Shown here one piece after another: positions 1-64,000 of a stretch of 64,000 nt of DNA; the stretch's first letter is position 1, and every line of letters starts with the position of its first letter. The stretch comes from Thermodesulforhabdaceae bacterium. GTDB lineage: Bacteria > Desulfobacterota > Syntrophobacteria > Syntrophobacterales > Thermodesulforhabdaceae. Where the stretch lies: assembly GCA_037482015.1 (NCBI GenBank), contig JBBFKT010000006.1, positions 62,001 through 126,000 on the forward strand, in the 5' to 3' direction. The position numbers were made by a program, and so were the translations under genes. The notes beneath the pieces were generated by a model. The model saw only the letters and a program-made list of their open reading frames with translations. It did no database searches and was not told the origin of the DNA.

Positions 1-131
1 TTATGATAGCAAAAAGAAAATAGGAATGATCTAGTCAGTATCACTATAGCTGGAGTTCGGTGATAAAGGTGGATGGTAATAGATTGCAATTTATAAATAA
101 TTTTTTATCAGGATCGTCTTTGGGGGAAACT

Positions 132-614
132 ATGGGAAGTCATAAAAATTCAGTTGAATGTAAAGAAGAAGCAAGATTTACCGTAAGGATCCCAGTGACG
201 ATTCACTTTGGGGATACAGATCCTTACGGAGTGGTCTATTTTGCTTCTTATTTCAGGTATTGTCATCATGGCATTGAAGCTTTTTTTAATCATTATGGTT
301 TTCCACCGCATCAGTATTTTCGAAATGTTGAAAGAGGTTTTGGTCTTCCGGTGGTGGATGCTTCCTGCCGATTCCTTAAGCCTGTAAAGTATGGTGACGA
401 ACTATGGCTTGATGTGTCTGTTAAAAGCTTCAAAAGCAAATCTGTTACTTTTGATTTTCGTTTTTACGAGAAAGCAAAAGAACTCCTTGTTGCCCAGGGT
501 GAAGCTACCATCGTTGCAATAGATAGAACTTGGAGAGCCTGTGATCTGCCACCCGAAGTTCTTGAATGTCTTTCTAAGATTTGCGCGCCAAAACCAACTC
601 CTACTACGGCATAG
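132..614 (+). CDS. Acyl-CoA thioesterase, 4HBT (hotdog-fold) family
   Basis: Predicted cytoplasmic hydrolase of acyl-CoA thioesters. The N-terminal part holds the 4-hydroxybenzoyl-CoA thioesterase signature, FGDTDPYGVVYFASYF, with the aspartate and the G-V-V-Y-F helix start that define the YbgC/4HBT subfamily. The fold ends with the usual beta-strand that reads VAQGEATIVAID. At 160 aa it is close to the family's usual 130-160 aa. I chose the ATG at 132, behind a GGGGG ribosome binding site. An in-frame GTG at 60 would add 24 residues that do not resemble the family, and its GGAG lies only 4 nt away. The substrate cannot be read from the sequence. The gene converges on the DGC-domain gene; no strong terminator lies between them. 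Confidence 0.8.
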   Translation: MGSHKNSVECKEEARFTVRIPVTIHFGDTDPYGVVYFASYFRYCHHGIEAFFNHYGFPPHQYFRNVERGFGLPVVDASCRFLKPVKYGDELWLDVSVKSFKSKSVTFDFRFYEKAKELLVAQGEATIVAIDRTWRACDLPPEVLECLSKICAPKPTPTTA

Positions 615-686
615 AGTTAGTAGTCATTGTGGGAACGACGCGATATCGTTTCCTGATATTCTCTAATACAGAAAATCGTTACGCTT

Positions 687-1088
687 TTAATCAGATTTTG
701 ATCTTTTTATGGGCAAAGACTTAACCGCGTTTTTAACTTTCTCAATATCGTCTCTTGAGAGATTGAAGTTTTTGTTTTTCTGAATTCCGAGATCGGTTGT
801 AATGACCAGGTAGGCACCTAAAGGCACTCCAGCACTTTGGAGTGTTGCTTTTGCACAACCTATCTCGCAACCGTCAATTACAATCATAGCCGGAGCGTCC
901 TTTGCAGATTGAACGAATCCACCGAGACGACCTCCAATTCCAGCTAGACAATACATTTTTCCAAAGCCTTCGACCGTGAGTTCTACTGCAGCCTGATTTG
1001 AAAGTTGCCCAACATTTGATCCACCGGAACAGGCAAGAATCATTATGTTGTCTTGTGGAGCTTCACAGCTACATTTTTCTACTGACAT
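687..1088 (-). CDS. DGC-domain putative zinc-binding protein
   Basis: A 133-aa Cys-rich protein with the Asp-Gly-Cys motif that names the DGC domain family: IDGCEIGCAKATL around residues 71-83. Further cysteines lie at positions 6, 8, 20 and 47. The family is annotated as putative metal (zinc) binding and has no established reaction. It is last in a minus-strand group with a CxxC thioredoxin-like protein and an ArsR regulator, 83 bp after the thioredoxin gene. That combination recurs in arsenic or metal-stress loci, so a role in metal(loid) handling is likely but inferred. The ribosome binding site is strong (AGGAGG before the ATG). Confidence 0.75.
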   Translation of the reverse strand: MSVEKCSCEAPQDNIMILACSGGSNVGQLSNQAAVELTVEGFGKMYCLAGIGGRLGGFVQSAKDAPAMIVIDGCEIGCAKATLQSAGVPLGAYLVITTDLGIQKNKNFNLSRDDIEKVKNAVKSLPIKRSKSD

Positions 1089-1171
1089 TTATCTACACCT
1101 CCTTTTCACTATTTAGGTAGGGCGACTATTGGGTCACCCATACCCGAGCGAAGGCAATGTTCTTAATACGC

Positions 1172-1405
1172 TTATTTTTTAAGCCATTTTTTAACTTCTT
1201 CTTTGGTTGGCACTTTACCAACAGACTTCACTTCTCCATCTATGACGACGGCTGGAGTGCCAAATACCCCGTATGAGGCTATCTGATTGGGGTCGGTCAC
1301 TTTCTCTACATTTGCTGCAATTCCGCATTCTGCTAAAGCATCCATTACAATGGATGCAGTTTGTTTGCATCTGGGGCAACCAGGTCCTAAGATTTTCACA
1401 TCCAT
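1172..1405 (-). CDS. Small thioredoxin-like redox protein (TM0996/MTH895 type)
   Basis: A 77-aa cytoplasmic disulfide protein. The N-terminal strand leads into the active site GPGCPRCKQ (Cys10, Cys13), followed by a conserved cis-proline region, FGTPAVVIDG. Length and layout match the archaeal/bacterial 'redox-active disulfide protein 2' family, which is shorter than true thioredoxin. It overlaps the arsR stop codon by 10 bp, so the two are co-transcribed and probably translationally coupled. The context suggests delivery of electrons to a metal(loid)-stress function; the partner is unknown. Confidence 0.85.
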   Translation of the reverse strand: MDVKILGPGCPRCKQTASIVMDALAECGIAANVEKVTDPNQIASYGVFGTPAVVIDGEVKSVGKVPTKEEVKKWLKK

Positions 1406-1782
1406 GATGTTTCCTCCTTTTTGACTTGTTTTTTAAAAGCCGGGGAACAAATTTGATAACGATCGACTGTGTCGATTCGGAATATAACTTCTTTAATCGC
1501 TGGATCATCTTCAAGCCACTCTTCCAGAAATTGAATCAATATCTTAGCGTAAGGATTGGGAGTTTCTTTATAGACGCGGTAATTGACCCACAGGTTCTCC
1601 TTTGAGTAAGTAATGAGATCAGCTTCTTCTAGCACTTTCAGGTGTTTTGATACAGTTGGTTGGGCAAGTCCGATTAGAGCCTGTATTTCACAAACACACA
1701 TTTCCCTTTTCAAAAGGGCTTTTAAAATTTTAACTCTGTTAGGTTCAGACAAAGCCTTCATGACTTTTATAAACTGTTTCAT
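1396..1782 (-). CDS. ArsR/SmtB-family metalloregulatory repressor
   Basis: A 128-aa winged-helix repressor. Residues 8-75 form the HTH: LSEPNRVKILKALL, then the recognition helix AQPTVSKHLKVLEE. The metal box reads MCVCEI (Cys29, Cys31), matching the ELCVCDL sensor site of arsenic(III)/antimony(III) repressors. I start it at 1782, where AAGGA sits 9-10 nt upstream. The longer in-frame ATG at 1821 has no ribosome binding site and lies inside a candidate promoter -10 region. It heads the minus-strand unit arsR-thioredoxin-DGC and is divergent from the TauE/SafE permease gene, so it may control both directions. No arsB, acr3, arsP or arsC gene is nearby. Confidence 0.88.
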   Translation of the reverse strand: MKQFIKVMKALSEPNRVKILKALLKREMCVCEIQALIGLAQPTVSKHLKVLEEADLITYSKENLWVNYRVYKETPNPYAKILIQFLEEWLEDDPAIKEVIFRIDTVDRYQICSPAFKKQVKKEETSWM

Positions 1783-1816
1783 TTGAGCTTTTCCTTTCTT
1801 GACGTATTCATAAATG

Positions 1817-1845
1817 CTCATATAGTTTGATGGTTAAAAAGTCAA
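1817..1845 (-). promoter_or_regulatory. Candidate promoter for arsR unit
   Basis: On the minus strand, TTGACT (1840-1845) is followed after 17 nt by TATGAG (1817-1822). The -10 match is weak, and a TATATG at 15 nt spacing is an alternative. Either would place the transcript start downstream of the ATG at 1821, which supports the internal start at 1782. A related word, ATAGTTT, occurs at 1822 and again near 1878, and could be part of an ArsR operator. Confidence 0.35.
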
Positions 1846-1971
1846 TAAAATTCCCTGCTTCAAAAGAATGATTGTGTTATAGTTTATTCTCACTTTAAGG
1901 AAAAGGTTCAAGAAAAAACAGACTTCATCAAAAGGAATGGAATAATCTTTAATGAGAAGGAGAGCCTCAAA

Positions 1972-2763
1972 ATGGACACCTTTAAGAAGCGCTTATTTCA
2001 TTCTCTGTGGATAGGTTTTCTCGCCGGAGTATTCGGAGGACTTGTAGGAATTGGCGGAGGAGTGGTGATGATTCCTCTCATGGTTGCTGTTCTTAAGCTT
2101 TCTCAGCACCGTGCCCATGGAACAAGTCTTCTAGCCCTGGTTTTTACTGGGCTTACTGGAGCTATAACTTACGGTTTGAAAGGAGAAGTTGACATTATTG
2201 CAGGAATTACCTTGGCTGTAACTGCTATATTTGCAGCTATTGCAGGAGCTAACTTTGCTAATAGCCTTCCAGAATGGAAACTTAAAAGATCCTTTGGAGC
2301 TTTTCTTATTTTTGCTTCCCTGGTCCTGGTATTAAAACCCTTATTGCTAGCTCATTATCATGCAACCATAGCTGGTTTACCCAAAATTGCAGGTTTGTTA
2401 GTCGTTGGGATAGCCACAGGCTTTCTGGCTGGCATGATGGGAATAGGAGGCGGAACAATTACTGTTCCTGCTCTTGTATTGCTTTTTAACTACGGACAAC
2501 ACATAGCTCAAGGAACATCCCTTCTTTGTATGGTGCCTGCCGGAGCAATGGGATCCTATACTCACTGGCGCCTGAAAAACGTTGCCGTTGATCTTTTGCC
2601 AGGGCTTATTATAGGGATCATCTTAGGAACAACCATTGGAAGTAATGTGGCTCTGGTATTAAAGGAGAGCGTCCTGCGAATATTATTCGCTTTAATAGTT
2701 TGCTGGACTGGTATGAGATTTTTGAGAACCCCAAGACCTGCAATCGTTGCCCTTGAGGACTAA
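1972..2763 (+). CDS. TauE/SafE-family sulfite/organosulfonate exporter-like permease
   Basis: A 263-aa integral membrane protein with about eight predicted hydrophobic helices. Two internal repeats each start with the family's glycine motif: GLVGIGGGVVMIPL near residue 25 and GMMGIGGGTITVPAL near residue 160. Members export sulfite, sulfoacetate or related anions; the exact substrate cannot be told from sequence. It is divergent from the arsR operon and followed after 3 bp by a DUF374 acyltransferase, which suggests co-transcription. If the ArsR protein controls it, it would be part of a thiol or metalloid stress response, but that is inference. The ribosome binding site AAGGAG is good. Confidence 0.85.
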   Translation: MDTFKKRLFHSLWIGFLAGVFGGLVGIGGGVVMIPLMVAVLKLSQHRAHGTSLLALVFTGLTGAITYGLKGEVDIIAGITLAVTAIFAAIAGANFANSLPEWKLKRSFGAFLIFASLVLVLKPLLLAHYHATIAGLPKIAGLLVVGIATGFLAGMMGIGGGTITVPALVLLFNYGQHIAQGTSLLCMVPAGAMGSYTHWRLKNVAVDLLPGLIIGIILGTTIGSNVALVLKESVLRILFALIVCWTGMRFLRTPRPAIVALED

Positions 2764-2766
2764 ATA

Positions 2767-3516
2767 ATGGCAGAAAGATTGATTCCAAGGGGTAGATATG
2801 CTTTCTTAAACTTCATAACAGATTATTTTTTATCACTTATAAGTTTGTCCTGCCGCTATTCTCTGGATGGTATATACACCACCACAAAAATGTTTTTGGA
2901 AAAGAGGCATGGGATATTAGCTTTCTGGCACAGGGACCTTGTAGGAATGCTTTCTTTCTTTTTCAGACTGCCCTCTTTATCGAAAATTAAAGTATTTGAT
3001 GCTAACGACAAAATGATCCTACCAGCATTTTTAAATATTCCCTTTCCCGATGTATCTGCTGTTATGGTTAGTGCAAGCCGGGATGGGGAGATCGTGAATC
3101 ACTTACTGAAACAGTCTGGCTTTAGCACAATAAGAGGTTCTTCAGGGACCTATGGCTTAAGAGCAGCTTTTGGAGTTTTACAATATTTCAAGACTAGAGC
3201 TGGATTCCCTGCCTGTGTAATTATGATTGCGGATGGAAGTCGCGGCCCCGCTTGCGAAGTGCAGAGAGGAATTCCTTTTCTCGCTCGTCTTACCAAATCT
3301 GTCATTATACCCTGCGCCAGCGCTTCTTTTCCTTCTTTTTCCGTTCCTTCTTGGGATAGAATGATTGTCCCGATTCCTTTTTCTCGGATTGGTATTGTTT
3401 TTGGAAATCCTATCGAACCAGGCGGGGAGAGTGATGATGTGTTTGCATGCCAGGTTAAACACGCCATTGACGTTTGTTATGAAAAAGCTTTGAGAGTGGT
3501 TAGAGGTAGTTCTTGA
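2767..3516 (+). CDS. DUF374 lysophospholipid acyltransferase-like protein
   Basis: A 249-aa protein of the DUF374 group in the LPLAT superfamily, which includes lipid A and phospholipid acyltransferases. Recognisable blocks are AFWHRDLVGML (the H-x-x-x-D-like site), VSASRDGEIVNHLLKQSGF with RGSSGTYGLRA, and ADGSRGPACEVQRGIPFLA, the usual DUF374 'DGPRGP' region. It is likely a peripheral inner-membrane enzyme transferring acyl groups to a lipid acceptor; the acceptor is unknown. It starts 3 bp after the TauE/SafE gene and ends in a 176-bp gap before thiolase, in which I see no further gene. Confidence 0.8.
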   Translation: MAERLIPRGRYAFLNFITDYFLSLISLSCRYSLDGIYTTTKMFLEKRHGILAFWHRDLVGMLSFFFRLPSLSKIKVFDANDKMILPAFLNIPFPDVSAVMVSASRDGEIVNHLLKQSGFSTIRGSSGTYGLRAAFGVLQYFKTRAGFPACVIMIADGSRGPACEVQRGIPFLARLTKSVIIPCASASFPSFSVPSWDRMIVPIPFSRIGIVFGNPIEPGGESDDVFACQVKHAIDVCYEKALRVVRGSS

Positions 3517-3692
3517 TTTTGAAAGTTGGCTTTGGTTGACATTTCTAAACAAGGTTTGATAAGGTTTTCGCGAACATTCATGATCTTCATAAGGATCTTT
3601 TGGTTGTGGTTTTAGTGGGGGCACAGCATCATAATATTTGTGGCTCTGGTACGATTTGAATTTATACAAAACAATTTTTAGGAGGGGAATGT

Positions 3693-4874
3693 ATGAATAC
3701 TCCGGTTATTGCCATGGCTGTTAGAACTCCAGTTGGAAGTTTTGGGCGATCTCTTACCAATATTTCAGCAGTGGAACTTGGTGTAATTGCTCTTAAAGAA
3801 GCTTTGACTCGCCTTAATTTGGACCCAAAGGAAGTTGATGAAGTTATACTTGGTAATGTGCTTCAGGCAGGGCAGGGACAGAATCCTGCGAGACAGGTTG
3901 CTGTTCATGCTGGAATTCCAATAGAAGTGCCTGCCTATACTATTAACAAAGTCTGTGCTTCAGGTCTCAAATCCGTAATGCTGGCTGCTCAGAGTGTTAT
4001 GCTTGGGGAAGCCGATGTGGTTGTCGCTGGCGGTATAGAAAATATGAGTCAGGCTCCTTATGCTCTTCCCAAGGTGAGATGGGGACAGAGAATGGGGGAT
4101 GGCAATCTTGTTGACCTAATGATTTTCGATGGTCTTTGGGATATCTTTAACGGCTACCACATGGGAATCACGGCGGAAAACCTAGCTGAAAAGTATGGCA
4201 TTACAAGGGAAGAACAAGACGAATTTGCTTTAGGAAGCCAGCAAAAAGCGGAAGCCGCTATTAAAGCTGGAAAGTTTAAGGAAGAAATTGTTCCTGTCTT
4301 GATTCCTCAAAAGAAAGGTGATCCTGTTGTTTTTGATACGGATGAACATCCCCGCTTTGGAACTACTTTGGATGCCTTGAGCAAACTTCCTCCAGCTTTT
4401 AAAAAAGGCGGAACTGTAACGGCAGGTAATGCTTCCGGTATAAATGACGGAGCGGCAATTATTATAGTGATGTCAGAAAAGAAAGCGGTTTCTCTTGGCA
4501 TAACGCCTCTTGCTACTATTAAATCCTGGGGAACGGCAGGAGTAGATCCAAGTATTATGGGGATTGGTCCTGTGCCCGCCAGCAAAAAAGCTCTAGCAAA
4601 AGCCGGATGGACGGTGGCCGATCTTGATCTTATTGAAGCCAACGAAGCTTTTGCAGCTCAAGCTATTGCGGTAAATCGGGAAATGGGATGGGATCTTGGT
4701 AAGGTCAACGTAAATGGTGGAGCAATAGCTCTGGGACATCCTATTGGGGCTTCCGGGGCGCGAATCTTAACAACGCTTCTTTACGAAATGAAGCGGCGTG
4801 GAGCTAAAAAGGGAATTGCTACGCTCTGCATCGGTGGTGGTCAGGGAGCTGCTCTTACAGTTGAGCGTTCCTAA
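3693..4874 (+). CDS. Acetyl-CoA C-acetyltransferase (thiolase)
   Basis: A 393-aa type II thiolase, full length for the family. It catalyses reversible condensation or cleavage between two acetyl-CoA and acetoacetyl-CoA. The nucleophile Cys88 is in [11 protein letters not shown], His349 in [13 protein letters not shown] and Cys379 in [11 protein letters not shown]. An AGGAGGGG ribosome binding site precedes the ATG. The enoyl-CoA hydratase gene follows after 42 bp on the same strand, so the pair probably works in beta-oxidation or in a short-chain acyl-CoA route; direction cannot be told. No hydroxyacyl-CoA dehydrogenase is adjacent. Confidence 0.93.
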
Positions 4875-4916
4875 AAAAGCGTTTCATATTTTTTAGCATC
4901 AAGGAGGGAATTAAAA

Positions 4917-5711
4917 ATGGCTTACGAAAACATCCTTTTTGAAGTTAGAGACGACGGGGTGGCCGTGCTAACGGTAAACCGTCCAAAATCACTTAATGCT
5001 TTAAATCCTCAGACTCTTGAAGAAATTGACCGAGCTCTTGACGAAGTAGAACAGAACGACAAAATAAAAGTGCTGGTTATTACGGGTGCTGGCGATAAAG
5101 CTTTTATCGCTGGAGCCGATATTACTGAATTTCCTAAAATGAACTCTCTGCAAGCTTATAAGTTTGCAGAGAAAGGACAGATGGTGTTTTTCCGCCTTGA
5201 GCAACTCCCTAAACCCGTTATTGCATGTGTTAATGGGTTTGCTTTAGGGGGCGGTTGTGAACTGGCTATGAGTTGCGATTTTATTTACGCTTCGGATAAG
5301 GCAAAATTTGGACAGCCAGAGGTTAACCTTGGAATCATTCCCGGATTTGGTGGAACTCAGCGCTTAGCTCGACTTGTCGGCAGAGCGAAAGCTAAAGAAC
5401 TCTGCATGACGGGTGAGATGATATCGGCTGAAGAAGCAAAGAATATCGGACTGGTAGCGAAAATTTTCCCTGCTGAGACGCTTATTGAAGAGACTCTTAA
5501 GGTGGCTTCAGCTCTTGCCCAGAAAAGTCAGGTAGCTTTGAGAGCCATCAAAAAAGTGATTGATGAAGGCGTTGGTTCGGATCTTCGGAGTGGTTGTCTG
5601 CTCGAAGCTAATGCCTTTGCTCTTACTTTCGCTAGCAGTGATGCTAGAGAAGGTGTCCAAGCCTTTTTGGAAAAAAGAAAACCAAATTTTAAAGGTGGTT
5701 ATGAGTCGTGA
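4917..5711 (+). CDS. Enoyl-CoA hydratase (crotonase)
   Basis: A 264-aa crotonase that hydrates trans-2-enoyl-CoA to 3-hydroxyacyl-CoA. The oxyanion-hole segments FIAGADITEF and GFALGGGCELAMSCDF are intact. Both catalytic glutamates are present, in GGGCELA and GQPEVNLG, unlike the second crotonase of this window. This makes real hydratase activity likely; short-chain (crotonyl-CoA) substrates are typical of this subgroup. It sits 42 bp after thiolase with an AAGGAGGG ribosome binding site, so the two are probably one operon. Confidence 0.92.
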   Translation: MAYENILFEVRDDGVAVLTVNRPKSLNALNPQTLEEIDRALDEVEQNDKIKVLVITGAGDKAFIAGADITEFPKMNSLQAYKFAEKGQMVFFRLEQLPKPVIACVNGFALGGGCELAMSCDFIYASDKAKFGQPEVNLGIIPGFGGTQRLARLVGRAKAKELCMTGEMISAEEAKNIGLVAKIFPAETLIEETLKVASALAQKSQVALRAIKKVIDEGVGSDLRSGCLLEANAFALTFASSDAREGVQAFLEKRKPNFKGGYES

Positions 5712-5729
5712 AAAGTTGCATTTTTTTTC

Positions 5730-5758
5730 TTGACAGATTTGAAAAATAGGTAAATACA
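5730..5758 (+). promoter_or_regulatory. Candidate promoter for EF-hand gene
   Basis: TTGACA (5730-5735) is followed at 16-18 nt by an AT-rich AAATACA that fits a -10 box only loosely. It lies between the hydratase stop and the EF-hand gene, with a start-codon distance of about 60 nt. Confidence 0.35.
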
Positions 5759-5818
5759 AGTGGCGTTGTTGTGGCTCAACAACTTTTAACTATTAACCCT
5801 AATTATGGAGGTTGATTT

Positions 5819-6076
5819 ATGAAGCGTTTGGTAGCTGTTTTGATGGCGTTGGCTTTGGCAGTAGTTTTTGGTGTTGGTTCTGCTGTTGCCGCTGAACAGG
5901 CAAAACCTTGCCCCGACACCTTCAAGGCTCTTGACAAGAATAACGATGGCAAGCTTGCTCTTGATGAGTTCAAGGCTGGTGGCAAGGACAACACCGACGA
6001 TGCTTTCAAAGCAAAAGACGCCAACAAAGATGGTGCACTTACTGTTGAAGAACTCTGCGGCGCTGCTAAGAAGTAA
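5819..6076 (+). CDS. Secreted EF-hand calcium-binding protein
   Basis: An 85-aa exported protein. Residues 1-25 are a Sec signal peptide ending in SAVAA. The mature 60 aa contain two canonical 12-residue EF-hand loops: residues 39-50 (DKNNDGKLALDE) and 67-78 (DANKDGALTVEE), each with Asp at 1, Asp or Asn at 3, Asp at 5, Gly at 6 and Glu at 12. Two cysteines (31 and 80) flank the pair and could form a disulfide that closes the module. It stands alone behind its own ribosome binding site (GGAGG) and is followed by a perfect terminator palindrome. The role is unknown; periplasmic calcium binding is the obvious inference. Confidence 0.85.
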   Translation: MKRLVAVLMALALAVVFGVGSAVAAEQAKPCPDTFKALDKNNDGKLALDEFKAGGKDNTDDAFKAKDANKDGALTVEELCGAAKK

Positions 6077-6114
6077 TGAAAAGATAGAAGTGCTACATAT
6101 CTGCTAAAACGAAA

Positions 6115-6154
6115 GCCGGGGCTTGGGATCGATCCCAAGCCCCGGCCATTTTTT
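6115..6154. terminator. Bidirectional terminator between EF-hand gene and rpsU
   Basis: A perfect inverted repeat with 16-bp arms (6115-6130 and 6131-6146), G+C rich at the base, followed by TTTTTT (6149-6154) on the plus strand. On the minus strand the stem is followed by TTTCGTTTT, so it can also end the rpsU transcript. Confidence 0.85.
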
Positions 6155-6179
6155 ATCTCCCATAAGCCAGCAGAAAAAT

Positions 6180-6374
6180 TTAAGCAGAACGCATCAGGCG
6201 ACGTTCTCTGCGCTGGAGTCTCTTAATAGCTTTCTTCTGCTTGATTCTTCTTCGCTCGCCTTTGGACAGGTAATAATTATGCCGCCTTAAAACAGGCTGA
6301 ACGTTTTTCTGGAAGTCCTTTCTTAGCTTTCTTATCTTTTTTTCAAAGGACTCCTTGATTTCAGTTTCTGCCAT
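6180..6374 (-). CDS. rpsU: 30S ribosomal protein bS21
   Basis: A 64-aa, very basic protein of the bS21 family, a small-subunit protein near the anti-Shine-Dalgarno region. It has the family plan: a helix with F-x-x-x-I-R-x-L-R-x-x-F near the N-terminus, VLRRHNYYLSKGERRR (equivalent to the L-x-E-x-R-R-x-x-Y-x-K-P-x-x-x-R segment) and a lysine/arginine tail. Sequence similarity is visible but divergent, so the family call is firmer than any finer placement. It is monocistronic, with its own candidate promoter and a shared downstream terminator. Confidence 0.8.
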   Translation of the reverse strand: MAETEIKESFEKKIRKLRKDFQKNVQPVLRRHNYYLSKGERRRIKQKKAIKRLQRRERRLMRSA

Positions 6375-6463
6375 TTAACCTTTCACCCACCTTTCACGTA
6401 AGTTCTTAATTTGACAGTAAAAATTTTGTTTTGATTGTTCTGCTGGCTTATGTCACGAGGCTT

Positions 6464-6492
6464 CAAATAACATAGATCATACTATCTGACAA
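6464..6492 (-). promoter_or_regulatory. Candidate promoter for rpsU
   Basis: On the minus strand, TTGTCA (6487-6492), a 17-nt spacer and TATTTG (6464-6469). The leader to the rpsU start would be about 80 nt. The rest of the 6375-6641 gap (267 bp) shows no gene. Confidence 0.4.
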
Positions 6493-6641
6493 GCTTAAAC
6501 GAAGTCTATTAAAAAACCTCCTTATTGAAGCGATTTAAGCAAGTCAGAAAGAATGCCCAAATTCCTTATATTTTAAGTATTAAGCTTGAACAACCACAGA
6601 AAGTTTATCACATGACGCTATTACGAAGTCATAAGCTTTTT

Positions 6642-7958
6642 TCACTTTCTTTCGTCCACAAAAAGCATGATGTTTCCCTGAGAGTCTCTTTTTAGGGAAG
6701 GCAATTCCACAAGTTTAATCTGAGGCGTAATACCTATAAAGTTTGCCACTTTTTGGCGCATTTCATCCACGAAGGTTCTTTGATCTTTCATTTTGTCGAA
6801 GAAAAATTCTTCGGTGATCCCTATTCTGATTTCCAGATGATCTTCATGACCTTCTCTAACTACCGCGAGCTGGTATGGAGGACGATAGCCTTTAATACGT
6901 TCGATTACTTCACCAATCCTTTGAGGGACAATATTAATACCCTTGATTACCACAACATCATCACTTCGACCCTCAATTCGGCTTATTCTAATAGTTGTTC
7001 TGCCACAGGCACAGGGTGTGTCTATAATTCTACATAAGTCACCGGTGCGATACCTAACGACCGGAAAAGCTTCTTTGGTTAGAGTTGTTATAACTAACTC
7101 ACCCTGTGAACCGGGAGGCAGAACTTCCCCGGTTGCAGGATCGATGACTTCAACTATAAAATGATCTTCCTGAACATGCATGCCGGCTTTTTCAAGACAT
7201 TCCCCTGCCACCCCAGGACCCATTACCTCGCTTACTCCGTAGTTGTCGGTGGCTGTAACGAAGAGCCGTTCTTCTATTTCTCGACGCATTTCCTCCGTCC
7301 AGGGTTCACCACCGCACACCACATGCCGCAAGGATAGAGTTTTGGGATCGATACCTAGAAGGTTCATACGATCGGCTATGACCAGGGCGTAAGAGGGGGT
7401 TGATACTAAAACCGTGCTTCTGAAATCTCGCATTACGTATATTTGTCGTTCGGTTCGGCCGGTGGATGTGGGGAGAACTGATGCTCCTATGAGTTCAGCT
7501 CCGTAGTGAATTCCTAGCCCGCCCGTAAGCAATCCGTAGCCAAAGGTGATTTGAATAACATCATCGGGAGTGACTCCAGCGGCTGTAAGAACCCGAGCAA
7601 CCAAACGGCTCCACGTTTTCAGATCCTGTCTGGTATAACCAACGACTCTCGGGTTCGTCATTGTGCCCGAAGAAGAATGAATACGCACAATTTCTCGAAG
7701 TGGCACAGCAAACATTTCGTATGGATAACTGTTGCTGATGTCTTCACTGGTCGTGAATGGAAGTTTTTTCAAATCATCTAGATCTGTAAGATCCTCTTCG
7801 GGTATAAAACCTATAGCTTTGAATCTTCGACGGTAAAAGGCAACGTTTTTATAAACGCGATTCAAAGTCGCTTGAAGCCTTTCTAGCTGAAGTTGTCGAA
7901 GTTCTTCTCGATCCATGCATTCTTTTTCTGGATCCCAGATCCTGTGATCGTATCCCAC
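6642..7958 (-). CDS. paaK: Phenylacetate-CoA ligase family enzyme
   Basis: A 438-aa AMP-forming aryl-CoA ligase. It activates phenylacetate, or a related aryl acid such as indoleacetate, with ATP and CoA. The P-loop-like AMP signature is HSSSGTMTNPRVVGYT; a glycine-rich acid-binding region follows (ITFGYGLLTGG), then the hinge motif VRYRTGDLCRI and a zinc-like site, PCACGRTTIRISRIEG. Length is typical for PaaK. The start is GTG with GGAGGG 8 nt upstream. It follows livF by 3 bp and is the last gene of the Liv transporter unit, so the imported ligand may be an aromatic acid or an aromatic amino acid degraded to one. Substrate choice is inference. Confidence 0.88.
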   Translation of the reverse strand: MGYDHRIWDPEKECMDREELRQLQLERLQATLNRVYKNVAFYRRRFKAIGFIPEEDLTDLDDLKKLPFTTSEDISNSYPYEMFAVPLREIVRIHSSSGTMTNPRVVGYTRQDLKTWSRLVARVLTAAGVTPDDVIQITFGYGLLTGGLGIHYGAELIGASVLPTSTGRTERQIYVMRDFRSTVLVSTPSYALVIADRMNLLGIDPKTLSLRHVVCGGEPWTEEMRREIEERLFVTATDNYGVSEVMGPGVAGECLEKAGMHVQEDHFIVEVIDPATGEVLPPGSQGELVITTLTKEAFPVVRYRTGDLCRIIDTPCACGRTTIRISRIEGRSDDVVVIKGINIVPQRIGEVIERIKGYRPPYQLAVVREGHEDHLEIRIGITEEFFFDKMKDQRTFVDEMRQKVANFIGITPQIKLVELPSLKRDSQGNIMLFVDERK

Positions 7959-7961
7959 AGC

Positions 7962-8693
7962 CTAACCCTCCCATATCTTTGAAGTGCCCCGTCCCAGATA
8001 GGCACGCTGGACTTCCTTGTGCTCTAAAAGTTCCCTCCCGGTTCCATCAAGCACTATTTTTCCTGTCTCAAACACGTAACCCCGATCGGCAATCTTTAAT
8101 GCCGCTTTGGCGTTCTGTTCTATCAGAAGAATTGTTTTTCCTTCGGATCTTAGTTCTTCAATGATCGAAAAGATTTCTTTAACAATTAGGGGAGCAAGGC
8201 CGAGAGATGGTTCATCCAGAATTAGAAACTGAGGTTGGTTCATAAGAGCTCTTGCAATAGCCAGCATTTGTTGTTCGCCTCCACTGAGAGTCCCGGCTCG
8301 CTGCTTTCTCTTCCTGGCTAATACAGGAAACCTAGCAAACATGAGTTCTTTCATTTCCTCTACGAATCTGCGATTTTTCCTTTTAAGGAAGGCCCCCATT
8401 TCCAGGTTAGTTTCCACAGAAAGAGTTGAAAAAATCTCTCGACCCTCAGGCACTAGACCAATTCCAAATTCAATAATTTTTTCTGTTGGGAGATCATTAA
8501 CTGAGTGCCCATCAAAAATAATCGTGCCTTTGGTGGGTTTAAGTAAACCACAAATTACACGCACTACTGTTGTTTTTCCTGCCCCATTTGCACCTACCAG
8601 AGTCACTATTTCTCCTTTAGCAACATGAAAGGAAACACCTTTTAAGGCGTGAATTGCACCGTAGTGTGCGTGGACGCTTTTGACCATGAGCAT
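7962..8693 (-). CDS. livF: Branched-chain amino acid-type ABC transporter ATPase LivF
   Basis: A 243-aa cytoplasmic ABC ATPase that powers a Liv/HAAT importer together with LivG. Walker A is GANGAGKTT, the signature motif LSGGEQQMLAIARAL, and Walker B FLILDEPSLGL followed by the switch histidine region LLIEQNA. The EIVTLVGANGAGKTT and VPEGREIFSTLSVE blocks are characteristic of LivF rather than LivG. It lies 3 bp after the LivM-LivG fusion and 3 bp before paaK. Confidence 0.93.
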   Translation of the reverse strand: MLMVKSVHAHYGAIHALKGVSFHVAKGEIVTLVGANGAGKTTVVRVICGLLKPTKGTIIFDGHSVNDLPTEKIIEFGIGLVPEGREIFSTLSVETNLEMGAFLKRKNRRFVEEMKELMFARFPVLARKRKQRAGTLSGGEQQMLAIARALMNQPQFLILDEPSLGLAPLIVKEIFSIIEELRSEGKTILLIEQNAKAALKIADRGYVFETGKIVLDGTGRELLEHKEVQRAYLGRGTSKIWEG

Positions 8694-8696
8694 GCT

Positions 8697-10562
8697 TTAT
8701 TCCTCTTTCCCTAGATAAACTTCCACAACCTGGGGATTTTTTTTAATTTCATCCGGTGTCCCGGTGGCGAGGAGCTTTCCATAGTGAAGAACGGCAACTT
8801 GGTCTGAACGTTCCATCACCAGGTTCATGTCGTGTTCGATTATGAGCACTGTTATCCCCAAGTTCTTGATCTTTTCAATGAGCTCGCCGAATTGTTCTGT
8901 TTCTGCAGTGTTAAGTCCACCAGCCGGTTCGTCGAGCAACAATAGACGAGGTTCTGTTGCAAGCGCTCTCGCCACTTCAAGTAGTTTTTGTTTACCGAGA
9001 GGGAGAGAACCCGCTTCTTTGTATATTTCATCAACAAGCCCGACAAATTCAAGCCAATCTCGTGTTTTCTCAAAAATTACTCGTTCTTCTCTTGTCATAA
9101 AAGGAAGTCTTAGTGAGCAGGCGGTAAAACCTGATCTAGTTTTGGTGTGTCGTCCTATAGCAACGTTTTCTATTACGGTCATACGCTTAAAAAGAGCAAC
9201 ATTTTGAAAGGTTCTGGAAATGCCTAGAGCGGCAATTTTATGAGATGGAAGATTATCAATAGGCTTTCCATAGAAAGAGATTTGTCCTTTGGATGGTTTA
9301 ATGACACCACTTATGCAGTTCAGAAGTGTAGTTTTGCCAGCCCCGTTTGGACCGATGATGGCTTGTATGATGCCTGAAGGAACCGAGAGAGTAACATTGT
9401 GTAAAGCTTCGACGCCCCCAAAGCTTTTTCCCAGTTCCTTTACTTTCAGGATAAAAGTGTTTGGCTGTGGTTCCCGTTTTTCTCCGATCGTTATTTGCAA
9501 GTTAACACCTTTTGAAGAATTGTGCTCTCGTTGAAAATTTATTTCATTTCCACCTTGAGCACGTCCGAATAGTGAAGCCATGTTAAATCGCGCTCCTATC
9601 AGCGGAAAAAGCCCGTCTGGGAAGAAAAGCGAGATGACGAGCAGAATTAGACCGTAAATGAGAATTTCAAGCTCTGCAAAGACCTGAAGCCATTCATTAC
9701 TTAGAAATGTCAGAAAAAGGCTCCCTAAAAGGGATCCCCATATGCTTTGAATACCACCAACCATTACCATCAGGATGAACTTTATAGACCACACCAAATC
9801 AAAAGAGCTGGGATTGATGAATTCGACATAATGGGCGTAAAGACTTCCGGCAAAGGCTGCCATAGCTGCACTGATAACAAATATTTGCAGTTTGTAGCGA
9901 GCCGTGGGAACCCCCATGGCTTCTGCAGCTCTGTCATCTTCGTGGATTGCTCGAAGTGCTCTGCCTATTCTTGAATCCACAAGATTAAGGGCAAACAATA
10001 CAAAGATGGCGACCCAGAACCATGTAAAGTAATACCATTGTAGAGCGGATTTTAATGCCCATGGACCCAGGCTTAAACCAGGTATCCCAACAAGTCCTGA
10101 AGGTCCACCTGTCCAGTTTACTTCTTCGTTAAAAACAATGTGAACAATGACCCCAAACCCTAAAGTCGCCATAGCCAGGTAATGCCCTTTAAGCCGAAGG
10201 CTCGGCACGCCAATGGCAAAAGCTATAGCTGATGTTATTCCAATTCCAAGAAGAATCGCCAGGGGAGGGGAAAGATTGAAATGAGTGGTAAGAATTCCCG
10301 AAGAATAAGCTCCGAGTCCCATAAAAGCTGCTTGAGCAAGAGAAATCTGACCCGCATATCCCATAAGAAGCGAAAGCCCTATGGCTACAATTCCAAAGAT
10401 TCCCCCGAATATCATTACGTCTATGTAGTGGTTAATGACCGGGCTTTGTTGAGCAATCAAGGGGAAAATAGCTATCAGGAGAATGAAAATTAAAAATCCT
10501 GGAAAATTCTTTCTGTTCACGGCTTTTTGGCAATCCTTTCTAAGGTTATTTCGCTCTCCCAA
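8697..10562 (-). CDS. LivM-LivG fusion: Liv-type ABC permease and ATPase in one chain
   Basis: A 621-aa protein. Residues 1 to about 345 are a LivM-type inner-membrane permease with eight or more helices and the LivM block YAGQISLAQAAFMGLGAY. After a hydrophilic linker (about 345-365) comes a complete LivG-type ATPase: Walker A GPNGAGKTT, signature region SLPLGKQKLLEVARAL, Walker B LLLLDEPAGGL and IIEHDMNLVM. LivM-LivG fusions are known; they fix the permease to its ATPase. The start is a TTG behind AAGGA, overlapping the livH stop by 17 bp, and is the least certain point: an in-frame GTG at 10520 is an alternative. Note that the signature reads LPLGKQK where most LivG have L-S-Y-G-x-Q. Confidence 0.9.
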   Translation of the reverse strand: MGERNNLRKDCQKAVNRKNFPGFLIFILLIAIFPLIAQQSPVINHYIDVMIFGGIFGIVAIGLSLLMGYAGQISLAQAAFMGLGAYSSGILTTHFNLSPPLAILLGIGITSAIAFAIGVPSLRLKGHYLAMATLGFGVIVHIVFNEEVNWTGGPSGLVGIPGLSLGPWALKSALQWYYFTWFWVAIFVLFALNLVDSRIGRALRAIHEDDRAAEAMGVPTARYKLQIFVISAAMAAFAGSLYAHYVEFINPSSFDLVWSIKFILMVMVGGIQSIWGSLLGSLFLTFLSNEWLQVFAELEILIYGLILLVISLFFPDGLFPLIGARFNMASLFGRAQGGNEINFQREHNSSKGVNLQITIGEKREPQPNTFILKVKELGKSFGGVEALHNVTLSVPSGIIQAIIGPNGAGKTTLLNCISGVIKPSKGQISFYGKPIDNLPSHKIAALGISRTFQNVALFKRMTVIENVAIGRHTKTRSGFTACSLRLPFMTREERVIFEKTRDWLEFVGLVDEIYKEAGSLPLGKQKLLEVARALATEPRLLLLDEPAGGLNTAETEQFGELIEKIKNLGITVLIIEHDMNLVMERSDQVAVLHYGKLLATGTPDEIKKNPQVVEVYLGKEE

Positions 10563-11406
10563 ATAATCCTTCAGGTTTTACAAAAAGAACTGCAAGAAGA
10601 GCTATTAAAGCAACAGCATCCTTGTAGCCCGATGATAGATAACCGGCGCAGAGGGATTCTGCAATCCCGATAAATACTCCCGCTACGAGTGCCCCCCAGA
10701 AATTTCCTAATCCTCCCAGAACAGCCACACTGAAGCCCTTGAGTCCAAGAAGCGCTCCACGATCGTATTCCATAAGGGATAGGGGCGTGATGATTACTCC
10801 TCCAGCAGCTCCTAGAGCGGCGCTCAGGGTGAAAGATAACAATATCATTTGTCGCACAGGAATCCCCATCATTCTTGCAGCTACTGGATTATCAGCGCAG
10901 GCGCACATGGCCTTTCCGTAATAAGATTTGTGGAAAAAGATGGAAAGCCCTGCAATGATGATAAGACTAATTCCCACAATCCACAGACTTTGGCGCTGAA
11001 GAGCCGCCCCAGCAATAATCCAGGGCGCGCCTCCTGAAAATGGAGGAAGGCTGTAAGGGTCTTTTCCCCAAATGAACATAGCGATGCCTTTTAGAACAAT
11101 GGAAAAGGCTATGGTTACAATGATCAGTGTGAGAATACTCTGGCTTTTGGCATGGCGGACAGCGAACTTTTCAAAGCAGAGCCCCACACAGCTTACAATT
11201 GCGATAGCCGCAAGGAAGGCTAGCCATAAAGGTAAATGCAAGCTTTCGTAAAAGAAAACAGCGCATAGCCCTCCAAGCATAACAAATTCGCCTTGAGCAA
11301 AATTGATAATCTCGGTGACGTTGTAAATAATGTTATATCCTAGAGCAACTAACACATAGATCATGCCCACAGTGATACCAGAAACTGCATACTGAACCCA
11401 TTCCAT
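10546..11406 (-). CDS. livH: Liv-type ABC transporter permease LivH
   Basis: A 286-aa inner-membrane permease with about eight hydrophobic helices. The LivH family block NIIYNVTEIINFAQGEFVMLGG occupies residues 25-46 in part, and AVLGGLGNFWGALVAGVFIG near residue 225 is the ATPase-contact loop. It pairs with LivM in the HAAT family of importers for hydrophobic amino acids and related acids. It overlaps the LivM-LivG fusion by 17 bp. A strong hairpin lies upstream, between livK and livH. Confidence 0.93.
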   Translation of the reverse strand: MEWVQYAVSGITVGMIYVLVALGYNIIYNVTEIINFAQGEFVMLGGLCAVFFYESLHLPLWLAFLAAIAIVSCVGLCFEKFAVRHAKSQSILTLIIVTIAFSIVLKGIAMFIWGKDPYSLPPFSGGAPWIIAGAALQRQSLWIVGISLIIIAGLSIFFHKSYYGKAMCACADNPVAARMMGIPVRQMILLSFTLSAALGAAGGVIITPLSLMEYDRGALLGLKGFSVAVLGGLGNFWGALVAGVFIGIAESLCAGYLSSGYKDAVALIALLAVLFVKPEGLFGRAK

Positions 11407-11486
11407 AGGTTGACCTATTGTCCTCCATATTTTGCGTAAAGAATACCTTAACCGTTATTATACTTTTTAATCTTGCCTGCTGAAGT

Positions 11487-11510
11487 GGGGACATGTTGGA
11501 ACATGTCCCC
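11487..11510 (-). promoter_or_regulatory. Intercistronic hairpin between substrate-binding protein and livH
   Basis: A perfect inverted repeat with 11-bp arms (GGGGACATGTT and its complement) and a 2-nt centre, without a T-run on the minus strand. Such stems often stabilise the 3' end of an abundant binding-protein message or partly attenuate read-through into the permease genes. That role is inferred from position. Confidence 0.5.
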
Positions 11511-11527
11511 TTTGATTTACATGAGTC

Positions 11528-12727
11528 TTACTTTGCTAATGCCCAGTCGCCATTACGAACTTCAACCATTATCAGATCTTTCTTCGTAAGTCCATTGTGA
11601 TCCTCAGGTGAGAAATTAAATACTCCGCTTTGTCCCACAAAACCTTTCAGATTTTCCAGATAGTCGCGAATCTTTCCAGGATCATTTCCTACAGCTCTAA
11701 AGGCAGATAGTGCAAGCTGAACAGCATCCCAGGCATATCCCCCAAAGGCAGAAACCGGTTCCTTATGGAGAGCTTCATAGGCTGCGGCGTATTCCGTTGT
11801 CACCTTTTTTTGAGGATGATCATCAGGGAGCAGCTTTCCGATAATCACTGGAGAAATGGGCAACAGGACGCCTTCAGCATTTTTTCCGAGAATATCAAGA
11901 TTCTTTCTACTTCCAAAACCATGGCTCTGGAAAAGAGGAATATCAGTCATGCCGAGATTTTTCCATGTTTGAACGGCAAGAATTTGAGTAGGACCAATGG
12001 ACCAGTTTATGATGGCATCTGGCTTTAATGAGCGTATTTTCGTGAACTGGGCGGTTAAATCGGTGTCCTTCGGACCATATCTCTCATCAGCAACAATTTC
12101 TATACCATAGTTTGATGCGTATTTTAGAAGTTCTTCTCTGCCGCTTGCTCCAAAGCCGGTAGAATCTGATAAAATACCAACTTTACGTATTCCCTTGTTC
12201 CGCATGTATTCATACATTTGCTCTACAGCGTGTTGATCGGACTGAGCCGTTTTGAAGATCCAGCGTCTTTCGTTCACCGGTGTTACAATCTTATAACTGG
12301 CTGCGCAAGAAATAAGGGGTATTTTTGCTTCTTCTGCAATAGGAACAACTGCGAGACTTTCACCACTTCTTGTGGGGCCTACAATGACCGAAACCATGTC
12401 TTTTTTGATGAGCCTTTTAGCAGCCAAAGCGGCTTTTGTGGTGTCGCTTTCATCGTCATAGACTATGAGTTCCACAGGATGTCCATTGATACCTCCCTTT
12501 TTGTTAACTTCTTCAACTATCATGAGAGCCGTTTTCTTTTCTGGTTCCCCCAGGAAGGAACCTACTCCAGTAACCGAAAATATTGCCCCAATTTTGTATG
12601 GTTCCTTATCCCCTGCGTTTACTTTGTGAAAGCCCAAAATTATGCCAAAGATAACAACCAGAGAAATCGTGGTCATCATGAACCAGCTAAGTTTTCCAAT
12701 GCTTTTGCTTTTCTTGCTCTTTTCCAT
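11528..12727 (-). CDS. Liv-type ABC transporter substrate-binding protein (copy 1)
   Basis: A 399-aa periplasmic binding protein of the Leu/Ile/Val-binding (peripla_BP_6) type. An uncleaved or signal-peptide-like helix covers residues 12-33; no lipobox is visible. The family start YKIGAIFSVTGVGSFLGEPE and the ligand-site regions IVGPTRSGESLAV and PLISCAASYKIVTP are present. It is a close paralogue of the protein encoded just upstream (13092-14267), with long identical stretches such as YGIEIVADERYGPKDTDLTA. The ligand is unknown; the neighbour paaK suggests an aromatic or aromatic-derived compound. A hairpin separates it from livH and two terminators separate it from copy 2. Confidence 0.9.
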   Translation of the reverse strand: MEKSKKSKSIGKLSWFMMTTISLVVIFGIILGFHKVNAGDKEPYKIGAIFSVTGVGSFLGEPEKKTALMIVEEVNKKGGINGHPVELIVYDDESDTTKAALAAKRLIKKDMVSVIVGPTRSGESLAVVPIAEEAKIPLISCAASYKIVTPVNERRWIFKTAQSDQHAVEQMYEYMRNKGIRKVGILSDSTGFGASGREELLKYASNYGIEIVADERYGPKDTDLTAQFTKIRSLKPDAIINWSIGPTQILAVQTWKNLGMTDIPLFQSHGFGSRKNLDILGKNAEGVLLPISPVIIGKLLPDDHPQKKVTTEYAAAYEALHKEPVSAFGGYAWDAVQLALSAFRAVGNDPGKIRDYLENLKGFVGQSGVFNFSPEDHNGLTKKDLIMVEVRNGDWALAK

Positions 12728-12774
12728 GACTTATCCTCCTTTTGGAATTGAACATTTTAGTTGTTGATAAAAAT

Positions 12775-12806
12775 AAAAGCCGTGAGCTTTTACGCCCACG
12801 GCTTTT
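12775..12806 (-). terminator. Terminator/attenuator hairpin just upstream of livK copy 1
   Basis: Arms AAAAGCCGTG (12775-12784) and its complement (12797-12806), extended on the minus strand by G-U pairs, then TTTTATTTTTATC toward the gene. It is second of two in tandem and lies only about 45 nt before the start codon of copy 1, so it could also act as a leader attenuator. Confidence 0.6.
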
Positions 12807-12816
12807 ACCAAAAACA

Positions 12817-12863
12817 AAAAGCCGCAGGCGATCCACCTGCCTGGGGGATCACCTGCGACTTTT
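12817..12863 (-). terminator. Terminator after livK copy 2
   Basis: A long imperfect stem, 12817-12834 with 12846-12863. The two mismatches are C-A on the plus strand but G-U on the minus strand, so the hairpin is built for minus-strand RNA. It is followed on that strand by TTTTTGTTTTTGG. Confidence 0.75.
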
Positions 12864-13091
12864 CTTTTTCCGTGTTAAGAGCGAACTATTTTTCGCCCTA
12901 TCTAATTATATCATCCTCAAATTGTCCAATCCCGTCGCAGGCTCCCCCTTTCGAAAAAAGCAAAAGAAGAAGCCGTTACGGGATTGTTTAGAGTTCACCA
13001 CCATTAACCGTTGCTCCTTTTTAAGTTTAAAAAGCTGCTAAAATTTTCACAACTTCACCATTACAACAAAAAATTATAAAGGGTCAAGATC

Positions 13092-14267
13092 TTATTTTGC
13101 AATTGCCCAGTTGCCCTTAACAACCTGAACTATTATAAGATCCTTCTTCCCAAGGCCGTTGTGATCTGTCTGTGAGAAATTAAAAACTCCTAATTGCCCG
13201 ATAAAATTTTGCCTTTTTTCAATGTAGTCTCTTATTTTCGCTCTATCGGGTCCTACATTAGCCAGTGCATCAATGGCGAGCATAAGTGCATCCCAGGCAT
13301 GTCCACCGAAAGACGACACTGCCTCGTTGAACTTGCTTTCGTATTCTTTTGTGTAAGCCATAATGACCTGCTTTTGAGGATGATCGTCAGGAAGGATAGG
13401 TCCTATGACTACAGGAGGAAGTGGCACATAAAGCCCCTCTGCATCCTCCCCAAGCATTTCCAGATTTTTCTTATTTCCAAAGCCGTGGCTTTGGAAAAAG
13501 ATCGTATTGGTCATGCCAAGTTGACGCCAGGTTTTAGTGGCCAAAATCTGAGTGGGACCGATGGACCAGTTGATAACGGCATCTGGTTTGGCTCCCTTAA
13601 TTTTGGTAAACTGAGCTGTTAGATCAGTATCCTTGGGTCCGTATCGTTCATCGGCAACAATTTCTATGCCGTAATTCGGAGCATATTTAAGAAGCTCTTC
13701 TCTTCCACTTGCTCCATAACTTGTTGAGTCCGTGAGAATCGCTACCTTTTTAACGCCTTTTTCCTTCATGAATTCGTAGATTTTTTCTGCTACATGACTG
13801 TCGGATGGTGCCACTTTGAAAATCCATTTTCTTTCTTCAGGTGGCGTAACTATTTTATAGCTTGAAGCACAAGAGATAAGCGGCACCTGCTCTTTTTCCG
13901 CAACGGGGGCAACCGCCAGACTTTCTCCGCTTCTTGTAGGACCAATGATAACTGAAACTTCATCTTTGGAGATGAGCCGCTTTGCTGCCAGGATGGCTTT
14001 TGTAGAATCACTTTCATCGTCGTATATGATAAGTTCCAGCTTATGACCCTTTATGCCTCCCTGAGCATTGATATTGTCGCGGATCATCTCAGCGGTCTTC
14101 TTTTCTGGTTCTCCAAGGAAAGAAGCTACTCCAGTTACGGAAAATATAGCTCCAACCTTGTAAGGTTCATTACCGCTGCTACTGAAAGAACTTTTTGTCA
14201 CTCCCATCAAGGCAACCAAAAACGCCACCATTACAACGATTGTCCCAACCCACAACTTTCCTTTCAT
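13092..14267 (-). CDS. Liv-type ABC transporter substrate-binding protein (copy 2)
   Basis: A 391-aa periplasmic binding protein, paralogue of the next gene downstream. A signal peptide covers residues 1 to about 29 (GTIVVMVAFLVALMGV core). It shares with copy 1 the blocks VTGVASFLGEPEKKTAEMI, IIGPTRSGESLAVAPVAE and ISCASSYKIVTP. Both probably feed the single LivHMGF transporter, with different affinity or ligand; this is inferred. Only 30 bp separate its start from the nicotinate phosphoribosyltransferase stop, so its promoter lies inside that gene or it is read from the upstream operon. Confidence 0.9.
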   Translation of the reverse strand: MKGKLWVGTIVVMVAFLVALMGVTKSSFSSSGNEPYKVGAIFSVTGVASFLGEPEKKTAEMIRDNINAQGGIKGHKLELIIYDDESDSTKAILAAKRLISKDEVSVIIGPTRSGESLAVAPVAEKEQVPLISCASSYKIVTPPEERKWIFKVAPSDSHVAEKIYEFMKEKGVKKVAILTDSTSYGASGREELLKYAPNYGIEIVADERYGPKDTDLTAQFTKIKGAKPDAVINWSIGPTQILATKTWRQLGMTNTIFFQSHGFGNKKNLEMLGEDAEGLYVPLPPVVIGPILPDDHPQKQVIMAYTKEYESKFNEAVSSFGGHAWDALMLAIDALANVGPDRAKIRDYIEKRQNFIGQLGVFNFSQTDHNGLGKKDLIIVQVVKGNWAIAK

Positions 14268-14297
14268 TTCTTTTCCTCCCTTTGCATGAGTGCACTA

Positions 14298-15656
14298 CTA
14301 CTCGTAAATTTTTTTCTCCTCCGCCGTTTGCTCTTCCAGTTCTACAAGCGCCTTCCCTATGACAACTCTGTAGTGTTCCTGTGGCTCCAGAGCTTTAAGC
14401 CCTTGGGAAAGGCGACGATACTGTTCTTGAAGCCTTTCTCGCGCTACCTTAATCCCCTCCGGTTCTTTTACAATGCGTCCGTTTTTCACTACCTCCACAA
14501 GGAGTGGTTCCCCCTTTTGAGATTGATCCCATGCTACCGTAAGCACATCGTGACTCATCATGCCTTCCCTGGTGTAGTATCGAAAGACCTGTTTTGGAGA
14601 AACCCATGATCGCTTGCCAGGCGAAAGCTTCAGAACCGGTTTTCCTTCGTATTCTACAAGCTTATAGGCAAGATCAAGATAGGGAGCATCGGCAGAAACG
14701 CCCATTTTGGTTCCGATTCCCACAACATCGATGTAAGCACCACTGTTTATAAGTTTATTGAGACGGTATTCGTCCAGGCTTCCACTTGCCATAATGGATA
14801 CATCGCCAAGTCCGTGAGTTATAAAGATGTTTTTTACTTGATGGCTTAGTTCCACAAGATCGCCACTGTCAAGTCGGACTCCTCTAAGATTAAAGCCTCT
14901 TTCCTTGAGCCACTTAGCCACTTCTACAGCCTTGTAAGCCGCTTTGATTGTGTCGTAAGTATCCAGAAGCAATACGGTAGATTCGGGAAAAGTTCTCGCG
15001 TAGGCAAAAAATGCGTCCAGTTCGTGTTCGAAACTCATAATGTATGAATGCGCCATAGTGCCGAACACGGGTATTCCGTAGAGCTTTCCCGCCAGAAGGT
15101 TGCTTGTGCCGAGAAACCCCACCAGATAGCTTGATCTCGCGACCTTTACAGCGGCGTCGGCTCCGTGAGTGCGCCTGAGGGAAAAGTCAACCAGCCCTCG
15201 TCCCTGAGCTGCCTCAACACAGCGAGCAGCTTTTGAAGCTATAAGAGTTTCGATGTGAAAGATGTTCATTACAAGGGATTCCAGAATCTGGCTTTCTATG
15301 ATTGGAGCAGTTATTTCAATAATTGGTTCATAGGGAAAGAAAATAGTTCCTTCTGGAAGAGCTCGCACCGTTCCGGAGAAGCGGAAGTTTTTAAGGTAGT
15401 TCAAAAAGTCTTCAGAAAATTTACCAATGGATCTAAGATAATCAATAGCTTCCGAAGAAAACCGGAACTGTTCTAAAATGTCCAGAAAACTTTCAAGTCC
15501 AGCCGCTACGAAGTATCCTCGAGTGGGTGGGCAGTCCCGAATATAAAGGCTAAAGGTAGCTTCCCCTAGCTTCCCCTCCTTGAAATAGCTTGCTGCCATT
15601 GTGATTTCATAAAGGTCAGTGAGTAGTTCTGGTTCATACTTGTGCCAGTGAATCAT
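14298..15656 (-). CDS. pncB: Nicotinate phosphoribosyltransferase
   Basis: A cytoplasmic NAD-salvage enzyme of about 452 aa that joins nicotinate and phosphoribosyl pyrophosphate to nicotinate mononucleotide. Near the start, LLTDLYEITMAASYFKEG is the family's Y-x-x-x-M entry; RLDSGDLVELSHQ and IMASGSLDEYRL with VVGIGTKMG form the phosphate-binding barrel region. I place the start at the ATG at 15656, which overlaps the nicotinamidase stop as ATGA and has GGAG 9 nt upstream. The reading frame stays open another 20 codons upstream but without a ribosome binding site. The product of PncA is its substrate, so the pair is a two-step route. Confidence 0.9.
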   Translation of the reverse strand: MIHWHKYEPELLTDLYEITMAASYFKEGKLGEATFSLYIRDCPPTRGYFVAAGLESFLDILEQFRFSSEAIDYLRSIGKFSEDFLNYLKNFRFSGTVRALPEGTIFFPYEPIIEITAPIIESQILESLVMNIFHIETLIASKAARCVEAAQGRGLVDFSLRRTHGADAAVKVARSSYLVGFLGTSNLLAGKLYGIPVFGTMAHSYIMSFEHELDAFFAYARTFPESTVLLLDTYDTIKAAYKAVEVAKWLKERGFNLRGVRLDSGDLVELSHQVKNIFITHGLGDVSIMASGSLDEYRLNKLINSGAYIDVVGIGTKMGVSADAPYLDLAYKLVEYEGKPVLKLSPGKRSWVSPKQVFRYYTREGMMSHDVLTVAWDQSQKGEPLLVEVVKNGRIVKEPEGIKVARERLQEQYRRLSQGLKALEPQEHYRVVIGKALVELEEQTAEEKKIYE

Positions 15657-16195
15657 TGTGGAATGCTCCATAAAAGTTTTGCGCCAAAGATTACGTCCAT
15701 TCTTTCCAGAGCGCAATCATGCTGTCGGGGATTAATGTCCCCGAGGCAAGGAAGGGGTAGCACCACAGTATAGTCACGGTATCTAAGATCTACCACTGTA
15801 TCCATGACACAGATAGATGTGCAAACACCAATTACCCAAATTTCTTTGGGATTATATTTTGCCAGGATTTCGTCGAGGTTTGTTTGAAATAGAGCACTGA
15901 ATCGGGGTTTGGTTACGATTATATCCCCCGGTTGAGGTTTTATTTCATCGATGAATTCTCCTCCCCAGGTGTTTTTTATGGCATGGCGGGGAAAGCGTTT
16001 GAATTCTGGATCGTTTTCGTCATGAGCGTCCTGAACGTAGATCACCGGATAACCTCTGTTCCTGAACCAGGCGATTAACTCAGCGGAAGGCTTTATAATT
16101 TTGTTACGCACGCTGTCTCCGCAGTAAAGTTTTCCCTTCGGGTGGAGGAAATCATTCAACATATCTATCACGAGTAGAACTTTTTCAACTGACAT
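15653..16195 (-). CDS. pncA: Nicotinamidase / isochorismatase-family hydrolase
   Basis: A 180-aa hydrolase that deamidates nicotinamide to nicotinate. The catalytic triad is visible: Asp11 (LLVIDMLNDF), Lys96 (IVTKPRFSALFQT) and Cys129 (GVCTSICVMDT). The likely metal ligands Asp56, His58 and His71 are in place. Its stop overlaps the pncB start (ATGA). A GGGAGGG ribosome binding site precedes the ATG. It lies 53 bp after the macro-domain gene, giving the order macro, pncA, pncB. Confidence 0.92.
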   Translation of the reverse strand: MSVEKVLLVIDMLNDFLHPKGKLYCGDSVRNKIIKPSAELIAWFRNRGYPVIYVQDAHDENDPEFKRFPRHAIKNTWGGEFIDEIKPQPGDIIVTKPRFSALFQTNLDEILAKYNPKEIWVIGVCTSICVMDTVVDLRYRDYTVVLPLPCLGDINPRQHDCALERMDVIFGAKLLWSIPQ

Positions 16196-16248
16196 GTTTT
16201 TGTCCCTCCCTGCTTAGTGGTTTTTCGGTATTGTCCAGGAGGAAGTCC

Positions 16249-16785
16249 CTATAAGGAAGGTATACTTTCAAGGGTCTTTTCGAAGATTTCCAGATCCTCT
16301 TTTGAATAGAGACAGAAGACCACTTCTTCGAGAGTCGTTTCCTGATTTTTCAGAAATTCCTGAGCGGTCTTGAGCATGATAGAGGCGCATCGATCTTTAG
16401 GAAAGCCGAAAATGCCTGTGCTTATGGCGGGAAAGGCAACGTTCTTGCAACCCTTTTCTGTGGCTCTAAGTAAGCTGTTCCATGTGGCGTTTCGTAGCTT
16501 TTCGTCCTCGTTTCCTTCTCCGTATCTAGGTCCAACCGCATGAATAACATACTTTGCTTTAAGATTTCCTGCTCCTGTAACTACCGCTTCTCCAACTTTA
16601 ATCCTGCCGATTTTGTTGCATTCTTCCTGGATGCTGGGACCACCCTTTTTCTTGATTGCTCCCGCGACTCCACCTCCAAGAATGAGATCTTCATTGGCGG
16701 CATTGACAATTGCGTCGGTGGAAAGTTCAGTGATGTCCCCCTGGGTAAGAACGATTTTTTTGCCGGGCTTGACAACTCTTTCCAT
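16249..16785 (-). CDS. Macro-domain protein (ADP-ribose binding / de-ADP-ribosylase)
   Basis: A 178-aa single macro domain. The signatures are GDITELSTDAIVNAAN, then LGGGVAGAI with the catalytic-loop glycines, VIHAVGPRY and PAISTGIFGFP. These match MacroD-type enzymes that bind ADP-ribose and hydrolyse O-acetyl-ADP-ribose or mono-ADP-ribosyl modifications. It is first in a minus-strand group with nicotinamidase and nicotinate phosphoribosyltransferase, so it may handle the ADP-ribose side of NAD breakdown while the other two recover the nicotinamide side. The link is inferred from the neighbourhood. The ribosome binding site is AGGAGG. Confidence 0.9.
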   Translation of the reverse strand: MERVVKPGKKIVLTQGDITELSTDAIVNAANEDLILGGGVAGAIKKKGGPSIQEECNKIGRIKVGEAVVTGAGNLKAKYVIHAVGPRYGEGNEDEKLRNATWNSLLRATEKGCKNVAFPAISTGIFGFPKDRCASIMLKTAQEFLKNQETTLEEVVFCLYSKEDLEIFEKTLESIPSL

Positions 16786-16858
16786 AGGCCGCCTCCTCGT
16801 CTTTTCCCGTCTGCTTCTAAAAGGCAGGGACGGTTAAAAGACCAAAAATAGATTACGA

Positions 16859-16877
16859 GGTGGGGGAATAGCCCACC
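16859..16877 (-). terminator. Weak terminator-like hairpin after acnA
   Basis: Arms GGTGGG and CCCACC around a 7-nt loop, with TATTTTTGG some 10 nt further on the minus strand. It lies in the 109-bp gap between the aconitase stop and the macro-domain start. Confidence 0.4.
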
Positions 16878-16894
16878 CCTTAAAAAGGTTTCCT

Positions 16895-19615
16895 TTAAAC
16901 TACCTGCCTGAGTATCTTCGGGAGTATCCCACCATGAAAAGCATAGTCAACTTCAACTCCAGTATCAAGACGACATACAACAGAAAATTCTATTTTTCTT
17001 CCTGTTACCGGATGTAAAGCTTCCACCGTAAGAACTGAACCTGGTAGAATCTTTTGGGGATTAGCGTCTTCCGTCGCCTTTGACAAACCTCGAATTGAAT
17101 ATATTTCTTCCCCTGTCAATCCAAGTTTTTCAGCTGATTCTCCTGGCAGAAACTGTAATGGAATAACTCCCATGCCTACAAGGTTACTTCTGTGGATGCG
17201 CTCAAAACTTTCCGCAATAACTGCTTTTACACCGAGAAGCGCCGTGCCTTTGGCTGCCCAGTCTCGACTACTTCCCGTGCCGTATTCTTTTCCTGCTATT
17301 ACAATAAGAGGCATGCTTTCTTTACGATAGCGCTGAGCCGCCTCCCACACCGTTACTACTTCGCCCGTTGGGAAATGGACGGTCCAGCCTCCGGTTTTAT
17401 CCGGAACCAGTTTATTTTTAAGACGAATATTTGCAAAGGTTCCCCGAACCATGACTTCGTGATTTCCACGTCTTGAGCCGTATGAGTTGAAGTCTTTTGG
17501 CAAAACATCCAGATTTTTCAGGTAACTTCCAGCCGGACTGTCTTCAGGTATGGCTCCCGCTGGGGAAATGTGGTCGGTTGTTACAGAATCGCCAAGTAGA
17601 AGCAGAACGCGAGCTCCCTCAATGTCGCAAAGTCCAGGAGGTTCTTTAGTCAGGTTCTCAAGGAAAGAAGGTTTTCGGAGATAGGTGGAGCTTTCATCCC
17701 AGGGAAAAAGGTTTGACGAGAAAGATGGAAGAGCCTCCCAGAGTTCGTTTCCCTGGAATAGTTGGTCTCGAAGGCTGAGATAGTATTCAGGATTATTGGC
17801 TTTGGCGGTTGCTGTGGTTATTTCTTCCTTCGACGGCAGTAAATCTCTTAGAAAAACCGATCGTCCCTCAGGAGAAATTCCAATAGGTTCTTTATCCCAA
17901 TCTATATCGATTCGTCCTGCAAGAGCAAAAGCCACAACCAGAGCTGGTGAAGCGAGAAAGTTGGCTCTTACTGCTGAATGGACTCGTCCTTCAAAGTTCC
18001 TGTTGGCACTAACAACGGCGCAAACAACCAGATTACGGTCCTTAATGGCTTTGAACACTGGTTCTGGAAGGGGACCACTGTTTCCGATGCAGGTAGCGCA
18101 ACCATAGCCTACGATGTGAAATCCGAGTGCTTCGAGGTCTTCCATGAGTCCGAGTTCTGAAAGGTATGCCTCGACAGCTCTGGATCCGGGGGCAAAGCTG
18201 GTCTTTACCCATGGTTTAGGTTTTAAGCCGAAAGCTCGCGCCTTTCGAGCCAAAAGTCCTGCTGCGACGAGAAGCTCAGGGTTTGACGTATTTGTGCAAC
18301 TGGTTATGGATGCAAGGACAACAGAGCCGTGATCAAGTTCTTTGTCGCTGGATGAGGAAAGAATTACGTCTTTTGGAATTTCATACCCTCCATCAGATTT
18401 CGGTTTAGAAAGAATGTCACGGAAAGATGCAGGAAGACTGGAAAGGGGAATCCTGTCTTGAGGCCGCTTCGGTCCGGCAACAGATGGCACAGCTTTAGAG
18501 ATGTCGATTTCTATAAGGCGCTCGAATAATATTTTTTCGGGATCTTTATATCCTCCAAATATTTTCTGAAGCCGACAATAGGTTTCTACAAGTTCAATAA
18601 GCCATGACGGTCTTCCTGTTTCCGCAAGAAATCTCAGAGTTTTTTCATCAACAGGAAAATATCCCATTGTTGCGCCGTATTCAGGAGCCATGTTTGCTAT
18701 GGTTGATCGATCTTGAAAGGTTAGATGATCGCAGGCAGGACCAAAAAATTCCACAATTCTTCCAACTACTCCGTATTTCCTGAGTTCCTCCGTAATGAGA
18801 AGAGCAACATCTGTAGCCGATGAGTTTTCGGGCAGTTTGCCCCTTAGCCTGACTCCAACAACAGGTGGTGTCGGGAAATAGTAAGGTTGTCCTACCATGA
18901 CCGCTTCGGCTTCAATTCCGCCAATACCCCATCCTAAGATCCCCATGCTGTTTACCATGGTGGTATGGGAATCAGTTCCGAATACAGTATCAGGAAAAAC
19001 GGTAGGATTTTTACCGTCTTCCGAAGCTACTACGACTACGGTTGCCAGATGTTCGATGTTTATCTGATGGATGATGCCTTTTCCTGGGGGCACAACGGAA
19101 AAATTTGAAAAAGATGATTGAGCCCATTTAAGGAATTTATATCTTTCGGAATTTCGTTCAAATTCGCGGTCGAGGTTGTTCTTTAAAGCCTCTTTGCAAG
19201 CCCATGAATCTACCTGCAGGGAGTGATCTATTACAAGATGAACAGGAATCATTGGGTTTATGCGAGAGGGATCTCCTCCCCATTGAACCGTCACATCCCG
19301 CATGGCTGCAAGATCCACTACTACGGGTATGCCGGTAAAGTCCTGAAGAAGTAATCTTGCTGGATAAAAGGGCACTTCGCAGGGTTTGTTAGGATTAGAA
19401 TAGGACTGAAGAATTTTATAAATGTCGTCGAAGTTTATTACTGCATCGTTTTGATTTCTTATAAGATTTTCTAGTATGATTTTCCAGGATACTGGATATC
19501 GATCCAGGTCAATACCTGCTGTCTGAGCATAAGCTTCTATGCTGAAGTAATTATGAGATTTTCCATGAAAGCCGAAGGTCCTGATGAGGTTCTCTTTTGA
19601 AAGTTGAAAGGGCAT
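16895..19615 (-). CDS. acnA: Aconitate hydratase A
   Basis: A 906-aa aconitase of the AcnA/IRP type, full length, interconverting citrate and isocitrate in the TCA cycle. The three iron-sulfur cysteines are in SITSCTNTSN (near residue 439) and YGCATCIGNSG (near 505 and 508). The substrate-binding blocks GTDSHTTMVN and, in the swivelling C-terminal domain, AGKEYGTGSSRDWAAKG are intact. With the KorAB oxidoreductase of this window it fits a complete or acetate-oxidising TCA cycle; this is inferred. It is monocistronic, transcribed away from ugd. Confidence 0.96.
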   Translation of the reverse strand: MPFQLSKENLIRTFGFHGKSHNYFSIEAYAQTAGIDLDRYPVSWKIILENLIRNQNDAVINFDDIYKILQSYSNPNKPCEVPFYPARLLLQDFTGIPVVVDLAAMRDVTVQWGGDPSRINPMIPVHLVIDHSLQVDSWACKEALKNNLDREFERNSERYKFLKWAQSSFSNFSVVPPGKGIIHQINIEHLATVVVVASEDGKNPTVFPDTVFGTDSHTTMVNSMGILGWGIGGIEAEAVMVGQPYYFPTPPVVGVRLRGKLPENSSATDVALLITEELRKYGVVGRIVEFFGPACDHLTFQDRSTIANMAPEYGATMGYFPVDEKTLRFLAETGRPSWLIELVETYCRLQKIFGGYKDPEKILFERLIEIDISKAVPSVAGPKRPQDRIPLSSLPASFRDILSKPKSDGGYEIPKDVILSSSSDKELDHGSVVLASITSCTNTSNPELLVAAGLLARKARAFGLKPKPWVKTSFAPGSRAVEAYLSELGLMEDLEALGFHIVGYGCATCIGNSGPLPEPVFKAIKDRNLVVCAVVSANRNFEGRVHSAVRANFLASPALVVAFALAGRIDIDWDKEPIGISPEGRSVFLRDLLPSKEEITTATAKANNPEYYLSLRDQLFQGNELWEALPSFSSNLFPWDESSTYLRKPSFLENLTKEPPGLCDIEGARVLLLLGDSVTTDHISPAGAIPEDSPAGSYLKNLDVLPKDFNSYGSRRGNHEVMVRGTFANIRLKNKLVPDKTGGWTVHFPTGEVVTVWEAAQRYRKESMPLIVIAGKEYGTGSSRDWAAKGTALLGVKAVIAESFERIHRSNLVGMGVIPLQFLPGESAEKLGLTGEEIYSIRGLSKATEDANPQKILPGSVLTVEALHPVTGRKIEFSVVCRLDTGVEVDYAFHGGILPKILRQVV

Positions 19616-19709
19616 TTTTACCTCCTGGTGTTACCTGCACCCATTTCCGCCGTGATTGGTAGTGGGGCGGTGGATGAAGGAATTTTCATAAGCTAAGTTG
19701 ACTATTTTT

Positions 19710-19737
19710 TTGCGAAATATAAGACTTTGCTTATAAA
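19710..19737 (+). promoter_or_regulatory. Candidate promoter for ugd
   Basis: TTGCGA (19710-19715), a 16-nt spacer and TATAAA (19732-19737), about 50 nt before the start codon. Confidence 0.4.
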
Positions 19738-19790
19738 TTAGACCTGACAAAAAGGCAAGAACCCTGAAAAATATGCGGGAGGATTAAAAC

Positions 19791-21140
19791 ATGAAGATAG
19801 CCGTTGTGGGAACGGGGTATGTGGGACTTGTTAGCGGCGCCGGATTTGCTGATTTCGGTCATGAAGTGGTCTGCATTGATAAGGACGTATCCAAAATCGA
19901 AAATCTTAAGGCGGGGAGAATCCCCATTTATGAGCCTGGACTCGATGAAATGGTCGAAAAGAATCGCCGTGCAGGAAGACTTTCTTTCACAACAGATATG
20001 AAGGAAGCTCTTCGAGATGCTCAAGTAGTTTTCATTGCTGTTGGAACTCCCGCTTCACGTAGAGGCGATGGATATGCCGATTTGACATATGTTTACGAGG
20101 TGGCGAAAGAAATAGCTCCCCTGCTTAACGATTACAGGGTAGTTGTTATAAAAAGCACAGTTCCTGTTGGAACAGCCCGTCAGGTGGCGAGAATCATAAA
20201 GGAAACCAATCCTGATGCTAGTTTTGACATGGCAAGCAATCCAGAGTTCTTGCGAGAAGGGGAAGCGATTGAAGATTTTATGAAACCGGATAGGGTTATC
20301 ATTGGAGTGGATAATGCCAGGGCGGAAGAAATTCTAAGGGAAATCTATCGACCGCTTTTACTTGCCGAAATTCCCTTCGTGGTTATGTCAATTGAATCGG
20401 CAGAACTCACAAAATATGCATCTAACGCCTTTTTGGCTACGAAGATCAGCTTCATAAATGAAATTGCCGCTCTGTGTGAAGAAACTGGAGCCAATGTGCT
20501 GGATGTAGCTCTGGGGATGGGGCTTGATGCGAGAATTGGTAAGAGCTTTCTGCAGGCTGGACCTGGTTACGGAGGTTCCTGTTTCCCTAAGGATACTAGA
20601 GCTCTACTCAGGATAGCTCAGGAATATGGGGTTGCCCTCAGGATAGTAGAAGCCGTAGTAGAGATAAACGAAGCTCAAAAAGCCAGAATGGTCAGGAAGA
20701 TCCGACAAGCTCTTGGGGGGTCTGAAGCTGGAAAAACCATAGCCGTTTTGGGACTTACTTTTAAGCCTGATACGGACGACATGAGGGAAGCTCCTTCTCT
20801 TACCATCCTTCCTGCTCTTATAGAGCGAGGGGCAACTATACGGGCTCACGATCCTCAGGGAATGAAGGAAGCGAAAAAGCTCCTTCCAGACCTTGTATAT
20901 TGCTCCGGTCCCTACGAAGCTTGTGAAGGAAGCGATGCTGTGGTGCTACTTACTGAGTGGAGAGAATATCGAGCTCTAGATCTACAGAAGTTGAAAAAAC
21001 TTCTTAAAAAGCCAGTTTTTGTCGATCTTCGCAATGTTTATCGTCGGAAGCAGATGGAAGAAGCTGGTTTTATTTACTACAGCGTGGGGAGAAAGCCTGT
21101 AATTCCAAAAGGAGATTCTCAGGTAGGTGTGTGCAAGTAA
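19791..21140 (+). CDS. ugd: UDP-glucose 6-dehydrogenase
   Basis: A 449-aa cytoplasmic enzyme that oxidises UDP-glucose to UDP-glucuronate with two NAD+. The N-terminal Rossmann motif is GTGYVGLVSGAGFAD. The substrate-site lysine region is SAELTKYASNAFLATKISF, and the catalytic cysteine (Cys264) is in YGGSCFPKD. The C-terminal domain has GLTFKPDTDDMREAPS. It supplies precursors for surface polysaccharide. A related dehydrogenase starts at the far end of the window. It stands alone and is followed by a hairpin. Confidence 0.95.
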   Translation: MKIAVVGTGYVGLVSGAGFADFGHEVVCIDKDVSKIENLKAGRIPIYEPGLDEMVEKNRRAGRLSFTTDMKEALRDAQVVFIAVGTPASRRGDGYADLTYVYEVAKEIAPLLNDYRVVVIKSTVPVGTARQVARIIKETNPDASFDMASNPEFLREGEAIEDFMKPDRVIIGVDNARAEEILREIYRPLLLAEIPFVVMSIESAELTKYASNAFLATKISFINEIAALCEETGANVLDVALGMGLDARIGKSFLQAGPGYGGSCFPKDTRALLRIAQEYGVALRIVEAVVEINEAQKARMVRKIRQALGGSEAGKTIAVLGLTFKPDTDDMREAPSLTILPALIERGATIRAHDPQGMKEAKKLLPDLVYCSGPYEACEGSDAVVLLTEWREYRALDLQKLKKLLKKPVFVDLRNVYRRKQMEEAGFIYYSVGRKPVIPKGDSQVGVCK

Positions 21141-21148
21141 AGAGCATG

Positions 21149-21178
21149 AATCGGGTGCACAGTATTGTGCATCCGATT
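21149..21178 (+). terminator. Terminator-like hairpin after ugd
   Basis: A 13-bp stem, 21149-21161 with 21166-21178, GTAT loop; the single mismatch is a G-U pair on the plus strand. A T-run is absent, so it may stabilise the message instead. Confidence 0.55.
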
Positions 21179-21264
21179 TGGAAAGATGTCTTTATTTTGT
21201 GAAAACTAAAAAATGTTAGGGGATAATCTTCCGTGACAGTTTTTCCGGGTGATAACTCTGGGCC

Positions 21265-22020
21265 TTATTTTGCATATATTCTAAGTATTGTCATAACAGC
21301 CGTTATCAGGGTAAACCCCATGCCTATGAACCACTGGGTAAATGTTAGTCTCTTTTCAAGAGATTCAAATCGTTTCTCCATTGCTTCAAATTTTTTATCA
21401 GAAGCTTCAAATCTGGCTATCATTTCTCTCTGCAAGGCCTCGAATCTTTTCTCGGAAGCTTCGAATCTGGCTACCATTTCTCTTTGCAAAGATTCGAATC
21501 TTTTTTCAGAGGCTTCGAATCTAGCTATCATTTCCCCCTGAATAGCTTCAAATCGTTTCTCCATCGCTTCAAGTTTTTTATCAGAAGCTTCAAATCTGGC
21601 TATCATTTCTCTTTGCAAAGATTCGAATCTTTTTTCAGAGGATTCGAATCTAGCTATCATTTCCCTCTGAAGAGCTTCAAACCTTTTCTCCATTGCTTCG
21701 AATTTTTTATCAGAAGCTTCAAATCTGGCTATCATTTCTCTCTGCAAGGCCTCGAATCTTTTCTCGGAAGCTTCGAATCTGGCTGCCATTTCTCTTTGCA
21801 AAGCTTCGAATCTTTTTTCAGATGATTCAAATCTTGATATTTCTATTTCTCTCAAGGATTTTAGCTCTTCTTCGACTTTTACGATTCTTTCCATCAAAGA
21901 GAATTCTTTTGCCCTCTGTTCGTTTCTGCGAACGAATTCCTCTACTGCTGCTTCGAGGCTTTTCTGAACTATGGCTTTTACAAATTCTTCTATTTCATTT
22001 CTGGAGATAGCTTCTTGCAT
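21265..22020 (-). CDS. Membrane-anchored coiled-coil repeat protein
   Basis: A 251-aa protein. Residues 1-60 are a charged helical head (IEEFVKAIVQKSLEAAVEEF). Residues about 64-225 are a tandem array built on the 18-residue unit RFEASEKRFEALQREMIA; some units carry 7 extra residues (DKKFEAMEKRFEALQREMIA), giving the order 18, 18, 25, 18, 25, 18, 18 and a final partial unit. Eighteen equals a heptad plus a hendecad, so a continuous coiled coil is expected. The last 25 residues (WFIGMGFTLITAVMTILRIY) are one membrane helix. It resembles DUF1640-like coiled-coil proteins of unknown function. Repeat number probably varies between strains. No partner gene is obvious. Confidence 0.75.
   Translation of the reverse strand: MQEAISRNEIEEFVKAIVQKSLEAAVEEFVRRNEQRAKEFSLMERIVKVEEELKSLREIEISRFESSEKRFEALQREMAARFEASEKRFEALQREMIARFEASDKKFEAMEKRFEALQREMIARFESSEKRFESLQREMIARFEASDKKLEAMEKRFEAIQGEMIARFEASEKRFESLQREMVARFEASEKRFEALQREMIARFEASDKKFEAMEKRFESLEKRLTFTQWFIGMGFTLITAVMTILRIYAK
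21340..21830. repeat. In-frame tandem DNA repeats (54 and 75 bp units)
   Basis: The DNA that encodes the coiled coil consists of near-identical units of 54 bp, some extended by 21 bp. Recurrent words are CTATCATTTCTCTCTGCAA and GATTCGAATCTTTTTTCAGA. Unequal crossing-over or slippage could change the copy number without a frameshift, because both unit lengths are multiples of three. Confidence 0.85.
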
Positions 22021-22249
22021 GTCTCAGAACCTTTTTAATATCTTTAAATTTCACGGGTCCGGTTGTAACTTTGCGTTTACGGTTTAGACTTTGTCATTAT
22101 AATCCAGGACAACCAGATTTCTCAAGTTTCTATGGATGCTGGCTGGAAATTTATTTTTGAGCAAAAAGGTCGTGGCATGCTATAGCCTTACCAAAATATG
22201 GTAACCACATGGGTAGTTGTCTTCACAACCTTTTTCTAACAACCTCACC

Positions 22250-22278
22250 TTGCTTTGATGTATTGCAAGTGTTAGAAT
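22250..22278 (+). promoter_or_regulatory. Candidate promoter for rnpB
   Basis: TTGCTT (22250-22255), a 17-nt spacer and TAGAAT (22273-22278, five of six consensus bases). A start about 7 nt further would fall just before the first paired bases of the RNA. The gap 22021-22250 upstream shows no gene. Confidence 0.6.
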
Positions 22279-22291
22279 AAAAGTGGTTTTA

Positions 22292-22727
22292 AGAGGAGAG
22301 CAGGTCGCACGGTCGCTCCGCGAAAACATTGTAGTATTTTTTGCTACAATTGCTTATCGCGGGGAGGAAAGTCCGGGCTCCACAGGGCAAGGTGCTGGGT
22401 AACGCCCAGTCTCGGTGACGGGAGGAAAGTGCCACAGAAAACAGACCGCCCCTCCGCTGTTGTTCTGGTTTGCCAGAACGGCAGAAGGACGGTGGTAAGG
22501 GTGAAACGGTGAGGTAAGAGCTCACCAGACCCGGTGGTGACATCGGGTGCTAGGCAAACCCCACCTGGAGCAAGACCAAATAGGGGAGCGATTGAGGGTG
22601 GCCCGCCCGAAGCTCCCGGGTAGGTCGCTAGATCCCGTCGGTAACGACAGGGACCAGAGAAATGACCGTGCTGTCGGCTGATGAAAAGCCGGCAGACAGA
22701 ACCCGGCTTATAGACCAGCTCTCCTCC
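22292..22727 (+). ncRNA. rnpB: RNase P RNA, bacterial class A
   Basis: This is the catalytic RNA that matures tRNA 5' ends. The universal core is present: GAGGAAAGTCCGGGCTCC near 22364, ACAGGGCAAGGTGCTGGGTAA after it, and the 3' part with AGAGAAATGACCG and ACAGAACCCGGCTTATAG. The ends pair as helix P1 (GAGGAGAGC at 22293 with GCTCTCCTC near 22718-22726). The P3 arm carries an A+T-rich stem-loop, ATTGTAG with CTACAAT (22328-22350), in an otherwise G+C-rich molecule. The ispD gene starts 31 bp after the RNA ends, so they may share a transcript. Confidence 0.95.
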
Positions 22728-22757
22728 TTTCTATTCTATCATAAGGAACAAAAAACC

Positions 22758-23525
22758 ATGGAAAAAGTCGCTGTTATTATTCCCGCCGCGGGTCAAGGCC
22801 TGCGTTTTGGTGGGGATTTGCCAAAACAGTTTGTTCCAGTTATGGGAAAACCTCTTCTTGCTTGGACTCTTCATGCTGTGATTAGCGCCGCTCCTGTTTC
22901 TTCATGCATTGTAGTGCTTCCTAGAGACAATTTTCAACATTACAAGAAAATTCTAGAATCTTCACTTACAGAACTTTTAACATCTTTGACAATTCAAAAG
23001 GGTGATGAAAGGAGAGTTTGTTTCCAAAATGAGCAAGTATCATTTATAACAGTTCCCGGTGGTTCTGAACGGCAGGAAAGTGTATGGGAGGGACTAAAAG
23101 TTATTCCAGACGGTATTGAATGGGTGGCTGTGCATGATGGAGCTCGCCCTCTGGTTTCAAAAGAAGTCTTCCTTCGGGTTTTTGAAAAAGCACGATTGGT
23201 TGGAGCAGCGATAGCAGCTATTCCTGCTAGAGATACGGTAAAGCGGGTAAAAAATTATTCCTATGACTATATCATCAATGAAACTCTTGATAGATCAACT
23301 CTGTGGCTTGCTCAGACTCCTCAGATATTCCGTCGAGATATTATTATCCGAGCCTATGAAGAAGCCTTTTCAACGAACTTTGTTGGCACAGATGATGCAT
23401 CATTGGTTGAAAGGTTAAAGAATCCTGTGGCAATTGTGGAGGGAGACCCTCTTAATATTAAAATTACGTCGAAAGAAGATATGGAGTGGCTTACATGGCA
23501 CCTGCAAAGAAAGAATGCGAAGTAA
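22758..23525 (+). CDS. ispD: 2-C-methyl-D-erythritol 4-phosphate cytidylyltransferase
   Basis: Third enzyme of the non-mevalonate isoprenoid pathway; it makes CDP-methylerythritol from CTP and MEP. The nucleotide-binding start is VAVIIPAAGQGLRFGGDLPKQF; WVAVHDGARPLV carries the metal/CTP site and WLAQTPQIF and TDDASLVE follow, all family landmarks. Although the frame is open from 22662, that part is RNase P RNA. I start at the ATG at 22758 with AAGGA 10 nt upstream, giving 255 aa, slightly above the usual 230. It overlaps ispF by 31 bp. Confidence 0.93.
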   Translation: MEKVAVIIPAAGQGLRFGGDLPKQFVPVMGKPLLAWTLHAVISAAPVSSCIVVLPRDNFQHYKKILESSLTELLTSLTIQKGDERRVCFQNEQVSFITVPGGSERQESVWEGLKVIPDGIEWVAVHDGARPLVSKEVFLRVFEKARLVGAAIAAIPARDTVKRVKNYSYDYIINETLDRSTLWLAQTPQIFRRDIIIRAYEEAFSTNFVGTDDASLVERLKNPVAIVEGDPLNIKITSKEDMEWLTWHLQRKNAK

Positions 23526-24007
23526 GAATCGGGATGGGATACGATGTTCATCCTTTTGTGAAGGATCGCCCTCTTATGCTGGGAGGAATTAAAATTCCTT
23601 CACAATTTGGGCTTGCCGGCCATTCCGATGCTGATGTTCTGCTCCATGCCGTGTGTGACGCACTTCTTGGAGCTGCAGGACTGGGAGACATTGGTCGCCA
23701 CTTCCCTGACTCTGACCCAAAATACAAAGGTATTTCCAGTATGGTGTTACTTCAGAAGGTGCTCGAAATGATTGATCAAGCTGGTTATGCAGTAGGCAAT
23801 ATAGATGTGACTGTTGTGGCTCAAAAACCTCGCATCGCCCCTTATAGAGATCAGATGATCAGAACTATTTCTCAAGCTACCGGCCTCAAGTCAAATCAGA
23901 TCAGCATTAAGGCTACAACCACGGAAGGACTCGGATTTACAGGAAGAGAAGAAGGAATAGCTGTTTATGCTGTGGCTCTCATCTATAAAAAATTTGGTGG
24001 AGATTAG
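23495..24007 (+). CDS. ispF: 2-C-methyl-D-erythritol 2,4-cyclodiphosphate synthase
   Basis: Forms the cyclodiphosphate in the MEP isoprenoid pathway. The signature RIGMGYDVHPF with LMLGGIKIP and LAGHSDADVLLHAVCDALLG holds the zinc ligands (Asp and His of YDVH and the later His). GRHFPDSDPKYKG and TTTEGLGFTGREEG complete the trimer's active site. The start at 23495 has GGAG 8 nt upstream and overlaps the 3' end of ispD, so the two are translated together. Separate ispD and ispF are found here, not the IspDF fusion seen in some proteobacteria. cysS follows after 21 bp. Confidence 0.94.
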   Translation: MAPAKKECEVRIGMGYDVHPFVKDRPLMLGGIKIPSQFGLAGHSDADVLLHAVCDALLGAAGLGDIGRHFPDSDPKYKGISSMVLLQKVLEMIDQAGYAVGNIDVTVVAQKPRIAPYRDQMIRTISQATGLKSNQISIKATTTEGLGFTGREEGIAVYAVALIYKKFGGD

Positions 24008-24028
24008 CATCGGAAAGGAGCAATTCTG

Positions 24029-25654
24029 ATGAGACTTGTAGTTTACAATACTCTTACTAAAACCAAAGAAGAATTTCAGCCTCTTGAACCCGGGAAGGTC
24101 AGAATGTATGTTTGCGGAGTAACCGTTTATGACTATTGCCACATTGGTCATGCCAGAAGCGCTGTGGTATTTGATGTTATCTACCGCTACCTTTCCTTCC
24201 TTGGGTATGAAGTGGTTTACGTAAGAAATTTTACTGATATAGACGATAAAATCATCCGAAGAGCTCAAGAAGAAAATACCGATTATCGCAGCATCGCCGA
24301 ACGTTACATTGCGGCTTTTTACGAGGACATGGATCGCCTTGGAGTGCTTCGTCCAACTGTGGAACCTAAAGCAACAGAACACATTAGCGACATGATAGAG
24401 ATAATTAAAAAGCTTTTCGAGAAAGGCTACGCCTATCAGTCCGGACGAGATGTGTATTTTTCGGTAGAACGCTTTTCGGGTTATGGGAAGCTATCCGGCA
24501 GAAGTCTTGAAGATATGATGGCGGGAGCTAGAGTAGATATAGACGAGCACAAACGTAACCCCTTTGATTTTGTGCTCTGGAAGGGTAGTAAAGAAGGCGA
24601 ACCTGCCTGGGACAGCCCCTGGGGACCAGGACGCCCAGGATGGCATATTGAATGTTCGGCAATGAGCGCAAAATATCTGGGGGAAACCTTTGACATCCAC
24701 GGTGGCGGAAAGGATCTTGTATTCCCGCATCACGAAAACGAAATTGCACAATCAGAAGCTGCCTTTGGTAAGCTTTTTGTGAGATATTGGCTTCATAATG
24801 GTTTTGTGAATATCAACAATGAAAAGATGTCCAAATCTTTGGGCAACTTTTTCACTATTCGTGAGATCTTGGATAAAATCCATACGGAAGTTTTACGCCT
24901 CTTTGTCCTTTCCAAACATTACCGCAGTCCGGTGGATTTTTCTGATGATGCAATTAAAGAATCCGAACGAGGCTTGGAACGGCTTTATATGACTGTTTCC
25001 GAAGCCTTGGTTCGCCTTGGAAAAGAGGGCGACGTTGTCAACCAACCAGGTTTTAAAGTGACACAAGATATGAAGGGAGAAGTGTTTCCTTCACCGAGAG
25101 CGTCTATGCCTTTGCTCCTGGACAAAGATCGTATTGTTGCTCTTTCAAATTCCAAAGCCCACACCAGTATTGATGCTGAACTTTCTGAAAAGGTTTTTTC
25201 ATTTCCAGAAAAATTTCTAGAAGCCATGAACAATGACTTTAACACGGCTCAGGCTGTAGGGCTTATGTTTGACCTACGGAATGCACTTCAGCGATTCCTT
25301 GAAACCTCGGGACGGAAAAAGCTTAAAGGTCCAGCTGCAGAGCTTGTTGAACTGGCTGTCGCTTTTTTAAGAGAAACGGGTTCTATTCTGGGCATTCTTG
25401 AGAGAGCGCCGGAAGAATTTTTACAGGAGCAGAATTTGATTAAATTAAAGTCAACCGGTATGACAGTGGAAGAAGTTGAAGCGTGGATTGCCAGGAGAGC
25501 GGAGGCGCGAAAGGAAAAGAGATTTGATGAAGCGGATCGGATAAGAGCCATGCTTGCTGAAAAGTCTATTCAGCTTGAAGACACGCCTCAGGGCACAAGA
25601 TGGCGTGTGGTGGGTGTAAGCCCTCAAGTAGTAACCCCTAATGAAAAAGTATAG
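24029..25654 (+). CDS. cysS: Cysteinyl-tRNA synthetase
   Basis: A 541-aa class I synthetase that charges tRNA-Cys. HIGH is present as CHIGHARS, and the zinc site includes the cysteine in [13 protein letters not shown], the GWHIECSAM cysteine and the HHENE histidines. KMSKS is exact ([10 protein letters not shown]). The protein is about 60-80 residues longer than the common bacterial form. The extra part lies between the KMSKS domain and the DALR-like helix domain, roughly residues 330-385, rich in Ser, Lys and Asp. It is part of the ispD-ispF-cysS run; its ribosome binding site is AAAGGAG. Confidence 0.95.
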
Positions 25655-25710
25655 CAGGACACAGGTATTTGTGCACCTCCACGAAATAATAGGAAAGGGA
25701 GGTCTAAAAC

Positions 25711-26199
25711 ATGGAAGAAAAGGATTTGCTTCGGGAAAAAAACTCTCAGGATGATGCTTTTATTGAAGCAAAGGAAGTTTATATCAAAACTGATAGAACT
25801 CAGGGAAATATGGTTATTCTCAAAGAAACAGAAGACTCGCCCTATTATTTTATGATGTTTGTGGGAGATGCTGAAATTACCGCTATCGCTAAGGAAAAAG
25901 GATTTGTGGAGCCTAAGCGCCCACTTACCCACGATCTTTATCTGTCGATTCTCCATCAGGCTGGTGTGACCTTTGATAAGATAGAAATTTATGACATGCG
26001 AGAAAATACTTTCTACGCTAAAGTTTATGCTCGCATTAATGGTGAAGAAAGGATATTTGACAGTCGCCCGAGCGATGCCGTCGCTTTAGCACTTCATGAA
26101 GGTATTCCCATCATGGTTAACAAAAAACTTCTCCATCGTGAATTGACCCCGGAAGAGATAAAAGCTTACGAAGAGCTTATAAAAATGGTTAAGTTTTAG
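25711..26199 (+). CDS. Bifunctional nuclease family protein (BFN, DUF151)
   Basis: A 162-aa protein of the DUF151/BFN family. The conserved region covers VILKETEDSPYYFMMFVGDAE, the block RPLTHDLYLSIL, and SRPSDAVALALHEGIPIMV. Members described as having mixed RNase and DNase activity gave the name; in most bacteria the function is unproven. It sits 56 bp after cysS and 17 bp before a SUKH-like gene, with a GGGAGG ribosome binding site. Confidence 0.88.
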   Translation: MEEKDLLREKNSQDDAFIEAKEVYIKTDRTQGNMVILKETEDSPYYFMMFVGDAEITAIAKEKGFVEPKRPLTHDLYLSILHQAGVTFDKIEIYDMRENTFYAKVYARINGEERIFDSRPSDAVALALHEGIPIMVNKKLLHRELTPEEIKAYEELIKMVKF

Positions 26200-26216
26200 G
26201 ACAGGAAAATTTTATT

Positions 26217-26696
26217 ATGACAAATGTTTCTGATGAAATGGTTTATAACACCTTGGGAGTAAGGCTCCCTAGATCATACCTTGAATTTCTCAGCGTCCAT
26301 TTTAAAGATCTAGATGATGATCCAGCAAATCATTGTTGCTGGAAGTCTGGATTTGGAAATTTCCCTTTTGTTCTTGGAACAACTCAAGCTTTTAGGAATC
26401 AGTTTCAAAACTTTCCCAAAGACTTTGTAATAATTGGCTATATCGGGACCAAGAAGATTTTGATAGATCATCAAGAAACAGAAATTGACATTTTTGTAGC
26501 GCTTAACGTAGCAACATCGGAAGTATTCTATGTTGATACGCTTGGCAAAATAGAAAAAGTGGCCGATTCTTTTGATTCCTGGGTTGGTGGATTTATTTCG
26601 TGGATTAGCGATAGACCTAAAACTTCGGGTAAATTCAGCTTATCAAGGTTTGTGGAGATAATTAAAGGAAAGAGAGTTAAAAATGATGGACGTTAA
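26217..26696 (+). CDS. SMI1/KNR4 (SUKH)-like protein
   Basis: A 159-aa protein that probably belongs to the SUKH superfamily. The N-terminal segment LGVRLPRSYLEFLSVH has the L-P-x-x-Y-x-x-F-L pattern of SUKH domains, and a central beta-rich part (FVIIGYIGTKKILID) is followed by a negatively charged strand and FDSWVGGFISWI. SUKH proteins often act as immunity proteins against polymorphic toxins, but no toxin gene is nearby. Here it sits inside a metabolic operon and overlaps the KorA start by 14 bp. I recognise the family only by pattern; treat function as unknown. Confidence 0.55.
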   Translation: MTNVSDEMVYNTLGVRLPRSYLEFLSVHFKDLDDDPANHCCWKSGFGNFPFVLGTTQAFRNQFQNFPKDFVIIGYIGTKKILIDHQETEIDIFVALNVATSEVFYVDTLGKIEKVADSFDSWVGGFISWISDRPKTSGKFSLSRFVEIIKGKRVKNDGR

Positions 26697-28386
26697 TGTT
26701 GTTATTGCTGGAGCTGCAGGAGAAGGCATCCAGACTGTGGGATCTATTTTTTCGGTGGCGGCAGCTAAGTGCGGACTTGCTGTTTTTTCCTGGCAAGAAT
26801 ACGAATCACGCATAAGAGGCGGACTTAATAGTTACTCTATTAGGATTTCTACTTCATTGAAAAATGCTCCACGGCGTGATGCCGATGTATTACTTCCGCT
26901 CAGGAAAGAGGCACGAAAAAAATATCGCTCCTGGCTCAATCCCAATGGGTTGCTTATAGCTGATGAACAGGACAATACGGACGGTGCGACGGAAATATTC
27001 GTTCCTTTCAATAAAATTGCTCGAGAAAAATGGCAAAGCCCAATTTATGCCAACACTATTGCCGTGGGAGCTCTGTGGTCGGTCATTGGAGGCGATTTTG
27101 AAGCGCTGCAAGTGGCGGTTGAGGATGAATTCCAGGGCAAAGCAGAAACAGTGATTAAAAACAACGTGGAAGCAGCTCGAGATGGCTACCTTTTTGCGGA
27201 AAAATCCTGTCAGGGAATATGTCCCTGGAAGTTGGAAAAACGCCCTGATCGCTTTTATTTGATAGCAGGAAGCCCTGCTATTGCTCTTGGATCTGTCAAA
27301 GCAGGATGTCGCTTTATGGCAGCCTATCCCATGACTCCCGCCACCGGTATTATTACTTTCCTTACTCAGCACAGAAAGGAATGCAAAGTTTTTACCGAGC
27401 AGGCAGAGGACGAAATTGCCGCCATAAATATGGCTATAGGCGCCCAGTTTGCCGGGGTTCGAGCTATGACGGCAACCTCTGGAGGCGGATTTTCTCTGAT
27501 GGTCGAAGCTTTGAGCCTTGCAGGCATGGTGGAAGTGCCGGTTGTTGTTGTGCTTGCACAAAGACCGGGACCAGCAACAGGACTTCCGACCCGCACAGCT
27601 CAGGGAGATCTTTTATTTGCTATCCACTCAGGACACGGAGAATTTCCTAAAGTTGTTCTGGCTCCGTCTGATCCCTATGATGCCTTCCACAAAATGGTTC
27701 GAGCTTTCAATTTAGCCGACAAGTATCAAATACCCATCATTGTTATGACCGACCAGTTTCTGGCGGATTCTCAGTTTTCTATACCAGACTTTGATGTGGA
27801 ACTGGCAAAGGTTGAGACTTTTATTGCTTCACCTTCAGATTTTTCAACTTATAAACGATATTCCATTACCGCTTCTGGAATATCTCCCAGACTTTACCCA
27901 GGGCAAAGCAAATATCTTGTTACCGCCGACAGCGATGAACATGACGAGGACGGACATATTACAGAAGACCTTGATGGCGTTGCTGTGCCAATGATGGAAA
28001 AGCGCCTTAGAAAGCTTCAATCTCTTCGAAGGGAAATACGCCCTCCCGAAAGATTTTTTATGGAAGACGACGTGGAAGAAGTTTTTGTAGGATGGGGAAG
28101 CACAAGACAGGCTATATTTGAAGCGGTGGAAATACTGCGAGAAGAAGGAAAGCGAATTGGTGCTTTGCATTTTACAGAATTGTGGCCCCTTCCAGAATTA
28201 TCCTCCAAGGAGGAATTTTTCCCGCCCAAAGCAAGCATTACCATTATAGAACAGAATGCAACCGGGCAGTTTGCCAGCCTTCTTAGAAGAGAGCTTGTAA
28301 TTCGAGATGCTAAAAGTATGCTTTTTTACAGTGGCTTGCCGGTTACGGCTCAAGACATAAGGAGACGTTTTTATGGTCGAGATTAG
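26683..28386 (+). CDS. korA: 2-oxoacid:ferredoxin oxidoreductase, fused gamma-alpha subunit (KorA type)
   Basis: A 567-aa fusion. Residues 1 to about 185 are the gamma subunit, with GAAGEGIQTVGSIFSVAAA and the motif YESRIRGGLNSYSIRI. From about residue 190 comes the alpha (pyrimidine-binding) domain: CRFMAAYPMTPATGIITFL, the catalytic-loop TATSGGGFSLMVEALSLAG and VVVVLAQRPGPATGLPTRT. This order is typical of 2-oxoglutarate:ferredoxin oxidoreductase, oxidising 2-oxoglutarate to succinyl-CoA or the reverse. Other 2-oxoacids (indolepyruvate, isovalerate types) cannot be ruled out from sequence alone. It forms a complex with KorB, which overlaps its 3' end by 14 bp. Confidence 0.9.
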   Translation: MMDVNVVIAGAAGEGIQTVGSIFSVAAAKCGLAVFSWQEYESRIRGGLNSYSIRISTSLKNAPRRDADVLLPLRKEARKKYRSWLNPNGLLIADEQDNTDGATEIFVPFNKIAREKWQSPIYANTIAVGALWSVIGGDFEALQVAVEDEFQGKAETVIKNNVEAARDGYLFAEKSCQGICPWKLEKRPDRFYLIAGSPAIALGSVKAGCRFMAAYPMTPATGIITFLTQHRKECKVFTEQAEDEIAAINMAIGAQFAGVRAMTATSGGGFSLMVEALSLAGMVEVPVVVVLAQRPGPATGLPTRTAQGDLLFAIHSGHGEFPKVVLAPSDPYDAFHKMVRAFNLADKYQIPIIVMTDQFLADSQFSIPDFDVELAKVETFIASPSDFSTYKRYSITASGISPRLYPGQSKYLVTADSDEHDEDGHITEDLDGVAVPMMEKRLRKLQSLRREIRPPERFFMEDDVEEVFVGWGSTRQAIFEAVEILREEGKRIGALHFTELWPLPELSSKEEFFPPKASITIIEQNATGQFASLLRRELVIRDAKSMLFYSGLPVTAQDIRRRFYGRD

Positions 28387-29233
28387 CGATTTTTATTCCG
28401 AAACACCTGTTCAGTGGTGCCCCGGGTGTCCTAACCATGCAATTTTGACCACTCTTAAAGAGGCTCTGGTAGAACTTGGGAAACATCCCCATGAAATATG
28501 TCTTGTTTCCGGCATAGGGCAGGCGGCAAAGCTTCCTCATTACATGCCCTGCAATTTTTTCAACGGTTTGCATGGAAGAGCCCTTCCAGTAGCTACTGCA
28601 ATAGCTGTAGCTCAACCCAATCTTACTGTTATTGTTACAACCGGGGAAGGCGATTGTTACGGCGAGGGAGGAAATCACTTTATTCACACCTTAAGACGAA
28701 ACCCAAACATTACGCTTTTTGTCCATAACAATTCGATTTATGCTCTTACCAAAGGACAGGCTTCCCCAACTACGCCTCCGGGGGAAAGGCGAAGTCTTAA
28801 CCCTGATGGAGTAACCCAGCCGCCGCTTAATTCTCTGGGAATTGCCATACTTCATAGGGCAGCCTTTGTGGCTCGAGCTTTTGCGCTCGATCGAGCTCAG
28901 TTGAAGTCCATCATGATGGAAGCAATTCAGTGTAGAGGATTTTCCTACGTAGATATTATTCAGCCCTGCATCACCTGGGATCCCAGACCCCTGGACTGGT
29001 TCAGGAAGAACGTAAAACCTCTGGATTCGTCTCATGACCCAGCTGATCTAAAAAAGGCTCTTGAGCTTGCTCTCCTGCCAGCTCCGCCCATTTTCACGGG
29101 GGTTTTCTTTAAAACCACCGATCGCCCTGTCTTTGGTGATGATTTTCTGATGGAGATGGGTGTTTCTTCTCTTGTAGAACCAGTTTTTCCTTCTGACAAG
29201 GATGTTCTGAAAATATTGGAACAATTTAGGTAA
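28373..29233 (+). CDS. korB: 2-oxoacid:ferredoxin oxidoreductase, beta subunit (KorB type)
   Basis: A 286-aa thiamine-diphosphate subunit. QWCPGCPNHAILT carries the first two cysteines of the [4Fe-4S] site, and NGLHGRALPVATAIAVA the ThDP contact region. The ThDP/Mg motif is GEGDCYGEGGNHFIH followed by the NNSIYALTKGQASPTT block. The later Cys of IIQPCITW matches the remaining cluster ligand. Its ATG overlaps korA by 14 bp with GGAG upstream. With ferredoxin as partner it would connect the TCA cycle to low-potential electron carriers; neither a ferredoxin nor a separate delta subunit is adjacent. Confidence 0.92.
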   Translation: MVEISDFYSETPVQWCPGCPNHAILTTLKEALVELGKHPHEICLVSGIGQAAKLPHYMPCNFFNGLHGRALPVATAIAVAQPNLTVIVTTGEGDCYGEGGNHFIHTLRRNPNITLFVHNNSIYALTKGQASPTTPPGERRSLNPDGVTQPPLNSLGIAILHRAAFVARAFALDRAQLKSIMMEAIQCRGFSYVDIIQPCITWDPRPLDWFRKNVKPLDSSHDPADLKKALELALLPAPPIFTGVFFKTTDRPVFGDDFLMEMGVSSLVEPVFPSDKDVLKILEQFR

Positions 29234-29260
29234 AATTTAGGCTAAAGTGAGGGAATCATT

Positions 29261-31222
29261 ATGGCAGTTGATAAGGGAATAAAAATTTTACTTGTTGAGG
29301 ATTCGAAGATAACTCGCCGGATGGAGTGTAAGGTATTAAACGATCTTGGGTTTAACAACATCATAGAAGCCGACGATGGTGATCATGCCATATCTCTTCT
29401 GGCTAAGCACCCCGATGTGGATGTTATTATTAGTGACTGGAATATGCCCAAAATGGGCGGCATTGAACTTTTAAAATGGGTTCGACAGCAAGAGAAATAC
29501 CGAGAGCTGCCTTTTATTCTGGCTACGGGAAGAGCACAAAAAAAGGAGGTGGTGGAAGCCTCCGAGGCTGGGGCAAGTAATATTATTTCCAAGCCCTTTG
29601 CTCCACCGGAACTTTTGAGGGTTATTGAACAGACTTTTTCCGGGAGGACTCTACAGACTCTTTCCCAGGAAATTCCAGAAAGAAAACCCGTGCTAGACGC
29701 CAGTGGAAAACCGATTCTGAATATTGCTCACATTCAGATTACCGACCATCTTACTCTTGGGGTTGCAAAGCATTTGATAGACACAGGTAAAGTTGCTCCG
29801 AAACATTTTGCTTCTCTTCAGACTATTTGTATGACGAGCTGGAATCCTGTCCGGGAAGCCTTGGAACAGGGCACGGTGGATGGAGCTCTGGTTCTTGCGC
29901 CCATTGCTATGGATCTCTTCGCATATAACGTTCCAGTAAAGGTTGTGTTGCTTGCTCACAAAAATGGTAGTATTTGCGTTCGCAAAAAGGAGCCCCTGAA
30001 GTCACTGGTGGAATTTTTCAAAAACAAGACTTTTTGCATTCCCCACGAGCTGTCCATTCATCATATTATTTCGCACATGTTTATGAATGAATTGGGACTT
30101 AAAGCTGGAATTGCTGGAAGCCGGGAAGGAGATTTTTTCTATGAAGTGGTTCCGCCTGTAAAAATGCCCGAATTTCTTAAAATAAATCCCGAAGCCAGTG
30201 GTTTCCTCGTGGCTGAGCCCATTGGGACAAAAGCCATAGCTGAAGGCGTTGCGGAGCAACTATTCCTGTCTGCGGAGGTATGGCAGAATCATCCCTGTTG
30301 CGTTGTGGCTTTCCGGTCTGAAATCATCGATAGACATGGGGAAGCCGTGGAAGAATTTGTCAGATTGATGGTTGAAGCGGGCGATTTTATAACTAAAAAG
30401 CCTGAAAAGGCGGCTGAAATTGGAGTAACCTTCCTGGATCCGCAAAAAACGCTGGGGCTTAAAGTGCCCATCTTGAAAAATGTTCTCACAGAAACTCAGG
30501 GAATAAAAGCTGACGACCTCAGACCAGATCTTGATGCGCTTGGCAAAATGGTTTCTTACATGAAGGAGAGCATGGATATAGACCTTGCTATTGATATACC
30601 CTCTTTTGTTGACATGAGATTTTCCGACAGTGCATACAGACATGCTAGTGGTTATGTTCCAAGACCGTCACGACTCTTGAGCATTAAAGATCTTATTGCC
30701 AGGGTATCACAGGATGTTCAGGAAGCTCGCGTTTCTGCAAAGAGTTTTCTTGGGCAGGAAGGGAAATATCTTATTTTTCATCTTAACAATCAACAATACG
30801 GGATTGATGTGCTGCACGTTAAGGAAATTGTTGGAATAATGCCAATTCGTGAAATTCCGCAAGCACCTTCATTTGTAAAAGGTGTTATCAATTTACGAGG
30901 TAAGGTAATACCGGTTATTGATCTAAGACTTAAACTTAATATGCCGGGAGCGGATTACAATGAGAGAACATGCATTGTGATTTTGGAAATTCCTCTCGAG
31001 CGAGGCGTTTTTCATGTGGGAGTTATAGTCGATACCGTTTCTCATGTGGAGACCATTAAAGCTCGAGATGTGGAACCACCTCCCAGGTTTGGTTCTGGTG
31101 TAAGTCTTCCCTTTGTTAGAGCCATGGCTAAGTCTGACGGACATGTTAAGATATTGCTGGACGCTATCCATCTATTTGAGAAAGCCGAGTTAGAAAGAAT
31201 TTCGGCAGCTCAAGCAGCATAG
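29261..31222 (+). CDS. Three-domain signalling protein: receiver, NMT1/NrtA-type binding protein, CheW
   Basis: A 653-aa protein without signal peptide. Residues 7-125 are a complete response-regulator receiver: acid pair Glu13-Asp14, phosphoacceptor Asp59 (ISDWNMPKMGG), Thr89 and Lys111 (SKPFAPPEL). Residues 152 to about 455 are an ABC-type solute-binding domain of the nitrate/taurine/THI5 class, with ITDHLTLGVAKHLIDTG and the segment EQGTVDGALVLAPIAM. Residues about 500-645 are a CheW domain (GIDVLHVKEIVGIMPIREIP, VINLRGKVIPVIDLR). The predicted location is the cytoplasm, so the binding domain would sense an intracellular ligand and signal to a CheA complex. No other chemotaxis gene is in the window; it starts 27 bp after korB. 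I do not know an established name for this arrangement. Confidence 0.88.
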   Translation: MAVDKGIKILLVEDSKITRRMECKVLNDLGFNNIIEADDGDHAISLLAKHPDVDVIISDWNMPKMGGIELLKWVRQQEKYRELPFILATGRAQKKEVVEASEAGASNIISKPFAPPELLRVIEQTFSGRTLQTLSQEIPERKPVLDASGKPILNIAHIQITDHLTLGVAKHLIDTGKVAPKHFASLQTICMTSWNPVREALEQGTVDGALVLAPIAMDLFAYNVPVKVVLLAHKNGSICVRKKEPLKSLVEFFKNKTFCIPHELSIHHIISHMFMNELGLKAGIAGSREGDFFYEVVPPVKMPEFLKINPEASGFLVAEPIGTKAIAEGVAEQLFLSAEVWQNHPCCVVAFRSEIIDRHGEAVEEFVRLMVEAGDFITKKPEKAAEIGVTFLDPQKTLGLKVPILKNVLTETQGIKADDLRPDLDALGKMVSYMKESMDIDLAIDIPSFVDMRFSDSAYRHASGYVPRPSRLLSIKDLIARVSQDVQEARVSAKSFLGQEGKYLIFHLNNQQYGIDVLHVKEIVGIMPIREIPQAPSFVKGVINLRGKVIPVIDLRLKLNMPGADYNERTCIVILEIPLERGVFHVGVIVDTVSHVETIKARDVEPPPRFGSGVSLPFVRAMAKSDGHVKILLDAIHLFEKAELERISAAQAA

Positions 31223-31291
31223 ATAACTCTTTAATGGGAGTATAAGGCGATTCTGTGGCTTCTATAATTTCTAAGTTAGAGGATACTCGTT

Positions 31292-32701
31292 GTGAAAAAG
31301 GGAGAGGAAATTGTTCTCAGAATTGATAAGCTTGCTTACGGTGGAGCCGGAATAGGACGAGCGAATGGAACCGTTGTTTTTGTTGAAAGAGCCTTTCCCG
31401 GAGCACTGGTTAAGGCAATAGTCCTTCGAAAGAAAAAAGATCATTTTTTTGCCAGGGTTCTGGAAGTGTTAGAACCTTCGCCGTGGGAACGTGATCCTTT
31501 TTGCATGCACGAAAGTTACTGTGGAGGATGTCTATGGCAAAGGCTGGATTATTCTTCTCAGATTGAGTGGAAAGCTCGTCAAGTGGAAGAATCTCTCAGC
31601 CATATTGCTGGTCTGGAATCCGTGCCGCTTCTTCCTATAGAGCCTTCGCCCGTTACCCGGTATTATCGCAACAAAATGGAATTTGCCTTTTCTGCAAGAC
31701 GATGGCTTAGACCTGATGAAATTCAAAACTACAAAAATCAAGAACTAGAGCGAGGTTGTGGGCTTGGACTTCACGTTTACGGAGCCTTTGATCGAGTTTT
31801 CGACGTTGAAGAATGTTCTCTGGAGTCACCCGAAGCTGTTGATATTCTCAAAGCGGTGAGATTTTTTTGCAGGGAAAGTGGCCTTCCCGCTTACGGTATT
31901 TCTGGTCACACCGGGTTCTGGCGGTTTTTGGTGATAAAGGAAGCCAAAAATACAGGAGAACGCCTGGTTCACATCATAACAAGGTCCCATTCCGATTCCG
32001 AAAAAACCATTGATGGTCTTGCCAAGAAGCTTGAGGAACTCTGCCGATCAGGGGTAGCTATTACGACCTTGGTTCATTCCGTAAACGATCAGAAATCACA
32101 GGTTGCTGTTGGGGAAAATTCCAGAATCATTTGGGGATCGGGGAACATAACAGAGCGGTGTCTCCATATCAATCTGGCTATTTCTGCTCATTCTTTTTTC
32201 CAGACCAACCCGTCTGGAGCGGAAAAGCTTTATGGAAAGATTATCGAATGGGCTAATCTTTCTGGATCGGAAGAAGTGTGGGATCTTTACTGCGGGACGG
32301 GTTCTATTGGGCTTCTTCTAGCAAAACAAGCACGATTTGTTGTAGGCGTAGAACTTGTGGAAGATGCAGTAAGAGACGCTCAAAAGAACGCCTTTTCAAA
32401 TGGTATAGAAAACTGTGTTTTTTACGCAGGCGACATAAAAGATGTTATCAAGACTCTAGCACATCGTGCCCCTCACCTGGTTATCATAGATCCGCCTAGA
32501 GCCGGCATGCATCCAAAGGTTGTTAAGGCTCTTCTTGATCTTGCTCCACCCAGAATTATCGCTGTTTCCTGTAATCCTACGACGTTGGCTCGAGACGTTG
32601 GGTTGCTTGTGTCAAAATATCGCATAAGGGCAGTTCAGCCCTTTGATTTGTTCCCCCATACTCCCCACGTTGAATGCCTGGTGGATTTGGAACTGAACTA
32701 G
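31292..32701 (+). CDS. 23S rRNA (uracil-C5)-methyltransferase, RlmD/RumA family
   Basis: A 469-aa enzyme that methylates a uridine in 23S rRNA or tRNA with S-adenosylmethionine. Order of parts: TRAM domain (residues 1-60, LAYGGAGIGRANGTVVFVE), a [4Fe-4S] cysteine cluster (CMHESYCGGCLWQ, with a fourth Cys downstream), central domain, then a Rossmann fold with LYCGTGSIGLLLA, VELVEDAVRDAQKNA, DPPRAGMHPKVV and the catalytic cysteine in AVSCNPTTLARD. RlmC, RlmD and TrmA-like members cannot be told apart by eye. It starts with GTG after GAGG. A hairpin follows. Confidence 0.9.
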   Translation: MKKGEEIVLRIDKLAYGGAGIGRANGTVVFVERAFPGALVKAIVLRKKKDHFFARVLEVLEPSPWERDPFCMHESYCGGCLWQRLDYSSQIEWKARQVEESLSHIAGLESVPLLPIEPSPVTRYYRNKMEFAFSARRWLRPDEIQNYKNQELERGCGLGLHVYGAFDRVFDVEECSLESPEAVDILKAVRFFCRESGLPAYGISGHTGFWRFLVIKEAKNTGERLVHIITRSHSDSEKTIDGLAKKLEELCRSGVAITTLVHSVNDQKSQVAVGENSRIIWGSGNITERCLHINLAISAHSFFQTNPSGAEKLYGKIIEWANLSGSEEVWDLYCGTGSIGLLLAKQARFVVGVELVEDAVRDAQKNAFSNGIENCVFYAGDIKDVIKTLAHRAPHLVIIDPPRAGMHPKVVKALLDLAPPRIIAVSCNPTTLARDVGLLVSKYRIRAVQPFDLFPHTPHVECLVDLELN

Positions 32702-32710
32702 AAATAAAAA

Positions 32711-32745
32711 CATCCTCTATTCCTATTTTCAGGATATAGAGGATG
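32711..32745 (-). terminator. Terminator between rlmD-like gene and L,D-transpeptidase
   Basis: Arms CATCCTCTAT (32711-32720) and its complement (32736-32745), extended by TCCT/AGGA past one bulged base. On the minus strand it is followed by TTTTTATTTC, so it mainly serves the transpeptidase transcript; it may also slow plus-strand transcription. Confidence 0.75.
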
Positions 32746-32807
32746 CAGTATCGGCTACTGGGAAATAAAAGGGGAAAACTTGCTCCTGAGATTACAAATG
32801 GTTGCAA

Positions 32808-34547
32808 TTAAAAAAATACCTTGAAACCATTTTGTTCTTTCCATCCATAAATATCCCCACCGAATTCCAGAAGTCCATCTTCGGATACCAAAACAGGAAA
32901 ATAGGTTATGACTATGGGGACAGGACGTTCCAGTGTGATGAAAGTTTGATCTGGTTTTTTCAAGTATGAATCGATTTGATCTGCTTTTTTGGGATTGTCT
33001 CTTTCAAGTATTTCTCTCGCCAGGTCTAAAGCTCTCTCGACTCTGACACATCCGTGCGATATAGCTCGAAAAGCTCTTTTAAACAGATGTTGTTCTGGTG
33101 TGTCGTGTAGAAAGAACCCGTAGGGATTGTCGAATAAGAACTTAACCTTTCCCAAAGGATTTCTACCGCCAGGGAGTTGGTAAAGTCTTGGCTCTCCCCA
33201 GGAATATGTTGAATCGAGCATTCTAAATCCGCGCTTTTGGAAATAAAATTCGTCATTTGCTGCCTCTCTTTCAAGTTCAATTCTTATTCTTTCAGGAACA
33301 TACCATCGAGGGTTTATAACGACGGATTTAATTTCGCTTACAAGTGGTAGAGTATTATTCCATCGGACGATCTTTCCTCGAACTTTTATTTGTTTTCCAT
33401 CGGTTCTACCAACAATGACCTTGTGTCTGGAGATCAGGTTTCCATCGTAGTAATACTCTAAGGAGAAAGTCGGAATATTTACCCATATGAAATGGCTGTA
33501 TAATCTAAAAGGGGCTTCCTCCATACCCTCTAAAGTTATACGAATCCAGTTGAGTTTTTCTTCGTAGGGAATATTCATTTTCTCAACGGTCTTTTGCCCT
33601 ACCGTTCCGTCAGGCGTTACAAAATGGGTTCGTTGAAAATTTATAAGAGCTGTTTTGGTTTCTTCGTCAAGAACTCCGGTTGGTGCACCTTTGAAAAATC
33701 CTTCTTGGGCGAGTCTTTTTTGGACATTTGTAATAGCGGGACCGTGATAGCCAGGCTTGAGCTTTTCGGGAATGTTTACGGAGATCTGAGATGATCTTGC
33801 CAGATCTTCATACTTGGGTAGTGCTTCCTTTAGAGCTTTGTATGTTGGGATGCGATATAGAACATCAAAATTGAGAAAATCAACCATAGCTGTTTCGTTA
33901 TCAACAAAAGATATCCATGACAAGCCGGGATAAGGCGTTTTACTTTTGAGAAGACCTATAACGGAGGCGGTAAATATAGAATCCAGTTCAAGTCCCTTCT
34001 CTGCTAACCGCTCATAAGCTTTTTTCTGATGCTTTGCCCATTGAATAACGTTATTTTCTCGCTCTTTTTCTATTGCTTCCCCCGAGATGAAGAAATTCTT
34101 TTCCGGTTCTTGAGATGGACAAAGCTTGATAGTATCGGGATCTATTCCTGCCGGAAACTGATTTGATAATCCCTGTCGAGCTTCCTCCAGTTCTCGAATC
34201 AACCGATTTATCTCTTCTTCTCTTGGCACACTGCCAGAAAACTTCCTCATGATAGCACTCATGGAGTCCTTTGGCTTAAATTGGCTGTCAATGAAAAGCA
34301 GATTACCTGAAGTGGCTTTATAAATAGATCTTAGGTCGCTCGCTTCAGCACCTTCAAATCGCTTCGCAATGAAGCTTTGAAGCCACTCAGACCATGGTTG
34401 ACGATAGAACGATACAATTGCTCTAGCGGTTATTAAATCTGGTCTTGAAAAATCCCTAAGATTAAAACACCAATCGGACTTGGCTTCTGTGGTTATTAAT
34501 ACTACACCTAAACAGAACATTACCGTTGTCAAAAGAATCCGTTTCAC
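32808..34547 (-). CDS. L,D-transpeptidase, YcbB/LdtD type
   Basis: A periplasmic peptidoglycan enzyme forming 3-3 crosslinks. From the GTG at 34547 it is about 579 aa, with a signal peptide (KRILLTTVMFCLGVVLITTEA). A peptidoglycan-binding domain lies near residues 270-330 (KPGYHGPAITNVQKRL ... FQRTHFVTPDGTVG). The YkuD catalytic domain ends with the histidine of FFLHDTPEQHLF and the active-site Cys in ISHGCVRVERAL. The frame is open from a GTG at 34568 that overlaps the preceding stop as GTGA, but 34547 has AAGGAG 9 nt upstream and gives a cleaner signal peptide. Translation is probably coupled to the small Cys-rich protein gene. Confidence 0.88.
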   Translation of the reverse strand: MKRILLTTVMFCLGVVLITTEAKSDWCFNLRDFSRPDLITARAIVSFYRQPWSEWLQSFIAKRFEGAEASDLRSIYKATSGNLLFIDSQFKPKDSMSAIMRKFSGSVPREEEINRLIRELEEARQGLSNQFPAGIDPDTIKLCPSQEPEKNFFISGEAIEKERENNVIQWAKHQKKAYERLAEKGLELDSIFTASVIGLLKSKTPYPGLSWISFVDNETAMVDFLNFDVLYRIPTYKALKEALPKYEDLARSSQISVNIPEKLKPGYHGPAITNVQKRLAQEGFFKGAPTGVLDEETKTALINFQRTHFVTPDGTVGQKTVEKMNIPYEEKLNWIRITLEGMEEAPFRLYSHFIWVNIPTFSLEYYYDGNLISRHKVIVGRTDGKQIKVRGKIVRWNNTLPLVSEIKSVVINPRWYVPERIRIELEREAANDEFYFQKRGFRMLDSTYSWGEPRLYQLPGGRNPLGKVKFLFDNPYGFFLHDTPEQHLFKRAFRAISHGCVRVERALDLAREILERDNPKKADQIDSYLKKPDQTFITLERPVPIVITYFPVLVSEDGLLEFGGDIYGWKEQNGFKVFF

Positions 34548-34564
34548 AGCCCCTTTCTCCTTGA

Positions 34565-34786
34565 TCACGATTTGTTCAGTTTGTCATAAAATTCAATCTG
34601 GTCTTTCAGACTTAATTTGCTTCTACATAACTGTTTGCTTCTGTTACGGCACAAATTACATCGGCTTTCTGCACACATTTGGCAAAATGAACAATCGGCG
34701 CATTTATGCTTTTTATCAAGATCCTTTCCCAGATTTTCATGAAAAGGATCATAAATCATGAAACCATCTTTGTTTAACCTAAACAT
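34565..34786 (-). CDS. Small cysteine-rich protein, unknown function
   Basis: A 73-aa cytoplasmic protein that I do not recognise. It contains a dense cysteine array near residues 30-56, with spacing CxxCxxCxxCxxxxCxxC and a further Cys 7 residues on (CADCSFCQMCAESRCNLCR). This looks like a zinc or iron-sulfur binding knot. The ATG at 34786 has AGGAGG just upstream; the open frame before it is unlikely to be coding. Its stop overlaps the GTG of the L,D-transpeptidase frame, and it is divergent from the rubredoxin gene. A metal-binding or redox role near rubredoxin and ferritin-like genes is plausible, not shown. Confidence 0.65.
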   Translation of the reverse strand: MFRLNKDGFMIYDPFHENLGKDLDKKHKCADCSFCQMCAESRCNLCRNRSKQLCRSKLSLKDQIEFYDKLNKS

Positions 34787-34823
34787 CTCTCCTCCTCGCC
34801 TTTTATCTCCTCTTTGGAAAATA

Positions 34824-34852
34824 AATATAAAAATTTTAAACGCCTTGCACAA
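34824..34852 (-). promoter_or_regulatory. Candidate promoter for the Cys-rich/L,D-transpeptidase unit
   Basis: On the minus strand: TTGTGC (34847-34852), a 17-nt spacer and TATATT (34824-34829), 38 nt before the ATG of the Cys-rich gene. Confidence 0.45.
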
Positions 34853-34866
34853 GATAAAGATAAAAC

Positions 34867-34894
34867 TTGCAAAGCTAGAGAGACTTCTTATAGT
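34867..34894 (+). promoter_or_regulatory. Candidate promoter for rubredoxin
   Basis: TTGCAA (34867-34872), a 16-nt spacer and TATAGT (34889-34894). It is back to back with the minus-strand promoter of the divergent gene, so the two units could share regulation. Confidence 0.45.
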
Positions 34895-34962
34895 GAAGAT
34901 AAGATTAAAGTGATAAGCAGAAGCAATACTGTAGTAGGGCAAAATTGAAAAAGGAGGGTAAA

Positions 34963-35121
34963 ATGGATCGTTACGTATGTTCAATCTGTGGTTATGTTTA
35001 CGACCCTGCCAAAGGAGATCCAGATAGAGGCATCCCAGCGGGAACGCCTTTTGAAAAACTTCCAGACGATTGGACCTGTCCGGTTTGTGGAGCCAGCAAA
35101 AGCGATTTTGAAAAAGAATAG
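34963..35121 (+). CDS. Rubredoxin
   Basis: A 52-aa one-electron carrier holding a single iron in four cysteines: Cys6 and Cys9 in [12 protein letters not shown], Cys39 and Cys42 in [12 protein letters not shown]. The usual aromatic core (Tyr4, Tyr11, Trp37) is present, and [18 protein letters not shown] is standard rubredoxin sequence. The AAGGAGGG ribosome binding site is strong. It is followed by a hairpin and then a ferritin-like gene without rubredoxin domain, so the two may work as a split rubrerythrin; this is inferred from order. Confidence 0.95.
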
Positions 35122-35130
35122 CTAGTTAGC

Positions 35131-35164
35131 AAAGCAGCAGTGTGGAATATCACTCTGCTGCTTT
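35131..35164 (+). terminator. Hairpin between rubredoxin and ferritin-like gene
   Basis: Arms AAAGCAGCAG (35131-35140) and its complement (35155-35164); one mismatch further inside, TGTG pairs with CACT for 14 bp in all. It is followed by CTTTGATTAT. It may end part of the rubredoxin message and give it a higher level than the next gene. Confidence 0.6.
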
Positions 35165-35190
35165 CTTTGATTATAGATAAGGAGGAAGAA

Positions 35191-35691
35191 ATGCTTTTCG
35201 GATTTAACGCAGCAGAAGTTTTTGACATAGCCATAAATATTGAAGAAAACGGTAAGGCTTTTTACACTCAAGCGGCTCAATTAGTTGAAAATGTTGATGT
35301 AAAGAATCTCTTCTTAGAACTTGCAAAAGAGGAAGAAAACCACAAGGCTAGATTTGCCGAACTTAAAAAGCTTCTGCCCCCACAGGCTCAGCAACCAACC
35401 GTTCCTGACATATCCGATGAACTTGATGCCTACATTAAAATGATGGCCCAGGAACATATCTTTAATAGTCCTTCCGGAGTTGAACAGGAACTTAAGAAAA
35501 TTTCTTCGGTTCAGGATGCCTTGAGGCTTGCCATTCAGTTTGAAAAAGATTCTGTGCTGTTTTTCGTCAGCATGAAGGAAGCAACAGATGATACCAGAGG
35601 ACGGGAAATGATCGATTTGCTAATAAAGGAAGAGCAAGAACACGTTAAGCGGCTTTCTCTGGCTTTACGTCGTGTTTTGAAAGGTTCTTAG
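35191..35691 (+). CDS. Ferritin-like diiron protein (rubrerythrin family without rubredoxin domain)
   Basis: A 166-aa four-helix protein with two similar halves: IAINIEENGKAFYTQAA with KEEENHKARF, and IQFEKDSVLFFVSM with KEEQEHVKRL. The E-x-x-H pairs are the expected diiron ligands. No C-terminal rubredoxin domain exists, unlike classical rubrerythrin; a separate rubredoxin is encoded 69 bp upstream. Likely role: peroxide reduction or iron handling in the cytoplasm. I start at the ATG at 35191 with AAGGAGG upstream; the longer frame from 35140 runs through the hairpin. Confidence 0.85.
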   Translation: MLFGFNAAEVFDIAINIEENGKAFYTQAAQLVENVDVKNLFLELAKEEENHKARFAELKKLLPPQAQQPTVPDISDELDAYIKMMAQEHIFNSPSGVEQELKKISSVQDALRLAIQFEKDSVLFFVSMKEATDDTRGREMIDLLIKEEQEHVKRLSLALRRVLKGS

Positions 35692-35715
35692 TATTGGTTC
35701 TAAGGCAATCTCTAC

Positions 35716-35750
35716 AGTGGACACAGCTAAAGTGTCCACTTTTAATTTTC
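35716..35750 (+). terminator. Terminator after ferritin-like gene
   Basis: Arms AGTGGACAC (35716-35724) and its complement (35732-35740), 7-nt loop, followed by TTTAATTTTC. It separates the ferritin-like gene from the glutaredoxin gene. Confidence 0.8.
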
Positions 35751-35767
35751 TAACAGGAGTAAAAAAT

Positions 35768-36022
35768 ATGGCTTCCCGTGTGAGAATATTCAGCACGCCA
35801 ACCTGCCCATATTGTAAGCAAGCTAAGGAATTTCTTACCACGAAAGGGATTTCTTTTGAAGATGTCGATGTTTCATCAAACCCCGAAGGACTTAAAGAAA
35901 TGAGAAGTATTTCCGGGGGCGCTCGCACTGTTCCCGTAATCGCCATAGATGACGTGGTGATTGTAGGATACGAAGAGACCGATATAGTTAAAACTCTCAA
36001 AGAAAAAGGGCTTCTTTCTTAA
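35768..36022 (+). CDS. Glutaredoxin-family protein
   Basis: An 84-aa glutaredoxin/NrdH-like protein. The active site is STPTCPYCKQAKEF (Cys13, Cys16), and the TVPVIAIDDVVIVGY segment holds the cis-proline and the glutathione-site-like glycine. The start at 35768 has AGGAG upstream; the longer frame from 35717 crosses the terminator. It lies directly before a glutaredoxin-reductase fusion, which may be its electron donor. Confidence 0.9.
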   Translation: MASRVRIFSTPTCPYCKQAKEFLTTKGISFEDVDVSSNPEGLKEMRSISGGARTVPVIAIDDVVIVGYEETDIVKTLKEKGLLS

Positions 36023-36079
36023 GGACAACGGGTTTTTCAGCCTCTAGATAGAATCCTTTATAAAGGGGGTTGGGTCTAG

Positions 36080-37300
36080 ATGACCGTTTCTCGGGTTACC
36101 GTTTATACAGTTTCAGGATGCCCTTTTTGCGATAGCGTTAAAAAACTATTAAAAGAAAAGGGAATAGAATTTCTTGAGATTGACGCTCCTCCCTATAGTG
36201 ATCAGTGGTTTGAAATGGTGAAAAAGACCGGAAGTGGAGCTCTTCCTCAGGTGCTTGTGGGAGACGAGACCGTAGGAGGTTATCTTGATGTGATTTTCTA
36301 CGAGGCTTCCGGACTTTTGTATCAAAAGCTGGGAATAGAATCTCCGGACGTGCGCAAAATAGAAACTCTATACGATGTGATAATTCTCGGAGCTGGTCCT
36401 GCCGGTTTGAGCGCTGCTATTTATGCGGCTCGCAAGGTATTAAAAACTCTTGTTATAAGCGGCAACATCGGTGGTCAGGTGACATGGACCTACGACATTG
36501 ATAACTATCTCGGATTTAGTCAGGTTAATGCGCAGGATCTTATCAAAAAGTTTCGAGAACATGTTGAAAAATACGGTGTAGAAACGGTTATAGGGCAGGA
36601 AGTTGTATCGGCCGACATTACGGGGCGAATTAAGCGAGTAACCACAAAAGATGGTAGATCTTTTTATGGCAAAACTCTAATTATCGCCACAGGAGGACAG
36701 CATAAGCGACTCAACATCCCTGGAGAGAAGGAATTTCTAGGGCGGGGAGTCTCTTACTGTTCAACCTGTGACGCTCCCCTTTTTGCTGATGCAACCGTTG
36801 CCGTCATTGGTGGAGGAAATTCTGCACTCGAAGCCGTAATAGACCTTATGCCTATAGCAAAGCACATCTACCTTGTTTCTTTGACAGAACTTACAGGAGA
36901 TCCTTTGCTTCAGGAAAGAGTTAAAAAATCCCCCATGGTGGAAATCTTTACTCGTCATAAACCTGTAGCTATTCTGGGAAAGCAGGAGGTTGAAGGGATC
37001 GAGATTTTGTCTTTAGAGGAAAACAAAACCAAGACTCTTAATGTAGAGGGGGTTTTCATAGAAGTCGGAATTATGCCCAATTCATCTCTTTTTGTTGATG
37101 TGCTGGCCACAAACGAGCGAGGCGAAATTATTGTGGATGAAATGTGCAGAACCGGTGTTGCTGGAGTATTTGCCTGTGGCGATGTGACAAGTGTTCCTTA
37201 CAAGCAGGTTGTGGTTGCGGCCGGGGAAGGCGCTAAGGCAGCCCTGTCGGCTTATAATTATCTGGTAAACCGAGCGGGTAAAACTCCCGGTTCTGGTTAA
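36080..37300 (+). CDS. Glutaredoxin fused to AhpF/thioredoxin-reductase-like flavoprotein
   Basis: A 406-aa fusion. Residues 1-88 are a glutaredoxin domain with VSGCPFCDSV (Cys14, Cys17). Residues 98-400 are a thioredoxin-reductase-like flavoprotein with FAD motif GAGPAG (104-109), redox-active Cys227 and Cys230 (YCSTCDAPLF) and NAD motif GGGNSA (244-249). The C-terminal half matches AhpF more than TrxB: the NADPH motif H-R-R-x-x-x-R is absent and VPYKQVVVAAGEGAKAALSA is AhpF-like, so NADH is the likelier donor. Unlike AhpF it has a single small redox fold instead of the tandem N-terminal domain. It follows glutaredoxin by 57 bp and a HEAT-like gene starts 2 bp after it. No ahpC is seen. Confidence 0.9.
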   Translation: MTVSRVTVYTVSGCPFCDSVKKLLKEKGIEFLEIDAPPYSDQWFEMVKKTGSGALPQVLVGDETVGGYLDVIFYEASGLLYQKLGIESPDVRKIETLYDVIILGAGPAGLSAAIYAARKVLKTLVISGNIGGQVTWTYDIDNYLGFSQVNAQDLIKKFREHVEKYGVETVIGQEVVSADITGRIKRVTTKDGRSFYGKTLIIATGGQHKRLNIPGEKEFLGRGVSYCSTCDAPLFADATVAVIGGGNSALEAVIDLMPIAKHIYLVSLTELTGDPLLQERVKKSPMVEIFTRHKPVAILGKQEVEGIEILSLEENKTKTLNVEGVFIEVGIMPNSSLFVDVLATNERGEIIVDEMCRTGVAGVFACGDVTSVPYKQVVVAAGEGAKAALSAYNYLVNRAGKTPGSG

Positions 37301-37302
37301 AA

Positions 37303-38028
37303 ATGTCCAGATTAAGCTCAAGGGCAATAAGAAACGAATTAAAGGCCCTTTTTGAACGGAAAAAATCAGAAAAAAGCCTTTTATGGAATGATTCTGACAA
37401 AGCGACTATTGATCTTATCTTTTCTTGCCCGACAGCAAGTTTAAACCCGCTGGTATTTTTCCTTTCTTCTCCTGATCCTGTAGAAAAATGGGGAGCGGTA
37501 ACTCTCATCGGTCGACTTGTTGCCTTTCATGCTGAATCTGATATGGAGTGGGCTCGAACTGTGCTGAGACGTTTTATGTGGTATCTGAACGATGAATCAG
37601 GCGGTATGGGCTGGGGCGTTCCTGAAGCTATGGGAGAAGTGCTTAGACATCATCTGGGGCTTGCTCTCGAGTATGGGAAAATTCTTTGGTCCTACGTTGA
37701 TCCAGAAGGTAACCATTTAGAAAACGATGCTCTGGTTGAAGGAGCTTTATGGGGTTGTGCGAGGGTCACAACGGTTTGGAAAAATGTTTATTCCGAAACT
37801 TCCTGGAAGACGATAATGCCATACATAAATTCTCCACGTGCCTTTACCCGACTCTGTGCCGGTATCGTGGGTATTTGCTTCCAGAATATGGGAAATGATG
37901 AAGTAGCGGAAAGTCTTAGATGGCTAGAGAAGGATAGGGAAAGAGTTTCCTTTTTTTGGGATGGGGTTTTTATAGAGGATTCCGTTGGGGGGATAATTAA
38001 ATTTTCTGAACAGTGGATTCGCTGGTAG
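37303..38028 (+). CDS. HEAT-like helical protein (DVU0298-like family)
   Basis: A 241-aa alpha-helical protein with HEAT-like repeats: PDPVEKWGAVTLIGRLVAF, SGGMGWGVPEAMGEVLRHH, NDALVEGALWGCARVTTVW and SPRAFTRLCAGIVGICFQN each have the helix-turn-helix pattern. It resembles a family known from Desulfovibrio (the DVU0298 type) with no assigned function; that match is from memory. It begins 2 bp after the reductase fusion and overlaps tadA by 16 bp, so it is in the same transcript. Its role could be scaffold-like; nothing in the sequence points to catalysis. Confidence 0.65.
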   Translation: MSRLSSRAIRNELKALFERKKSEKSLLWNDSDKATIDLIFSCPTASLNPLVFFLSSPDPVEKWGAVTLIGRLVAFHAESDMEWARTVLRRFMWYLNDESGGMGWGVPEAMGEVLRHHLGLALEYGKILWSYVDPEGNHLENDALVEGALWGCARVTTVWKNVYSETSWKTIMPYINSPRAFTRLCAGIVGICFQNMGNDEVAESLRWLEKDRERVSFFWDGVFIEDSVGGIIKFSEQWIRW

Positions 38029-38480
38029 AAAGACACGAACATTATATGAGGCTGGCTCTACGGGTGGGGGAGGAAGGAGCTCGACGTGGAGAAGTCCCTG
38101 TTGGTGCCCTTGTTGTAGCCCCCGAAGGGCAGATTTTGGCACTTGCTCATAATGAGCCGATAGGTCTTAAGGATCCTACCGGTCATGCTGAAATTATCGC
38201 AATGAGAAAAGCCGCTCAAAGAATTGGTAATTATCGTCTTGTGGATTGTTCTTTGTATGTTACTCTTGAACCCTGTGTTATGTGCTATGGAGCCATAGTT
38301 CATGCCAGAATAAAGAAACTTTTCTTTGGTACTTACGACCCAAAATCTGGAGCTGAAACAGTGTTTGGTCTTTTTTCATCACCTTTTTTTAACCATAAGC
38401 CAGAAATTGTGGGTGGAATTCTTCGTGATCCCTGTGAAAAATTGTTGAAAGATTTTTTTGGAAAATTGAGAGCCAAATAA
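38013..38480 (+). CDS. tadA: tRNA-specific adenosine deaminase TadA
   Basis: A 155-aa zinc deaminase that converts wobble A34 to inosine in tRNA-Arg. The catalytic signature TGHAEIIAMRKAA (His ligand and Glu proton shuttle) and the zinc cysteines in LEPCVMCYGAIVHARI are intact. The length is standard. The GTG at 38013 overlaps the preceding gene and lacks a clear ribosome binding site; an ATG at 38046 (MRLALRVGEEG) would also give a complete enzyme. It ends the redox-cluster transcript. Confidence 0.92.
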   Translation: MDSLVERHEHYMRLALRVGEEGARRGEVPVGALVVAPEGQILALAHNEPIGLKDPTGHAEIIAMRKAAQRIGNYRLVDCSLYVTLEPCVMCYGAIVHARIKKLFFGTYDPKSGAETVFGLFSSPFFNHKPEIVGGILRDPCEKLLKDFFGKLRAK

Positions 38481-38507
38481 AGAACCTTCGAACAACTTCT
38501 TTTTAAG

Positions 38508-38535
38508 TTGACAGGTAAGCAATTCTTCAGATAGT
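38508..38535 (+). promoter_or_regulatory. Candidate promoter for RND efflux operon
   Basis: TTGACA (38508-38513), a 16-nt spacer and GATAGT (38530-38535). Just before the adaptor gene, at 38632-38647, an imperfect palindrome centred on AAACGTTT (7 of 8 arm positions pair) could be a repressor operator. The rest of the 38481-38659 gap shows no gene. Confidence 0.45.
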
Positions 38536-38659
38536 GAGGAAAGGCGCCATTTAAGGATTTTTTGTAACCAAGTAGGAAGAATAAAGTCTAATAAATGGGC
38601 AGTATATAAAGGGTATTAGGTTCAAATTTCTAAATAAACGTTTGTTTTGGAGATGGACA

Positions 38660-39838
38660 ATGTCTAGAAAATGCTTTTTTGCTGTTGTCTTGATTTTTGT
38701 TGTCGCTTTTAGTTCGAGTTGCGGTAAGCAAGCCCAATCTCAGGGGCAAGCTCAGGTTCCTGAAGTCTCAACAATAGAAGTTTCTACGGAATCTGTAGAA
38801 CTCGTAACTGAACTTCCGGGACGAGTCTCGGCTTTTAGAATTGCGGAAATTCGCCCCCAGGTAAGTGGTCTTATTCTTAAGCGTTACTTTGTTGAAGGAT
38901 CCAATGTTAAAGCCGGGCAACTGCTCTATCAAATCGATCCTGCCCCTTTCGAAGCTGCTCTTAACAATGCTAAGGCAGCTTTGGGGAAAGCCGAAGCTCA
39001 AATTCCCGCTATAAAGCTTAAAGTCGAAAGATTCAAAGAACTACTTGCAGAAAAAGCTGTAAGCCAGCAGGACTACGACGACGCTTCAGCAGCCCTTAAA
39101 CAGGCAATGGCAGAAGTTGAATACTGGAAGGCTTCTGTCCGGTCTGCTCAAATCAATCTCAGTTATACAAAGATTACCGCTCCAATTTCGGGTCGCATTG
39201 GTAAATCAAATGTCACAGAAGGTGCTATAGTAACCGCTTATCAGCAGACGCCTCTGACGATTATTCAACAACTCGATCCAGTATATGTTGATGTTAATCA
39301 ATCTACCACCGAACTTCAGCAACTTAAGAAAAAGCTCGAAGAGGGACGTCTAAAGTATGGAGGACAGAAAAACACTAAAGTGAAGATCGTTCTTGAAGAT
39401 GGAACAGTTTATTCTCATTCAGGAGATTTGCAATTTCGGGATGTGACGGTTGATCCCACTACCAGCTCTGTTACTGTCAGGATTGTTGTTTCAAATCCTG
39501 ATAATACACTTCTTCCAGGCATGTATGTTCGTGCTCTTGTTCAGGAAGGCGTTAACGAACAGGCTATCCTTGTGCCTCAGGAATCTGTTCAGAGAGATCG
39601 CAAAAGCAATCCCTTTGTGTTGATCGTCAATCAGGAGCATAAAGTTGAAGTTCGTCCCGTGGTGCTTGATCGAGCAATAGGCGATAAATGGCTCGTTACT
39701 TCGGGGCTTTCTCCCGGGGATCACGTAATTGTGGAAGGCATAGTCAAGGTTCGACCAGGTATGACGGTCAAGGAAGTGCCTTTCGCCAGAGAGAGGACAT
39801 CAGCATCCCAACAACCTGCATCATCTCAGGCTCAATAA
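38660..39838 (+). CDS. RND efflux periplasmic adaptor (AcrA/MexA type), lipoprotein
   Basis: A 392-aa membrane-fusion protein linking an RND pump with an outer-membrane channel. The signal peptide ends in a lipobox-like FSSSCGK, so it is likely a lipoprotein. Domains are in the usual order: lipoyl halves (RPQVSGLILKRYFVEGSNVKAGQLL and, after the hairpin, ITAPISGRIGKSNVTEGAIV), a coiled-coil hairpin between them and a beta-barrel with SVTVRIVVSNPDNTLLPGMYV. I start at the ATG at 38660 with GGAG 7 nt upstream, not at the TTG at 38642. The pump gene follows after 13 bp. Confidence 0.92.
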   Translation: MSRKCFFAVVLIFVVAFSSSCGKQAQSQGQAQVPEVSTIEVSTESVELVTELPGRVSAFRIAEIRPQVSGLILKRYFVEGSNVKAGQLLYQIDPAPFEAALNNAKAALGKAEAQIPAIKLKVERFKELLAEKAVSQQDYDDASAALKQAMAEVEYWKASVRSAQINLSYTKITAPISGRIGKSNVTEGAIVTAYQQTPLTIIQQLDPVYVDVNQSTTELQQLKKKLEEGRLKYGGQKNTKVKIVLEDGTVYSHSGDLQFRDVTVDPTTSSVTVRIVVSNPDNTLLPGMYVRALVQEGVNEQAILVPQESVQRDRKSNPFVLIVNQEHKVEVRPVVLDRAIGDKWLVTSGLSPGDHVIVEGIVKVRPGMTVKEVPFARERTSASQQPASSQAQ

Positions 39839-39851
39839 GGGGAGGGGTTAA

Positions 39852-42800
39852 ATGCTTTCCAAGTTTTTTCTCGATCGGCCGGTTTTTGCCTGGGTTATTG
39901 CTATTTTTATGATGCTTGGAGGTGCCCTCGCTATCTATCTCATGCCGGTTTCTCAGTATCCCAACCTGGCTCCACCTTCCATTTATATAATGGCGACTTA
40001 CCCCGGAGCATCAGCAGAAACCGTTGAAAGCACGGTCACTCAGATTATAGAGCAGAAAATGACCGGTCTGGACAATCTAATCTACATGTCCGCAACAAGC
40101 GATTCCTCCGGTACGTCTCGAATAGAACTTACCTTTGCTCCCGGAACCGATCCTGACCTTGCTTGGGCTAAGGTGCAAAATAAACTTCAGCTTGCTATGG
40201 CGAGCCTCCCTTCTGTGGTTCAGGAAATGGGCATCACTGTGGGTAAAGCTACCAGAAACTTTCTAATGATTGTGGGACTCATTTCCGAAGATGGAAGTAT
40301 GGATGGGAGTGATCTTAGGGACTATGCTCAGTCGAACCTTGAAAAGGTGCTGGCGCGTATACCCGGTGTTGGTGAAGTGCAAAATTTCGGCACTCAGTAC
40401 GCCATGCGAATTTGGCTAGATCCCGATAAGCTCATAAGTTATCATCTTACCGTTGATGATGTAGTTCAAGCTCTAAGGAGTTACAATGTAGAGATTTCCG
40501 CAGGGCAGTTTGGTGGTGCGCCTGCTGTGCCCGGTCAGCGGTTAAATGCTTCCATCATCGTTCAGCATTTTCTAAGAACCCCTGATGAATTTGCCGCCAT
40601 ACCAGTTCGGATTAATACTGATGGTTCTATTATTCGAGTAAGTGATCTCGGGCGAGTTGAACTCGGGACGGAATCTTACGATGTGCAGTTTTTTTATAAT
40701 GGAAAGCCAGGAGCCGCCATGGGTATTCGACTCATGGCTGGAGCAAATGCTCTCGACACCGCCGATCGTATAAAGCAAAAGCTAGACGAATTAAAACCCT
40801 TTTTCCCATCAGGAATGAAAGTTGTTTACCCCTTTGATACCACACCCTTTACTAGGGTAGCCATAAAGGAAGTGGTCAAAACTCTATTCGAAGCGGTCAT
40901 TCTCGTATTTTTGATCATGTGGGTTTTTCTGGGAAGTTTTCGAGCGACCATTATCCCAACCGTGGCTGTTCCCGTGGTGCTTCTTGGCACCTTTGGCATA
41001 CTTGCTCTTGCAGGTTTTTCTATTAATATGCTCACCATGTTTGCCACCGTCCTTGCTATTGGGCTTCTGGTGGACGATGCCATTGTTGTTGTGGAAAACG
41101 TTGAGCGAATTATGGAAGAAGAAGGACTTCCGCCCAAAGAAGCCACTGCAAAGTCTATGGAACAAATCACCAGTGCCCTTATTGGCATTGGGCTTGTGCT
41201 TTCGGCTGTTTTTGGTCCTATGGCTTTTTTCCCTGGGTCAACCGGTATCCTTTACCGCCAGTTTGCTGTAACCATTATTTCTGCTATGCTTCTTTCGGTT
41301 ATCGTGGCTCTAATTCTCACTCCAGTTCTCTGTGCCACTTTTCTAAAACCACCCACGCCCGGCGTTAAGCCTGGTGAAAATGCTATCCCAATTCTGAGAC
41401 CTTTCTTCAGGCTTTTTAATAAAGGCTTTTCGAGAGCAAGGCGATTTTATGTGGAAACCGTGGGGCGATCTTTTACGAGAGTCGCTAGATATATCGCGGT
41501 GTATCTCCTTATTATTGTAACTGTTGGATTTTTGCTGATGCGTCTTCCGACAGCCTATCTCCCAGAAGAAGATCAAGGAATTTTGTTAACTCAGGTTATC
41601 CTTCCGTCCGGATCCACTTTAGAACAAACCCAACAGGTGCTTGATCGTGTTCGCGATTATTTCCTTACCAAGGAAAGCGATGCCGTTGAATCCTGTGGAA
41701 CTCTTGCCGGTTTTAGTTATTCCGGACGTTCTCAAAATAACGGTCTTGTATTCGTGAAGCTAAAAGACTGGCATCTCAGAGACAAGCAGGATTTGAAAGT
41801 TTGGGCTATCGCCAGACGAGCAATGATGGCTTTTTCGTCTATCAAGCAGGGAATGGTATTTGTCTTTCCTCCACCTTCTATCATAGAACTCGGAAACGCC
41901 ACCGGTTTTGATTTTCAGTTGCTCGATTTTGGTGGTATGGGTCATGCAGCCCTTATGGAAGCCAGAAATGAGCTACTTGCTATGGCGGCCAACGATCCAA
42001 GGCTTGCTCGAGTGCGCCATAACGGTATGGACGATGTTCCTCAGTATAAGATTGATGTGGATTGGGAAAAAGCGGGCGCATTGGGCATACCTATTTCGTC
42101 TATTCATCAGACGATTTCCGCCATGTTTGGTGGTGCCTATGTGAACGACTTTGTTCATGCCGAGCGAGTAAAGCGAGTTTACGTTCAGGCTGATGCGCCA
42201 TATCGAATGCTTCCGAAGGATCTCGATAAAATCTATGTAAGAAACAAAGAAGGCAAAATGGTGCCCTTTTCGGCTTTCGCTACGGGATACTGGACATACG
42301 GTTCCCCAAGACTTGAACGTTACAACGGCTTTCCTTCCATAAATATCTGGGGAGAACCGGCTCCTGGAAGGAGTACTGGAGAAGCTATGAAAGCCATGGA
42401 AGAGTTGATCCAGAAGCTTCCCAAAGGTTTTGGATTTGACTGGACAGGGCTTTCATACCAGGAACGGATGTCGACTTCCCAAGCTCCCATCCTTTACACT
42501 TTTTCGGTCATCGTTATCTTCCTTTGCGTTGCTGCTCTCTTTGAAAGCTGGACTATACCCTTTGTTAATATGCTTATGTTCCCATTAGGCGTCTTTGGCG
42601 CTTTACTGGCGACCTATCTCCGGGGGCTTCCAAACGACGTTTATTTTCAGATAGGTTTTTTGACTACTCTTGGTCTTTCTACCAAAAACGCTATCCTTAT
42701 CATCCAGTTCATTCAGCATGCTATGAAAACTCAAGGTATGGGATTTGTAGATGCTACTCTTAGTGCAGTTCGGATAAGGTTTAGGCCCGTTTTAATGACA

Positions 42801-44447
42801 TCGTTTGCTTTCTTCTTTGGCACTCTTCCTTTAGCTTTAACATCCGGTGCTGGAGCAGGCTCTATGAATGCTATAGGAACTGCTGTCACAGGTGGGATGC
42901 TTTCGGCAACTTTCATCGATCTATTTTACATTCCTCTTTTCTTCGTTCTGGTATCGCGACTGTTTAGAAAAAACAATAAGGAAGGATCATCACCTGACTC
43001 TCCTGGAACAGGTAAAGTCTCATCTCTCCTTGTCATGATAGGTGTTGTAACTGTTTTACTAGCGGGATGTTCTTTAATTCCTAAGTATGATCGTCCCGAA
43101 TCTCCTGTTCCTAAGACGTGGCCTAAAGCGGAGAAAGATTCAAGGTTAACAGAAGGAACAGATACTAGCTTATCTCAGGAACAGGAAAAGGCTCCACCCG
43201 ATATTTCCTGGAAAAACTTTTTCATCGATGAACGTCTTCAAAAACTTATAGAACTTGCTTTGGCGAATAACCGAGATCTAAAGCTAGCTGTTATGAACGT
43301 TGAACGGGCTCGAGCTCTTTACGGGATTCAGCGAACGGAGCTTTATCCTTCTGTAAGTGGTTCAGCTAGTGCCAGCATTCAAAGAACGGCTGCAAAGCTT
43401 TCCATGAGTGGTGAGCCTAAAATAGAAGAAAAATACAGTTTGAATCTTGGGATAGCTTCCTGGGAACTGGATTTCTTCGGGCGTATTCGTAGCCTTGAAA
43501 AGGCAGCTCTGGAAGACTACTTTGCAACCGAAGAAGCTCGAAGAAGCGCTCAGATTTCTTTAATCTCCTCTCTTGCTCAGGCTTATTATACTCTTGCTGC
43601 TGATCGGGAAGCTCTGGCTCTTGCCAGGTCAACGTTGAAAACTCAGGAGGAAACCTATCGTCTTATCGAACGTCGTTTTTCGGTAGGGCTTGCAACCGAG
43701 ATAGACAGACGTAGAGCTGAGACTCAGGTGGAAACCGCAAAAGCTGAAGTAGCAAGGCTCACACGGCAGGTGGCTCAGGATGAAAACGCTTTGCAACTTC
43801 TAGTGGGAACTTCGATCCAGAAAGAACTTTTTCCTGACAGTGAATCACAAATCAAACCACCAGGGGATGTCTCGCCCGGGCTTTCATCGGAAGTGCTCTT
43901 ACGCCGGCCTGATATTCTCGCTGCAGAACACCAGCTCAAAGCTGCTTATGCTAACCTTGGTGCGGCTAGAGCAGCTCTCTTTCCCAGGATTTCTCTTACC
44001 ACATCGGTCGGCACGGCGAGCAGTGAACTGACGGGACTTTTTGCGGGGGGATCCTGGACGTGGAATTTTGCTAACAATCTGGTGACCCCGATCTTTGATG
44101 CTAGAGCCTGGGCGGCTCTGCGACTAACCAAGGTCGATCGCGAAATTGCAATTACACAGTATGAGCGGGCGATTCAGCGTGCGTTCAAGGAAGTGGCTGA
44201 TGAACTAGCTGTAAAGGCAACAGTGGACGACCAGATTAAAGCTCAGGAAGCTCTTGTTGAGGCTTTGAGGGAGACCCACCGTTTGGCTTTAATAAGGTAT
44301 GAAAAAGGCATTGATAACTACCTGAGCGTTCTCGATGCTCAGCGATCTCTTTACGCTGCTGAACAGCAACTTATTTCACTTCGTCTTGCTCGAAGTGCCA
44401 ATAGAGTAAGGCTTTATGCAGTGCTTGGGGGAGGAGCGATTCCCTAG
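39852..44447 (+). CDS. RND efflux permease fused to NodT-type outer-membrane factor
   Basis: A 1531-aa single reading frame. Residues 1 to about 1035 are a full HAE1-type RND permease: start FFLDRPVFAWVIAIFMM, proton-relay Asp408-Asp409 in GLLVDDAIVVVEN and Lys945 in STKNAILIIQF. After a charged linker, residues about 1056-1072 form a new hydrophobic stretch ending in the lipobox VLLAGC (Cys1073), followed by a complete TolC/OprM-like lipoprotein: YDRPESPVPKTWP, an ASWELDFFGRIRSLEKAA segment and the second helical hairpin with LRRPDILAAEHQLKAAYA. Signal peptidase II could cut before Cys1073 and release the channel. An internal ATG (43035) exists but has no ribosome binding site. With the adaptor upstream, all three efflux parts come from two genes. 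Confidence 0.9.
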   Translation: MLSKFFLDRPVFAWVIAIFMMLGGALAIYLMPVSQYPNLAPPSIYIMATYPGASAETVESTVTQIIEQKMTGLDNLIYMSATSDSSGTSRIELTFAPGTDPDLAWAKVQNKLQLAMASLPSVVQEMGITVGKATRNFLMIVGLISEDGSMDGSDLRDYAQSNLEKVLARIPGVGEVQNFGTQYAMRIWLDPDKLISYHLTVDDVVQALRSYNVEISAGQFGGAPAVPGQRLNASIIVQHFLRTPDEFAAIPVRINTDGSIIRVSDLGRVELGTESYDVQFFYNGKPGAAMGIRLMAGANALDTADRIKQKLDELKPFFPSGMKVVYPFDTTPFTRVAIKEVVKTLFEAVILVFLIMWVFLGSFRATIIPTVAVPVVLLGTFGILALAGFSINMLTMFATVLAIGLLVDDAIVVVENVERIMEEEGLPPKEATAKSMEQITSALIGIGLVLSAVFGPMAFFPGSTGILYRQFAVTIISAMLLSVIVALILTPVLCATFLKPPTPGVKPGENAIPILRPFFRLFNKGFSRARRFYVETVGRSFTRVARYIAVYLLIIVTVGFLLMRLPTAYLPEEDQGILLTQVILPSGSTLEQTQQVLDRVRDYFLTKESDAVESCGTLAGFSYSGRSQNNGLVFVKLKDWHLRDKQDLKVWAIARRAMMAFSSIKQGMVFVFPPPSIIELGNATGFDFQLLDFGGMGHAALMEARNELLAMAANDPRLARVRHNGMDDVPQYKIDVDWEKAGALGIPISSIHQTISAMFGGAYVNDFVHAERVKRVYVQADAPYRMLPKDLDKIYVRNKEGKMVPFSAFATGYWTYGSPRLERYNGFPSINIWGEPAPGRSTGEAMKAMEELIQKLPKGFGFDWTGLSYQERMSTSQAPILYTFSVIVIFLCVAALFESWTIPFVNMLMFPLGVFGALLATYLRGLPNDVYFQIGFLTTLGLSTKNAILIIQFIQHAMKTQGMGFVDATLSAVRIRFRPVLMTSFAFFFGTLPLALTSGAGAGSMNAIGTAVTGGMLSATFIDLFYIPLFFVLVSRLFRKNNKEGSSPDSPGTGKVSSLLVMIGVVTVLLAGCSLIPKYDRPESPVPKTWPKAEKDSRLTEGTDTSLSQEQEKAPPDISWKNFFIDERLQKLIELALANNRDLKLAVMNVERARALYGIQRTELYPSVSGSASASIQRTAAKLSMSGEPKIEEKYSLNLGIASWELDFFGRIRSLEKAALEDYFATEEARRSAQISLISSLAQAYYTLAADREALALARSTLKTQEETYRLIERRFSVGLATEIDRRRAETQVETAKAEVARLTRQVAQDENALQLLVGTSIQKELFPDSESQIKPPGDVSPGLSSEVLLRRPDILAAEHQLKAAYANLGAARAALFPRISLTTSVGTASSELTGLFAGGSWTWNFANNLVTPIFDARAWAALRLTKVDREIAITQYERAIQRAFKEVADELAVKATVDDQIKAQEALVEALRETHRLALIRYEKGIDNYLSVLDAQRSLYAAEQQLISLRLARSANRVRLYAVLGGGAIP

Positions 44448-44480
44448 AAGAAGATTTAAACTTAGCCTGGGTGAGAGATT

Positions 44481-45077
44481 ATGGCTGATGCGAGTGATTA
44501 TACAGGAATAAGACTGTGGATAGTTACCGGCCGTGAGAAAGTAGTTGAAGAATCTGAAGAAGAGCAGAAAAGGCAACTTATTGGAAATGTGCTTCATAAG
44601 GCTATAGAACTTTTGCTTAAATATGCTCCTTACAACAGTGAAAATCTGGTGGATTTTGCCGAGCGGAGCATTCAGGCTGCCTGGGCGATTCTTAGCCGGG
44701 ATCGTGAAGTGCCGGATTATACCGAAAAAGAAAGCCTGGAAATTCAACAGGAAGCAAAAGAAATTCTGGAAAAAGCTCTGTCCCATGAGGAAATTTCTAA
44801 CCTTTTACGGGATGGAGAAGATGACACCACAGTTCGATCGGAAGTGGAAATTATCGATGAAAGAAGTCGAACTTTCCGAATCGACCTTATGAGAATAAAA
44901 CCTTCCTTGAAGTCGATAGAAGTAGTTGATTTCAAAACTCATAGAATAGATCCCGAAAAAACCAGAAACCAGCTTACTCAATATGTAAGAATAGTGAAAC
45001 GGGCTTTTGGTCCTTCGTGGGAAGTTAAAGGAATTGTTGCTTACCTGGATCCGCCTAAAGTTGAGGAGGTTTTGTGA
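44481..45077 (+). CDS. Stand-alone PD-(D/E)XK nuclease domain, AddA/RecB C-terminal type
   Basis: A 198-aa protein matching only the C-terminal nuclease domain of AddA/RecB. The motif order is right: GNVLHKAIELLLKY (the His motif), then VRSEVEIIDE, the acidic core RIDLMRI and VVDFKTHR (D-x-K), and QLTQYVRIVKRAF (Q-x-x-x-Y). No helicase motif (GxGKT, DExx) is present. It starts 33 bp after the RND fusion and its stop overlaps the AddB-like start (GTGA), so the two are coupled. AddA is usually about 1,100-1,200 aa; whether a helicase is encoded elsewhere is unknown. Confidence 0.7.
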   Translation: MADASDYTGIRLWIVTGREKVVEESEEEQKRQLIGNVLHKAIELLLKYAPYNSENLVDFAERSIQAAWAILSRDREVPDYTEKESLEIQQEAKEILEKALSHEEISNLLRDGEDDTTVRSEVEIIDERSRTFRIDLMRIKPSLKSIEVVDFKTHRIDPEKTRNQLTQYVRIVKRAFGPSWEVKGIVAYLDPPKVEEVL

Positions 45078-48037
45078 GAATAGTTCGGTTTATACCTCCG
45101 GAACGAGTCTTTCTTAAAAGTCTTGCAGATGCATACCTTTCAGAAATTGGGGAAAAAGGCCTTGAAGGTTTATGGGATACGAGACAAGAGTTTATTTTTA
45201 TTTTCCCTTCCCGTAGAGCCGGCTTGTATTTTAGGTATTACTTGGGTTGCGAAAATACAAATATTGTTCTCCCTAGGATTTATGCACTTGAAGATCTTAT
45301 AGACGAACTCGCTACATGGCATGACCCGAAGCCCAGAATTAGCTTCTTTGATCAAATATGGGAACTCTATCAGGTCGTTAGAAAAAAACTGAAAGTAATT
45401 CCGCAAACAGAAAGTTTCGAGCGGTTTATTCCCTGGGGTGTGCGACTGGTTAGTGCTTTTGAGGAAGTTGAGCGGGAAGGAGTGGAGCTACCTGAATCTG
45501 TTGTAACTCCCGATGGTCATCCGATTTTGCAAGAAATGCCCCTGGGTGCGATCTGGAAAGCCTGGAAGGAAAGAATTTCTGGAATGGGGAAGGTCACCCT
45601 GGGCATGCTCTACCGAATCTGTATAGAAAAATGGCAAGATGGGAACCTACCCGAATTTATACAAAAAGCTAATGTTAACTTTGCTGGTTTTATAAGATTT
45701 GGAACCGCTGAAAAGGCTTTTCTTAAGGCGCTTAAAGGCGACGTTACTTCATGGATTGAAGCCAACCCGGCAGATGTGCCTGACGGGACAAAAAAAATTC
45801 TTAAGGAACTGATGTTTTCTTTTCACGAGCCCGAAGAACCTATTGATTCGAACAATAAATTACCAGAAATTTGCTTTTATGAAGTTCCGGACCGCCATCA
45901 TGCTCTGGAAAAGATTACCGACCTTATAGAAACTTCTGTTGATAGCAGACCGGATAAGATTGCCGTTATAGTGCCTGATGATGGAATTCTTTTGCCACTT
46001 ATTTACGAACTTCAGGGAATTCAATCCCCAATAGATGTTAACGTTACGATGGGTTATCCGTTGCGTAGAAGCCTTGCGGCTTCCTTTGTTTTAAGCTGGT
46101 TAGAACTGCTCATGTCCAGAACTGACGATGGGCGATTCCACATGCCGTCTTTTATCCACCTGCTCCGCCATCCCTATACTAAAATGCTTGTCAGTAGAAA
46201 AACTTCGTCTGAAGCTAGCCGGTCAGGTCTTTCGTCTATTGAATCTCTTTTGCAGGATGCGGGATCGGCTTACATGAGTTTTGATGAAATTGAGAATCTT
46301 CTTAAAAACACTCCCGAAGATGATCAAGCTGCCTTTGACATTTTTGTAATAATCAGAGAACTGTTTGCTTCGGATCTCTTGTCCCGGTCGCCACTAACAA
46401 TCAGAGACGTTTTTGAAGTGACCGCTAAGGCTTTAGAAGAAATTTCTTCGCCTGGTGAACTACTTGAAAACGATCCTGGTAAGTTTGGAGGATACAAAGT
46501 CCTCCTAGAGCAGTCATTTTGCAGGGAATTTATCGAAGAAATTATAAAACCTGTGGAGAAATCTTCCTGGTCTTCCGAGCCTATTGAAAATATTTCTACT
46601 GCCTACAGGCTATTAAAGGAAACCGTGAATGTTATCAGAATTCCCTTTTCGGGAAGTCCTCTTCGAGGTCTTCAGGTTTTGGGGTTTATTGAGAGCAATC
46701 TTCTGTCGTTTGATGAAGTTTTTATTCTCGATGCAAACGAAGGCATTTTGCCGCCAAGACGGTCTTTTAATCCTGTTTTACCGGAATTGTTGAAGAAACA
46801 AGTAGGGCTTTCAACCGCTGAAGTTGAATCTTTTTTACATCGTCATCTTTTTATGCGCCTCATTAGAGCGGCTAAGAAAGTGCATATTTTTTACACGGCT
46901 ATGAGTTCTAGTCAGCGTTCTGTAAGTCGTTCTCCATTGGAGTCGGGTGCAATAAGAAGTCGTTTTGTGGAAGAACTTATATGGAAATTTAACAAACAGA
47001 AAAACTCTCTTGATGAGTCGGTTATTCCTATTCCTGTGGTCATTCCTCAGCGGGTACTCAAACGTCCGGATCGGATTGAAAAGAACAACTCTTTCGACAA
47101 AAGAATAAAAGAACTTTTAGGAGCTAAACTTTCTGCGTCTTTTTTTAATACCTATCTGAAATGTCCTGTAATGTTTTTTTACAGCTACGCGTTGGGAATT
47201 AAAGGTTATAGTGGGGAAATAGAGGAAGGACTAGAAGGGCGGGGTTATGCTGAACTTGGAATTATTATTCATAAGACGCTAGAACAATATTTTTCGAATA
47301 TTATGAAAGCTAGAGATGAAAACGGTATAAAAATTAATCCCGGTGAAATTGTTGAAATCTTCTCCAATGCTTTTAGAGATTCCAGCCTTTCTAAACGACT
47401 GGGACAGGAAAGACGCTTTTTCATTAGAGAAACCTCCGTTTATCGTTTGACTAAGTATTTGGAGTGGCTCCGAGATGAATGGCAGCCTTTTAATGTGATA
47501 AAACTGGAGCAAGAATTTTCCTGTAAAAAAGATACGAACCTGAGCGGTATAGCTAGCGTGAGCTTGGAAGGCAGGATTGATATGATAGCTTTGCGAAATA
47601 ATGATGAACTCTGGATTGTTGATTATAAAACGGGTTCTCCACCAGAACCGAAATTTTCCCGGGATGATTTACGTAATTTCGTCGAAAGCGAAATTGACCT
47701 TTCCTACAGCGAAAAACTTGTTCAGGCAAGAGAATATATTGAAGATATCCAGCTTCCTTTCTATGGTTTTCTAATAAAACAATCTGGCTTTATTGAAGAA
47801 ATCCAGCGAGAGATAAAAGCTGTTAAGGCTTGTTACCACGCTTTGGGAGCTGGTAAATCTGATGATTATCAAATCGAAATGAAAGAAAATATTTTAGAAA
47901 TATCTCAAGTTTTTGATGATTTTCTTGGTTTTCTGCTCGATCACATCGTTAATTCCGAAGCTTTCTTTGCCACGAATGATTTGGATACTTGCAATAGATG
48001 TGATTACGCCAAGATTTGTTCATGTTCTTTAGTGTAA
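45074..48037 (+). CDS. AddB-like nuclease/inactivated helicase (PD-(D/E)XK family)
   Basis: A 987-aa protein resembling AddB of the AddAB recombination nuclease. The N-terminal two thirds has a helicase-like fold without a usable Walker A; FIFIFPSRRAGLYFRYYL occupies that place. ANEGILPPRRSFNPVLPELL matches the AddB motif region. The C-terminal nuclease domain has FFNTYLKCPVMFFYSYALG (Cys697), HKTLEQYFSN, the core IDMIALRNND with VDYKTG, and the final CNRCDYAKIC (Cys near 973, 976 and 982). Those four cysteines are the AddB-type [4Fe-4S] site. It starts with GTG overlapping the upstream nuclease gene and is followed by a hairpin. Confidence 0.78.
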   Translation: MRIVRFIPPERVFLKSLADAYLSEIGEKGLEGLWDTRQEFIFIFPSRRAGLYFRYYLGCENTNIVLPRIYALEDLIDELATWHDPKPRISFFDQIWELYQVVRKKLKVIPQTESFERFIPWGVRLVSAFEEVEREGVELPESVVTPDGHPILQEMPLGAIWKAWKERISGMGKVTLGMLYRICIEKWQDGNLPEFIQKANVNFAGFIRFGTAEKAFLKALKGDVTSWIEANPADVPDGTKKILKELMFSFHEPEEPIDSNNKLPEICFYEVPDRHHALEKITDLIETSVDSRPDKIAVIVPDDGILLPLIYELQGIQSPIDVNVTMGYPLRRSLAASFVLSWLELLMSRTDDGRFHMPSFIHLLRHPYTKMLVSRKTSSEASRSGLSSIESLLQDAGSAYMSFDEIENLLKNTPEDDQAAFDIFVIIRELFASDLLSRSPLTIRDVFEVTAKALEEISSPGELLENDPGKFGGYKVLLEQSFCREFIEEIIKPVEKSSWSSEPIENISTAYRLLKETVNVIRIPFSGSPLRGLQVLGFIESNLLSFDEVFILDANEGILPPRRSFNPVLPELLKKQVGLSTAEVESFLHRHLFMRLIRAAKKVHIFYTAMSSSQRSVSRSPLESGAIRSRFVEELIWKFNKQKNSLDESVIPIPVVIPQRVLKRPDRIEKNNSFDKRIKELLGAKLSASFFNTYLKCPVMFFYSYALGIKGYSGEIEEGLEGRGYAELGIIIHKTLEQYFSNIMKARDENGIKINPGEIVEIFSNAFRDSSLSKRLGQERRFFIRETSVYRLTKYLEWLRDEWQPFNVIKLEQEFSCKKDTNLSGIASVSLEGRIDMIALRNNDELWIVDYKTGSPPEPKFSRDDLRNFVESEIDLSYSEKLVQAREYIEDIQLPFYGFLIKQSGFIEEIQREIKAVKACYHALGAGKSDDYQIEMKENILEISQVFDDFLGFLLDHIVNSEAFFATNDLDTCNRCDYAKICSCSLV

Positions 48038-48065
48038 GGAGCACACTCTCACGTGTGCCCCTTTT
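48038..48065. terminator. Terminator between AddB-like gene and sigma-54 regulator
   Basis: Arms GGAGCACAC (48038-48046) and GTGTGCCCC (48053-48061), 6-nt loop, one mismatch that becomes G-U on the minus strand. TTTT follows on the plus strand. Confidence 0.7.
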
Positions 48066-48086
48066 ATCTTCTAGAGCTAGAAAATA

Positions 48087-49577
48087 TTAAGACACAGGAT
48101 GAGGCGCGCTCTTTTCTTGCGGCAGATTAGGTTGCTTGGAGCAGAGTGATTTCTTAAACTGTTCTTTCTTTAAATTGCATTTGCTCATTAGCTTTCTAAA
48201 TTGCCTGGTGGTTATGCCGGCTATTTCCGCTGATTTATTTATTTTACCATTCGTTGCTCGAAGTAGTTTAGAAAGATACACCCTTTCAGCGTGAGTAACC
48301 AAGGCTTGCCTGAATTCCGAGATGGTAGGAAACTTTTCTGTTTCAGCATTCAGCAAAGAGAAGACATCAAAGAAGTGATCGTGACATCGTTTTAGAGATC
48401 CTATAATGTCCGATGGGAAATTAGCTGGAGTAAGTATGTCAGATGACTCAAGAATGTAGGCTCTCTCGATTACATTTTCTAGTTCTCTAATATTTCCAGG
48501 CCAGTTGTATCGCGTAAAAGCTTCCATAACTTCCAGAGCGATTCCCTTGATATTTTTCATGTGTCGGCGGTTAAGTTTTTCAAGAATAATTTCCGTAAGT
48601 AGGGGAATATCTTCTTTACGCTCTCTTAAGGGGGGAACGAAGATCGGAAAGACGTTAAGGCGATAATAGAGATCCTGCCGAAAACATCCTTGCTCGGCTA
48701 GAGCTTTAAGATCCACATTGGAAGCAGCAACGACTCTTACGTCGGTTTGAAGAGGGTTATCACCACCCACTCTATAAAAAATTCCTTCCTGTAAAACCTG
48801 CAAAAGTTTTATTTGGACTGGTGGAGTAATGGTTCCAATTTCGTCCAGAAAAATGGTTCCGCCGTTGGCAATCTCAAATTTTCCTAATTTTCTTCGCAGA
48901 GCTCCGGTAAAAGCACCCTTTTCGTGGCCGAAAAACTCACTTTCTATTAGACTTTCTGGTATGGCTCCACAATGAACAGGTATAAAAGGCTTGTCTGCTC
49001 GACGACTGTGTTCGTGGATAAGTTTAGCAAGCATGTTTTTGCCGGTCCCGGTTTCTCCCGTAAGAAGCACTGTAGCGTCGGTAGGCGCAACTCGCTTAAT
49101 GTCGTCAAAGACTTTTTGCATTAGAGGGCTTTCTGTTTTAACAAGATGAGATACAGTTACTTTCCAGAAGGTTTCGTGATGTGTTTTCCCCTCTATAGCT
49201 TCTGTAAAGACCTGAAAGGTTTCCAACACCTGTTTTAACTCTGCTGAATTAACAGGATAGGATATGTGGGAATTTGCTCCATGTTTTACCGCCTTGAATG
49301 CTTCCGTCATTCTTTTTTTAGGAGCAACAACTATAATAGGAACATTACCAAATCTTGTCTTAATATGTTTGATTTCTTCTCCTATTTTAGCTGAGTTTTC
49401 CTTGGCTGGTTTGAGAGAGTCTATGTCCCAGAAAATTATGTTTGGAGAATGGATGTTAAAGTCTTTCGATGGAGGTTGTTCGTCAGATGTTGTTTCTACT
49501 TGCCAATCTTTTCCAAGTGCGTCACTGAGGCTTTTAAAAATTTCGTTTTGTTTTGTGATTACTATGGCTGACTTCAT
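48087..49577 (-). CDS. Sigma-54-dependent activator with pseudo-receiver, AAA+ and Fis domains
   Basis: A 496-aa NtrC-family regulator. Residues 1-120 have a receiver-like fold in which the acid pair is replaced (VITKQN), the switch Thr is Ala (VVAP) and the conserved Lys is Tyr (SYPVN); only the central Asp (FWDID) remains. It is therefore unlikely to be phosphorylated normally. The AAA+ domain is intact: Walker A GETGTGKN, the sigma-54 loop GAFTGA, Walker B TIFLDEIG and [14 protein letters not shown] Fis-type HTH closes it ([18 protein letters not shown]). I start at 49577 (AAGG upstream); the longer frame from 49682 has no support. Its target promoters cannot be read; I found no clear -24/-12 site nearby. 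Confidence 0.85.
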
Positions 49578-49870
49578 ATATAACCTTTGTTCACCTCTTT
49601 CAACTCCATTAGTTGGCTCAAAAAGCATTGAGCCTCTTTTTGGAAAATCAGAGAAACAATTATCACATTTTTGGTAAAGCAAGAAAAAAAATCGGTAAAT
49701 TGAGGTTTCAGATAAAAGTAAAAATACAGGGTTGAGTTTCTTGTCTGTCTTTGTTGGAAAAGTTCATATTTTTTACTGCTTGCCTACCGTTAGTTAAAGC
49801 TGGTAACAGAAGAAGCACTAAAGGTTGGCTAGAGTGAGTGGTAACAAGTCCTTAGGAGGGGGAAGCATAA

Positions 49871-51190
49871 ATGGCTTTTACGGTAAGTATTGTTCGTTAT
49901 GAAAAGATTTACGACTCTGTCAGGCTTGCTGTGGAACTGGCGGGAGGACTACCAAAACTTGGATCGAGCGACAGGGTCTTCATCAAGCCGAATGTTGTAA
50001 CATGGGTTTTAGGGGGCAACTTCCCCAAATGGGGAGTTCTTACTACTTCGCGAATTGTAGAAGATGTCGTTAAACTGTTGAAAGATGCGGGAGTTAAGCA
50101 AATAAGCATTGGAGAAGGAATAGTCGCTGCTAGCTCCGCAAGACGTGAAATTACTCAAGAGGCTTTTCGATCTCTTGGCTACTATAAGCTTAGTGAACGT
50201 TACGGAGTGAACTTAATAGACATATTTGATCGTCCTTTTAAGAAGGTCGAAATTGCCGAAGGTGTTACTCTTAATTTCAATGTTGATGCCCTGGAAAGCG
50301 ACCTCATTGTAGATTTGCCCGTCCTTAAAACCCACGCTCAAACAGTAGTCAGTCTGGGAATAAAAAACCTTAAAGGTCTTATCGATATTCCGTCCAGAAA
50401 GAAGTGTCATTCTAGAAACGACGGGATGGATCTTCACTTCCACGTCGGAAGGCTTTTTGTAAATCTTCCCCCTGTTTGGACGATAATTGATGGAATCTTT
50501 AGTAATGAACGAGGTCCCGGGTTTGATGGAATTGCGAAGAGAACTAATCTTCTTATAGCCTCAAGTGATCTTTTTTCTGCAGATAAGGTAGGAGCGGCAG
50601 TTCTTGGGTATTCCCCTTCGGATGTGCCTCACCTTGTTCATGCATCCCAGGCCCTGAAAAGACCTCTTGATCTTTCTGACCTGGATGTTACAGGAGAAAG
50701 CTTAGAAAGTCTCATTATGCCACATCGTTATTCCTTTGATTACAATCAGGATAATTCTTTACCTCTGGTTATGGAAAAGGCAGGCATTAGAGGTATCTCT
50801 TACTGGAAATACGACGATACTTTATGCACTTACTGTTCCTTTCTTAATGGGACTATTCTTACTGCTATTGCCCGAGCCTGGAAGGGAACTCCATGGGATG
50901 AGGTAGAAGTGCTTACGGGGAAGGTGATGAATCCTTCAGGCATGAAAAAACACACGATTCTTCTTGGGAAGTGCATGAGCGATCTTCATAAAAACAACCC
51001 ATATATCCGTCATGCCGTTTTCGTAAAAGGATGCCCACCTAAACCGAAAGATGTAGTGAAAGCTTTTCAGGAAGTGGGCATAGAGCTTGATATGTCGATT
51101 TTTGAACATCCAGAACATTATGCAGCGAGGTTTATGAAAAAATACGAAGGAAAGTCAGAATTCGATGAGGCTTTTTTCAAGCTGGAGTAG
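49871..51190 (+). CDS. DUF362 domain protein
   Basis: A 439-aa protein with the DUF362 signature: SSDRVFIKPNVVTW near the start, SIGEGIVAASSARREITQEAF, and VDLPVLKTHAQTVVSLGIKNLKGLI. Unlike many family members it lacks an obvious 2[4Fe-4S] ferredoxin tail; it has instead isolated cysteines such as TLCTYCSFLNG and GKCMSD. Function is unknown; family members are often linked with iron-sulfur or anaerobic metabolism. AGGAGGGGG lies before the ATG. It is monocistronic. In the gap 49683-49870 I see no gene. Confidence 0.75.
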   Translation: MAFTVSIVRYEKIYDSVRLAVELAGGLPKLGSSDRVFIKPNVVTWVLGGNFPKWGVLTTSRIVEDVVKLLKDAGVKQISIGEGIVAASSARREITQEAFRSLGYYKLSERYGVNLIDIFDRPFKKVEIAEGVTLNFNVDALESDLIVDLPVLKTHAQTVVSLGIKNLKGLIDIPSRKKCHSRNDGMDLHFHVGRLFVNLPPVWTIIDGIFSNERGPGFDGIAKRTNLLIASSDLFSADKVGAAVLGYSPSDVPHLVHASQALKRPLDLSDLDVTGESLESLIMPHRYSFDYNQDNSLPLVMEKAGIRGISYWKYDDTLCTYCSFLNGTILTAIARAWKGTPWDEVEVLTGKVMNPSGMKKHTILLGKCMSDLHKNNPYIRHAVFVKGCPPKPKDVVKAFQEVGIELDMSIFEHPEHYAARFMKKYEGKSEFDEAFFKLE

Positions 51191-51281
51191 ACATTTTTGT
51201 CCATTTTTTTCAGATCCTGAGAGTCAGCCGAACAGGGGATCAACTTTTGCAGGGGGATTGAGATGCTGACACCAGTTAGCT

Positions 51282-51821
51282 TTACGATCGAATTTTAAGT
51301 TCTGCAAAGGAGTCGCCGCTTCGTAAATTTACAAGGTAAGCGGTTACGCTCTTTTCTTCCAAATTCAGCACTACAAAACTTGGGTTGTATCCTTTCTTAT
51401 CTTGGGTTTTTAAGTGACCCGGATTAATCCATAAAATCCCCAATTCCCAAGAAAGAGCCGGAATGTGAGTGTGACCGTAAGCAACAATTTCTACATCTTT
51501 TCTTGCTGCCAGCTCCAGAGGGTTTACATCTCCCGGCAGGTCGTTGGCATGAGGTTCTTTCGTGTGAGTAAAAAGCACTCGGTAACCCTTTAACTCCTTT
51601 AGCAAACGGTTCGGAATTTTAGGATCGCGGTAATGTTCGCAAAAAACACCGGGAACCTGGATAAGATCCCCTTTCCATAGATCTTTTACAGCTTCTACAT
51701 CTTCGCATTCATCACCCAGATGAACCAATACATCCACCTGCCACTTTTCCATCATCAGGCTTACCGCCAATCGCAGATTTTCTGTTTCTCCGTGTGTGTC
51801 GCTTACCAGACCAAGTCTCAA
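51282..51821 (-). CDS. YfcE-like metallophosphoesterase
   Basis: A 179-aa calcineurin-type phosphoesterase. Metal ligands seen are LGLVSDTHGET (Asp8, His10), VHLGDECED, LFTHTKE and YGHTHIP. The third motif, normally G-N-H/C-D, reads PGVFCEHYRDP here, with the Asn missing, so the active site is not fully canonical. Start is a TTG; GGAGGTGAAAGC upstream is nearly a perfect ribosome binding site. The region just upstream of this start has a near copy 1.6 kb away (see repeats). Substrate is unknown. Confidence 0.8.
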   Translation of the reverse strand: MRLGLVSDTHGETENLRLAVSLMMEKWQVDVLVHLGDECEDVEAVKDLWKGDLIQVPGVFCEHYRDPKIPNRLLKELKGYRVLFTHTKEPHANDLPGDVNPLELAARKDVEIVAYGHTHIPALSWELGILWINPGHLKTQDKKGYNPSFVVLNLEEKSVTAYLVNLRSGDSFAELKIRS

Positions 51822-51822
51822 G

Positions 51823-51861
51823 CTTTCACCTCCCCACTGGTTTAGAATACTGAGCGATTTT
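51823..51861 (+). repeat. Direct repeat, copy 1 (upstream of the YfcE-like gene)
   Basis: A 39-bp stretch containing TTTCACCTCCCCACTGGTTT and TGAGCGATTTT that recurs at 53472-53510 with four substitutions. In this copy it includes the ribosome binding site of the phosphoesterase gene. Confidence 0.75.
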
Positions 51862-51867
51862 TAATCA

Positions 51868-53145
51868 TTAACAACTGGATCGCTTCCTGATGGATAGGTA
51901 TTCCCTTGAGGCGATTTCTTGAGCCATCTTACGTTTTTGACTCAGGTCGTCAAAGTTAGCCAAAACAAGTCCGTATATATCTTTATCAAGGGCGCCGCTT
52001 TTCACCATGTCTTCCATGACTTTCTTTGCCATTTCTTCTGACATTCCTTTTCTGTAAGGTCTATCTTCGGTAATAGCACTTAAAACGTCCGCTATAGCAA
52101 CGATTCTTGCACCTAAGGGGATTTCATTCCCCCTTTTTTTGAATGGGTAGCCTTTGCCGTTTAACCTTTCGTGATGAAAGGCCGCCCATATATGGATAGG
52201 ATCTATTCCTTGGATTCTGTTAAGAATTTTGTAAGTGTAATAAGTGTGAGTTTTTATTATAGCGGTTTCATCTGGCGTTAAGGAACCTGGTTTGTTGAGA
52301 ATTTCTGTGGGAACAACGATTTTTCCGATGTCATGTAGCAATCCTGCAATTTTTATCATTAGAGTCTCTTCTTCGGAAAATCCTATAAGTTCTGCAATAT
52401 GAGTAGAGATAGCTGTTACGCCTGAAGAATGGACTACCGTAAAAGGAGTTCTGTAATCTATAATCTTTGATAATATTCCAGCAATTTTTTCAAATTCCGC
52501 CAAATCAGCAAAACTAGCTATAAAATCGTTTTGGGTTTTAATTATATAGAAAAGTTCAGGTGAAACCAGATCCAGCCAGAAACTTTCTCTTGCTGAAAGA
52601 TCCTTGAAACTTTCTATAAGATAAGGATGGAAATGTGACTTTTTTTCTTGAAGCTTGTCCACAATGTGATGGGTATATTTAAGGATGCTATCCCCCTTTG
52701 TTTTCGATTTAAAATACGCAGCAACAATTAGAGCATCTATTCTGTCCGCTACGTGAATAATGTATGGTTCAGAAACGTTTTCGTCTTTCCCGTTTTGCTC
52801 GAAACTTTTATGGTGGTTAAGGACTATCTCAGCTATATCTTCCAGATAAGGTATATTCTTCAAAAGATTGTATCCTAACCAGCAATGAGGAAAACAGGCA
52901 TCAGACGAAAAATTTTCGAATTCCAGTGCTTCCAGTCTTTCCTTTGAAGACAGGAATCCTATGTCATGTAAAAGAGCGCCTACAAAAACCTTTTCCAGGT
53001 GGTTTTTCCGTAGTCCTAAATGCTTTGCTAATTCAGTTGCTATGTAGCAAACACGTAAATGATGATTAGATAAAGCAGGATCGGCTAAATCCAGAGCATA
53101 GGATAAAGCGCAAAGTATTTCGGAAATGTTGTAAAATTTCGCCAT
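51868..53145 (-). CDS. HD-GYP domain protein with second HD domain
   Basis: A 425-aa protein with two metal-dependent hydrolase domains. The N-terminal HD domain (residues about 20-150) has HHLRVCYIATELAKHL and GALLHDIGFLS, then VLNHHKSF and HVADRIDAL. The C-terminal HD-GYP (about 240-400) has HSSGVTAISTHIAELIG, AGLLHDIGKIVVPTEIL, and HHERLNGKGYPF, the GYP motif of c-di-GMP phosphodiesterases. Both keep their His-Asp pairs. Residues in between hold a linker without a known sensor. The start at 53145 has AAGAGGA before it; upstream methionines lack one. No diguanylate cyclase is in the window. Output is likely c-di-GMP breakdown, by family. Confidence 0.85.
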   Translation of the reverse strand: MAKFYNISEILCALSYALDLADPALSNHHLRVCYIATELAKHLGLRKNHLEKVFVGALLHDIGFLSSKERLEALEFENFSSDACFPHCWLGYNLLKNIPYLEDIAEIVLNHHKSFEQNGKDENVSEPYIIHVADRIDALIVAAYFKSKTKGDSILKYTHHIVDKLQEKKSHFHPYLIESFKDLSARESFWLDLVSPELFYIIKTQNDFIASFADLAEFEKIAGILSKIIDYRTPFTVVHSSGVTAISTHIAELIGFSEEETLMIKIAGLLHDIGKIVVPTEILNKPGSLTPDETAIIKTHTYYTYKILNRIQGIDPIHIWAAFHHERLNGKGYPFKKRGNEIPLGARIVAIADVLSAITEDRPYRKGMSEEMAKKVMEDMVKSGALDKDIYGLVLANFDDLSQKRKMAQEIASREYLSIRKRSSC

Positions 53146-53229
53146 GTTTGTCCTCTTAACTCGTTCATGTTCGGTATTAACCTTGCTCATTATAAATTCG
53201 ATTATGGTTGTGATCAATAACCGGAAGAT

Positions 53230-53412
53230 GGTGTTCTAAAAAACTCTGTAATAGAATTGTAGGGGCGACGCATGCGTCGCCCCTGCAGTCATGTGGTGAA
53301 TCATATATTGAGGTCGTTCTTAGCTGCTTGAGTCTGGAAAGGTCTTCCGAGCTGAGTTTCGTCCCCGCCTTTTCTATGTTTCGCTATCTTATAAGGGAAG
53401 TTTTAGAACACC
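53230..53412. mobile_element. Probable miniature inverted-repeat element (MITE)
   Basis: A 183-bp stretch with terminal inverted repeats: GGTGTTCTAAAA at 53230-53241 and its exact complement at 53401-53412, with ACT and AGT continuing the match after a 2-nt offset. It carries no gene and an internal perfect palindrome. No target-site duplication is evident, so the element type and parent IS are unknown. Confidence 0.55.
53261..53284. repeat. Perfect 24-bp palindrome (REP-like)
   Basis: AGGGGCGACGCA followed by its reverse complement, without loop. Similar dispersed GGGGC...GCCCC palindromes are common in intergenic DNA of many environmental bacteria (from memory). Confidence 0.7.
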
Positions 53413-53471
53413 CTACTAAGCGGAATACCGTTTTTTCACAAACAACCAGCGGCTTCTAGGTCTTTCCCCGA

Positions 53472-53510
53472 GATTTCACCTCCCCGCTGGTTTGAAATGC
53501 TGAGCGATTT
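53472..53510 (+). repeat. Direct repeat, copy 2
   Basis: Near copy (four substitutions) of 51823-51861 in the same orientation. Copy 2 is not followed by the phosphoesterase coding sequence. The two copies bracket the HD-GYP gene and the MITE. Confidence 0.75.
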
Positions 53511-53613
53511 TAGTTTGTTTGCCATGTTGTTTTCTGATGATTACATAAAATATCCAGAGATTGCAGGTAATTTTTACGGAAGCATTTCACACAAACGTAA
53601 AGAAGGAAAATAT

Positions 53614-55707
53614 ATGACGGATTATCAGAGAGCAAATAAGAAAAATAGACTTGCCTTTGAAAATAGCCCTTATCTTCTCCAGCATGCCTCTAATCCGGTG
53701 GATTGGTATCCCTGGGGAGAAGAAGCCTTTGAGAAGGCGAGAAAGGAAGATAAGCCCGTTTTTCTATCAATAGGATATTCCACCTGTCACTGGTGCCACG
53801 TGATGGCCAGAGAATCCTTCGAGGATGAAGACGTAGCCAGAATTCTCAATCAGTTTTTTGTTTCTATAAAGGTGGATAGAGAAGAAAAGCCGGATGTGGA
53901 TCATTTATACATGACAGCTTGCCAGGCAATAACCGGAAGGGGTGGATGGCCTCTTTCTGTTTTTCTGACCCCTCAGGGAGAGCCCTTCTTTGCAGGAACA
54001 TATTTTCCTAAGACAAGTCGTATGGGACTCCCCGGTTTCAAAGATCTGTTGCTATACATTGCCAATCTCTGGAAGACAGACAGAAACAGAATTCATCAAG
54101 TTGCAAAACAGCTAACAGACATTATAAAGGCTCAGGATACAAGCCGGGATAAGAAAAATCTTACTGAGACCTTGCTTCGCCGTTGTTATGAGGCTTTAGC
54201 CCGTTCCTTTGATCCTCGTTATGGAGGATTTCTGCCAGCGCCCAAGTTTCCGTCTCCTCACCAACTAACCTATCTTTTAAGATGGTATTATAGAGTGGGA
54301 CAACCCCTGGCATTGGAAATAGTAGAAAAAACTCTTGTTGCCATGAGAAATGGAGGGATTTTCGACCAGATTGGATACGGCTTTCACAGGTATTCGGTAG
54401 ATGAAAAGTGGCTTATTCCCCATTTCGAAAAGATGCTATACGATCAGGCATTATGCATGCTAGCTTATTGTGAGGCATTTCATTTGACTAAAAAACCCTT
54501 CTTCAAGGAAGTGGTTCATGAAATAGCTCAATACGTGCTGAGGGATCTCAGAGATTCTGATGGAGGCTTTTTCTCGGCAGAAGATGCGGATACAGAGGGA
54601 AAGGAAGGAGCTTTCTACCTGTGGGATAAAAAAGAAGTAGTATCTTTACTGGGGAAAGATTTGGGAGAAGTTGTTTCAAGATTTTACGGCATAACCGATG
54701 AGGGCAACTTTGAAGATGGCAAAACGATTCTTCATGTGGCGATAGAACATAAGACTTTAGCTAAAATACAGGGGATGGAAGAAAACGATCTTCGCCAAAT
54801 TTTAGAAAAAGCCAGAGAAAGACTTTTTGAGGCAAGACAGTTAAGAGTAAGACCTCAACTGGATGACAAGATCATAGTAGCCTGGAACGGGTTGATGATG
54901 GGGGCTTTTGCCAGAGCATCCTGGGTGCTTGGTGAACCGTCATATGCCGAAGTGTCAAGGAACTGTGCTGATTTTATACTTAGAGAGCTTCGCACCGAAG
55001 ATGGAAGACTCATGAGAGCCTGGAGGCAGGGTAAAGCGAGCCATACAGGATGTCTGGAAGATTACTCCGCCCTTATCTGGGGACTTCTGGAGCTTTACGA
55101 AGCTACATTTGAGATCAGGTGGCTAATTGAAGCTTTGAATTTAACAAATCTAATGCTGGAAATATTTTGGGACAGTGAGCACGGCGGTTTCTTTATGACT
55201 CCTCGAGACACAAAAGATCTTTTGGTGCTTCCCAAGGATTCTTACGATGGAGCCATGCCCTCTGGAAATTCCATGGCGGCCGTGGTTCTGGCAAAACTTG
55301 CCAGGATAACAGGTAGAGAGGATTTTGAGGAAAAGGCATGGGCTACCCTGGGGGTGTTTTCATCTTCCCTGGAGGCTTACCCTTCTGGTTACACCTATAT
55401 GTTGACTGCTCTGGATTTTCTATTGGGACCCTGTCAGGAAGTGGTTATAGCCGGTAAAAAGGGGAATCCTGAAACAATTGCAATGCTGGAAGAACTGAGA
55501 AAGGATTTTTCACCCAGACGGACAGTGATACTTTTGGAGCCTGATGATCATGCTAAAGATTTGAGGCAAATTGTCCCCCACCTTCAATTCGTCTCTTCTG
55601 ATGACAAAGGGTGCAGGGTTTATTTATGCTATGGCCGTTCATGCCTAGAGCCGGTAAATACTCCTGAAAAGCTCAGAAAACTCCTGGATGAGACTAAAAC
55701 AGTCTAA
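53614..55707 (+). CDS. DUF255 thioredoxin-domain protein (YyaL/SPATA20 family)
   Basis: A 697-aa protein. The N-terminal thioredoxin-like domain starts [25 protein letters not shown] (residues 11-35 in part) and has the family's [17 protein letters not shown], in which the CxxC is followed by His. Next come [15 protein letters not shown] and [25 protein letters not shown]. The rest is an (alpha/alpha)6 barrel with [15 protein letters not shown], resembling N-acylglucosamine 2-epimerase. Function is unproven in bacteria. I start at 53614 behind AAGGAAA; the frame open from 53497 runs through the direct repeat. The gap 55708-55983 downstream holds a repeat only. Confidence 0.88.
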
Positions 55708-55797
55708 AATTAGTTTTTACTTTTTAGTAAGATTTTAAAGTGTGCAACAAAAAATTCTGAGGTTAGAAAGACGAGAAGAGATTAAAACAGGACTAAT

Positions 55798-55900
55798 CCC
55801 AGAGACACAGAGAGCACATAAAAAACACGGAGAAAATGTTCATAGCAACCAATCTTTCCCAGACCTCTGTGTTTGAACTCTGTGTTCTCTGTGGTGAAAT
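55798..55900. repeat. Dispersed intergenic repeat with CACAGAG words
   Basis: Left part CCCAGAGACACAGAGAGCAC (55798-55817) and an approximately inverted right part, CTCTGTGTTCTCTGTGGTGA, near 55878-55897. Sequences built from such words are frequent in intergenic DNA of many environmental bacterial genomes (from memory). It occupies part of the 276-bp gap between the DUF255 and ATPase genes. Confidence 0.5.
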
Positions 55901-55983
55901 TAATTCGCCGTATCGATAAAACTTTCTGCACGTCTCCGGCATAGGATATTTTCTGGACGCCCTGAGGAGAAAGGATTGCGGTC

Positions 55984-58656
55984 ATGGAATGGTATCGCAT
56001 GAGTGTATCGGAAGTTTTGAATCGTCTGGGTTCTTCTGAAAAAGGTTTAACATCGGAAGAAGCTCAAAAAAGACTGGCTGTTTATGGACTTAACAAGCTC
56101 AAAGAAGAAGAGAAGATAAATTTTTTCCTCCTTTTCCTGAAGCAGTTTACCAATCCCCTTGTGATCATACTCCTGGTAGCCTCTGTAGTAACGACAGCGA
56201 TAAAGGAATATGTTGACACCGGAGTAATTCTGAGCGTTGTTGTCATCAACGCCATTATCGGCTTTATAGAAGAGGTAAAAGCAGAAAGGTCTGTCAGAGC
56301 TCTCAAAAAGATGCTTGTTAGTAAAGCCATTGTTGTAAGAAACGGTGTGGAAGAGGAAATACCGTCAGAATATATCGTTCCTGGTGACATAATAAAGATA
56401 GGATCCGGCGATAGAATTCCTGCGGATGTGAGAATTATTAAGGCTCTTGAATTGAAAATTGATGAATCCATGCTAACAGGGGAGTCTCTTCCTGCAGAAA
56501 AAAAGGACATCACCATCGAAACCCCCGATCTTCTTCCGGCAGATCAGCGGAACATGGCTTTTATGGGAACGGTTGTGGTTAGCGGAAGAAGCGAGGGTGT
56601 TGTTGTCAGCACCGGTGAAAATACCATTCTGGGGAAAATTGCCAGATCGGTTCAAGAGATTGGTCCAGTAAAAGCTCCTATTCAGAAAAAATTTGAAAAT
56701 TTTGCCCGTTTGCTGGGTATTATTATTCTAGCAGCCTGCGGAGTTTTATTTGCCGCAGGACTAATGATGGGTGGTAGCTTTCGGGAAATGTTCATGGTTT
56801 CTGTGGCAGGAGCTGTGGCGTCTATTCCAGAGGGGCTTCCCATTGCTGTATCCGTTGCCATGGCTGTAGGAGTTGCCCGGATGGCTAAAAAGAATGCGAT
56901 CATAAGAGTTCCAGCCGCCGTAGAAACTCTGGGTTCCACAACGGTAATATGTTCCGACAAGACAGGAACTCTTACGAAGAACGAAATGACCGTTGTGAAG
57001 CTTTATGTTGAATCCAGAATCCTGGATGTGCCCGATTCGGAATCTAACGAAGAAGGTTCTGTTACAACTTCCCGTAATATCGAAAAGAAAGATGGGGCTA
57101 AAGTTGTAGATCTTTTACGAATAGGCCTTTTGTGCAATGAATCGGAAGTTATAAAGAAGGATGGACAGCTCGTTATCAAGGGAGATCCTACCGAGGGAGC
57201 TTTAATAATAGCAGCATCTAAGTTTGGACTGACAAAGAAGGATGAACTTTCCCGTTTTCCCCTTGTTTCTATGATCCCTTTTGAGTCTGATCGCGGTTTT
57301 ATGGCTACCTTACACGAAGATGGAAATCAAAGAATTCTCTTTGTAAAAGGAGCTCCTGAAAAAGTGATCGAAATGTCATTAGCGAGCCCCGAAGAAAGAA
57401 AAGCGTTTCTGGAGACTTCAGCCAAATTCGCTCAAGAAGGCTTGAGGGTTCTCTGTTTTGCGCAAAGGTTTCTTCCTTCTTACAAAGAAAATATCACCGG
57501 AGAAGACCTGAAAGATCTTGAACTGGTTGGCTTGCAGGGCATGATAGATCCTCCCAGACCGGAGGTGCCAGAGGCAATCAAAGGTTGCCAGAGAGCCGGA
57601 ATAAGAGTGGTTATGATTACGGGGGATCACGTTGATACTGCCTCAGCTATCGCAAAAAAGCTTGGTATTAGCAGGGAAAATCAGGAAGTAATATCGGGAC
57701 AAGCCTTAGAAAAAATGACCGATGATGAACTCTATGAGAAGATTCCGAAGGTATCGGTTTTCGCAAGAGTAGCCCCTCACCACAAGCTCAGAATTGCCAG
57801 ACAATTCATTAGAAGAGGAGAAATTGTGGCTATGACAGGTGATGGGGTAAACGATGCCCCCGCTCTTAAGGCAGCTCACATAGGTATTGCCATGGGCAAA
57901 GCAGGAACGGATGTAGCAAAGGAATCGGCTGATATGATCCTGACAGACGATAACTTCGCCACTATTTTCAACGCTGTAAAAGAAGGAAGAATTGTTTTCG
58001 ATAATCTTCGGAAAATGGTTTTTTTCTTGATCCCTACCGGTATAGCCGCCGTCATTTCCATCCTGGTAACCCTGTTTCTTGGCATACCTATACCTTATAC
58101 CCCTTCTCAACTGTTGTGGATTAATTTGGTTACAAACAGTCTTCAGGATGTGTCTCTGGCTTTTGAGCCCGGTGAGCCAGGCATAATTGATCGTCCTCCT
58201 AGACATCCAAAAGAGCCTATAATGTCAAGGGTGTTGCTGGAAAGGACTATCATCGTTTCTCTGGTGATTTCCCTGGGGGGCGTATATCTCTACTGGAAAT
58301 CCCTGCAGGCGGGACATGAACTGGAATATGCTCGAACCGTAGCGGTTACCACCATGGTGTTTTTCCAGTTTTTCCAGACCTGGAATGCGAGATCGGAGCG
58401 ACTATCTGTTTTCACCATACCTTTCTTCAGCAACAAGTTCCTTTTTCTTAGTATGATGCTTGCCATTCTTGCCCAGCTTGGTTTTATTTACATTCCTGCT
58501 TTTGAGTGGCTTTTTAGAACTAGACCCCTGGAGTATAAGGATCTGATTTTATCCATCGGCATGGCTTCCACTATTATAGTTGTTGTGGAAGCAGATAAGC
58601 TCATAAGAAGAGTCTTATGCCGGGATAATTTTGCGACCAAAGAATGTAGATACTAA
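55984..58656 (+). CDS. P2-type cation-transporting ATPase
   Basis: An 890-aa inner-membrane pump. Landmarks in order: N-terminal cation-ATPase domain (LTSEEAQKRLAVYGLNKL), the TGES actuator loop (MLTGESLPAEKK), membrane motif PEGLPIAVSVAMAVG, phosphorylation site ICSDKTGTLTKNEM (Asp near 325), nucleotide-binding FVKGAPEKV and hinge MTGDGVNDAPALKAA. Helix M6 reads NLVTNSLQDVSLAFEP, which differs from the Ca2+ pattern of SERCA, so calcium is only one option; sodium, potassium or manganese are possible. It stands alone, with no clear regulator, in front of a hairpin. Confidence 0.92.
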   Translation: MEWYRMSVSEVLNRLGSSEKGLTSEEAQKRLAVYGLNKLKEEEKINFFLLFLKQFTNPLVIILLVASVVTTAIKEYVDTGVILSVVVINAIIGFIEEVKAERSVRALKKMLVSKAIVVRNGVEEEIPSEYIVPGDIIKIGSGDRIPADVRIIKALELKIDESMLTGESLPAEKKDITIETPDLLPADQRNMAFMGTVVVSGRSEGVVVSTGENTILGKIARSVQEIGPVKAPIQKKFENFARLLGIIILAACGVLFAAGLMMGGSFREMFMVSVAGAVASIPEGLPIAVSVAMAVGVARMAKKNAIIRVPAAVETLGSTTVICSDKTGTLTKNEMTVVKLYVESRILDVPDSESNEEGSVTTSRNIEKKDGAKVVDLLRIGLLCNESEVIKKDGQLVIKGDPTEGALIIAASKFGLTKKDELSRFPLVSMIPFESDRGFMATLHEDGNQRILFVKGAPEKVIEMSLASPEERKAFLETSAKFAQEGLRVLCFAQRFLPSYKENITGEDLKDLELVGLQGMIDPPRPEVPEAIKGCQRAGIRVVMITGDHVDTASAIAKKLGISRENQEVISGQALEKMTDDELYEKIPKVSVFARVAPHHKLRIARQFIRRGEIVAMTGDGVNDAPALKAAHIGIAMGKAGTDVAKESADMILTDDNFATIFNAVKEGRIVFDNLRKMVFFLIPTGIAAVISILVTLFLGIPIPYTPSQLLWINLVTNSLQDVSLAFEPGEPGIIDRPPRHPKEPIMSRVLLERTIIVSLVISLGGVYLYWKSLQAGHELEYARTVAVTTMVFFQFFQTWNARSERLSVFTIPFFSNKFLFLSMMLAILAQLGFIYIPAFEWLFRTRPLEYKDLILSIGMASTIIVVVEADKLIRRVLCRDNFATKECRY

Positions 58657-58716
58657 AAAACTGAATGTAAAGCCCTGAAATTATCCCGCCATCGCTCAAG
58701 TTAATCAAAAAATCAT

Positions 58717-58742
58717 AGAGGCACGCTGTGTCGCGTGCCTCT
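58717..58742. terminator. Terminator-like hairpin between convergent ATPase and crotonase genes
   Basis: Arms AGAGGCACGC (58717-58726) and its complement (58733-58742), loop TGTGTC. Placed between converging genes, it can end both transcripts. Its form is close to the palindrome at 53261-53284, so it may belong to the same dispersed family. Confidence 0.6.
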
Positions 58743-58770
58743 GCATTTACTAAGAGAACCTGCCTGTTTT

Positions 58771-59550
58771 TTATCTGTTGCACCAGGTCGGGGATCTTTT
58801 CTCCAGAAAGGCGCAGATACCTTCTCTGGCATCCATTGCCGTGCAGTTCATGGCGATGACTTCCTGGGCGTATCGATAGGCGCTGTATTCGTCCATATCG
58901 ATTTGGTCATAAAAGGCTTTTTTGCCAAGTCCCAGAGTAAAACGGCTGTATTGAGCTATTTCTCTCGCCCAATTCAGAGTTTCTTCTTCCAGCTTTTCCT
59001 TTTCCACAACTTTGTTAACGAGCCCCCAGGCTAGAGCTTCCTGAGCGGAAACGAATCTACCTGTCAAAAGCATTTCCATAGCTCTGCGTCTTCCTATAAC
59101 TCTTACAAGCGGCACCATAGGAGTGGTGCAGAAAAGACCAATTTTAACCCCGGGAGTTGCAAATTTTGCCTCAGTTTCTGCAACAGCCAGATCACAGGCA
59201 GCAACAAGCTGACAACCGGCAGCCGTTGCTATGCCATGAACCTGAGCAATAACAGGCTGAGGAAGCTGATGTATCTGCCACATCATATCGCTACAGACTC
59301 TGAATATCTTACGAAAATCGTGAATATCAGCCCCTTCCTTTACCATATCACTGAGATCATGCCCCGCACAAAAGACAGGGCCTGCACCTTTGATAATCAC
59401 TACCTTTACAGATTCATCCGACCCAATGCGCTTCAAAAGCTCGATCATCTGTTCCATAAGCTCGATGGACAAAGCATTGCGCTTTTCGGGTCGATTCAGG
59501 GTAATAATTCCTACAGCGTCATGTTGATTCCAAAGAAGCCAATCGGTCAT
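58771..59550 (-). CDS. Crotonase-family protein, ECHDC3-like
   Basis: A 259-aa crotonase. The oxyanion segment FCAGHDLSDM is present, but both hydratase glutamates are gone: the first site reads HGIATAAGCQLVAACD (Glu to Gln) and the second AKFATPGVKIGLFCTTPMV (Glu to Gly). This pattern, including TPGVxxGLFC, matches vertebrate mitochondrial ECHDC3 closely (from memory), so it is a bacterial homologue of that group, whose reaction is not settled. Simple enoyl-CoA hydration is unlikely. The start at 59550 has AGGGGG upstream, better than the ATG at 59574. It lies 35 bp after the GlnD-like gene and is probably co-transcribed. Confidence 0.87.
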   Translation of the reverse strand: MTDWLLWNQHDAVGIITLNRPEKRNALSIELMEQMIELLKRIGSDESVKVVIIKGAGPVFCAGHDLSDMVKEGADIHDFRKIFRVCSDMMWQIHQLPQPVIAQVHGIATAAGCQLVAACDLAVAETEAKFATPGVKIGLFCTTPMVPLVRVIGRRRAMEMLLTGRFVSAQEALAWGLVNKVVEKEKLEEETLNWAREIAQYSRFTLGLGKKAFYDQIDMDEYSAYRYAQEVIAMNCTAMDAREGICAFLEKRSPTWCNR

Positions 59551-59609
59551 CTTAGCCCCCTGCTTAAACGGCATGCTGAATGATTCGTCAATCTATCAAT
59601 CATTAACTA

Positions 59610-62198
59610 TTACAAGCCCATTCCAGAAGCTTTATCCAGCCAGAAGGTCAATGCATCTTTGATTTCTTCAATTTGTTCCGGGTCACTTAACTTATTACCC
59701 AGGTGATCTTTCACGTAAAACACATCTGCCACCTGATCGCCTCTTGTCGTAATCTTTGCAACATAGACTCTAATCTCAAATCCAGCCAGTGTTCTTGTGA
59801 TGAGGTAAAGAAGTCCAGGTCGATCCTTTGTATAAACCTCCAGTATGGTGTAATCTTCCGAAGAATCGTTATCCACCACGATTTCGGTTTTTACAGATCG
59901 GAACCCTCTGGGAAAAACTGCTCTCTGAGCCATCCTGTAATCCAGAGCAAGTTTATGTTCAACAAGGCGTTTAAGATCGCTACTGATGTTATCCCAGTTA
60001 GTTTCAACTCCAACTGTTCTCGAAACGCACTGAAAGTCCAGAATCATAACGTCGTTTTTCTTTACGAAGACCTGAGCAGAAATAATACCCAAATTGTGTA
60101 GAGTCAGAAGTCCGGCTACTTTGAAAAGCAAGCCAGGGGTCATTTTACTTACAACCGTAAGATTCCAGCCCTTTTCCATCCCACCGTATTTGCCGAGAGA
60201 TCGAGGCACAACCCGCCACACGAAAGGTTCCTGAGAATTAAAGAAGCTCCATTCAAGTCTAAGATGTTCCGCAATATCTTCGGGGGTCATGGAAAGAAGA
60301 TACCTTGGGGAAATCTCCTCAAGCTGGCTTTTGAGCTGAGCTTCATCCATAAGATCCGAAACTTTTTCTTTCACAAGTTTTAAAATCTGAGCGATCCGAT
60401 CCTGGATAAGCCGTGGGTTGGGTTCTCCCTTTTCTATGATTTGAGCCAGCCGATCGTGCAAGAAGATAATCGGGCTTCTCTGCCATTTTTCAAAAGCCAC
60501 GGGACCCGTTGCTTTAAGATCAGCGAAAGTCAAAATAAGAAGAAGATCCAACCTAACGGGATTCCCAATAATCAGGCTACACTGGGAAAGCATGCCCTCA
60601 TCGCCAATATCTCTCATGGATGCGCTGTCCATAAGAAGAGTATGCTGAGCAACAAGAAACTGCACCATATCGCTTTCTTCTGGAAGAAGCCCAAGCCGCC
60701 TTGCAATGGGTGGAATCATTTCCCCGCCTCTCAGAGCATGCTCTCTTCCACCGCTCTTTCCGATGTCGTGAAGAAGGGCAGCAAGATAAAGCCATCTTGG
60801 GTCGCTTATTCTGCTGCCCACTCTCGTTAATTCGGGTTCTTCTTTAGCGTAATCTCCGCGAAATACCTTTTTAACTTCCTGCAGGGTTCTTAAGGCGTGT
60901 TCATGAAAGGGAAAAGCATGGAAAAAGTCGTGTTGAGAAAGTCCTACTGTGGCGTTCCATTCGGGAATAAGAGCTGAAAGAAAGCCCATGTCGTGAAATT
61001 GACGAAAAGAAAGGAGCCTTGAAGAATCGGAATGAATCATAAGAAGAAGTTCTTCTGCAACTGATCTGTCTCCCGAGGAAACTTCCAGAATGTTTACATG
61101 ATCGCTAAGGTGACGGAGAGTATTCGCCCCTACCGGCACGCCGTATTGGCTAGCCAACCGGAAAATGCGTATAAAGTTTACAGGGGTGAGCTGGAAAATC
61201 TGGAAATCCACATCGAGAGCTCCTTCTTTTATAAACACTCCAGGGTGGACTTCTCTTGGAGCAGGTTTGTCTTCTTTCTTTGCATCGGTTTTTTCTTCTA
61301 TGACCTGCCAGAAAATCTGGCAAATTCGGCTGACATCATGAAAAGAGCGATAGACTTCCTGCATAAAGACATCAACCGGCAGAAAATCCGCTCGCCCACT
61401 GTAGCCAAGTTTTGAAGCAATTTCCTCCTGCAGACTGTAGGAGAGGGAAGAATTCTGAGCAGCATTAAGTATCCTGAGATAGAAACGTTCTGCCTGCTGC
61501 AGTCGATCTATTTCCTGCCTTTTTAGAATACCTTCTTTTACAGCTTCATCCATCCGCACCATGCCAAGTAGCATAAGAGCAGTTCTCATGCACCGGATGT
61601 CGTCGAGTCCGCCGGAAAATCTAACAATATCGGGTTCCAGCCAGTCTTCCGCTTGCGTCGCCTGCTCGAAACGGTCCACCCATGCTCTTTTGCACTCCCC
61701 GATAATCGTCGTCCCTCGATCCTGAATCTGTTTTCTGAATAGTCCTTCCAGTTCATCAGCAAATACACGATTGCCGGATACATACCGCATGGAAATTGCA
61801 TCTTTTAAGAACTCATAATTCTGAGCCGCCCTATTGATGAAATCTTCGGCTGTAAAAACATCCCACCTTACCTTCCAGCCGGCTTCTTCAAGAGGCTTGA
61901 CGATTTCCTGAAACCATTCCCTTAAATCAAAAAGCCCTGGCGTTACAACAAAGGCAAGATGCACTTCCTGTTGTGGTCCCACAAAACCTCTTCCAAAATC
62001 ACCAAGGGCGATCACGGCACTATCAGACCGGAAATTATCTGAAGAGGCTTCCAGCATGTTTGCAAGTCGGTTGTAAAGAGAGATAATGGATATTTCCAAA
62101 AGATTAGTATGGGCTATAAACCCTTCCTCGCTGTAATCCTGAACGAGACGCTCTCGCTGTTTTTTTAGGGATTCAACAATGTAATCGTAATCTACCAT
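59610..62198 (-). CDS. GlnD-family PII signalling protein with degenerate nucleotidyltransferase site
   Basis: An 862-aa protein with GlnD domain order. Residues about 25-145 are the nucleotidyltransferase, but the G-G-Y-G-R-G...S-D-x-D motif reads ALGDFGRGFVGPQQEVHLAF: the two metal-binding Asp are Glu78 and His80. Residues 145-330 are the helical GlnD-UTase region. The HD domain has LYLAALLHDIGKSGGREHA (His477, Asp478) and looks intact. Two ACT domains close it: LTVVSKMTPGLLFKVAGLL near 680 and ILEVYTKDRPGLLYLITRTL near 790. If GlnD-like, it should keep uridylyl-removing activity and lose uridylylation; this is inferred. No glnB or glnK is in the window. Confidence 0.85.
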   Translation of the reverse strand: MVDYDYIVESLKKQRERLVQDYSEEGFIAHTNLLEISIISLYNRLANMLEASSDNFRSDSAVIALGDFGRGFVGPQQEVHLAFVVTPGLFDLREWFQEIVKPLEEAGWKVRWDVFTAEDFINRAAQNYEFLKDAISMRYVSGNRVFADELEGLFRKQIQDRGTTIIGECKRAWVDRFEQATQAEDWLEPDIVRFSGGLDDIRCMRTALMLLGMVRMDEAVKEGILKRQEIDRLQQAERFYLRILNAAQNSSLSYSLQEEIASKLGYSGRADFLPVDVFMQEVYRSFHDVSRICQIFWQVIEEKTDAKKEDKPAPREVHPGVFIKEGALDVDFQIFQLTPVNFIRIFRLASQYGVPVGANTLRHLSDHVNILEVSSGDRSVAEELLLMIHSDSSRLLSFRQFHDMGFLSALIPEWNATVGLSQHDFFHAFPFHEHALRTLQEVKKVFRGDYAKEEPELTRVGSRISDPRWLYLAALLHDIGKSGGREHALRGGEMIPPIARRLGLLPEESDMVQFLVAQHTLLMDSASMRDIGDEGMLSQCSLIIGNPVRLDLLLILTFADLKATGPVAFEKWQRSPIIFLHDRLAQIIEKGEPNPRLIQDRIAQILKLVKEKVSDLMDEAQLKSQLEEISPRYLLSMTPEDIAEHLRLEWSFFNSQEPFVWRVVPRSLGKYGGMEKGWNLTVVSKMTPGLLFKVAGLLTLHNLGIISAQVFVKKNDVMILDFQCVSRTVGVETNWDNISSDLKRLVEHKLALDYRMAQRAVFPRGFRSVKTEIVVDNDSSEDYTILEVYTKDRPGLLYLITRTLAGFEIRVYVAKITTRGDQVADVFYVKDHLGNKLSDPEQIEEIKDALTFWLDKASGMGL

Positions 62199-62244
62199 TG
62201 GTCCCTTCTCACCTCTCCTGGTATATAAAGTTTGTCAAACCAGT

Positions 62245-62979
62245 TTATTTAGTCACTGGTTTTCCCTTCTGCACTGGTTTTCCCTCAAACCTTGCTTCCA
62301 CCACTTTCCAGTCTATTTGCTGGAGCATTGCTTTGATGTAGGACGGGCGATCGAGTTGATAGTCCACGATAAAGGCATGTTCAAAGACATCCAATACCAG
62401 CAAGGGAACACATTGAGCAAGAAGCCCGCTGTGGTGTTCGTTAATCCATGCATTCATAAGGCGACCCGTGGAAGAATCATAAAACAAAACCGCCCAGCCT
62501 ATGCCTCTCATTTGAGCCGTAGCGATAAAATCGTTCTGCCATGAGTCAAAGCTTCCGAAGTTAGCTTCAACTGCCTTGTAAAATGCACTCTTTGGATCAG
62601 GAGCCGATGGAGTGATCCCGAGATTTTCGAAAAACAGTTCATGGAGTTTCATTCCGTCAAATTCGAAAGCAAACCTGCGTTTCAATTCCGCATACTGAGG
62701 TGTGTTGGACTGTCCCTGTTCGGCAAGAGCTTTTAATTCGTCCAGAAGACGATTTGTGTTGTTCACATAACCCTGATAAAGAGCGAAATGAAGTTTTAGA
62801 GCTGTTTCGCTGAGTCCCGGCATTCCTATCAGGTAAGAAAAATCCTTAGCTTCGTAAGGAATAACCTGCTTTACCATCTTTTCCTCCTTGCCTTCCTTAC
62901 CGCCGTGACATCCAACCAGTAATAAGGCAACGATGAGCAAGATAACTTTGTGAAGGCTCTTCAATAATCTTTGATCCAT
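62245..62979 (-). CDS. Lipoprotein Fe/Mn-family superoxide dismutase
   Basis: A 244-aa protein: residues 1-23 form a signal peptide (VILLIVALLLVGC) with lipobox Cys24, followed by a charged Gly/Lys/Glu spacer and a complete Fe/Mn-SOD domain. The four metal ligands are visible: His in LKLHFALYQGYVNN, His in GMKLHELFFENLG, and Asp and His in LVLDVFEHAFIVDY. It would be tethered to the envelope and remove periplasmic superoxide. The ATG at 62979 has GGGAG 7 nt upstream. The open frame upstream overlaps the ferritin-like gene and is not used. It is downstream of that gene, 22 bp away. Confidence 0.88.
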   Translation of the reverse strand: MDQRLLKSLHKVILLIVALLLVGCHGGKEGKEEKMVKQVIPYEAKDFSYLIGMPGLSETALKLHFALYQGYVNNTNRLLDELKALAEQGQSNTPQYAELKRRFAFEFDGMKLHELFFENLGITPSAPDPKSAFYKAVEANFGSFDSWQNDFIATAQMRGIGWAVLFYDSSTGRLMNAWINEHHSGLLAQCVPLLVLDVFEHAFIVDYQLDRPSYIKAMLQQIDWKVVEARFEGKPVQKGKPVTK

Positions 62980-63001
62980 AACTTGCTCCCTTTGCATGTC
63001 T

Positions 63002-63316
63002 CTACTTTTTGGCGATACCGAGCTTCTGCATAATCTCTTCGACTTCTTCGGCTCCTTTGGCGTAGAAAGATTCTTCTTCAGGATCAAGATGCTTGAGTAG
63101 TCTTAAAAATTCTCCCGCATGCACTCGTTCTTCATCAGCAATATCCTTCAGCACTTCTTTAGCCAGCGAGTCATCAGTTGATTCGGCCAATTGCATGTAA
63201 AGCTGCACGGCTTCGTATTCCGCTGCAATAAGGAATCTTATGGCTCTGATCAGTTCTTCCTTCGTTAATTTTCTGTCGCTTGCAAGACCTGAAAAGGGGT
63301 GTCCAAACTCAGGCAT
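63002..63316 (-). CDS. Ferritin-like diiron protein (rubrerythrin/encapsulated-ferritin type)
   Basis: A 104-aa helical protein too short for a whole four-helix ferritin; it would dimerise. The diiron pattern is FLIAAEYEAVQLYMQLAEST, then KDIADEERVHAGEFLRLL (E-E-x-x-H). The head MPEFGHPFSGLASDRKLT and this size resemble the small ferritin-like cargo proteins found with encapsulins (from memory), but no encapsulin gene or cargo peptide is seen here. It is the first gene before the lipoprotein superoxide dismutase, so the two form an oxidative-stress pair. The ribosome binding site is AAGGAGGG. Confidence 0.82.
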   Translation of the reverse strand: MPEFGHPFSGLASDRKLTKEELIRAIRFLIAAEYEAVQLYMQLAESTDDSLAKEVLKDIADEERVHAGEFLRLLKHLDPEEESFYAKGAEEVEEIMQKLGIAKK

Positions 63317-63474
63317 GGTTCCCTCCTTGTTGTTTTTGGTTTAACTCTGCTACCGAGACGTGTCCCCTCCTGCAACCGAGGGACAATTAACGCTTTTGCT
63401 TCCTGTGAAAAGAGAGTAAAAATTTTTCTCGGACCTGTAAAGTAAAACCTTGAATTAAAAAGAAGGGGGAACAA

Positions 63475-64000
63475 TTGAACGAGACGTCGCTGATAGACAA
63501 AATAAAAAGTAGATCTGCTAAGGTCGGCATAGTAGGTCTTGGATATGTAGGGCTTCCTCTGGCTATACATTGTATTCAAGCAGGTTTTTCCGTGCTTGGA
63601 TTTGACATAGACAAAACAAAGGTTGAAAACATTCTGGCAGGGAAAAGCTACATCAAACACGTTTCAGAAGAAGCCATTGGGAAGTTTGTAGCGGAAGGTA
63701 AATTACAGGCAACCTGGGAACTGGATAGACTATCCGAACCGGACTGCGTGATTGTTTGCGTTCCCACGCCCCTTACAAGACATCGAGAACCGGATCTCAG
63801 GTTTGTAATTGCAACCACCGAGAGCATATCCAGAACACTTCGCCCCGGTCAGTTAATATCGCTAGAAAGCACCACCTATCCCGGAACAACCGAGGAAGTT
63901 CTTCTCCCTATTCTGGAAAGAAAGGGGCTTAAGGTGGGAGAAGATTTTTTTCTTGCTTTTTCACCGGAAAGAGAAGATCCCGGAAATCCTCATTACAATA
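63475..64000 (+). CDS. UDP-N-acetyl-hexosamine 6-dehydrogenase (partial, runs off the end)
   Basis: The first 175 residues of a nucleotide-sugar dehydrogenase, cut by the window end. The Rossmann start VGIVGLGYVGLPLAIHCIQAG and the segments VIVCVPTPLTRHREPDL and ISLESTTYPGTTEEVL match the WecC/WbpA group, which oxidises UDP-N-acetylglucosamine or -galactosamine, more than the UDP-glucose enzyme at 19791. AAGGGGGA precedes a TTG start; no ATG fits. It is divergent from the ferritin-like gene. Confidence 0.82.
   Translation, partial: MNETSLIDKIKSRSAKVGIVGLGYVGLPLAIHCIQAGFSVLGFDIDKTKVENILAGKSYIKHVSEEAIGKFVAEGKLQATWELDRLSEPDCVIVCVPTPLTRHREPDLRFVIATTESISRTLRPGQLISLESTTYPGTTEEVLLPILERKGLKVGEDFFLAFSPEREDPGNPHYN

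Follow-up and report, generated by a model that had tools for sequence, protein, structure and literature searches.

On the forward strand of the window (the whole 64,000-nucleotide stretch of DNA analyzed, from a Thermodesulforhabdaceae bacterium), positions 29261..31222 hold a single gene for a 653-aa protein in which a CheY-like receiver, an NrtA-like binding domain and a CheW domain follow one another (hereafter, the fusion). The gene starts with an ATG, with GAGGG 8 nt upstream, and the opposite strand across 29261-31222 is full of stops. The receiver occupies residues 9-122 (29285..29626; Pfam PF00072 Response_reg, E 1.7e-24; CheY fold, Z ~23) and carries the phospho-acceptor D59, the acid pair E13/D14, T89 and K111. 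A first linker (residues 126-147, 29636..29701) joins it to a cytoplasmic NrtA/CmpA-type solute-binding domain at residues 148-460 (29702..30640), assigned by Pfam PF13379 (NMT1_2; residues 148-387, E 3.1e-27) and by structure comparison, and a second linker (residues 461-501, 30641..30763) leads to the CheW domain at residues 502-642 (30764..31186; Pfam PF01584, E 2.3e-34, and similarity to CheW structures). The CheW NLRG motif at 544-547 (N544, L545, R546, G547) is invariant in 13 orthologs. All three Pfam domain scores were far above the curated cut-offs, and Pfam found no further domain in the 653-aa protein. These results bear out a sequence-only reading of this DNA, which had described an intact receiver (acid pair, Asp59, Thr89, Lys111), an NMT1/NrtA-type binding domain at residues 152-455 and an intact C-terminal CheW domain. 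The same reading had seen no signal peptide, and the structural model agrees: the first receiver strand lies at residues 9-12 (DSSP), almost at the N-terminus, which runs straight into it and leaves no room for one. The export signal or lipoprotein anchor typical of the binding proteins of ABC importers is absent from the fusion, the N-terminus of which is the receiver domain.

Upstream on the same strand lie genes for the gamma/alpha subunit (26683..28386) and the beta subunit (28373..29233) of a 2-oxoacid:ferredoxin oxidoreductase, the latter ending 27 nt before the fusion; downstream is a tRNA/rRNA (uracil-5-)-methyltransferase family gene (31292..32701, forward strand) that is probably unrelated to it. 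The gene order IspF-CysS-BFN-SMI1-Kor-Kor-fusion-methyltransferase is kept only within the genus, and because of this narrow synteny the oxidoreductase was rejected as a general functional clue. Neither an importer of the NMT1_2 family nor a chemotaxis gene adjoins the fusion in the window's own genome, where the sole other NMT1_2-scoring match proved to be a TRAP-TAXI receptor, and no riboswitch was found near the fusion gene in the window. Elsewhere in the window, a glutaredoxin-like domain stands at the N-terminus of a thioredoxin-reductase-like flavoprotein (36080-37300), next to a small glutaredoxin gene (35717-36022), and a class A bacterial RNase P RNA lies at 22297-22726 (318 bits).

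To establish how far the arrangement extends, genomes (one per species) were scanned with a profile of the middle domain, giving 225 related stretches from which 79 distinct loci were kept. Receiver, binding domain and CheW stand in the same order in 76 of the 79 loci from other genomes, answering in the affirmative the question of a shared domain order that the sequence-only reading had raised; the other three (L054, L110 and L115) have receiver and binding domain only. Pfam recovered the receiver in 76, NMT1_2 in 76 and CheW in 73 of 76 family sequences. Full-length orthologs were present in 5/5 Thermodesulforhabdaceae genomes (63-82% identity to the window's protein) and in eight further genomes of the same order among those searched. 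Because every genome of its own family has a full-length ortholog and nearly all loci keep the domain order, the fusion is neither a chance product nor an assembly artefact. The binding-domain profile matched 17 of 297 sampled genomes of the window's phylum, nearly always within a frame of ~650-730 residues, and record titles of the loci name Thermodesulfobacteriota, Ignavibacteria/Melioribacter, KSB1, Latescibacterota, Thiotrichales, Chloroflexi and Magnetocorallium. Plasmid and phage collections gave either no full-length match or matches to importer-type binding proteins only. The fusion is thus a conserved family spanning several phyla, with a broad but patchy spread. Shorter relatives also occur: a receiver and binding domain without CheW were seen at L054, L080, L110 and L115 (at L054 in tandem with a full-length copy), and a free-standing protein related to the binding domain, with no visible signal peptide, follows a CheX gene at L108 (9985-10968), with a similar 328-aa frame beside the fusion in G090.

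Within the family, all 76 aligned sequences have receiver residues D14, D59, T89 and K111, and 75 of them have Glu at position 13. Mean pairwise identity was 60% for the binding domain, 54% for the receiver and 48% for CheW (42, 17 and 8 invariant positions, respectively), making the binding domain, by sequence comparison, the most conserved part of the fusion. An AlphaFold2 model built from the alignment of the 76 family members had a mean pLDDT of 91.9 and a pTM of 0.84. Modeled residues 3-129 superposed on CheY at ~1 angstrom, and the C-terminal domain matched solved CheW structures. For residues 149-477 the nearest structure was NrtA (2g29; Z 36.9 over 313 residues, rmsd 2.2), followed by a zinc-bound binding protein of S. 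aureus (3un6; Z 36.3) and the cytosolic regulatory domain of CmpC (9uai and 9uak; Z ~35, with 9uai at Z 35.4); NrtC (8wm7_C; Z 33.6) and CmpA were also among the close matches, and sulfonate, taurine and Thi5 folds scored lower (Z 23-27). The middle domain is accordingly modeled as a two-lobe, type II solute-binding fold of the NrtA-like clamshell kind, as the sequence-only reading had predicted for this region. That it might be a Thi5-type enzyme instead of a reversible sensor, a reading invited by the fold in common with Thi5 and by a pocket rich in His and Cys, is scarcely credible: Thi5 falls in the third tier of matches (Z ~23 vs 37 for NrtA), no thiamine gene shows consistent linkage to the family, and no riboswitch was found near the seven loci scanned for one.

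Candidate pocket residues fall in four motifs: HIQITDH at residues 157-163 (29729..29749), W194-N195 (29840..29845), PHELSIH at residues 261-267 (30041..30061) and HPCC at residues 344-347 (30290..30301), all on the forward strand. Invariant among these and elsewhere in the domain are H157-I-Q-I-T-D-H163, W194-N195, G236-S237, P261-H262, S265, H267, A318 and H344-P-C-C347, while H233 is kept in 75/76 sequences and E319 is nearly invariant. The family was collected with two short patterns, which biases motif conservation; nevertheless, all 39 sequences without the strict first pattern have HPCC, and all 6 without the second have HIQITDH. Nitrate in NrtA is held by W102, Q155, H196, G240 and K269 (PMC13204499), of which K269 and H196 balance its charge (PMC8786288). 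With NrtA numbered as the SEQRES number plus 29, sequence alignment places W102 at W194, G240 at A318 and K269 at C347; the less certain motif alignment places H196 at H267 and Q155 at S237. All five positions are invariant in the fusion family and two or more are chemically different, and since these changes include Lys269 to Cys, nitrate appears an unlikely ligand. An adaptor for taxis toward nitrate or nitrite (or bicarbonate) would fit the ranking of NrtA as nearest structure, ahead of CmpC, NrtC and CmpA, and the retention of NrtA W102 and, by motif, H196. Such a role is nevertheless very improbable, because the charge-balancing K269 (PMC8786288, PMC13204499) is Cys in 76/76 sequences, Q155 corresponds by motif placement to an invariant Ser, and the same Cys-Cys motif also occurs in importer-type relatives.

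The Cys-Cys motif is common to the fusion, 3un6 and exported NMT1_2 binding proteins. Together with the invariant His/Cys set, the neighbors found in other genomes (cysteine desulfurase, rhodanese and DUF169) lead us to guess that the ligand may be a metal- or sulfur-linked compound, and since most loci lack importer linkage it could be a product of the cell's own metabolism. A DUF169 gene lies near the fusion in seven loci of different phyla, four of them with a cysteine desulfurase. In those four (L051, L052, L074 and L105, from unrelated phyla) the desulfurase, an aminotransferase class V gene, adjoins the DUF169 gene beside the fusion, and the L074 desulfurase shows weak DsrC-like similarity close to the N-terminus; a sulfur-relay link is possible. 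DUF169 has neither a known function nor a solved relative and was set aside as a clue to the ligand. Rhodanese adjoins in 13 loci, mostly of one closely related group, and may reflect plain synteny. Riboswitches offered no clue either, none being found near the seven loci scanned, importer-linked ones included.

The two linkers differ in behavior. That between receiver and binding domain (residues 126-150) is nearly constant across the family at 21-26 aa, and that to CheW (residues 461-497) varies from 26 to 63 aa; the short, constant first linker and the long, variable second one suggest that receiver and binding domain work as a coupled pair, tethered flexibly to CheW. A constant distance to the receiver would also suit a binding domain that works through protein contacts and binds no small ligand, for example restraining the receiver as NasS holds NasT, the fusion then being a CheV with an inserted regulatory spacer; NasS-NasT does offer a precedent for a cytosolic NrtA-like domain acting through a receiver-containing partner (PMC3795266). 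We regard this as unlikely, as a mere spacer would not need the positions of the NrtA ligands to be strictly invariant across phyla, and the NasS and CmpC domains still bind ligand.

Chemotaxis genes adjoin the fusion in nine of the 79 loci (~70 have no chemotaxis gene next door), only modestly above the expectation from gene density, and the argument from context therefore rests on tight multi-gene runs. These comprise CheA-CheR-fusion at L047, CheA-CheR-fusion-CheX at L059, CheR-fusion-CheX at L094, and a run of CheR, CheY and CheA before the fusion at L060. A chemoreceptor gene (MCP) lies directly upstream at L041, L042 and L058, CheD lies upstream at L076, and CheX directly downstream at L108. 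In a tree of CheW domains L047, L059 and L094 form one clade, which reduces the linkage to about six independent occurrences. The tree is compatible with a single origin of the fusion and also with several. One open reading frame at L060, considered as CheB, lacks the features of that protein and resembles a repeat protein instead. The CheX phosphatase gene at L108 (9518-9976) comes right after the fusion in Desulfatibacillum alkenivorans. Elsewhere the gene directly after the fusion encodes a hemerythrin-domain protein (L109, 6150-6554), and a small gene at L111 (3447-3854) resembles it in size and spacing. The sequence-only reading had proposed looking for a CheA or receptor close by; both occur close to the fusion in other genomes (CheA at L047 and L059; MCP at L041, L042 and L058) but neither is adjacent in the window's genome. 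Its suggestion of a soluble, ligand-gated chemosensory adaptor gains from the CheA-CheR, CheX and chemoreceptor surroundings, with ligand gating itself inferred from the domain. Gene context thus adds independent support for a chemosensory role of the fusion.

The window's genome is itself equipped to use the protein: it encodes two CheA, 14 MCPs and FliG, with CheR, CheD, CheY-like receivers and a CheA clustered on contig 5. The CheA of this main cluster is 53% identical to the one operonic with the fusion at L059. Separate CheW proteins are also present in the genome, to which the fusion, like CheV, would add a further adaptor.

A second recurring neighbor is an ABC importer. An ABC ATPase is the next gene after the fusion in six loci (L064, L072, L080, L096, L097 and L107), and in all of these except L080 the ATPase gene precedes those for an NMT1_2 binding protein bearing a Tat signal and for a permease, the binding proteins having the ITD and NHPCC motifs in common with the fusion. 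Two matches to the Acido-Lenti-1 RNA family (3482-3527 and 13929-13974) flank the importer-linked locus L072. These loci, with their related exported binding protein in five cases, and a fold close to the regulatory domains of NrtC and CmpC would accord with a fusion that acts on or signals to an ABC importer and not the motor, sensing the imported solute and gating its uptake as NrtC and CmpC do, with CheW as a generic docking module. We consider this quite improbable: the importer is absent from most loci, no second NMT1_2 protein is encoded in the window's genome, in other loci the fusion belongs to a CheA-CheR run, and CheW domains are reported to be exclusive to chemosensory systems (PMC10782961).

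Taken together, the domains and fold, their conservation, the chemotaxis and importer linkages and the precedents of CheWS, CheV, NasS and CmpC indicate that the fusion is probably a soluble protein of the cytoplasm, anchored in the chemosensory array, that serves as adaptor and sensor and is gated both by phosphorylation and by a ligand inside the cell. CheA and receptors are the docking partners of CheW. Through its CheW domain the fusion would dock into the lattice of receptors and CheA where CheW or CheV otherwise sits, and the middle domain would close on a small intracellular ligand, changing the presentation of CheW to CheA or the receptors. CheA would phosphorylate the receiver at D59, and the receiver would serve, much as in CheV, either as a feedback element or as a second input, so that output would be set by both the open or closed state of the binding domain and receiver phosphorylation. 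We infer both ligand binding and array gating by the binding domain. Where an importer is encoded downstream, the fusion would probably signal how much of the imported solute is present in the cytosol. The wider claim, to which we give slightly less than an even chance, is that the family represents an undescribed, phylum-spanning class of chemosensory adaptors, in which a cytosolic binding protein derived from importers senses a solute within the cell, perhaps one linked to metal or sulfur, and combines this signal with phosphorylation by CheA in the array, so that internal nutrient status guides the cells with no dedicated chemoreceptor.

Importers normally use binding domains of this kind outside the inner membrane, and the usual explanation for chemotaxis to importer substrates is a periplasmic binding protein that touches a membrane receptor. 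The fusion puts an importer-kind domain on the cytosolic side, joined to an array adaptor, and some relatives share their locus with an importer that uses a related exported binding protein. If the adaptor reading is true, it would couple solute level inside the cell directly to control of the motor and provide a second CheW "hub" taking ligand input after CheWS, mechanistically different from it and with a phosphorylation site. Anaerobes carrying the fusion may steer by an internally sensed molecule. As the binding domain is soluble and conserved, identification of the ligand is tractable.

Among known systems, the closest to the fusion by sequence is 3un6 (E 7.4e-20), with which it has IPHxxSxH and CC motifs in common; Tat-exported NMT1_2 binding proteins have these motifs and NHPCC in common with it, but they and 3un6 are exported parts of ABC importers. 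The regulatory domain of CmpC is a cytosolic NrtA-like domain acting as an intracellular solute sensor (PMC13249358). NrtC and CmpC (8wm7, 9uai and 9uak; Z 33.6-35.4) resemble the fusion in having such a domain fused to a signaling output, but there it is C-terminal to an ABC ATPase, is not joined to receiver and CheW, and has ~18% identity to that of the fusion. NasT contains a receiver-like part. NasS, a cytosolic NrtA-like sensor that senses an ion and releases its partner (PMC3795266), is likewise kept in the cytoplasm and works through that receiver-like partner, but it stands alone as a protein, its target being an RNA-binding antiterminator, and it keeps all the nitrate ligands, which the fusion does not. 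An ANTAR partner such as NasT was not found: the fusion has no ANTAR domain, and its flanking genes encode POR, a TPP-enzyme, an SMI1-like protein, a bifunctional nuclease and a methyltransferase.

No description of the combination of receiver, binding domain and CheW was met with in the literature searched, nor was a characterized CheV-type subfamily of this kind, but the combination may be listed, unstudied, among the 30 undescribed CheW architectures counted by the survey in PMC10653840. The earlier statement that no described system with the arrangement is known agrees with this search as to the combination, but is too strong in spirit given the precedents of CheWS (PMC10653840) and NasS (PMC3795266). 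Phosphorylation of CheV controls receptor binding in P. aeruginosa (PMC12691637). CheV and the fusion both unite CheW and a receiver with intact phosphorylation residues in one soluble protein, but in CheV, as had been remarked from sequence, CheW comes first and the receiver second, and there is no ligand-binding domain; the fusion reverses this order and adds a third domain. CheWS of Treponema denticola, a characterized CheW-fused cytosolic SAM sensor, acts as a chemoattractant sensor inside the array (PMC10653840). Like CheWS, the fusion joins a cytosolic ligand-binding domain to CheW, with binding by that domain predicted, and CheWS, being array-anchored and bypassing chemoreceptors as input, would by analogy be its closest functional precedent. 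In CheWS, however, a CheR-like SAM-binding sensor lies C-terminal to CheW and there is no receiver, whereas the fusion has an NrtA-like clamshell sensor (NMT1_2) N-terminal to CheW plus a phosphorylatable receiver. The fusion would work like CheWS and CheV and is a member of neither, since it differs from CheV in domain order and extra domain and from CheWS in sensor type.

Follow-up and report, generated by a model that had tools for sequence, protein, structure and literature searches.

A probable split AddAB with separate helicase, nuclease and AddB genes in a Thermodesulforhabdaceae bacterium and other members of its phylum

Two adjacent genes in the window (the whole stretch of 64,000 nucleotides analysed here, C6:62001–126000) very probably encode two thirds of a split AddAB, that is, of a three-subunit complex without a tether between helicase and nuclease. 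AddAB trims the ends of broken DNA in preparation for repair. The first gene specifies a small stand-alone nuclease, here called N, and the second the AddB subunit, called B (Table 1); the third component, an AddA-type helicase called H, is encoded outside the window. Based on a survey of relatives, the set of H, N and B was verified in 29 genomes of the phylum, the present genome (G000) included. As far as our literature search reaches, a tether-less AddAB made from three genes is previously undescribed: we found no paper on it, and an earlier description is possible.

Table 1. Positions, in the window, of the nuclease and AddB genes and of features within them.
Feature	Position	Strand	Remarks
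N, stand-alone AddA/RecB-type PD-(D/E)XK nuclease	44481..45077	+	198 aa, ATG start, no cysteine
Shine-Dalgarno-like GAGGAGG in the last part of the N gene, before the AddB GTG	45063..45069	+	putative ribosome-binding site
B, AddB-like subunit	45074..48037	+	987 aa, GTG start, 4-nt overlap with the N stop
AddB C-terminal PD-(D/E)XK nuclease domain	47129..48019	+	Cys697, 973, 976 and 982; putative [4Fe-4S] type

The preliminary description had reported a nuclease of this size without a helicase part, and its ORF was confirmed. N matches Pfam PDDEXK_1 at 5.6e-7, above the curated cut-off, and its motif residues are all in place (G35, H39, R133, D135, D150, K152, Q164 and Y168); when 20 stand-alone homologues were aligned, G35, H39, R133, D135, K152 and Y168 did not vary. 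Among NCBIfam models, N is matched best by the nuclease part at the C-terminus of a RecB-like helicase (NF010485, 752–905 of 909; 5.4e-7). The N proteins of three relatives that were scanned fell below the Pfam cut-off, and against solved structures the N profile reached AddA weakly (E = 0.45), with chance-level matches ahead of it (myosin light chain, E = 0.046). AlphaFold, given this N alone as a single sequence, returned a poor model (pLDDT 41.4), which is left out of the argument. Cas4 and solo Cas4 are small nucleases with an Fe-S cysteine cluster and differ in this from N. Because the branches of H, N and B from this genome are long, that of N above all (2.22 in the trees of 25 genomes), constraint on this N may be relaxed.

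The second protein, placed among AddB-type proteins by Pfam and NCBIfam, agrees with its earlier identification as AddB-like. PDDEXK_1 was recognized at residues 686–982 (1.4e-27, Pfam) and the nuclease residues H733, D836, D850, K852, Q893 and Y897 are present; in 15 homologues, these residues and the four cysteines either do not vary or are conserved to at least 90%. The cysteine motif suggests a [4Fe-4S] cluster. A Walker A motif was looked for in the window AddB and none was found. The overlap of the N stop with the B start, already noticed from the ORFs, has the sequence GTGA, and the translation of N and B is presumably coupled. The nearest upstream ORF stops at 44447, leaving a gap of 33 bp to N. 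This ORF (39852–44447, forward strand, 1531 aa) combines a complete RND pump of the AcrB family (residues 3–1034) with an OEP (outer membrane efflux protein) part that reaches residue 1526, with the lipoprotein-signal-like LLAGC between the two, and possibly represents an inner-membrane/outer-membrane fusion that is cleaved at the lipobox.

The usual motor subunit had been described as absent. This holds for the N–B locus but not for the genome: a search for an AddA- or UvrD-type helicase lacking the nuclease domain found one of 840 aa (C6:56582–59104) on the same strand as N–B. It ends upstream of both, 2.9 kb from the window start and 47,377 bp from N, and shares one 155-kb contig with N–B. 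PF00580 was recognized at two loci in the genome, namely a 645-aa frame of UvrD/PcrA size and this AddA-type helicase; at 95% completeness of the genome, another AddA might have escaped the search. H retains the conserved SF1 motif blocks and, among NCBIfam models, is matched best by a RecB-like helicase (3.5e-86). The earlier suggestion of a helicase encoded elsewhere as a gene of its own is thus supported, and in relatives the nuclease-less helicase is found directly before N.

H of this genome stops 22 residues past motif VI, which is the shortest of the 10 H tails measured, and 6 bp beyond it lies the end of the next ORF, on the opposite strand. Upstream of H (locus L003, 4666–8559) are an AAA (MoxR-like) gene, another ORF and a TgpA/transglutaminase gene that ends 22 bp before H; owing to this small gap, H probably belongs to the AAA/transglutaminase transcript. 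Since N–B follows the efflux gene and H follows the transglutaminase gene, each at a short distance (33 bp and 22 bp), co-expression of H with N–B is not guaranteed. An insertion of about 18 residues near residues 721–741 of this H (L003 8582–11104), before the TIHGAKGLEFP motif, is absent from the three relatives of the family. H also matches GajB models of the Gabija system (GajAB) at 1.8e-33, more weakly than the RecB-like model, and its neighbours, the transglutaminase gene and the opposite-strand gene, do not fit Gabija, in which GajB lies beside GajA (ATPase-TOPRIM). With weak PADLOC matches for N and B in addition, a reading of these genes as a defence system was rejected.

Three arrangements were found in the 29 genomes. 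H, N and B are contiguous, with mostly overlapping ORFs, in 14 genomes of families f1, f15, f33, f34 and f94 (namely, G001, G003, G068, G216, G121, G049, G086, G228, G291, G179, G151, G408, G338 and G300). H is separate from N–B in ten, that is, in the present genome and nine f33 genomes (genera g49/g117), and H–N is separate from B in the remaining five (G002, G238, G390, G280 and G191). H therefore lies immediately before N in 19 of the 29. The three-gene order has thus been broken in either possible way, and all three frames are kept each time. Comparison of the gene order in close relatives shows that the split form recurs: helicase, small nuclease and AddB are contiguous in one genome of the same genus (G001) and in one of the same family (G003), and in another member of the family (G002) helicase and nuclease are adjacent and AddB is on another contig. 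The possibility raised earlier, that close relatives carry a full AddA at this place and that the locus is a truncated remnant of it, does not agree with these three split genomes. In a fourth genome of the family (G004) the split set gives way to an AddA of full length, which belongs to a distant lineage and lies elsewhere (L044 5555–9175); the system has thus been replaced within the family.

The phylum sample comprised 395 genomes, of which 80 have H at E ≤ 1e-40: the split was verified in 28, a frame of at least 1000 aa is present in 45, and seven are cut or short; G002, from outside the sample, is the 29th verified split genome. In G137, G260 and G319, the H without nuclease was judged from frame length only. 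Among the seven cut or short cases, the N-profile scan placed the nuclease in the same long frame in G162, G180 and G205, G271 has a separate 186-aa nuclease frame beside an H fragment, and G088, G202 and G204 were assigned to neither the split nor the fused class. Across the 395 genomes, N matches are in short frames of 182–269 aa (26 genomes) or in long frames of at least 847 aa, with four exceptions (G305, 139 aa; G299, 196 aa; G129, 212 aa; G088, 412 aa), those of G299 and G129 being short frames with partial N-profile matches. The stand-alone nuclease beside AddB, found in many genomes by the N profile, is far beyond chance. A scan of genome contigs with H gave one distant match, in Uhrbacteria, and a plasmid search with H gave distant matches only (284 records, all below 60% identity).

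In the fused form, found in families f44, f58, f17, f12 and others, H and N make up one AddA ORF of 1026–1484 aa. These fused AddA-AddB loci of the same phylum are homologous to the split set along H, N and B and have the same order, and differ by having H and N in one ORF; when a profile made solely from stand-alone N was run against fused AddA, the C-terminal domain of the latter matched at 1e-11 to 4e-27. AddB directly follows the fused AddA in nearly all loci inspected, the exceptions being L099 and L108, without an adjacent AddB; L108 and L044 are without a nuclease match. The linker from motif VI to GxxxH has 93–101 residues (about 98) in nine fused ORFs, and in ten split pairs 22–53 residues follow motif VI and 6–36 precede GxxxH, the measurement being restricted to ORFs and pairs in which both patterns were found. 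These distances place the break in the linker. In a helicase tree of 55 rows, the fused/split label requires two changes of state, and a tree constrained to one split clade is not rejected, its fit being slightly above that of the unconstrained tree (p-AU 0.606). We read this as a probable fission of a fused AddA, the direction resting on rooting with distant fused AddA rows. Some fused AddA proteins (L069 343–4797 in G326, L110 and L111) have long N-terminal extensions before the helicase, of about 385 and 150 residues.

H, N and B share much of their history. In 25 of the 29 genomes (G121, in which AddB is cut by a contig end, and G137, G260 and G319 were left out of the trees), tree-distance correlations are 0.970 for H–B, 0.951 for H–N and 0.945 for N–B, and none of 2000 shuffles was as high. 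RecA distances from the same genomes correlate with those of H, N and B at only 0.545–0.601, and after RecA was regressed out the partial correlations are still 0.957, 0.927 and 0.922. RecA, 88% identical, makes the present genome and G001 sisters, and yet identity falls to 34% for H, 25% for N and 28% for B; a clade of H from G000–G003 is rejected (p 8e-5). H and B of the present genome are nearest to f33/f68/f94 members in their trees, and its N, on a long branch, is placed with little certainty. The agreeing trees and the joint divergence suggest, with the caveat of long branches, that the three genes changed or travelled as a set in spite of the unlinked H.

According to PMC4824097, AddAB has one SF1A motor and two nucleases, each dedicated to one strand, and in the solved complex the AddA nuclease domain rests on the AddB surface and is attenuated after Chi. 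Given this layout, the present genes are most simply read as coding for such a complex, in which non-covalent contacts alone would hold the AddA nuclease; the coupling of N to AddB here agrees with this. AddA would be divided in the linker between an SF1A (UvrD-type) motor and the C-terminal nuclease, and the products would be H of about 840 aa, N of about 170–235 aa and B of about 950 aa, which carries Fe-S cysteines and a nuclease of its own; the three would assemble non-covalently. H, the sole subunit of the three with ATPase motifs, would unwind the broken end 3'→5'; N, docked on B at the position of the AddA nuclease domain in solved AddAB, would cut the 3'-ended strand, and the nuclease of B the 5'-ended strand. 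A regulatory event would then spare the 3' strand and leave a tail for RecA. We infer the physical assembly of H, N and B, the assignment of strands to the nucleases and any Chi-like regulation. In the present genome H would have moved 47 kb from N–B, and with H at this distance the assembly must be in trans from two transcripts. A further, rather unlikely reading is that N is a dissociable, separately supplied subunit and that its leaving or joining an H–B core, or its amount, switches the complex from destruction of both strands to formation of a 3' tail. If true, this would be a switch without a swinging tethered domain or an AddB latch, and a natural test of models of control by the tether.

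Other explanations of the locus were weighed against the split AddAB. The arrangement here might be the decaying remains of an AddA that was cut by rearrangement and whose pieces are drifting; the 47 kb between H and N, the short tail of H and the long branches in this genome would agree with such decay. However, all three frames are open with their motif residues intact, and H and N are separate and intact in 28 other genomes, which indicates that the split is old and has been kept. With the split conserved in 29 genomes and in three arrangements, a truncated remnant was rejected as improbable. The preliminary description had also proposed a two-nuclease complex of another kind; N and B in it might work with some other helicase, or with no AddA-type motor at all. 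N and B are indeed paired without an adjacent H in the present genome and in nine f33 genomes, but H was found in every verified genome, lies directly before N in most of them, and has a history in common with N and B beyond that of RecA. That proposal is thus unsupported and very improbable.

The overlap of genes could also be read differently, since in most operon forms the start of N lies inside the end of H, and programmed frameshifting or reinitiation might yield a single H–N protein, an AddA fused in effect. Such a fusion is impossible where H is remote, as in the present genome (47 kb) and the nine f33 genomes, and we consider it highly improbable in general. An error of assembly or gene calling might be suspected because most of the genomes are draft assemblies, and yet H and N–B are on a single contig here, and the same forms occur in genomes of a single contig, with H apart in G103, G067, G137 and G165, B apart in G238, and the operon form in G300, G338 and G151. 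The chance of an artefact therefore seems close to negligible. In short, the split AddAB is the reading we retain.

The present set resembles AddAB/RexAB (Bacillus subtilis type; 3u4q/3u44) in having a single AddA/RecB-type SF1A motor (H, outside the window), two PD-(D/E)XK nucleases and an AddB that bears four Fe-S cysteines and a C-terminal nuclease; chain A of 3u44 is hit by the motor profile at 4.7e-41. It differs from AddAB/RexAB in that motor and first nuclease are separate polypeptides, N being an ORF of its own, AddB is without a Walker A motif and the three genes are partly unlinked. Mycobacterial AdnAB is likewise a helicase-nuclease for double-strand break ends with two nucleases. 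In AdnAB, however, AdnA and AdnB each carry a motor and a nuclease on one chain, whereas the present AddB is without Walker A and the present motor without a nuclease. RecBCD is alike in the RecB subunit, a motor with a C-terminal nuclease. Its nuclease is tethered, there is no second active nuclease, and RecC is inactivated; in the present system, the tether-less form is natural and the nuclease residues of AddB are intact, unlike those of the inactivated RecC-type partner. In connection with RecBCD, Pavankumar et al. (2024) is cited in the reference lists of PMC13254535, PMC13101046 and PMC12135197. A split AddA was named in none of the titles and beginnings of abstracts searched, a coverage from which subscription papers are mostly absent, and in the parts seen of Rocha 2005 (PMC1193525) and PMC6452273 there is no split AddA, the word 'split' being absent from the main texts. 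A natural and widely kept tether-less AddA directly raises the question of whether regulation needs the tether. In addition, split genomes can be miscounted as lacking AddAB, because curated models of full-length AddA score the parts far below their cut-offs.

Two minor observations concern the f33 genomes. QLxLF, a sliding-clamp-like motif, was found at the C-termini of N in the f33 genomes of genera g49/g117 (L134–L142). It was rejected as a sliding-clamp motif: the stretch overlaps the start of AddB by about 50 bases or more, and is the conserved AddB N-terminus (SSHFLKTL or similar) read in another frame, hence probably a by-product. Near H of two f33 genomes of genus g49 (L090 and L091) there are genes resembling those of sulphate reduction, and these genomes may belong to thermophilic, Thermodesulfobacteria-like organisms.
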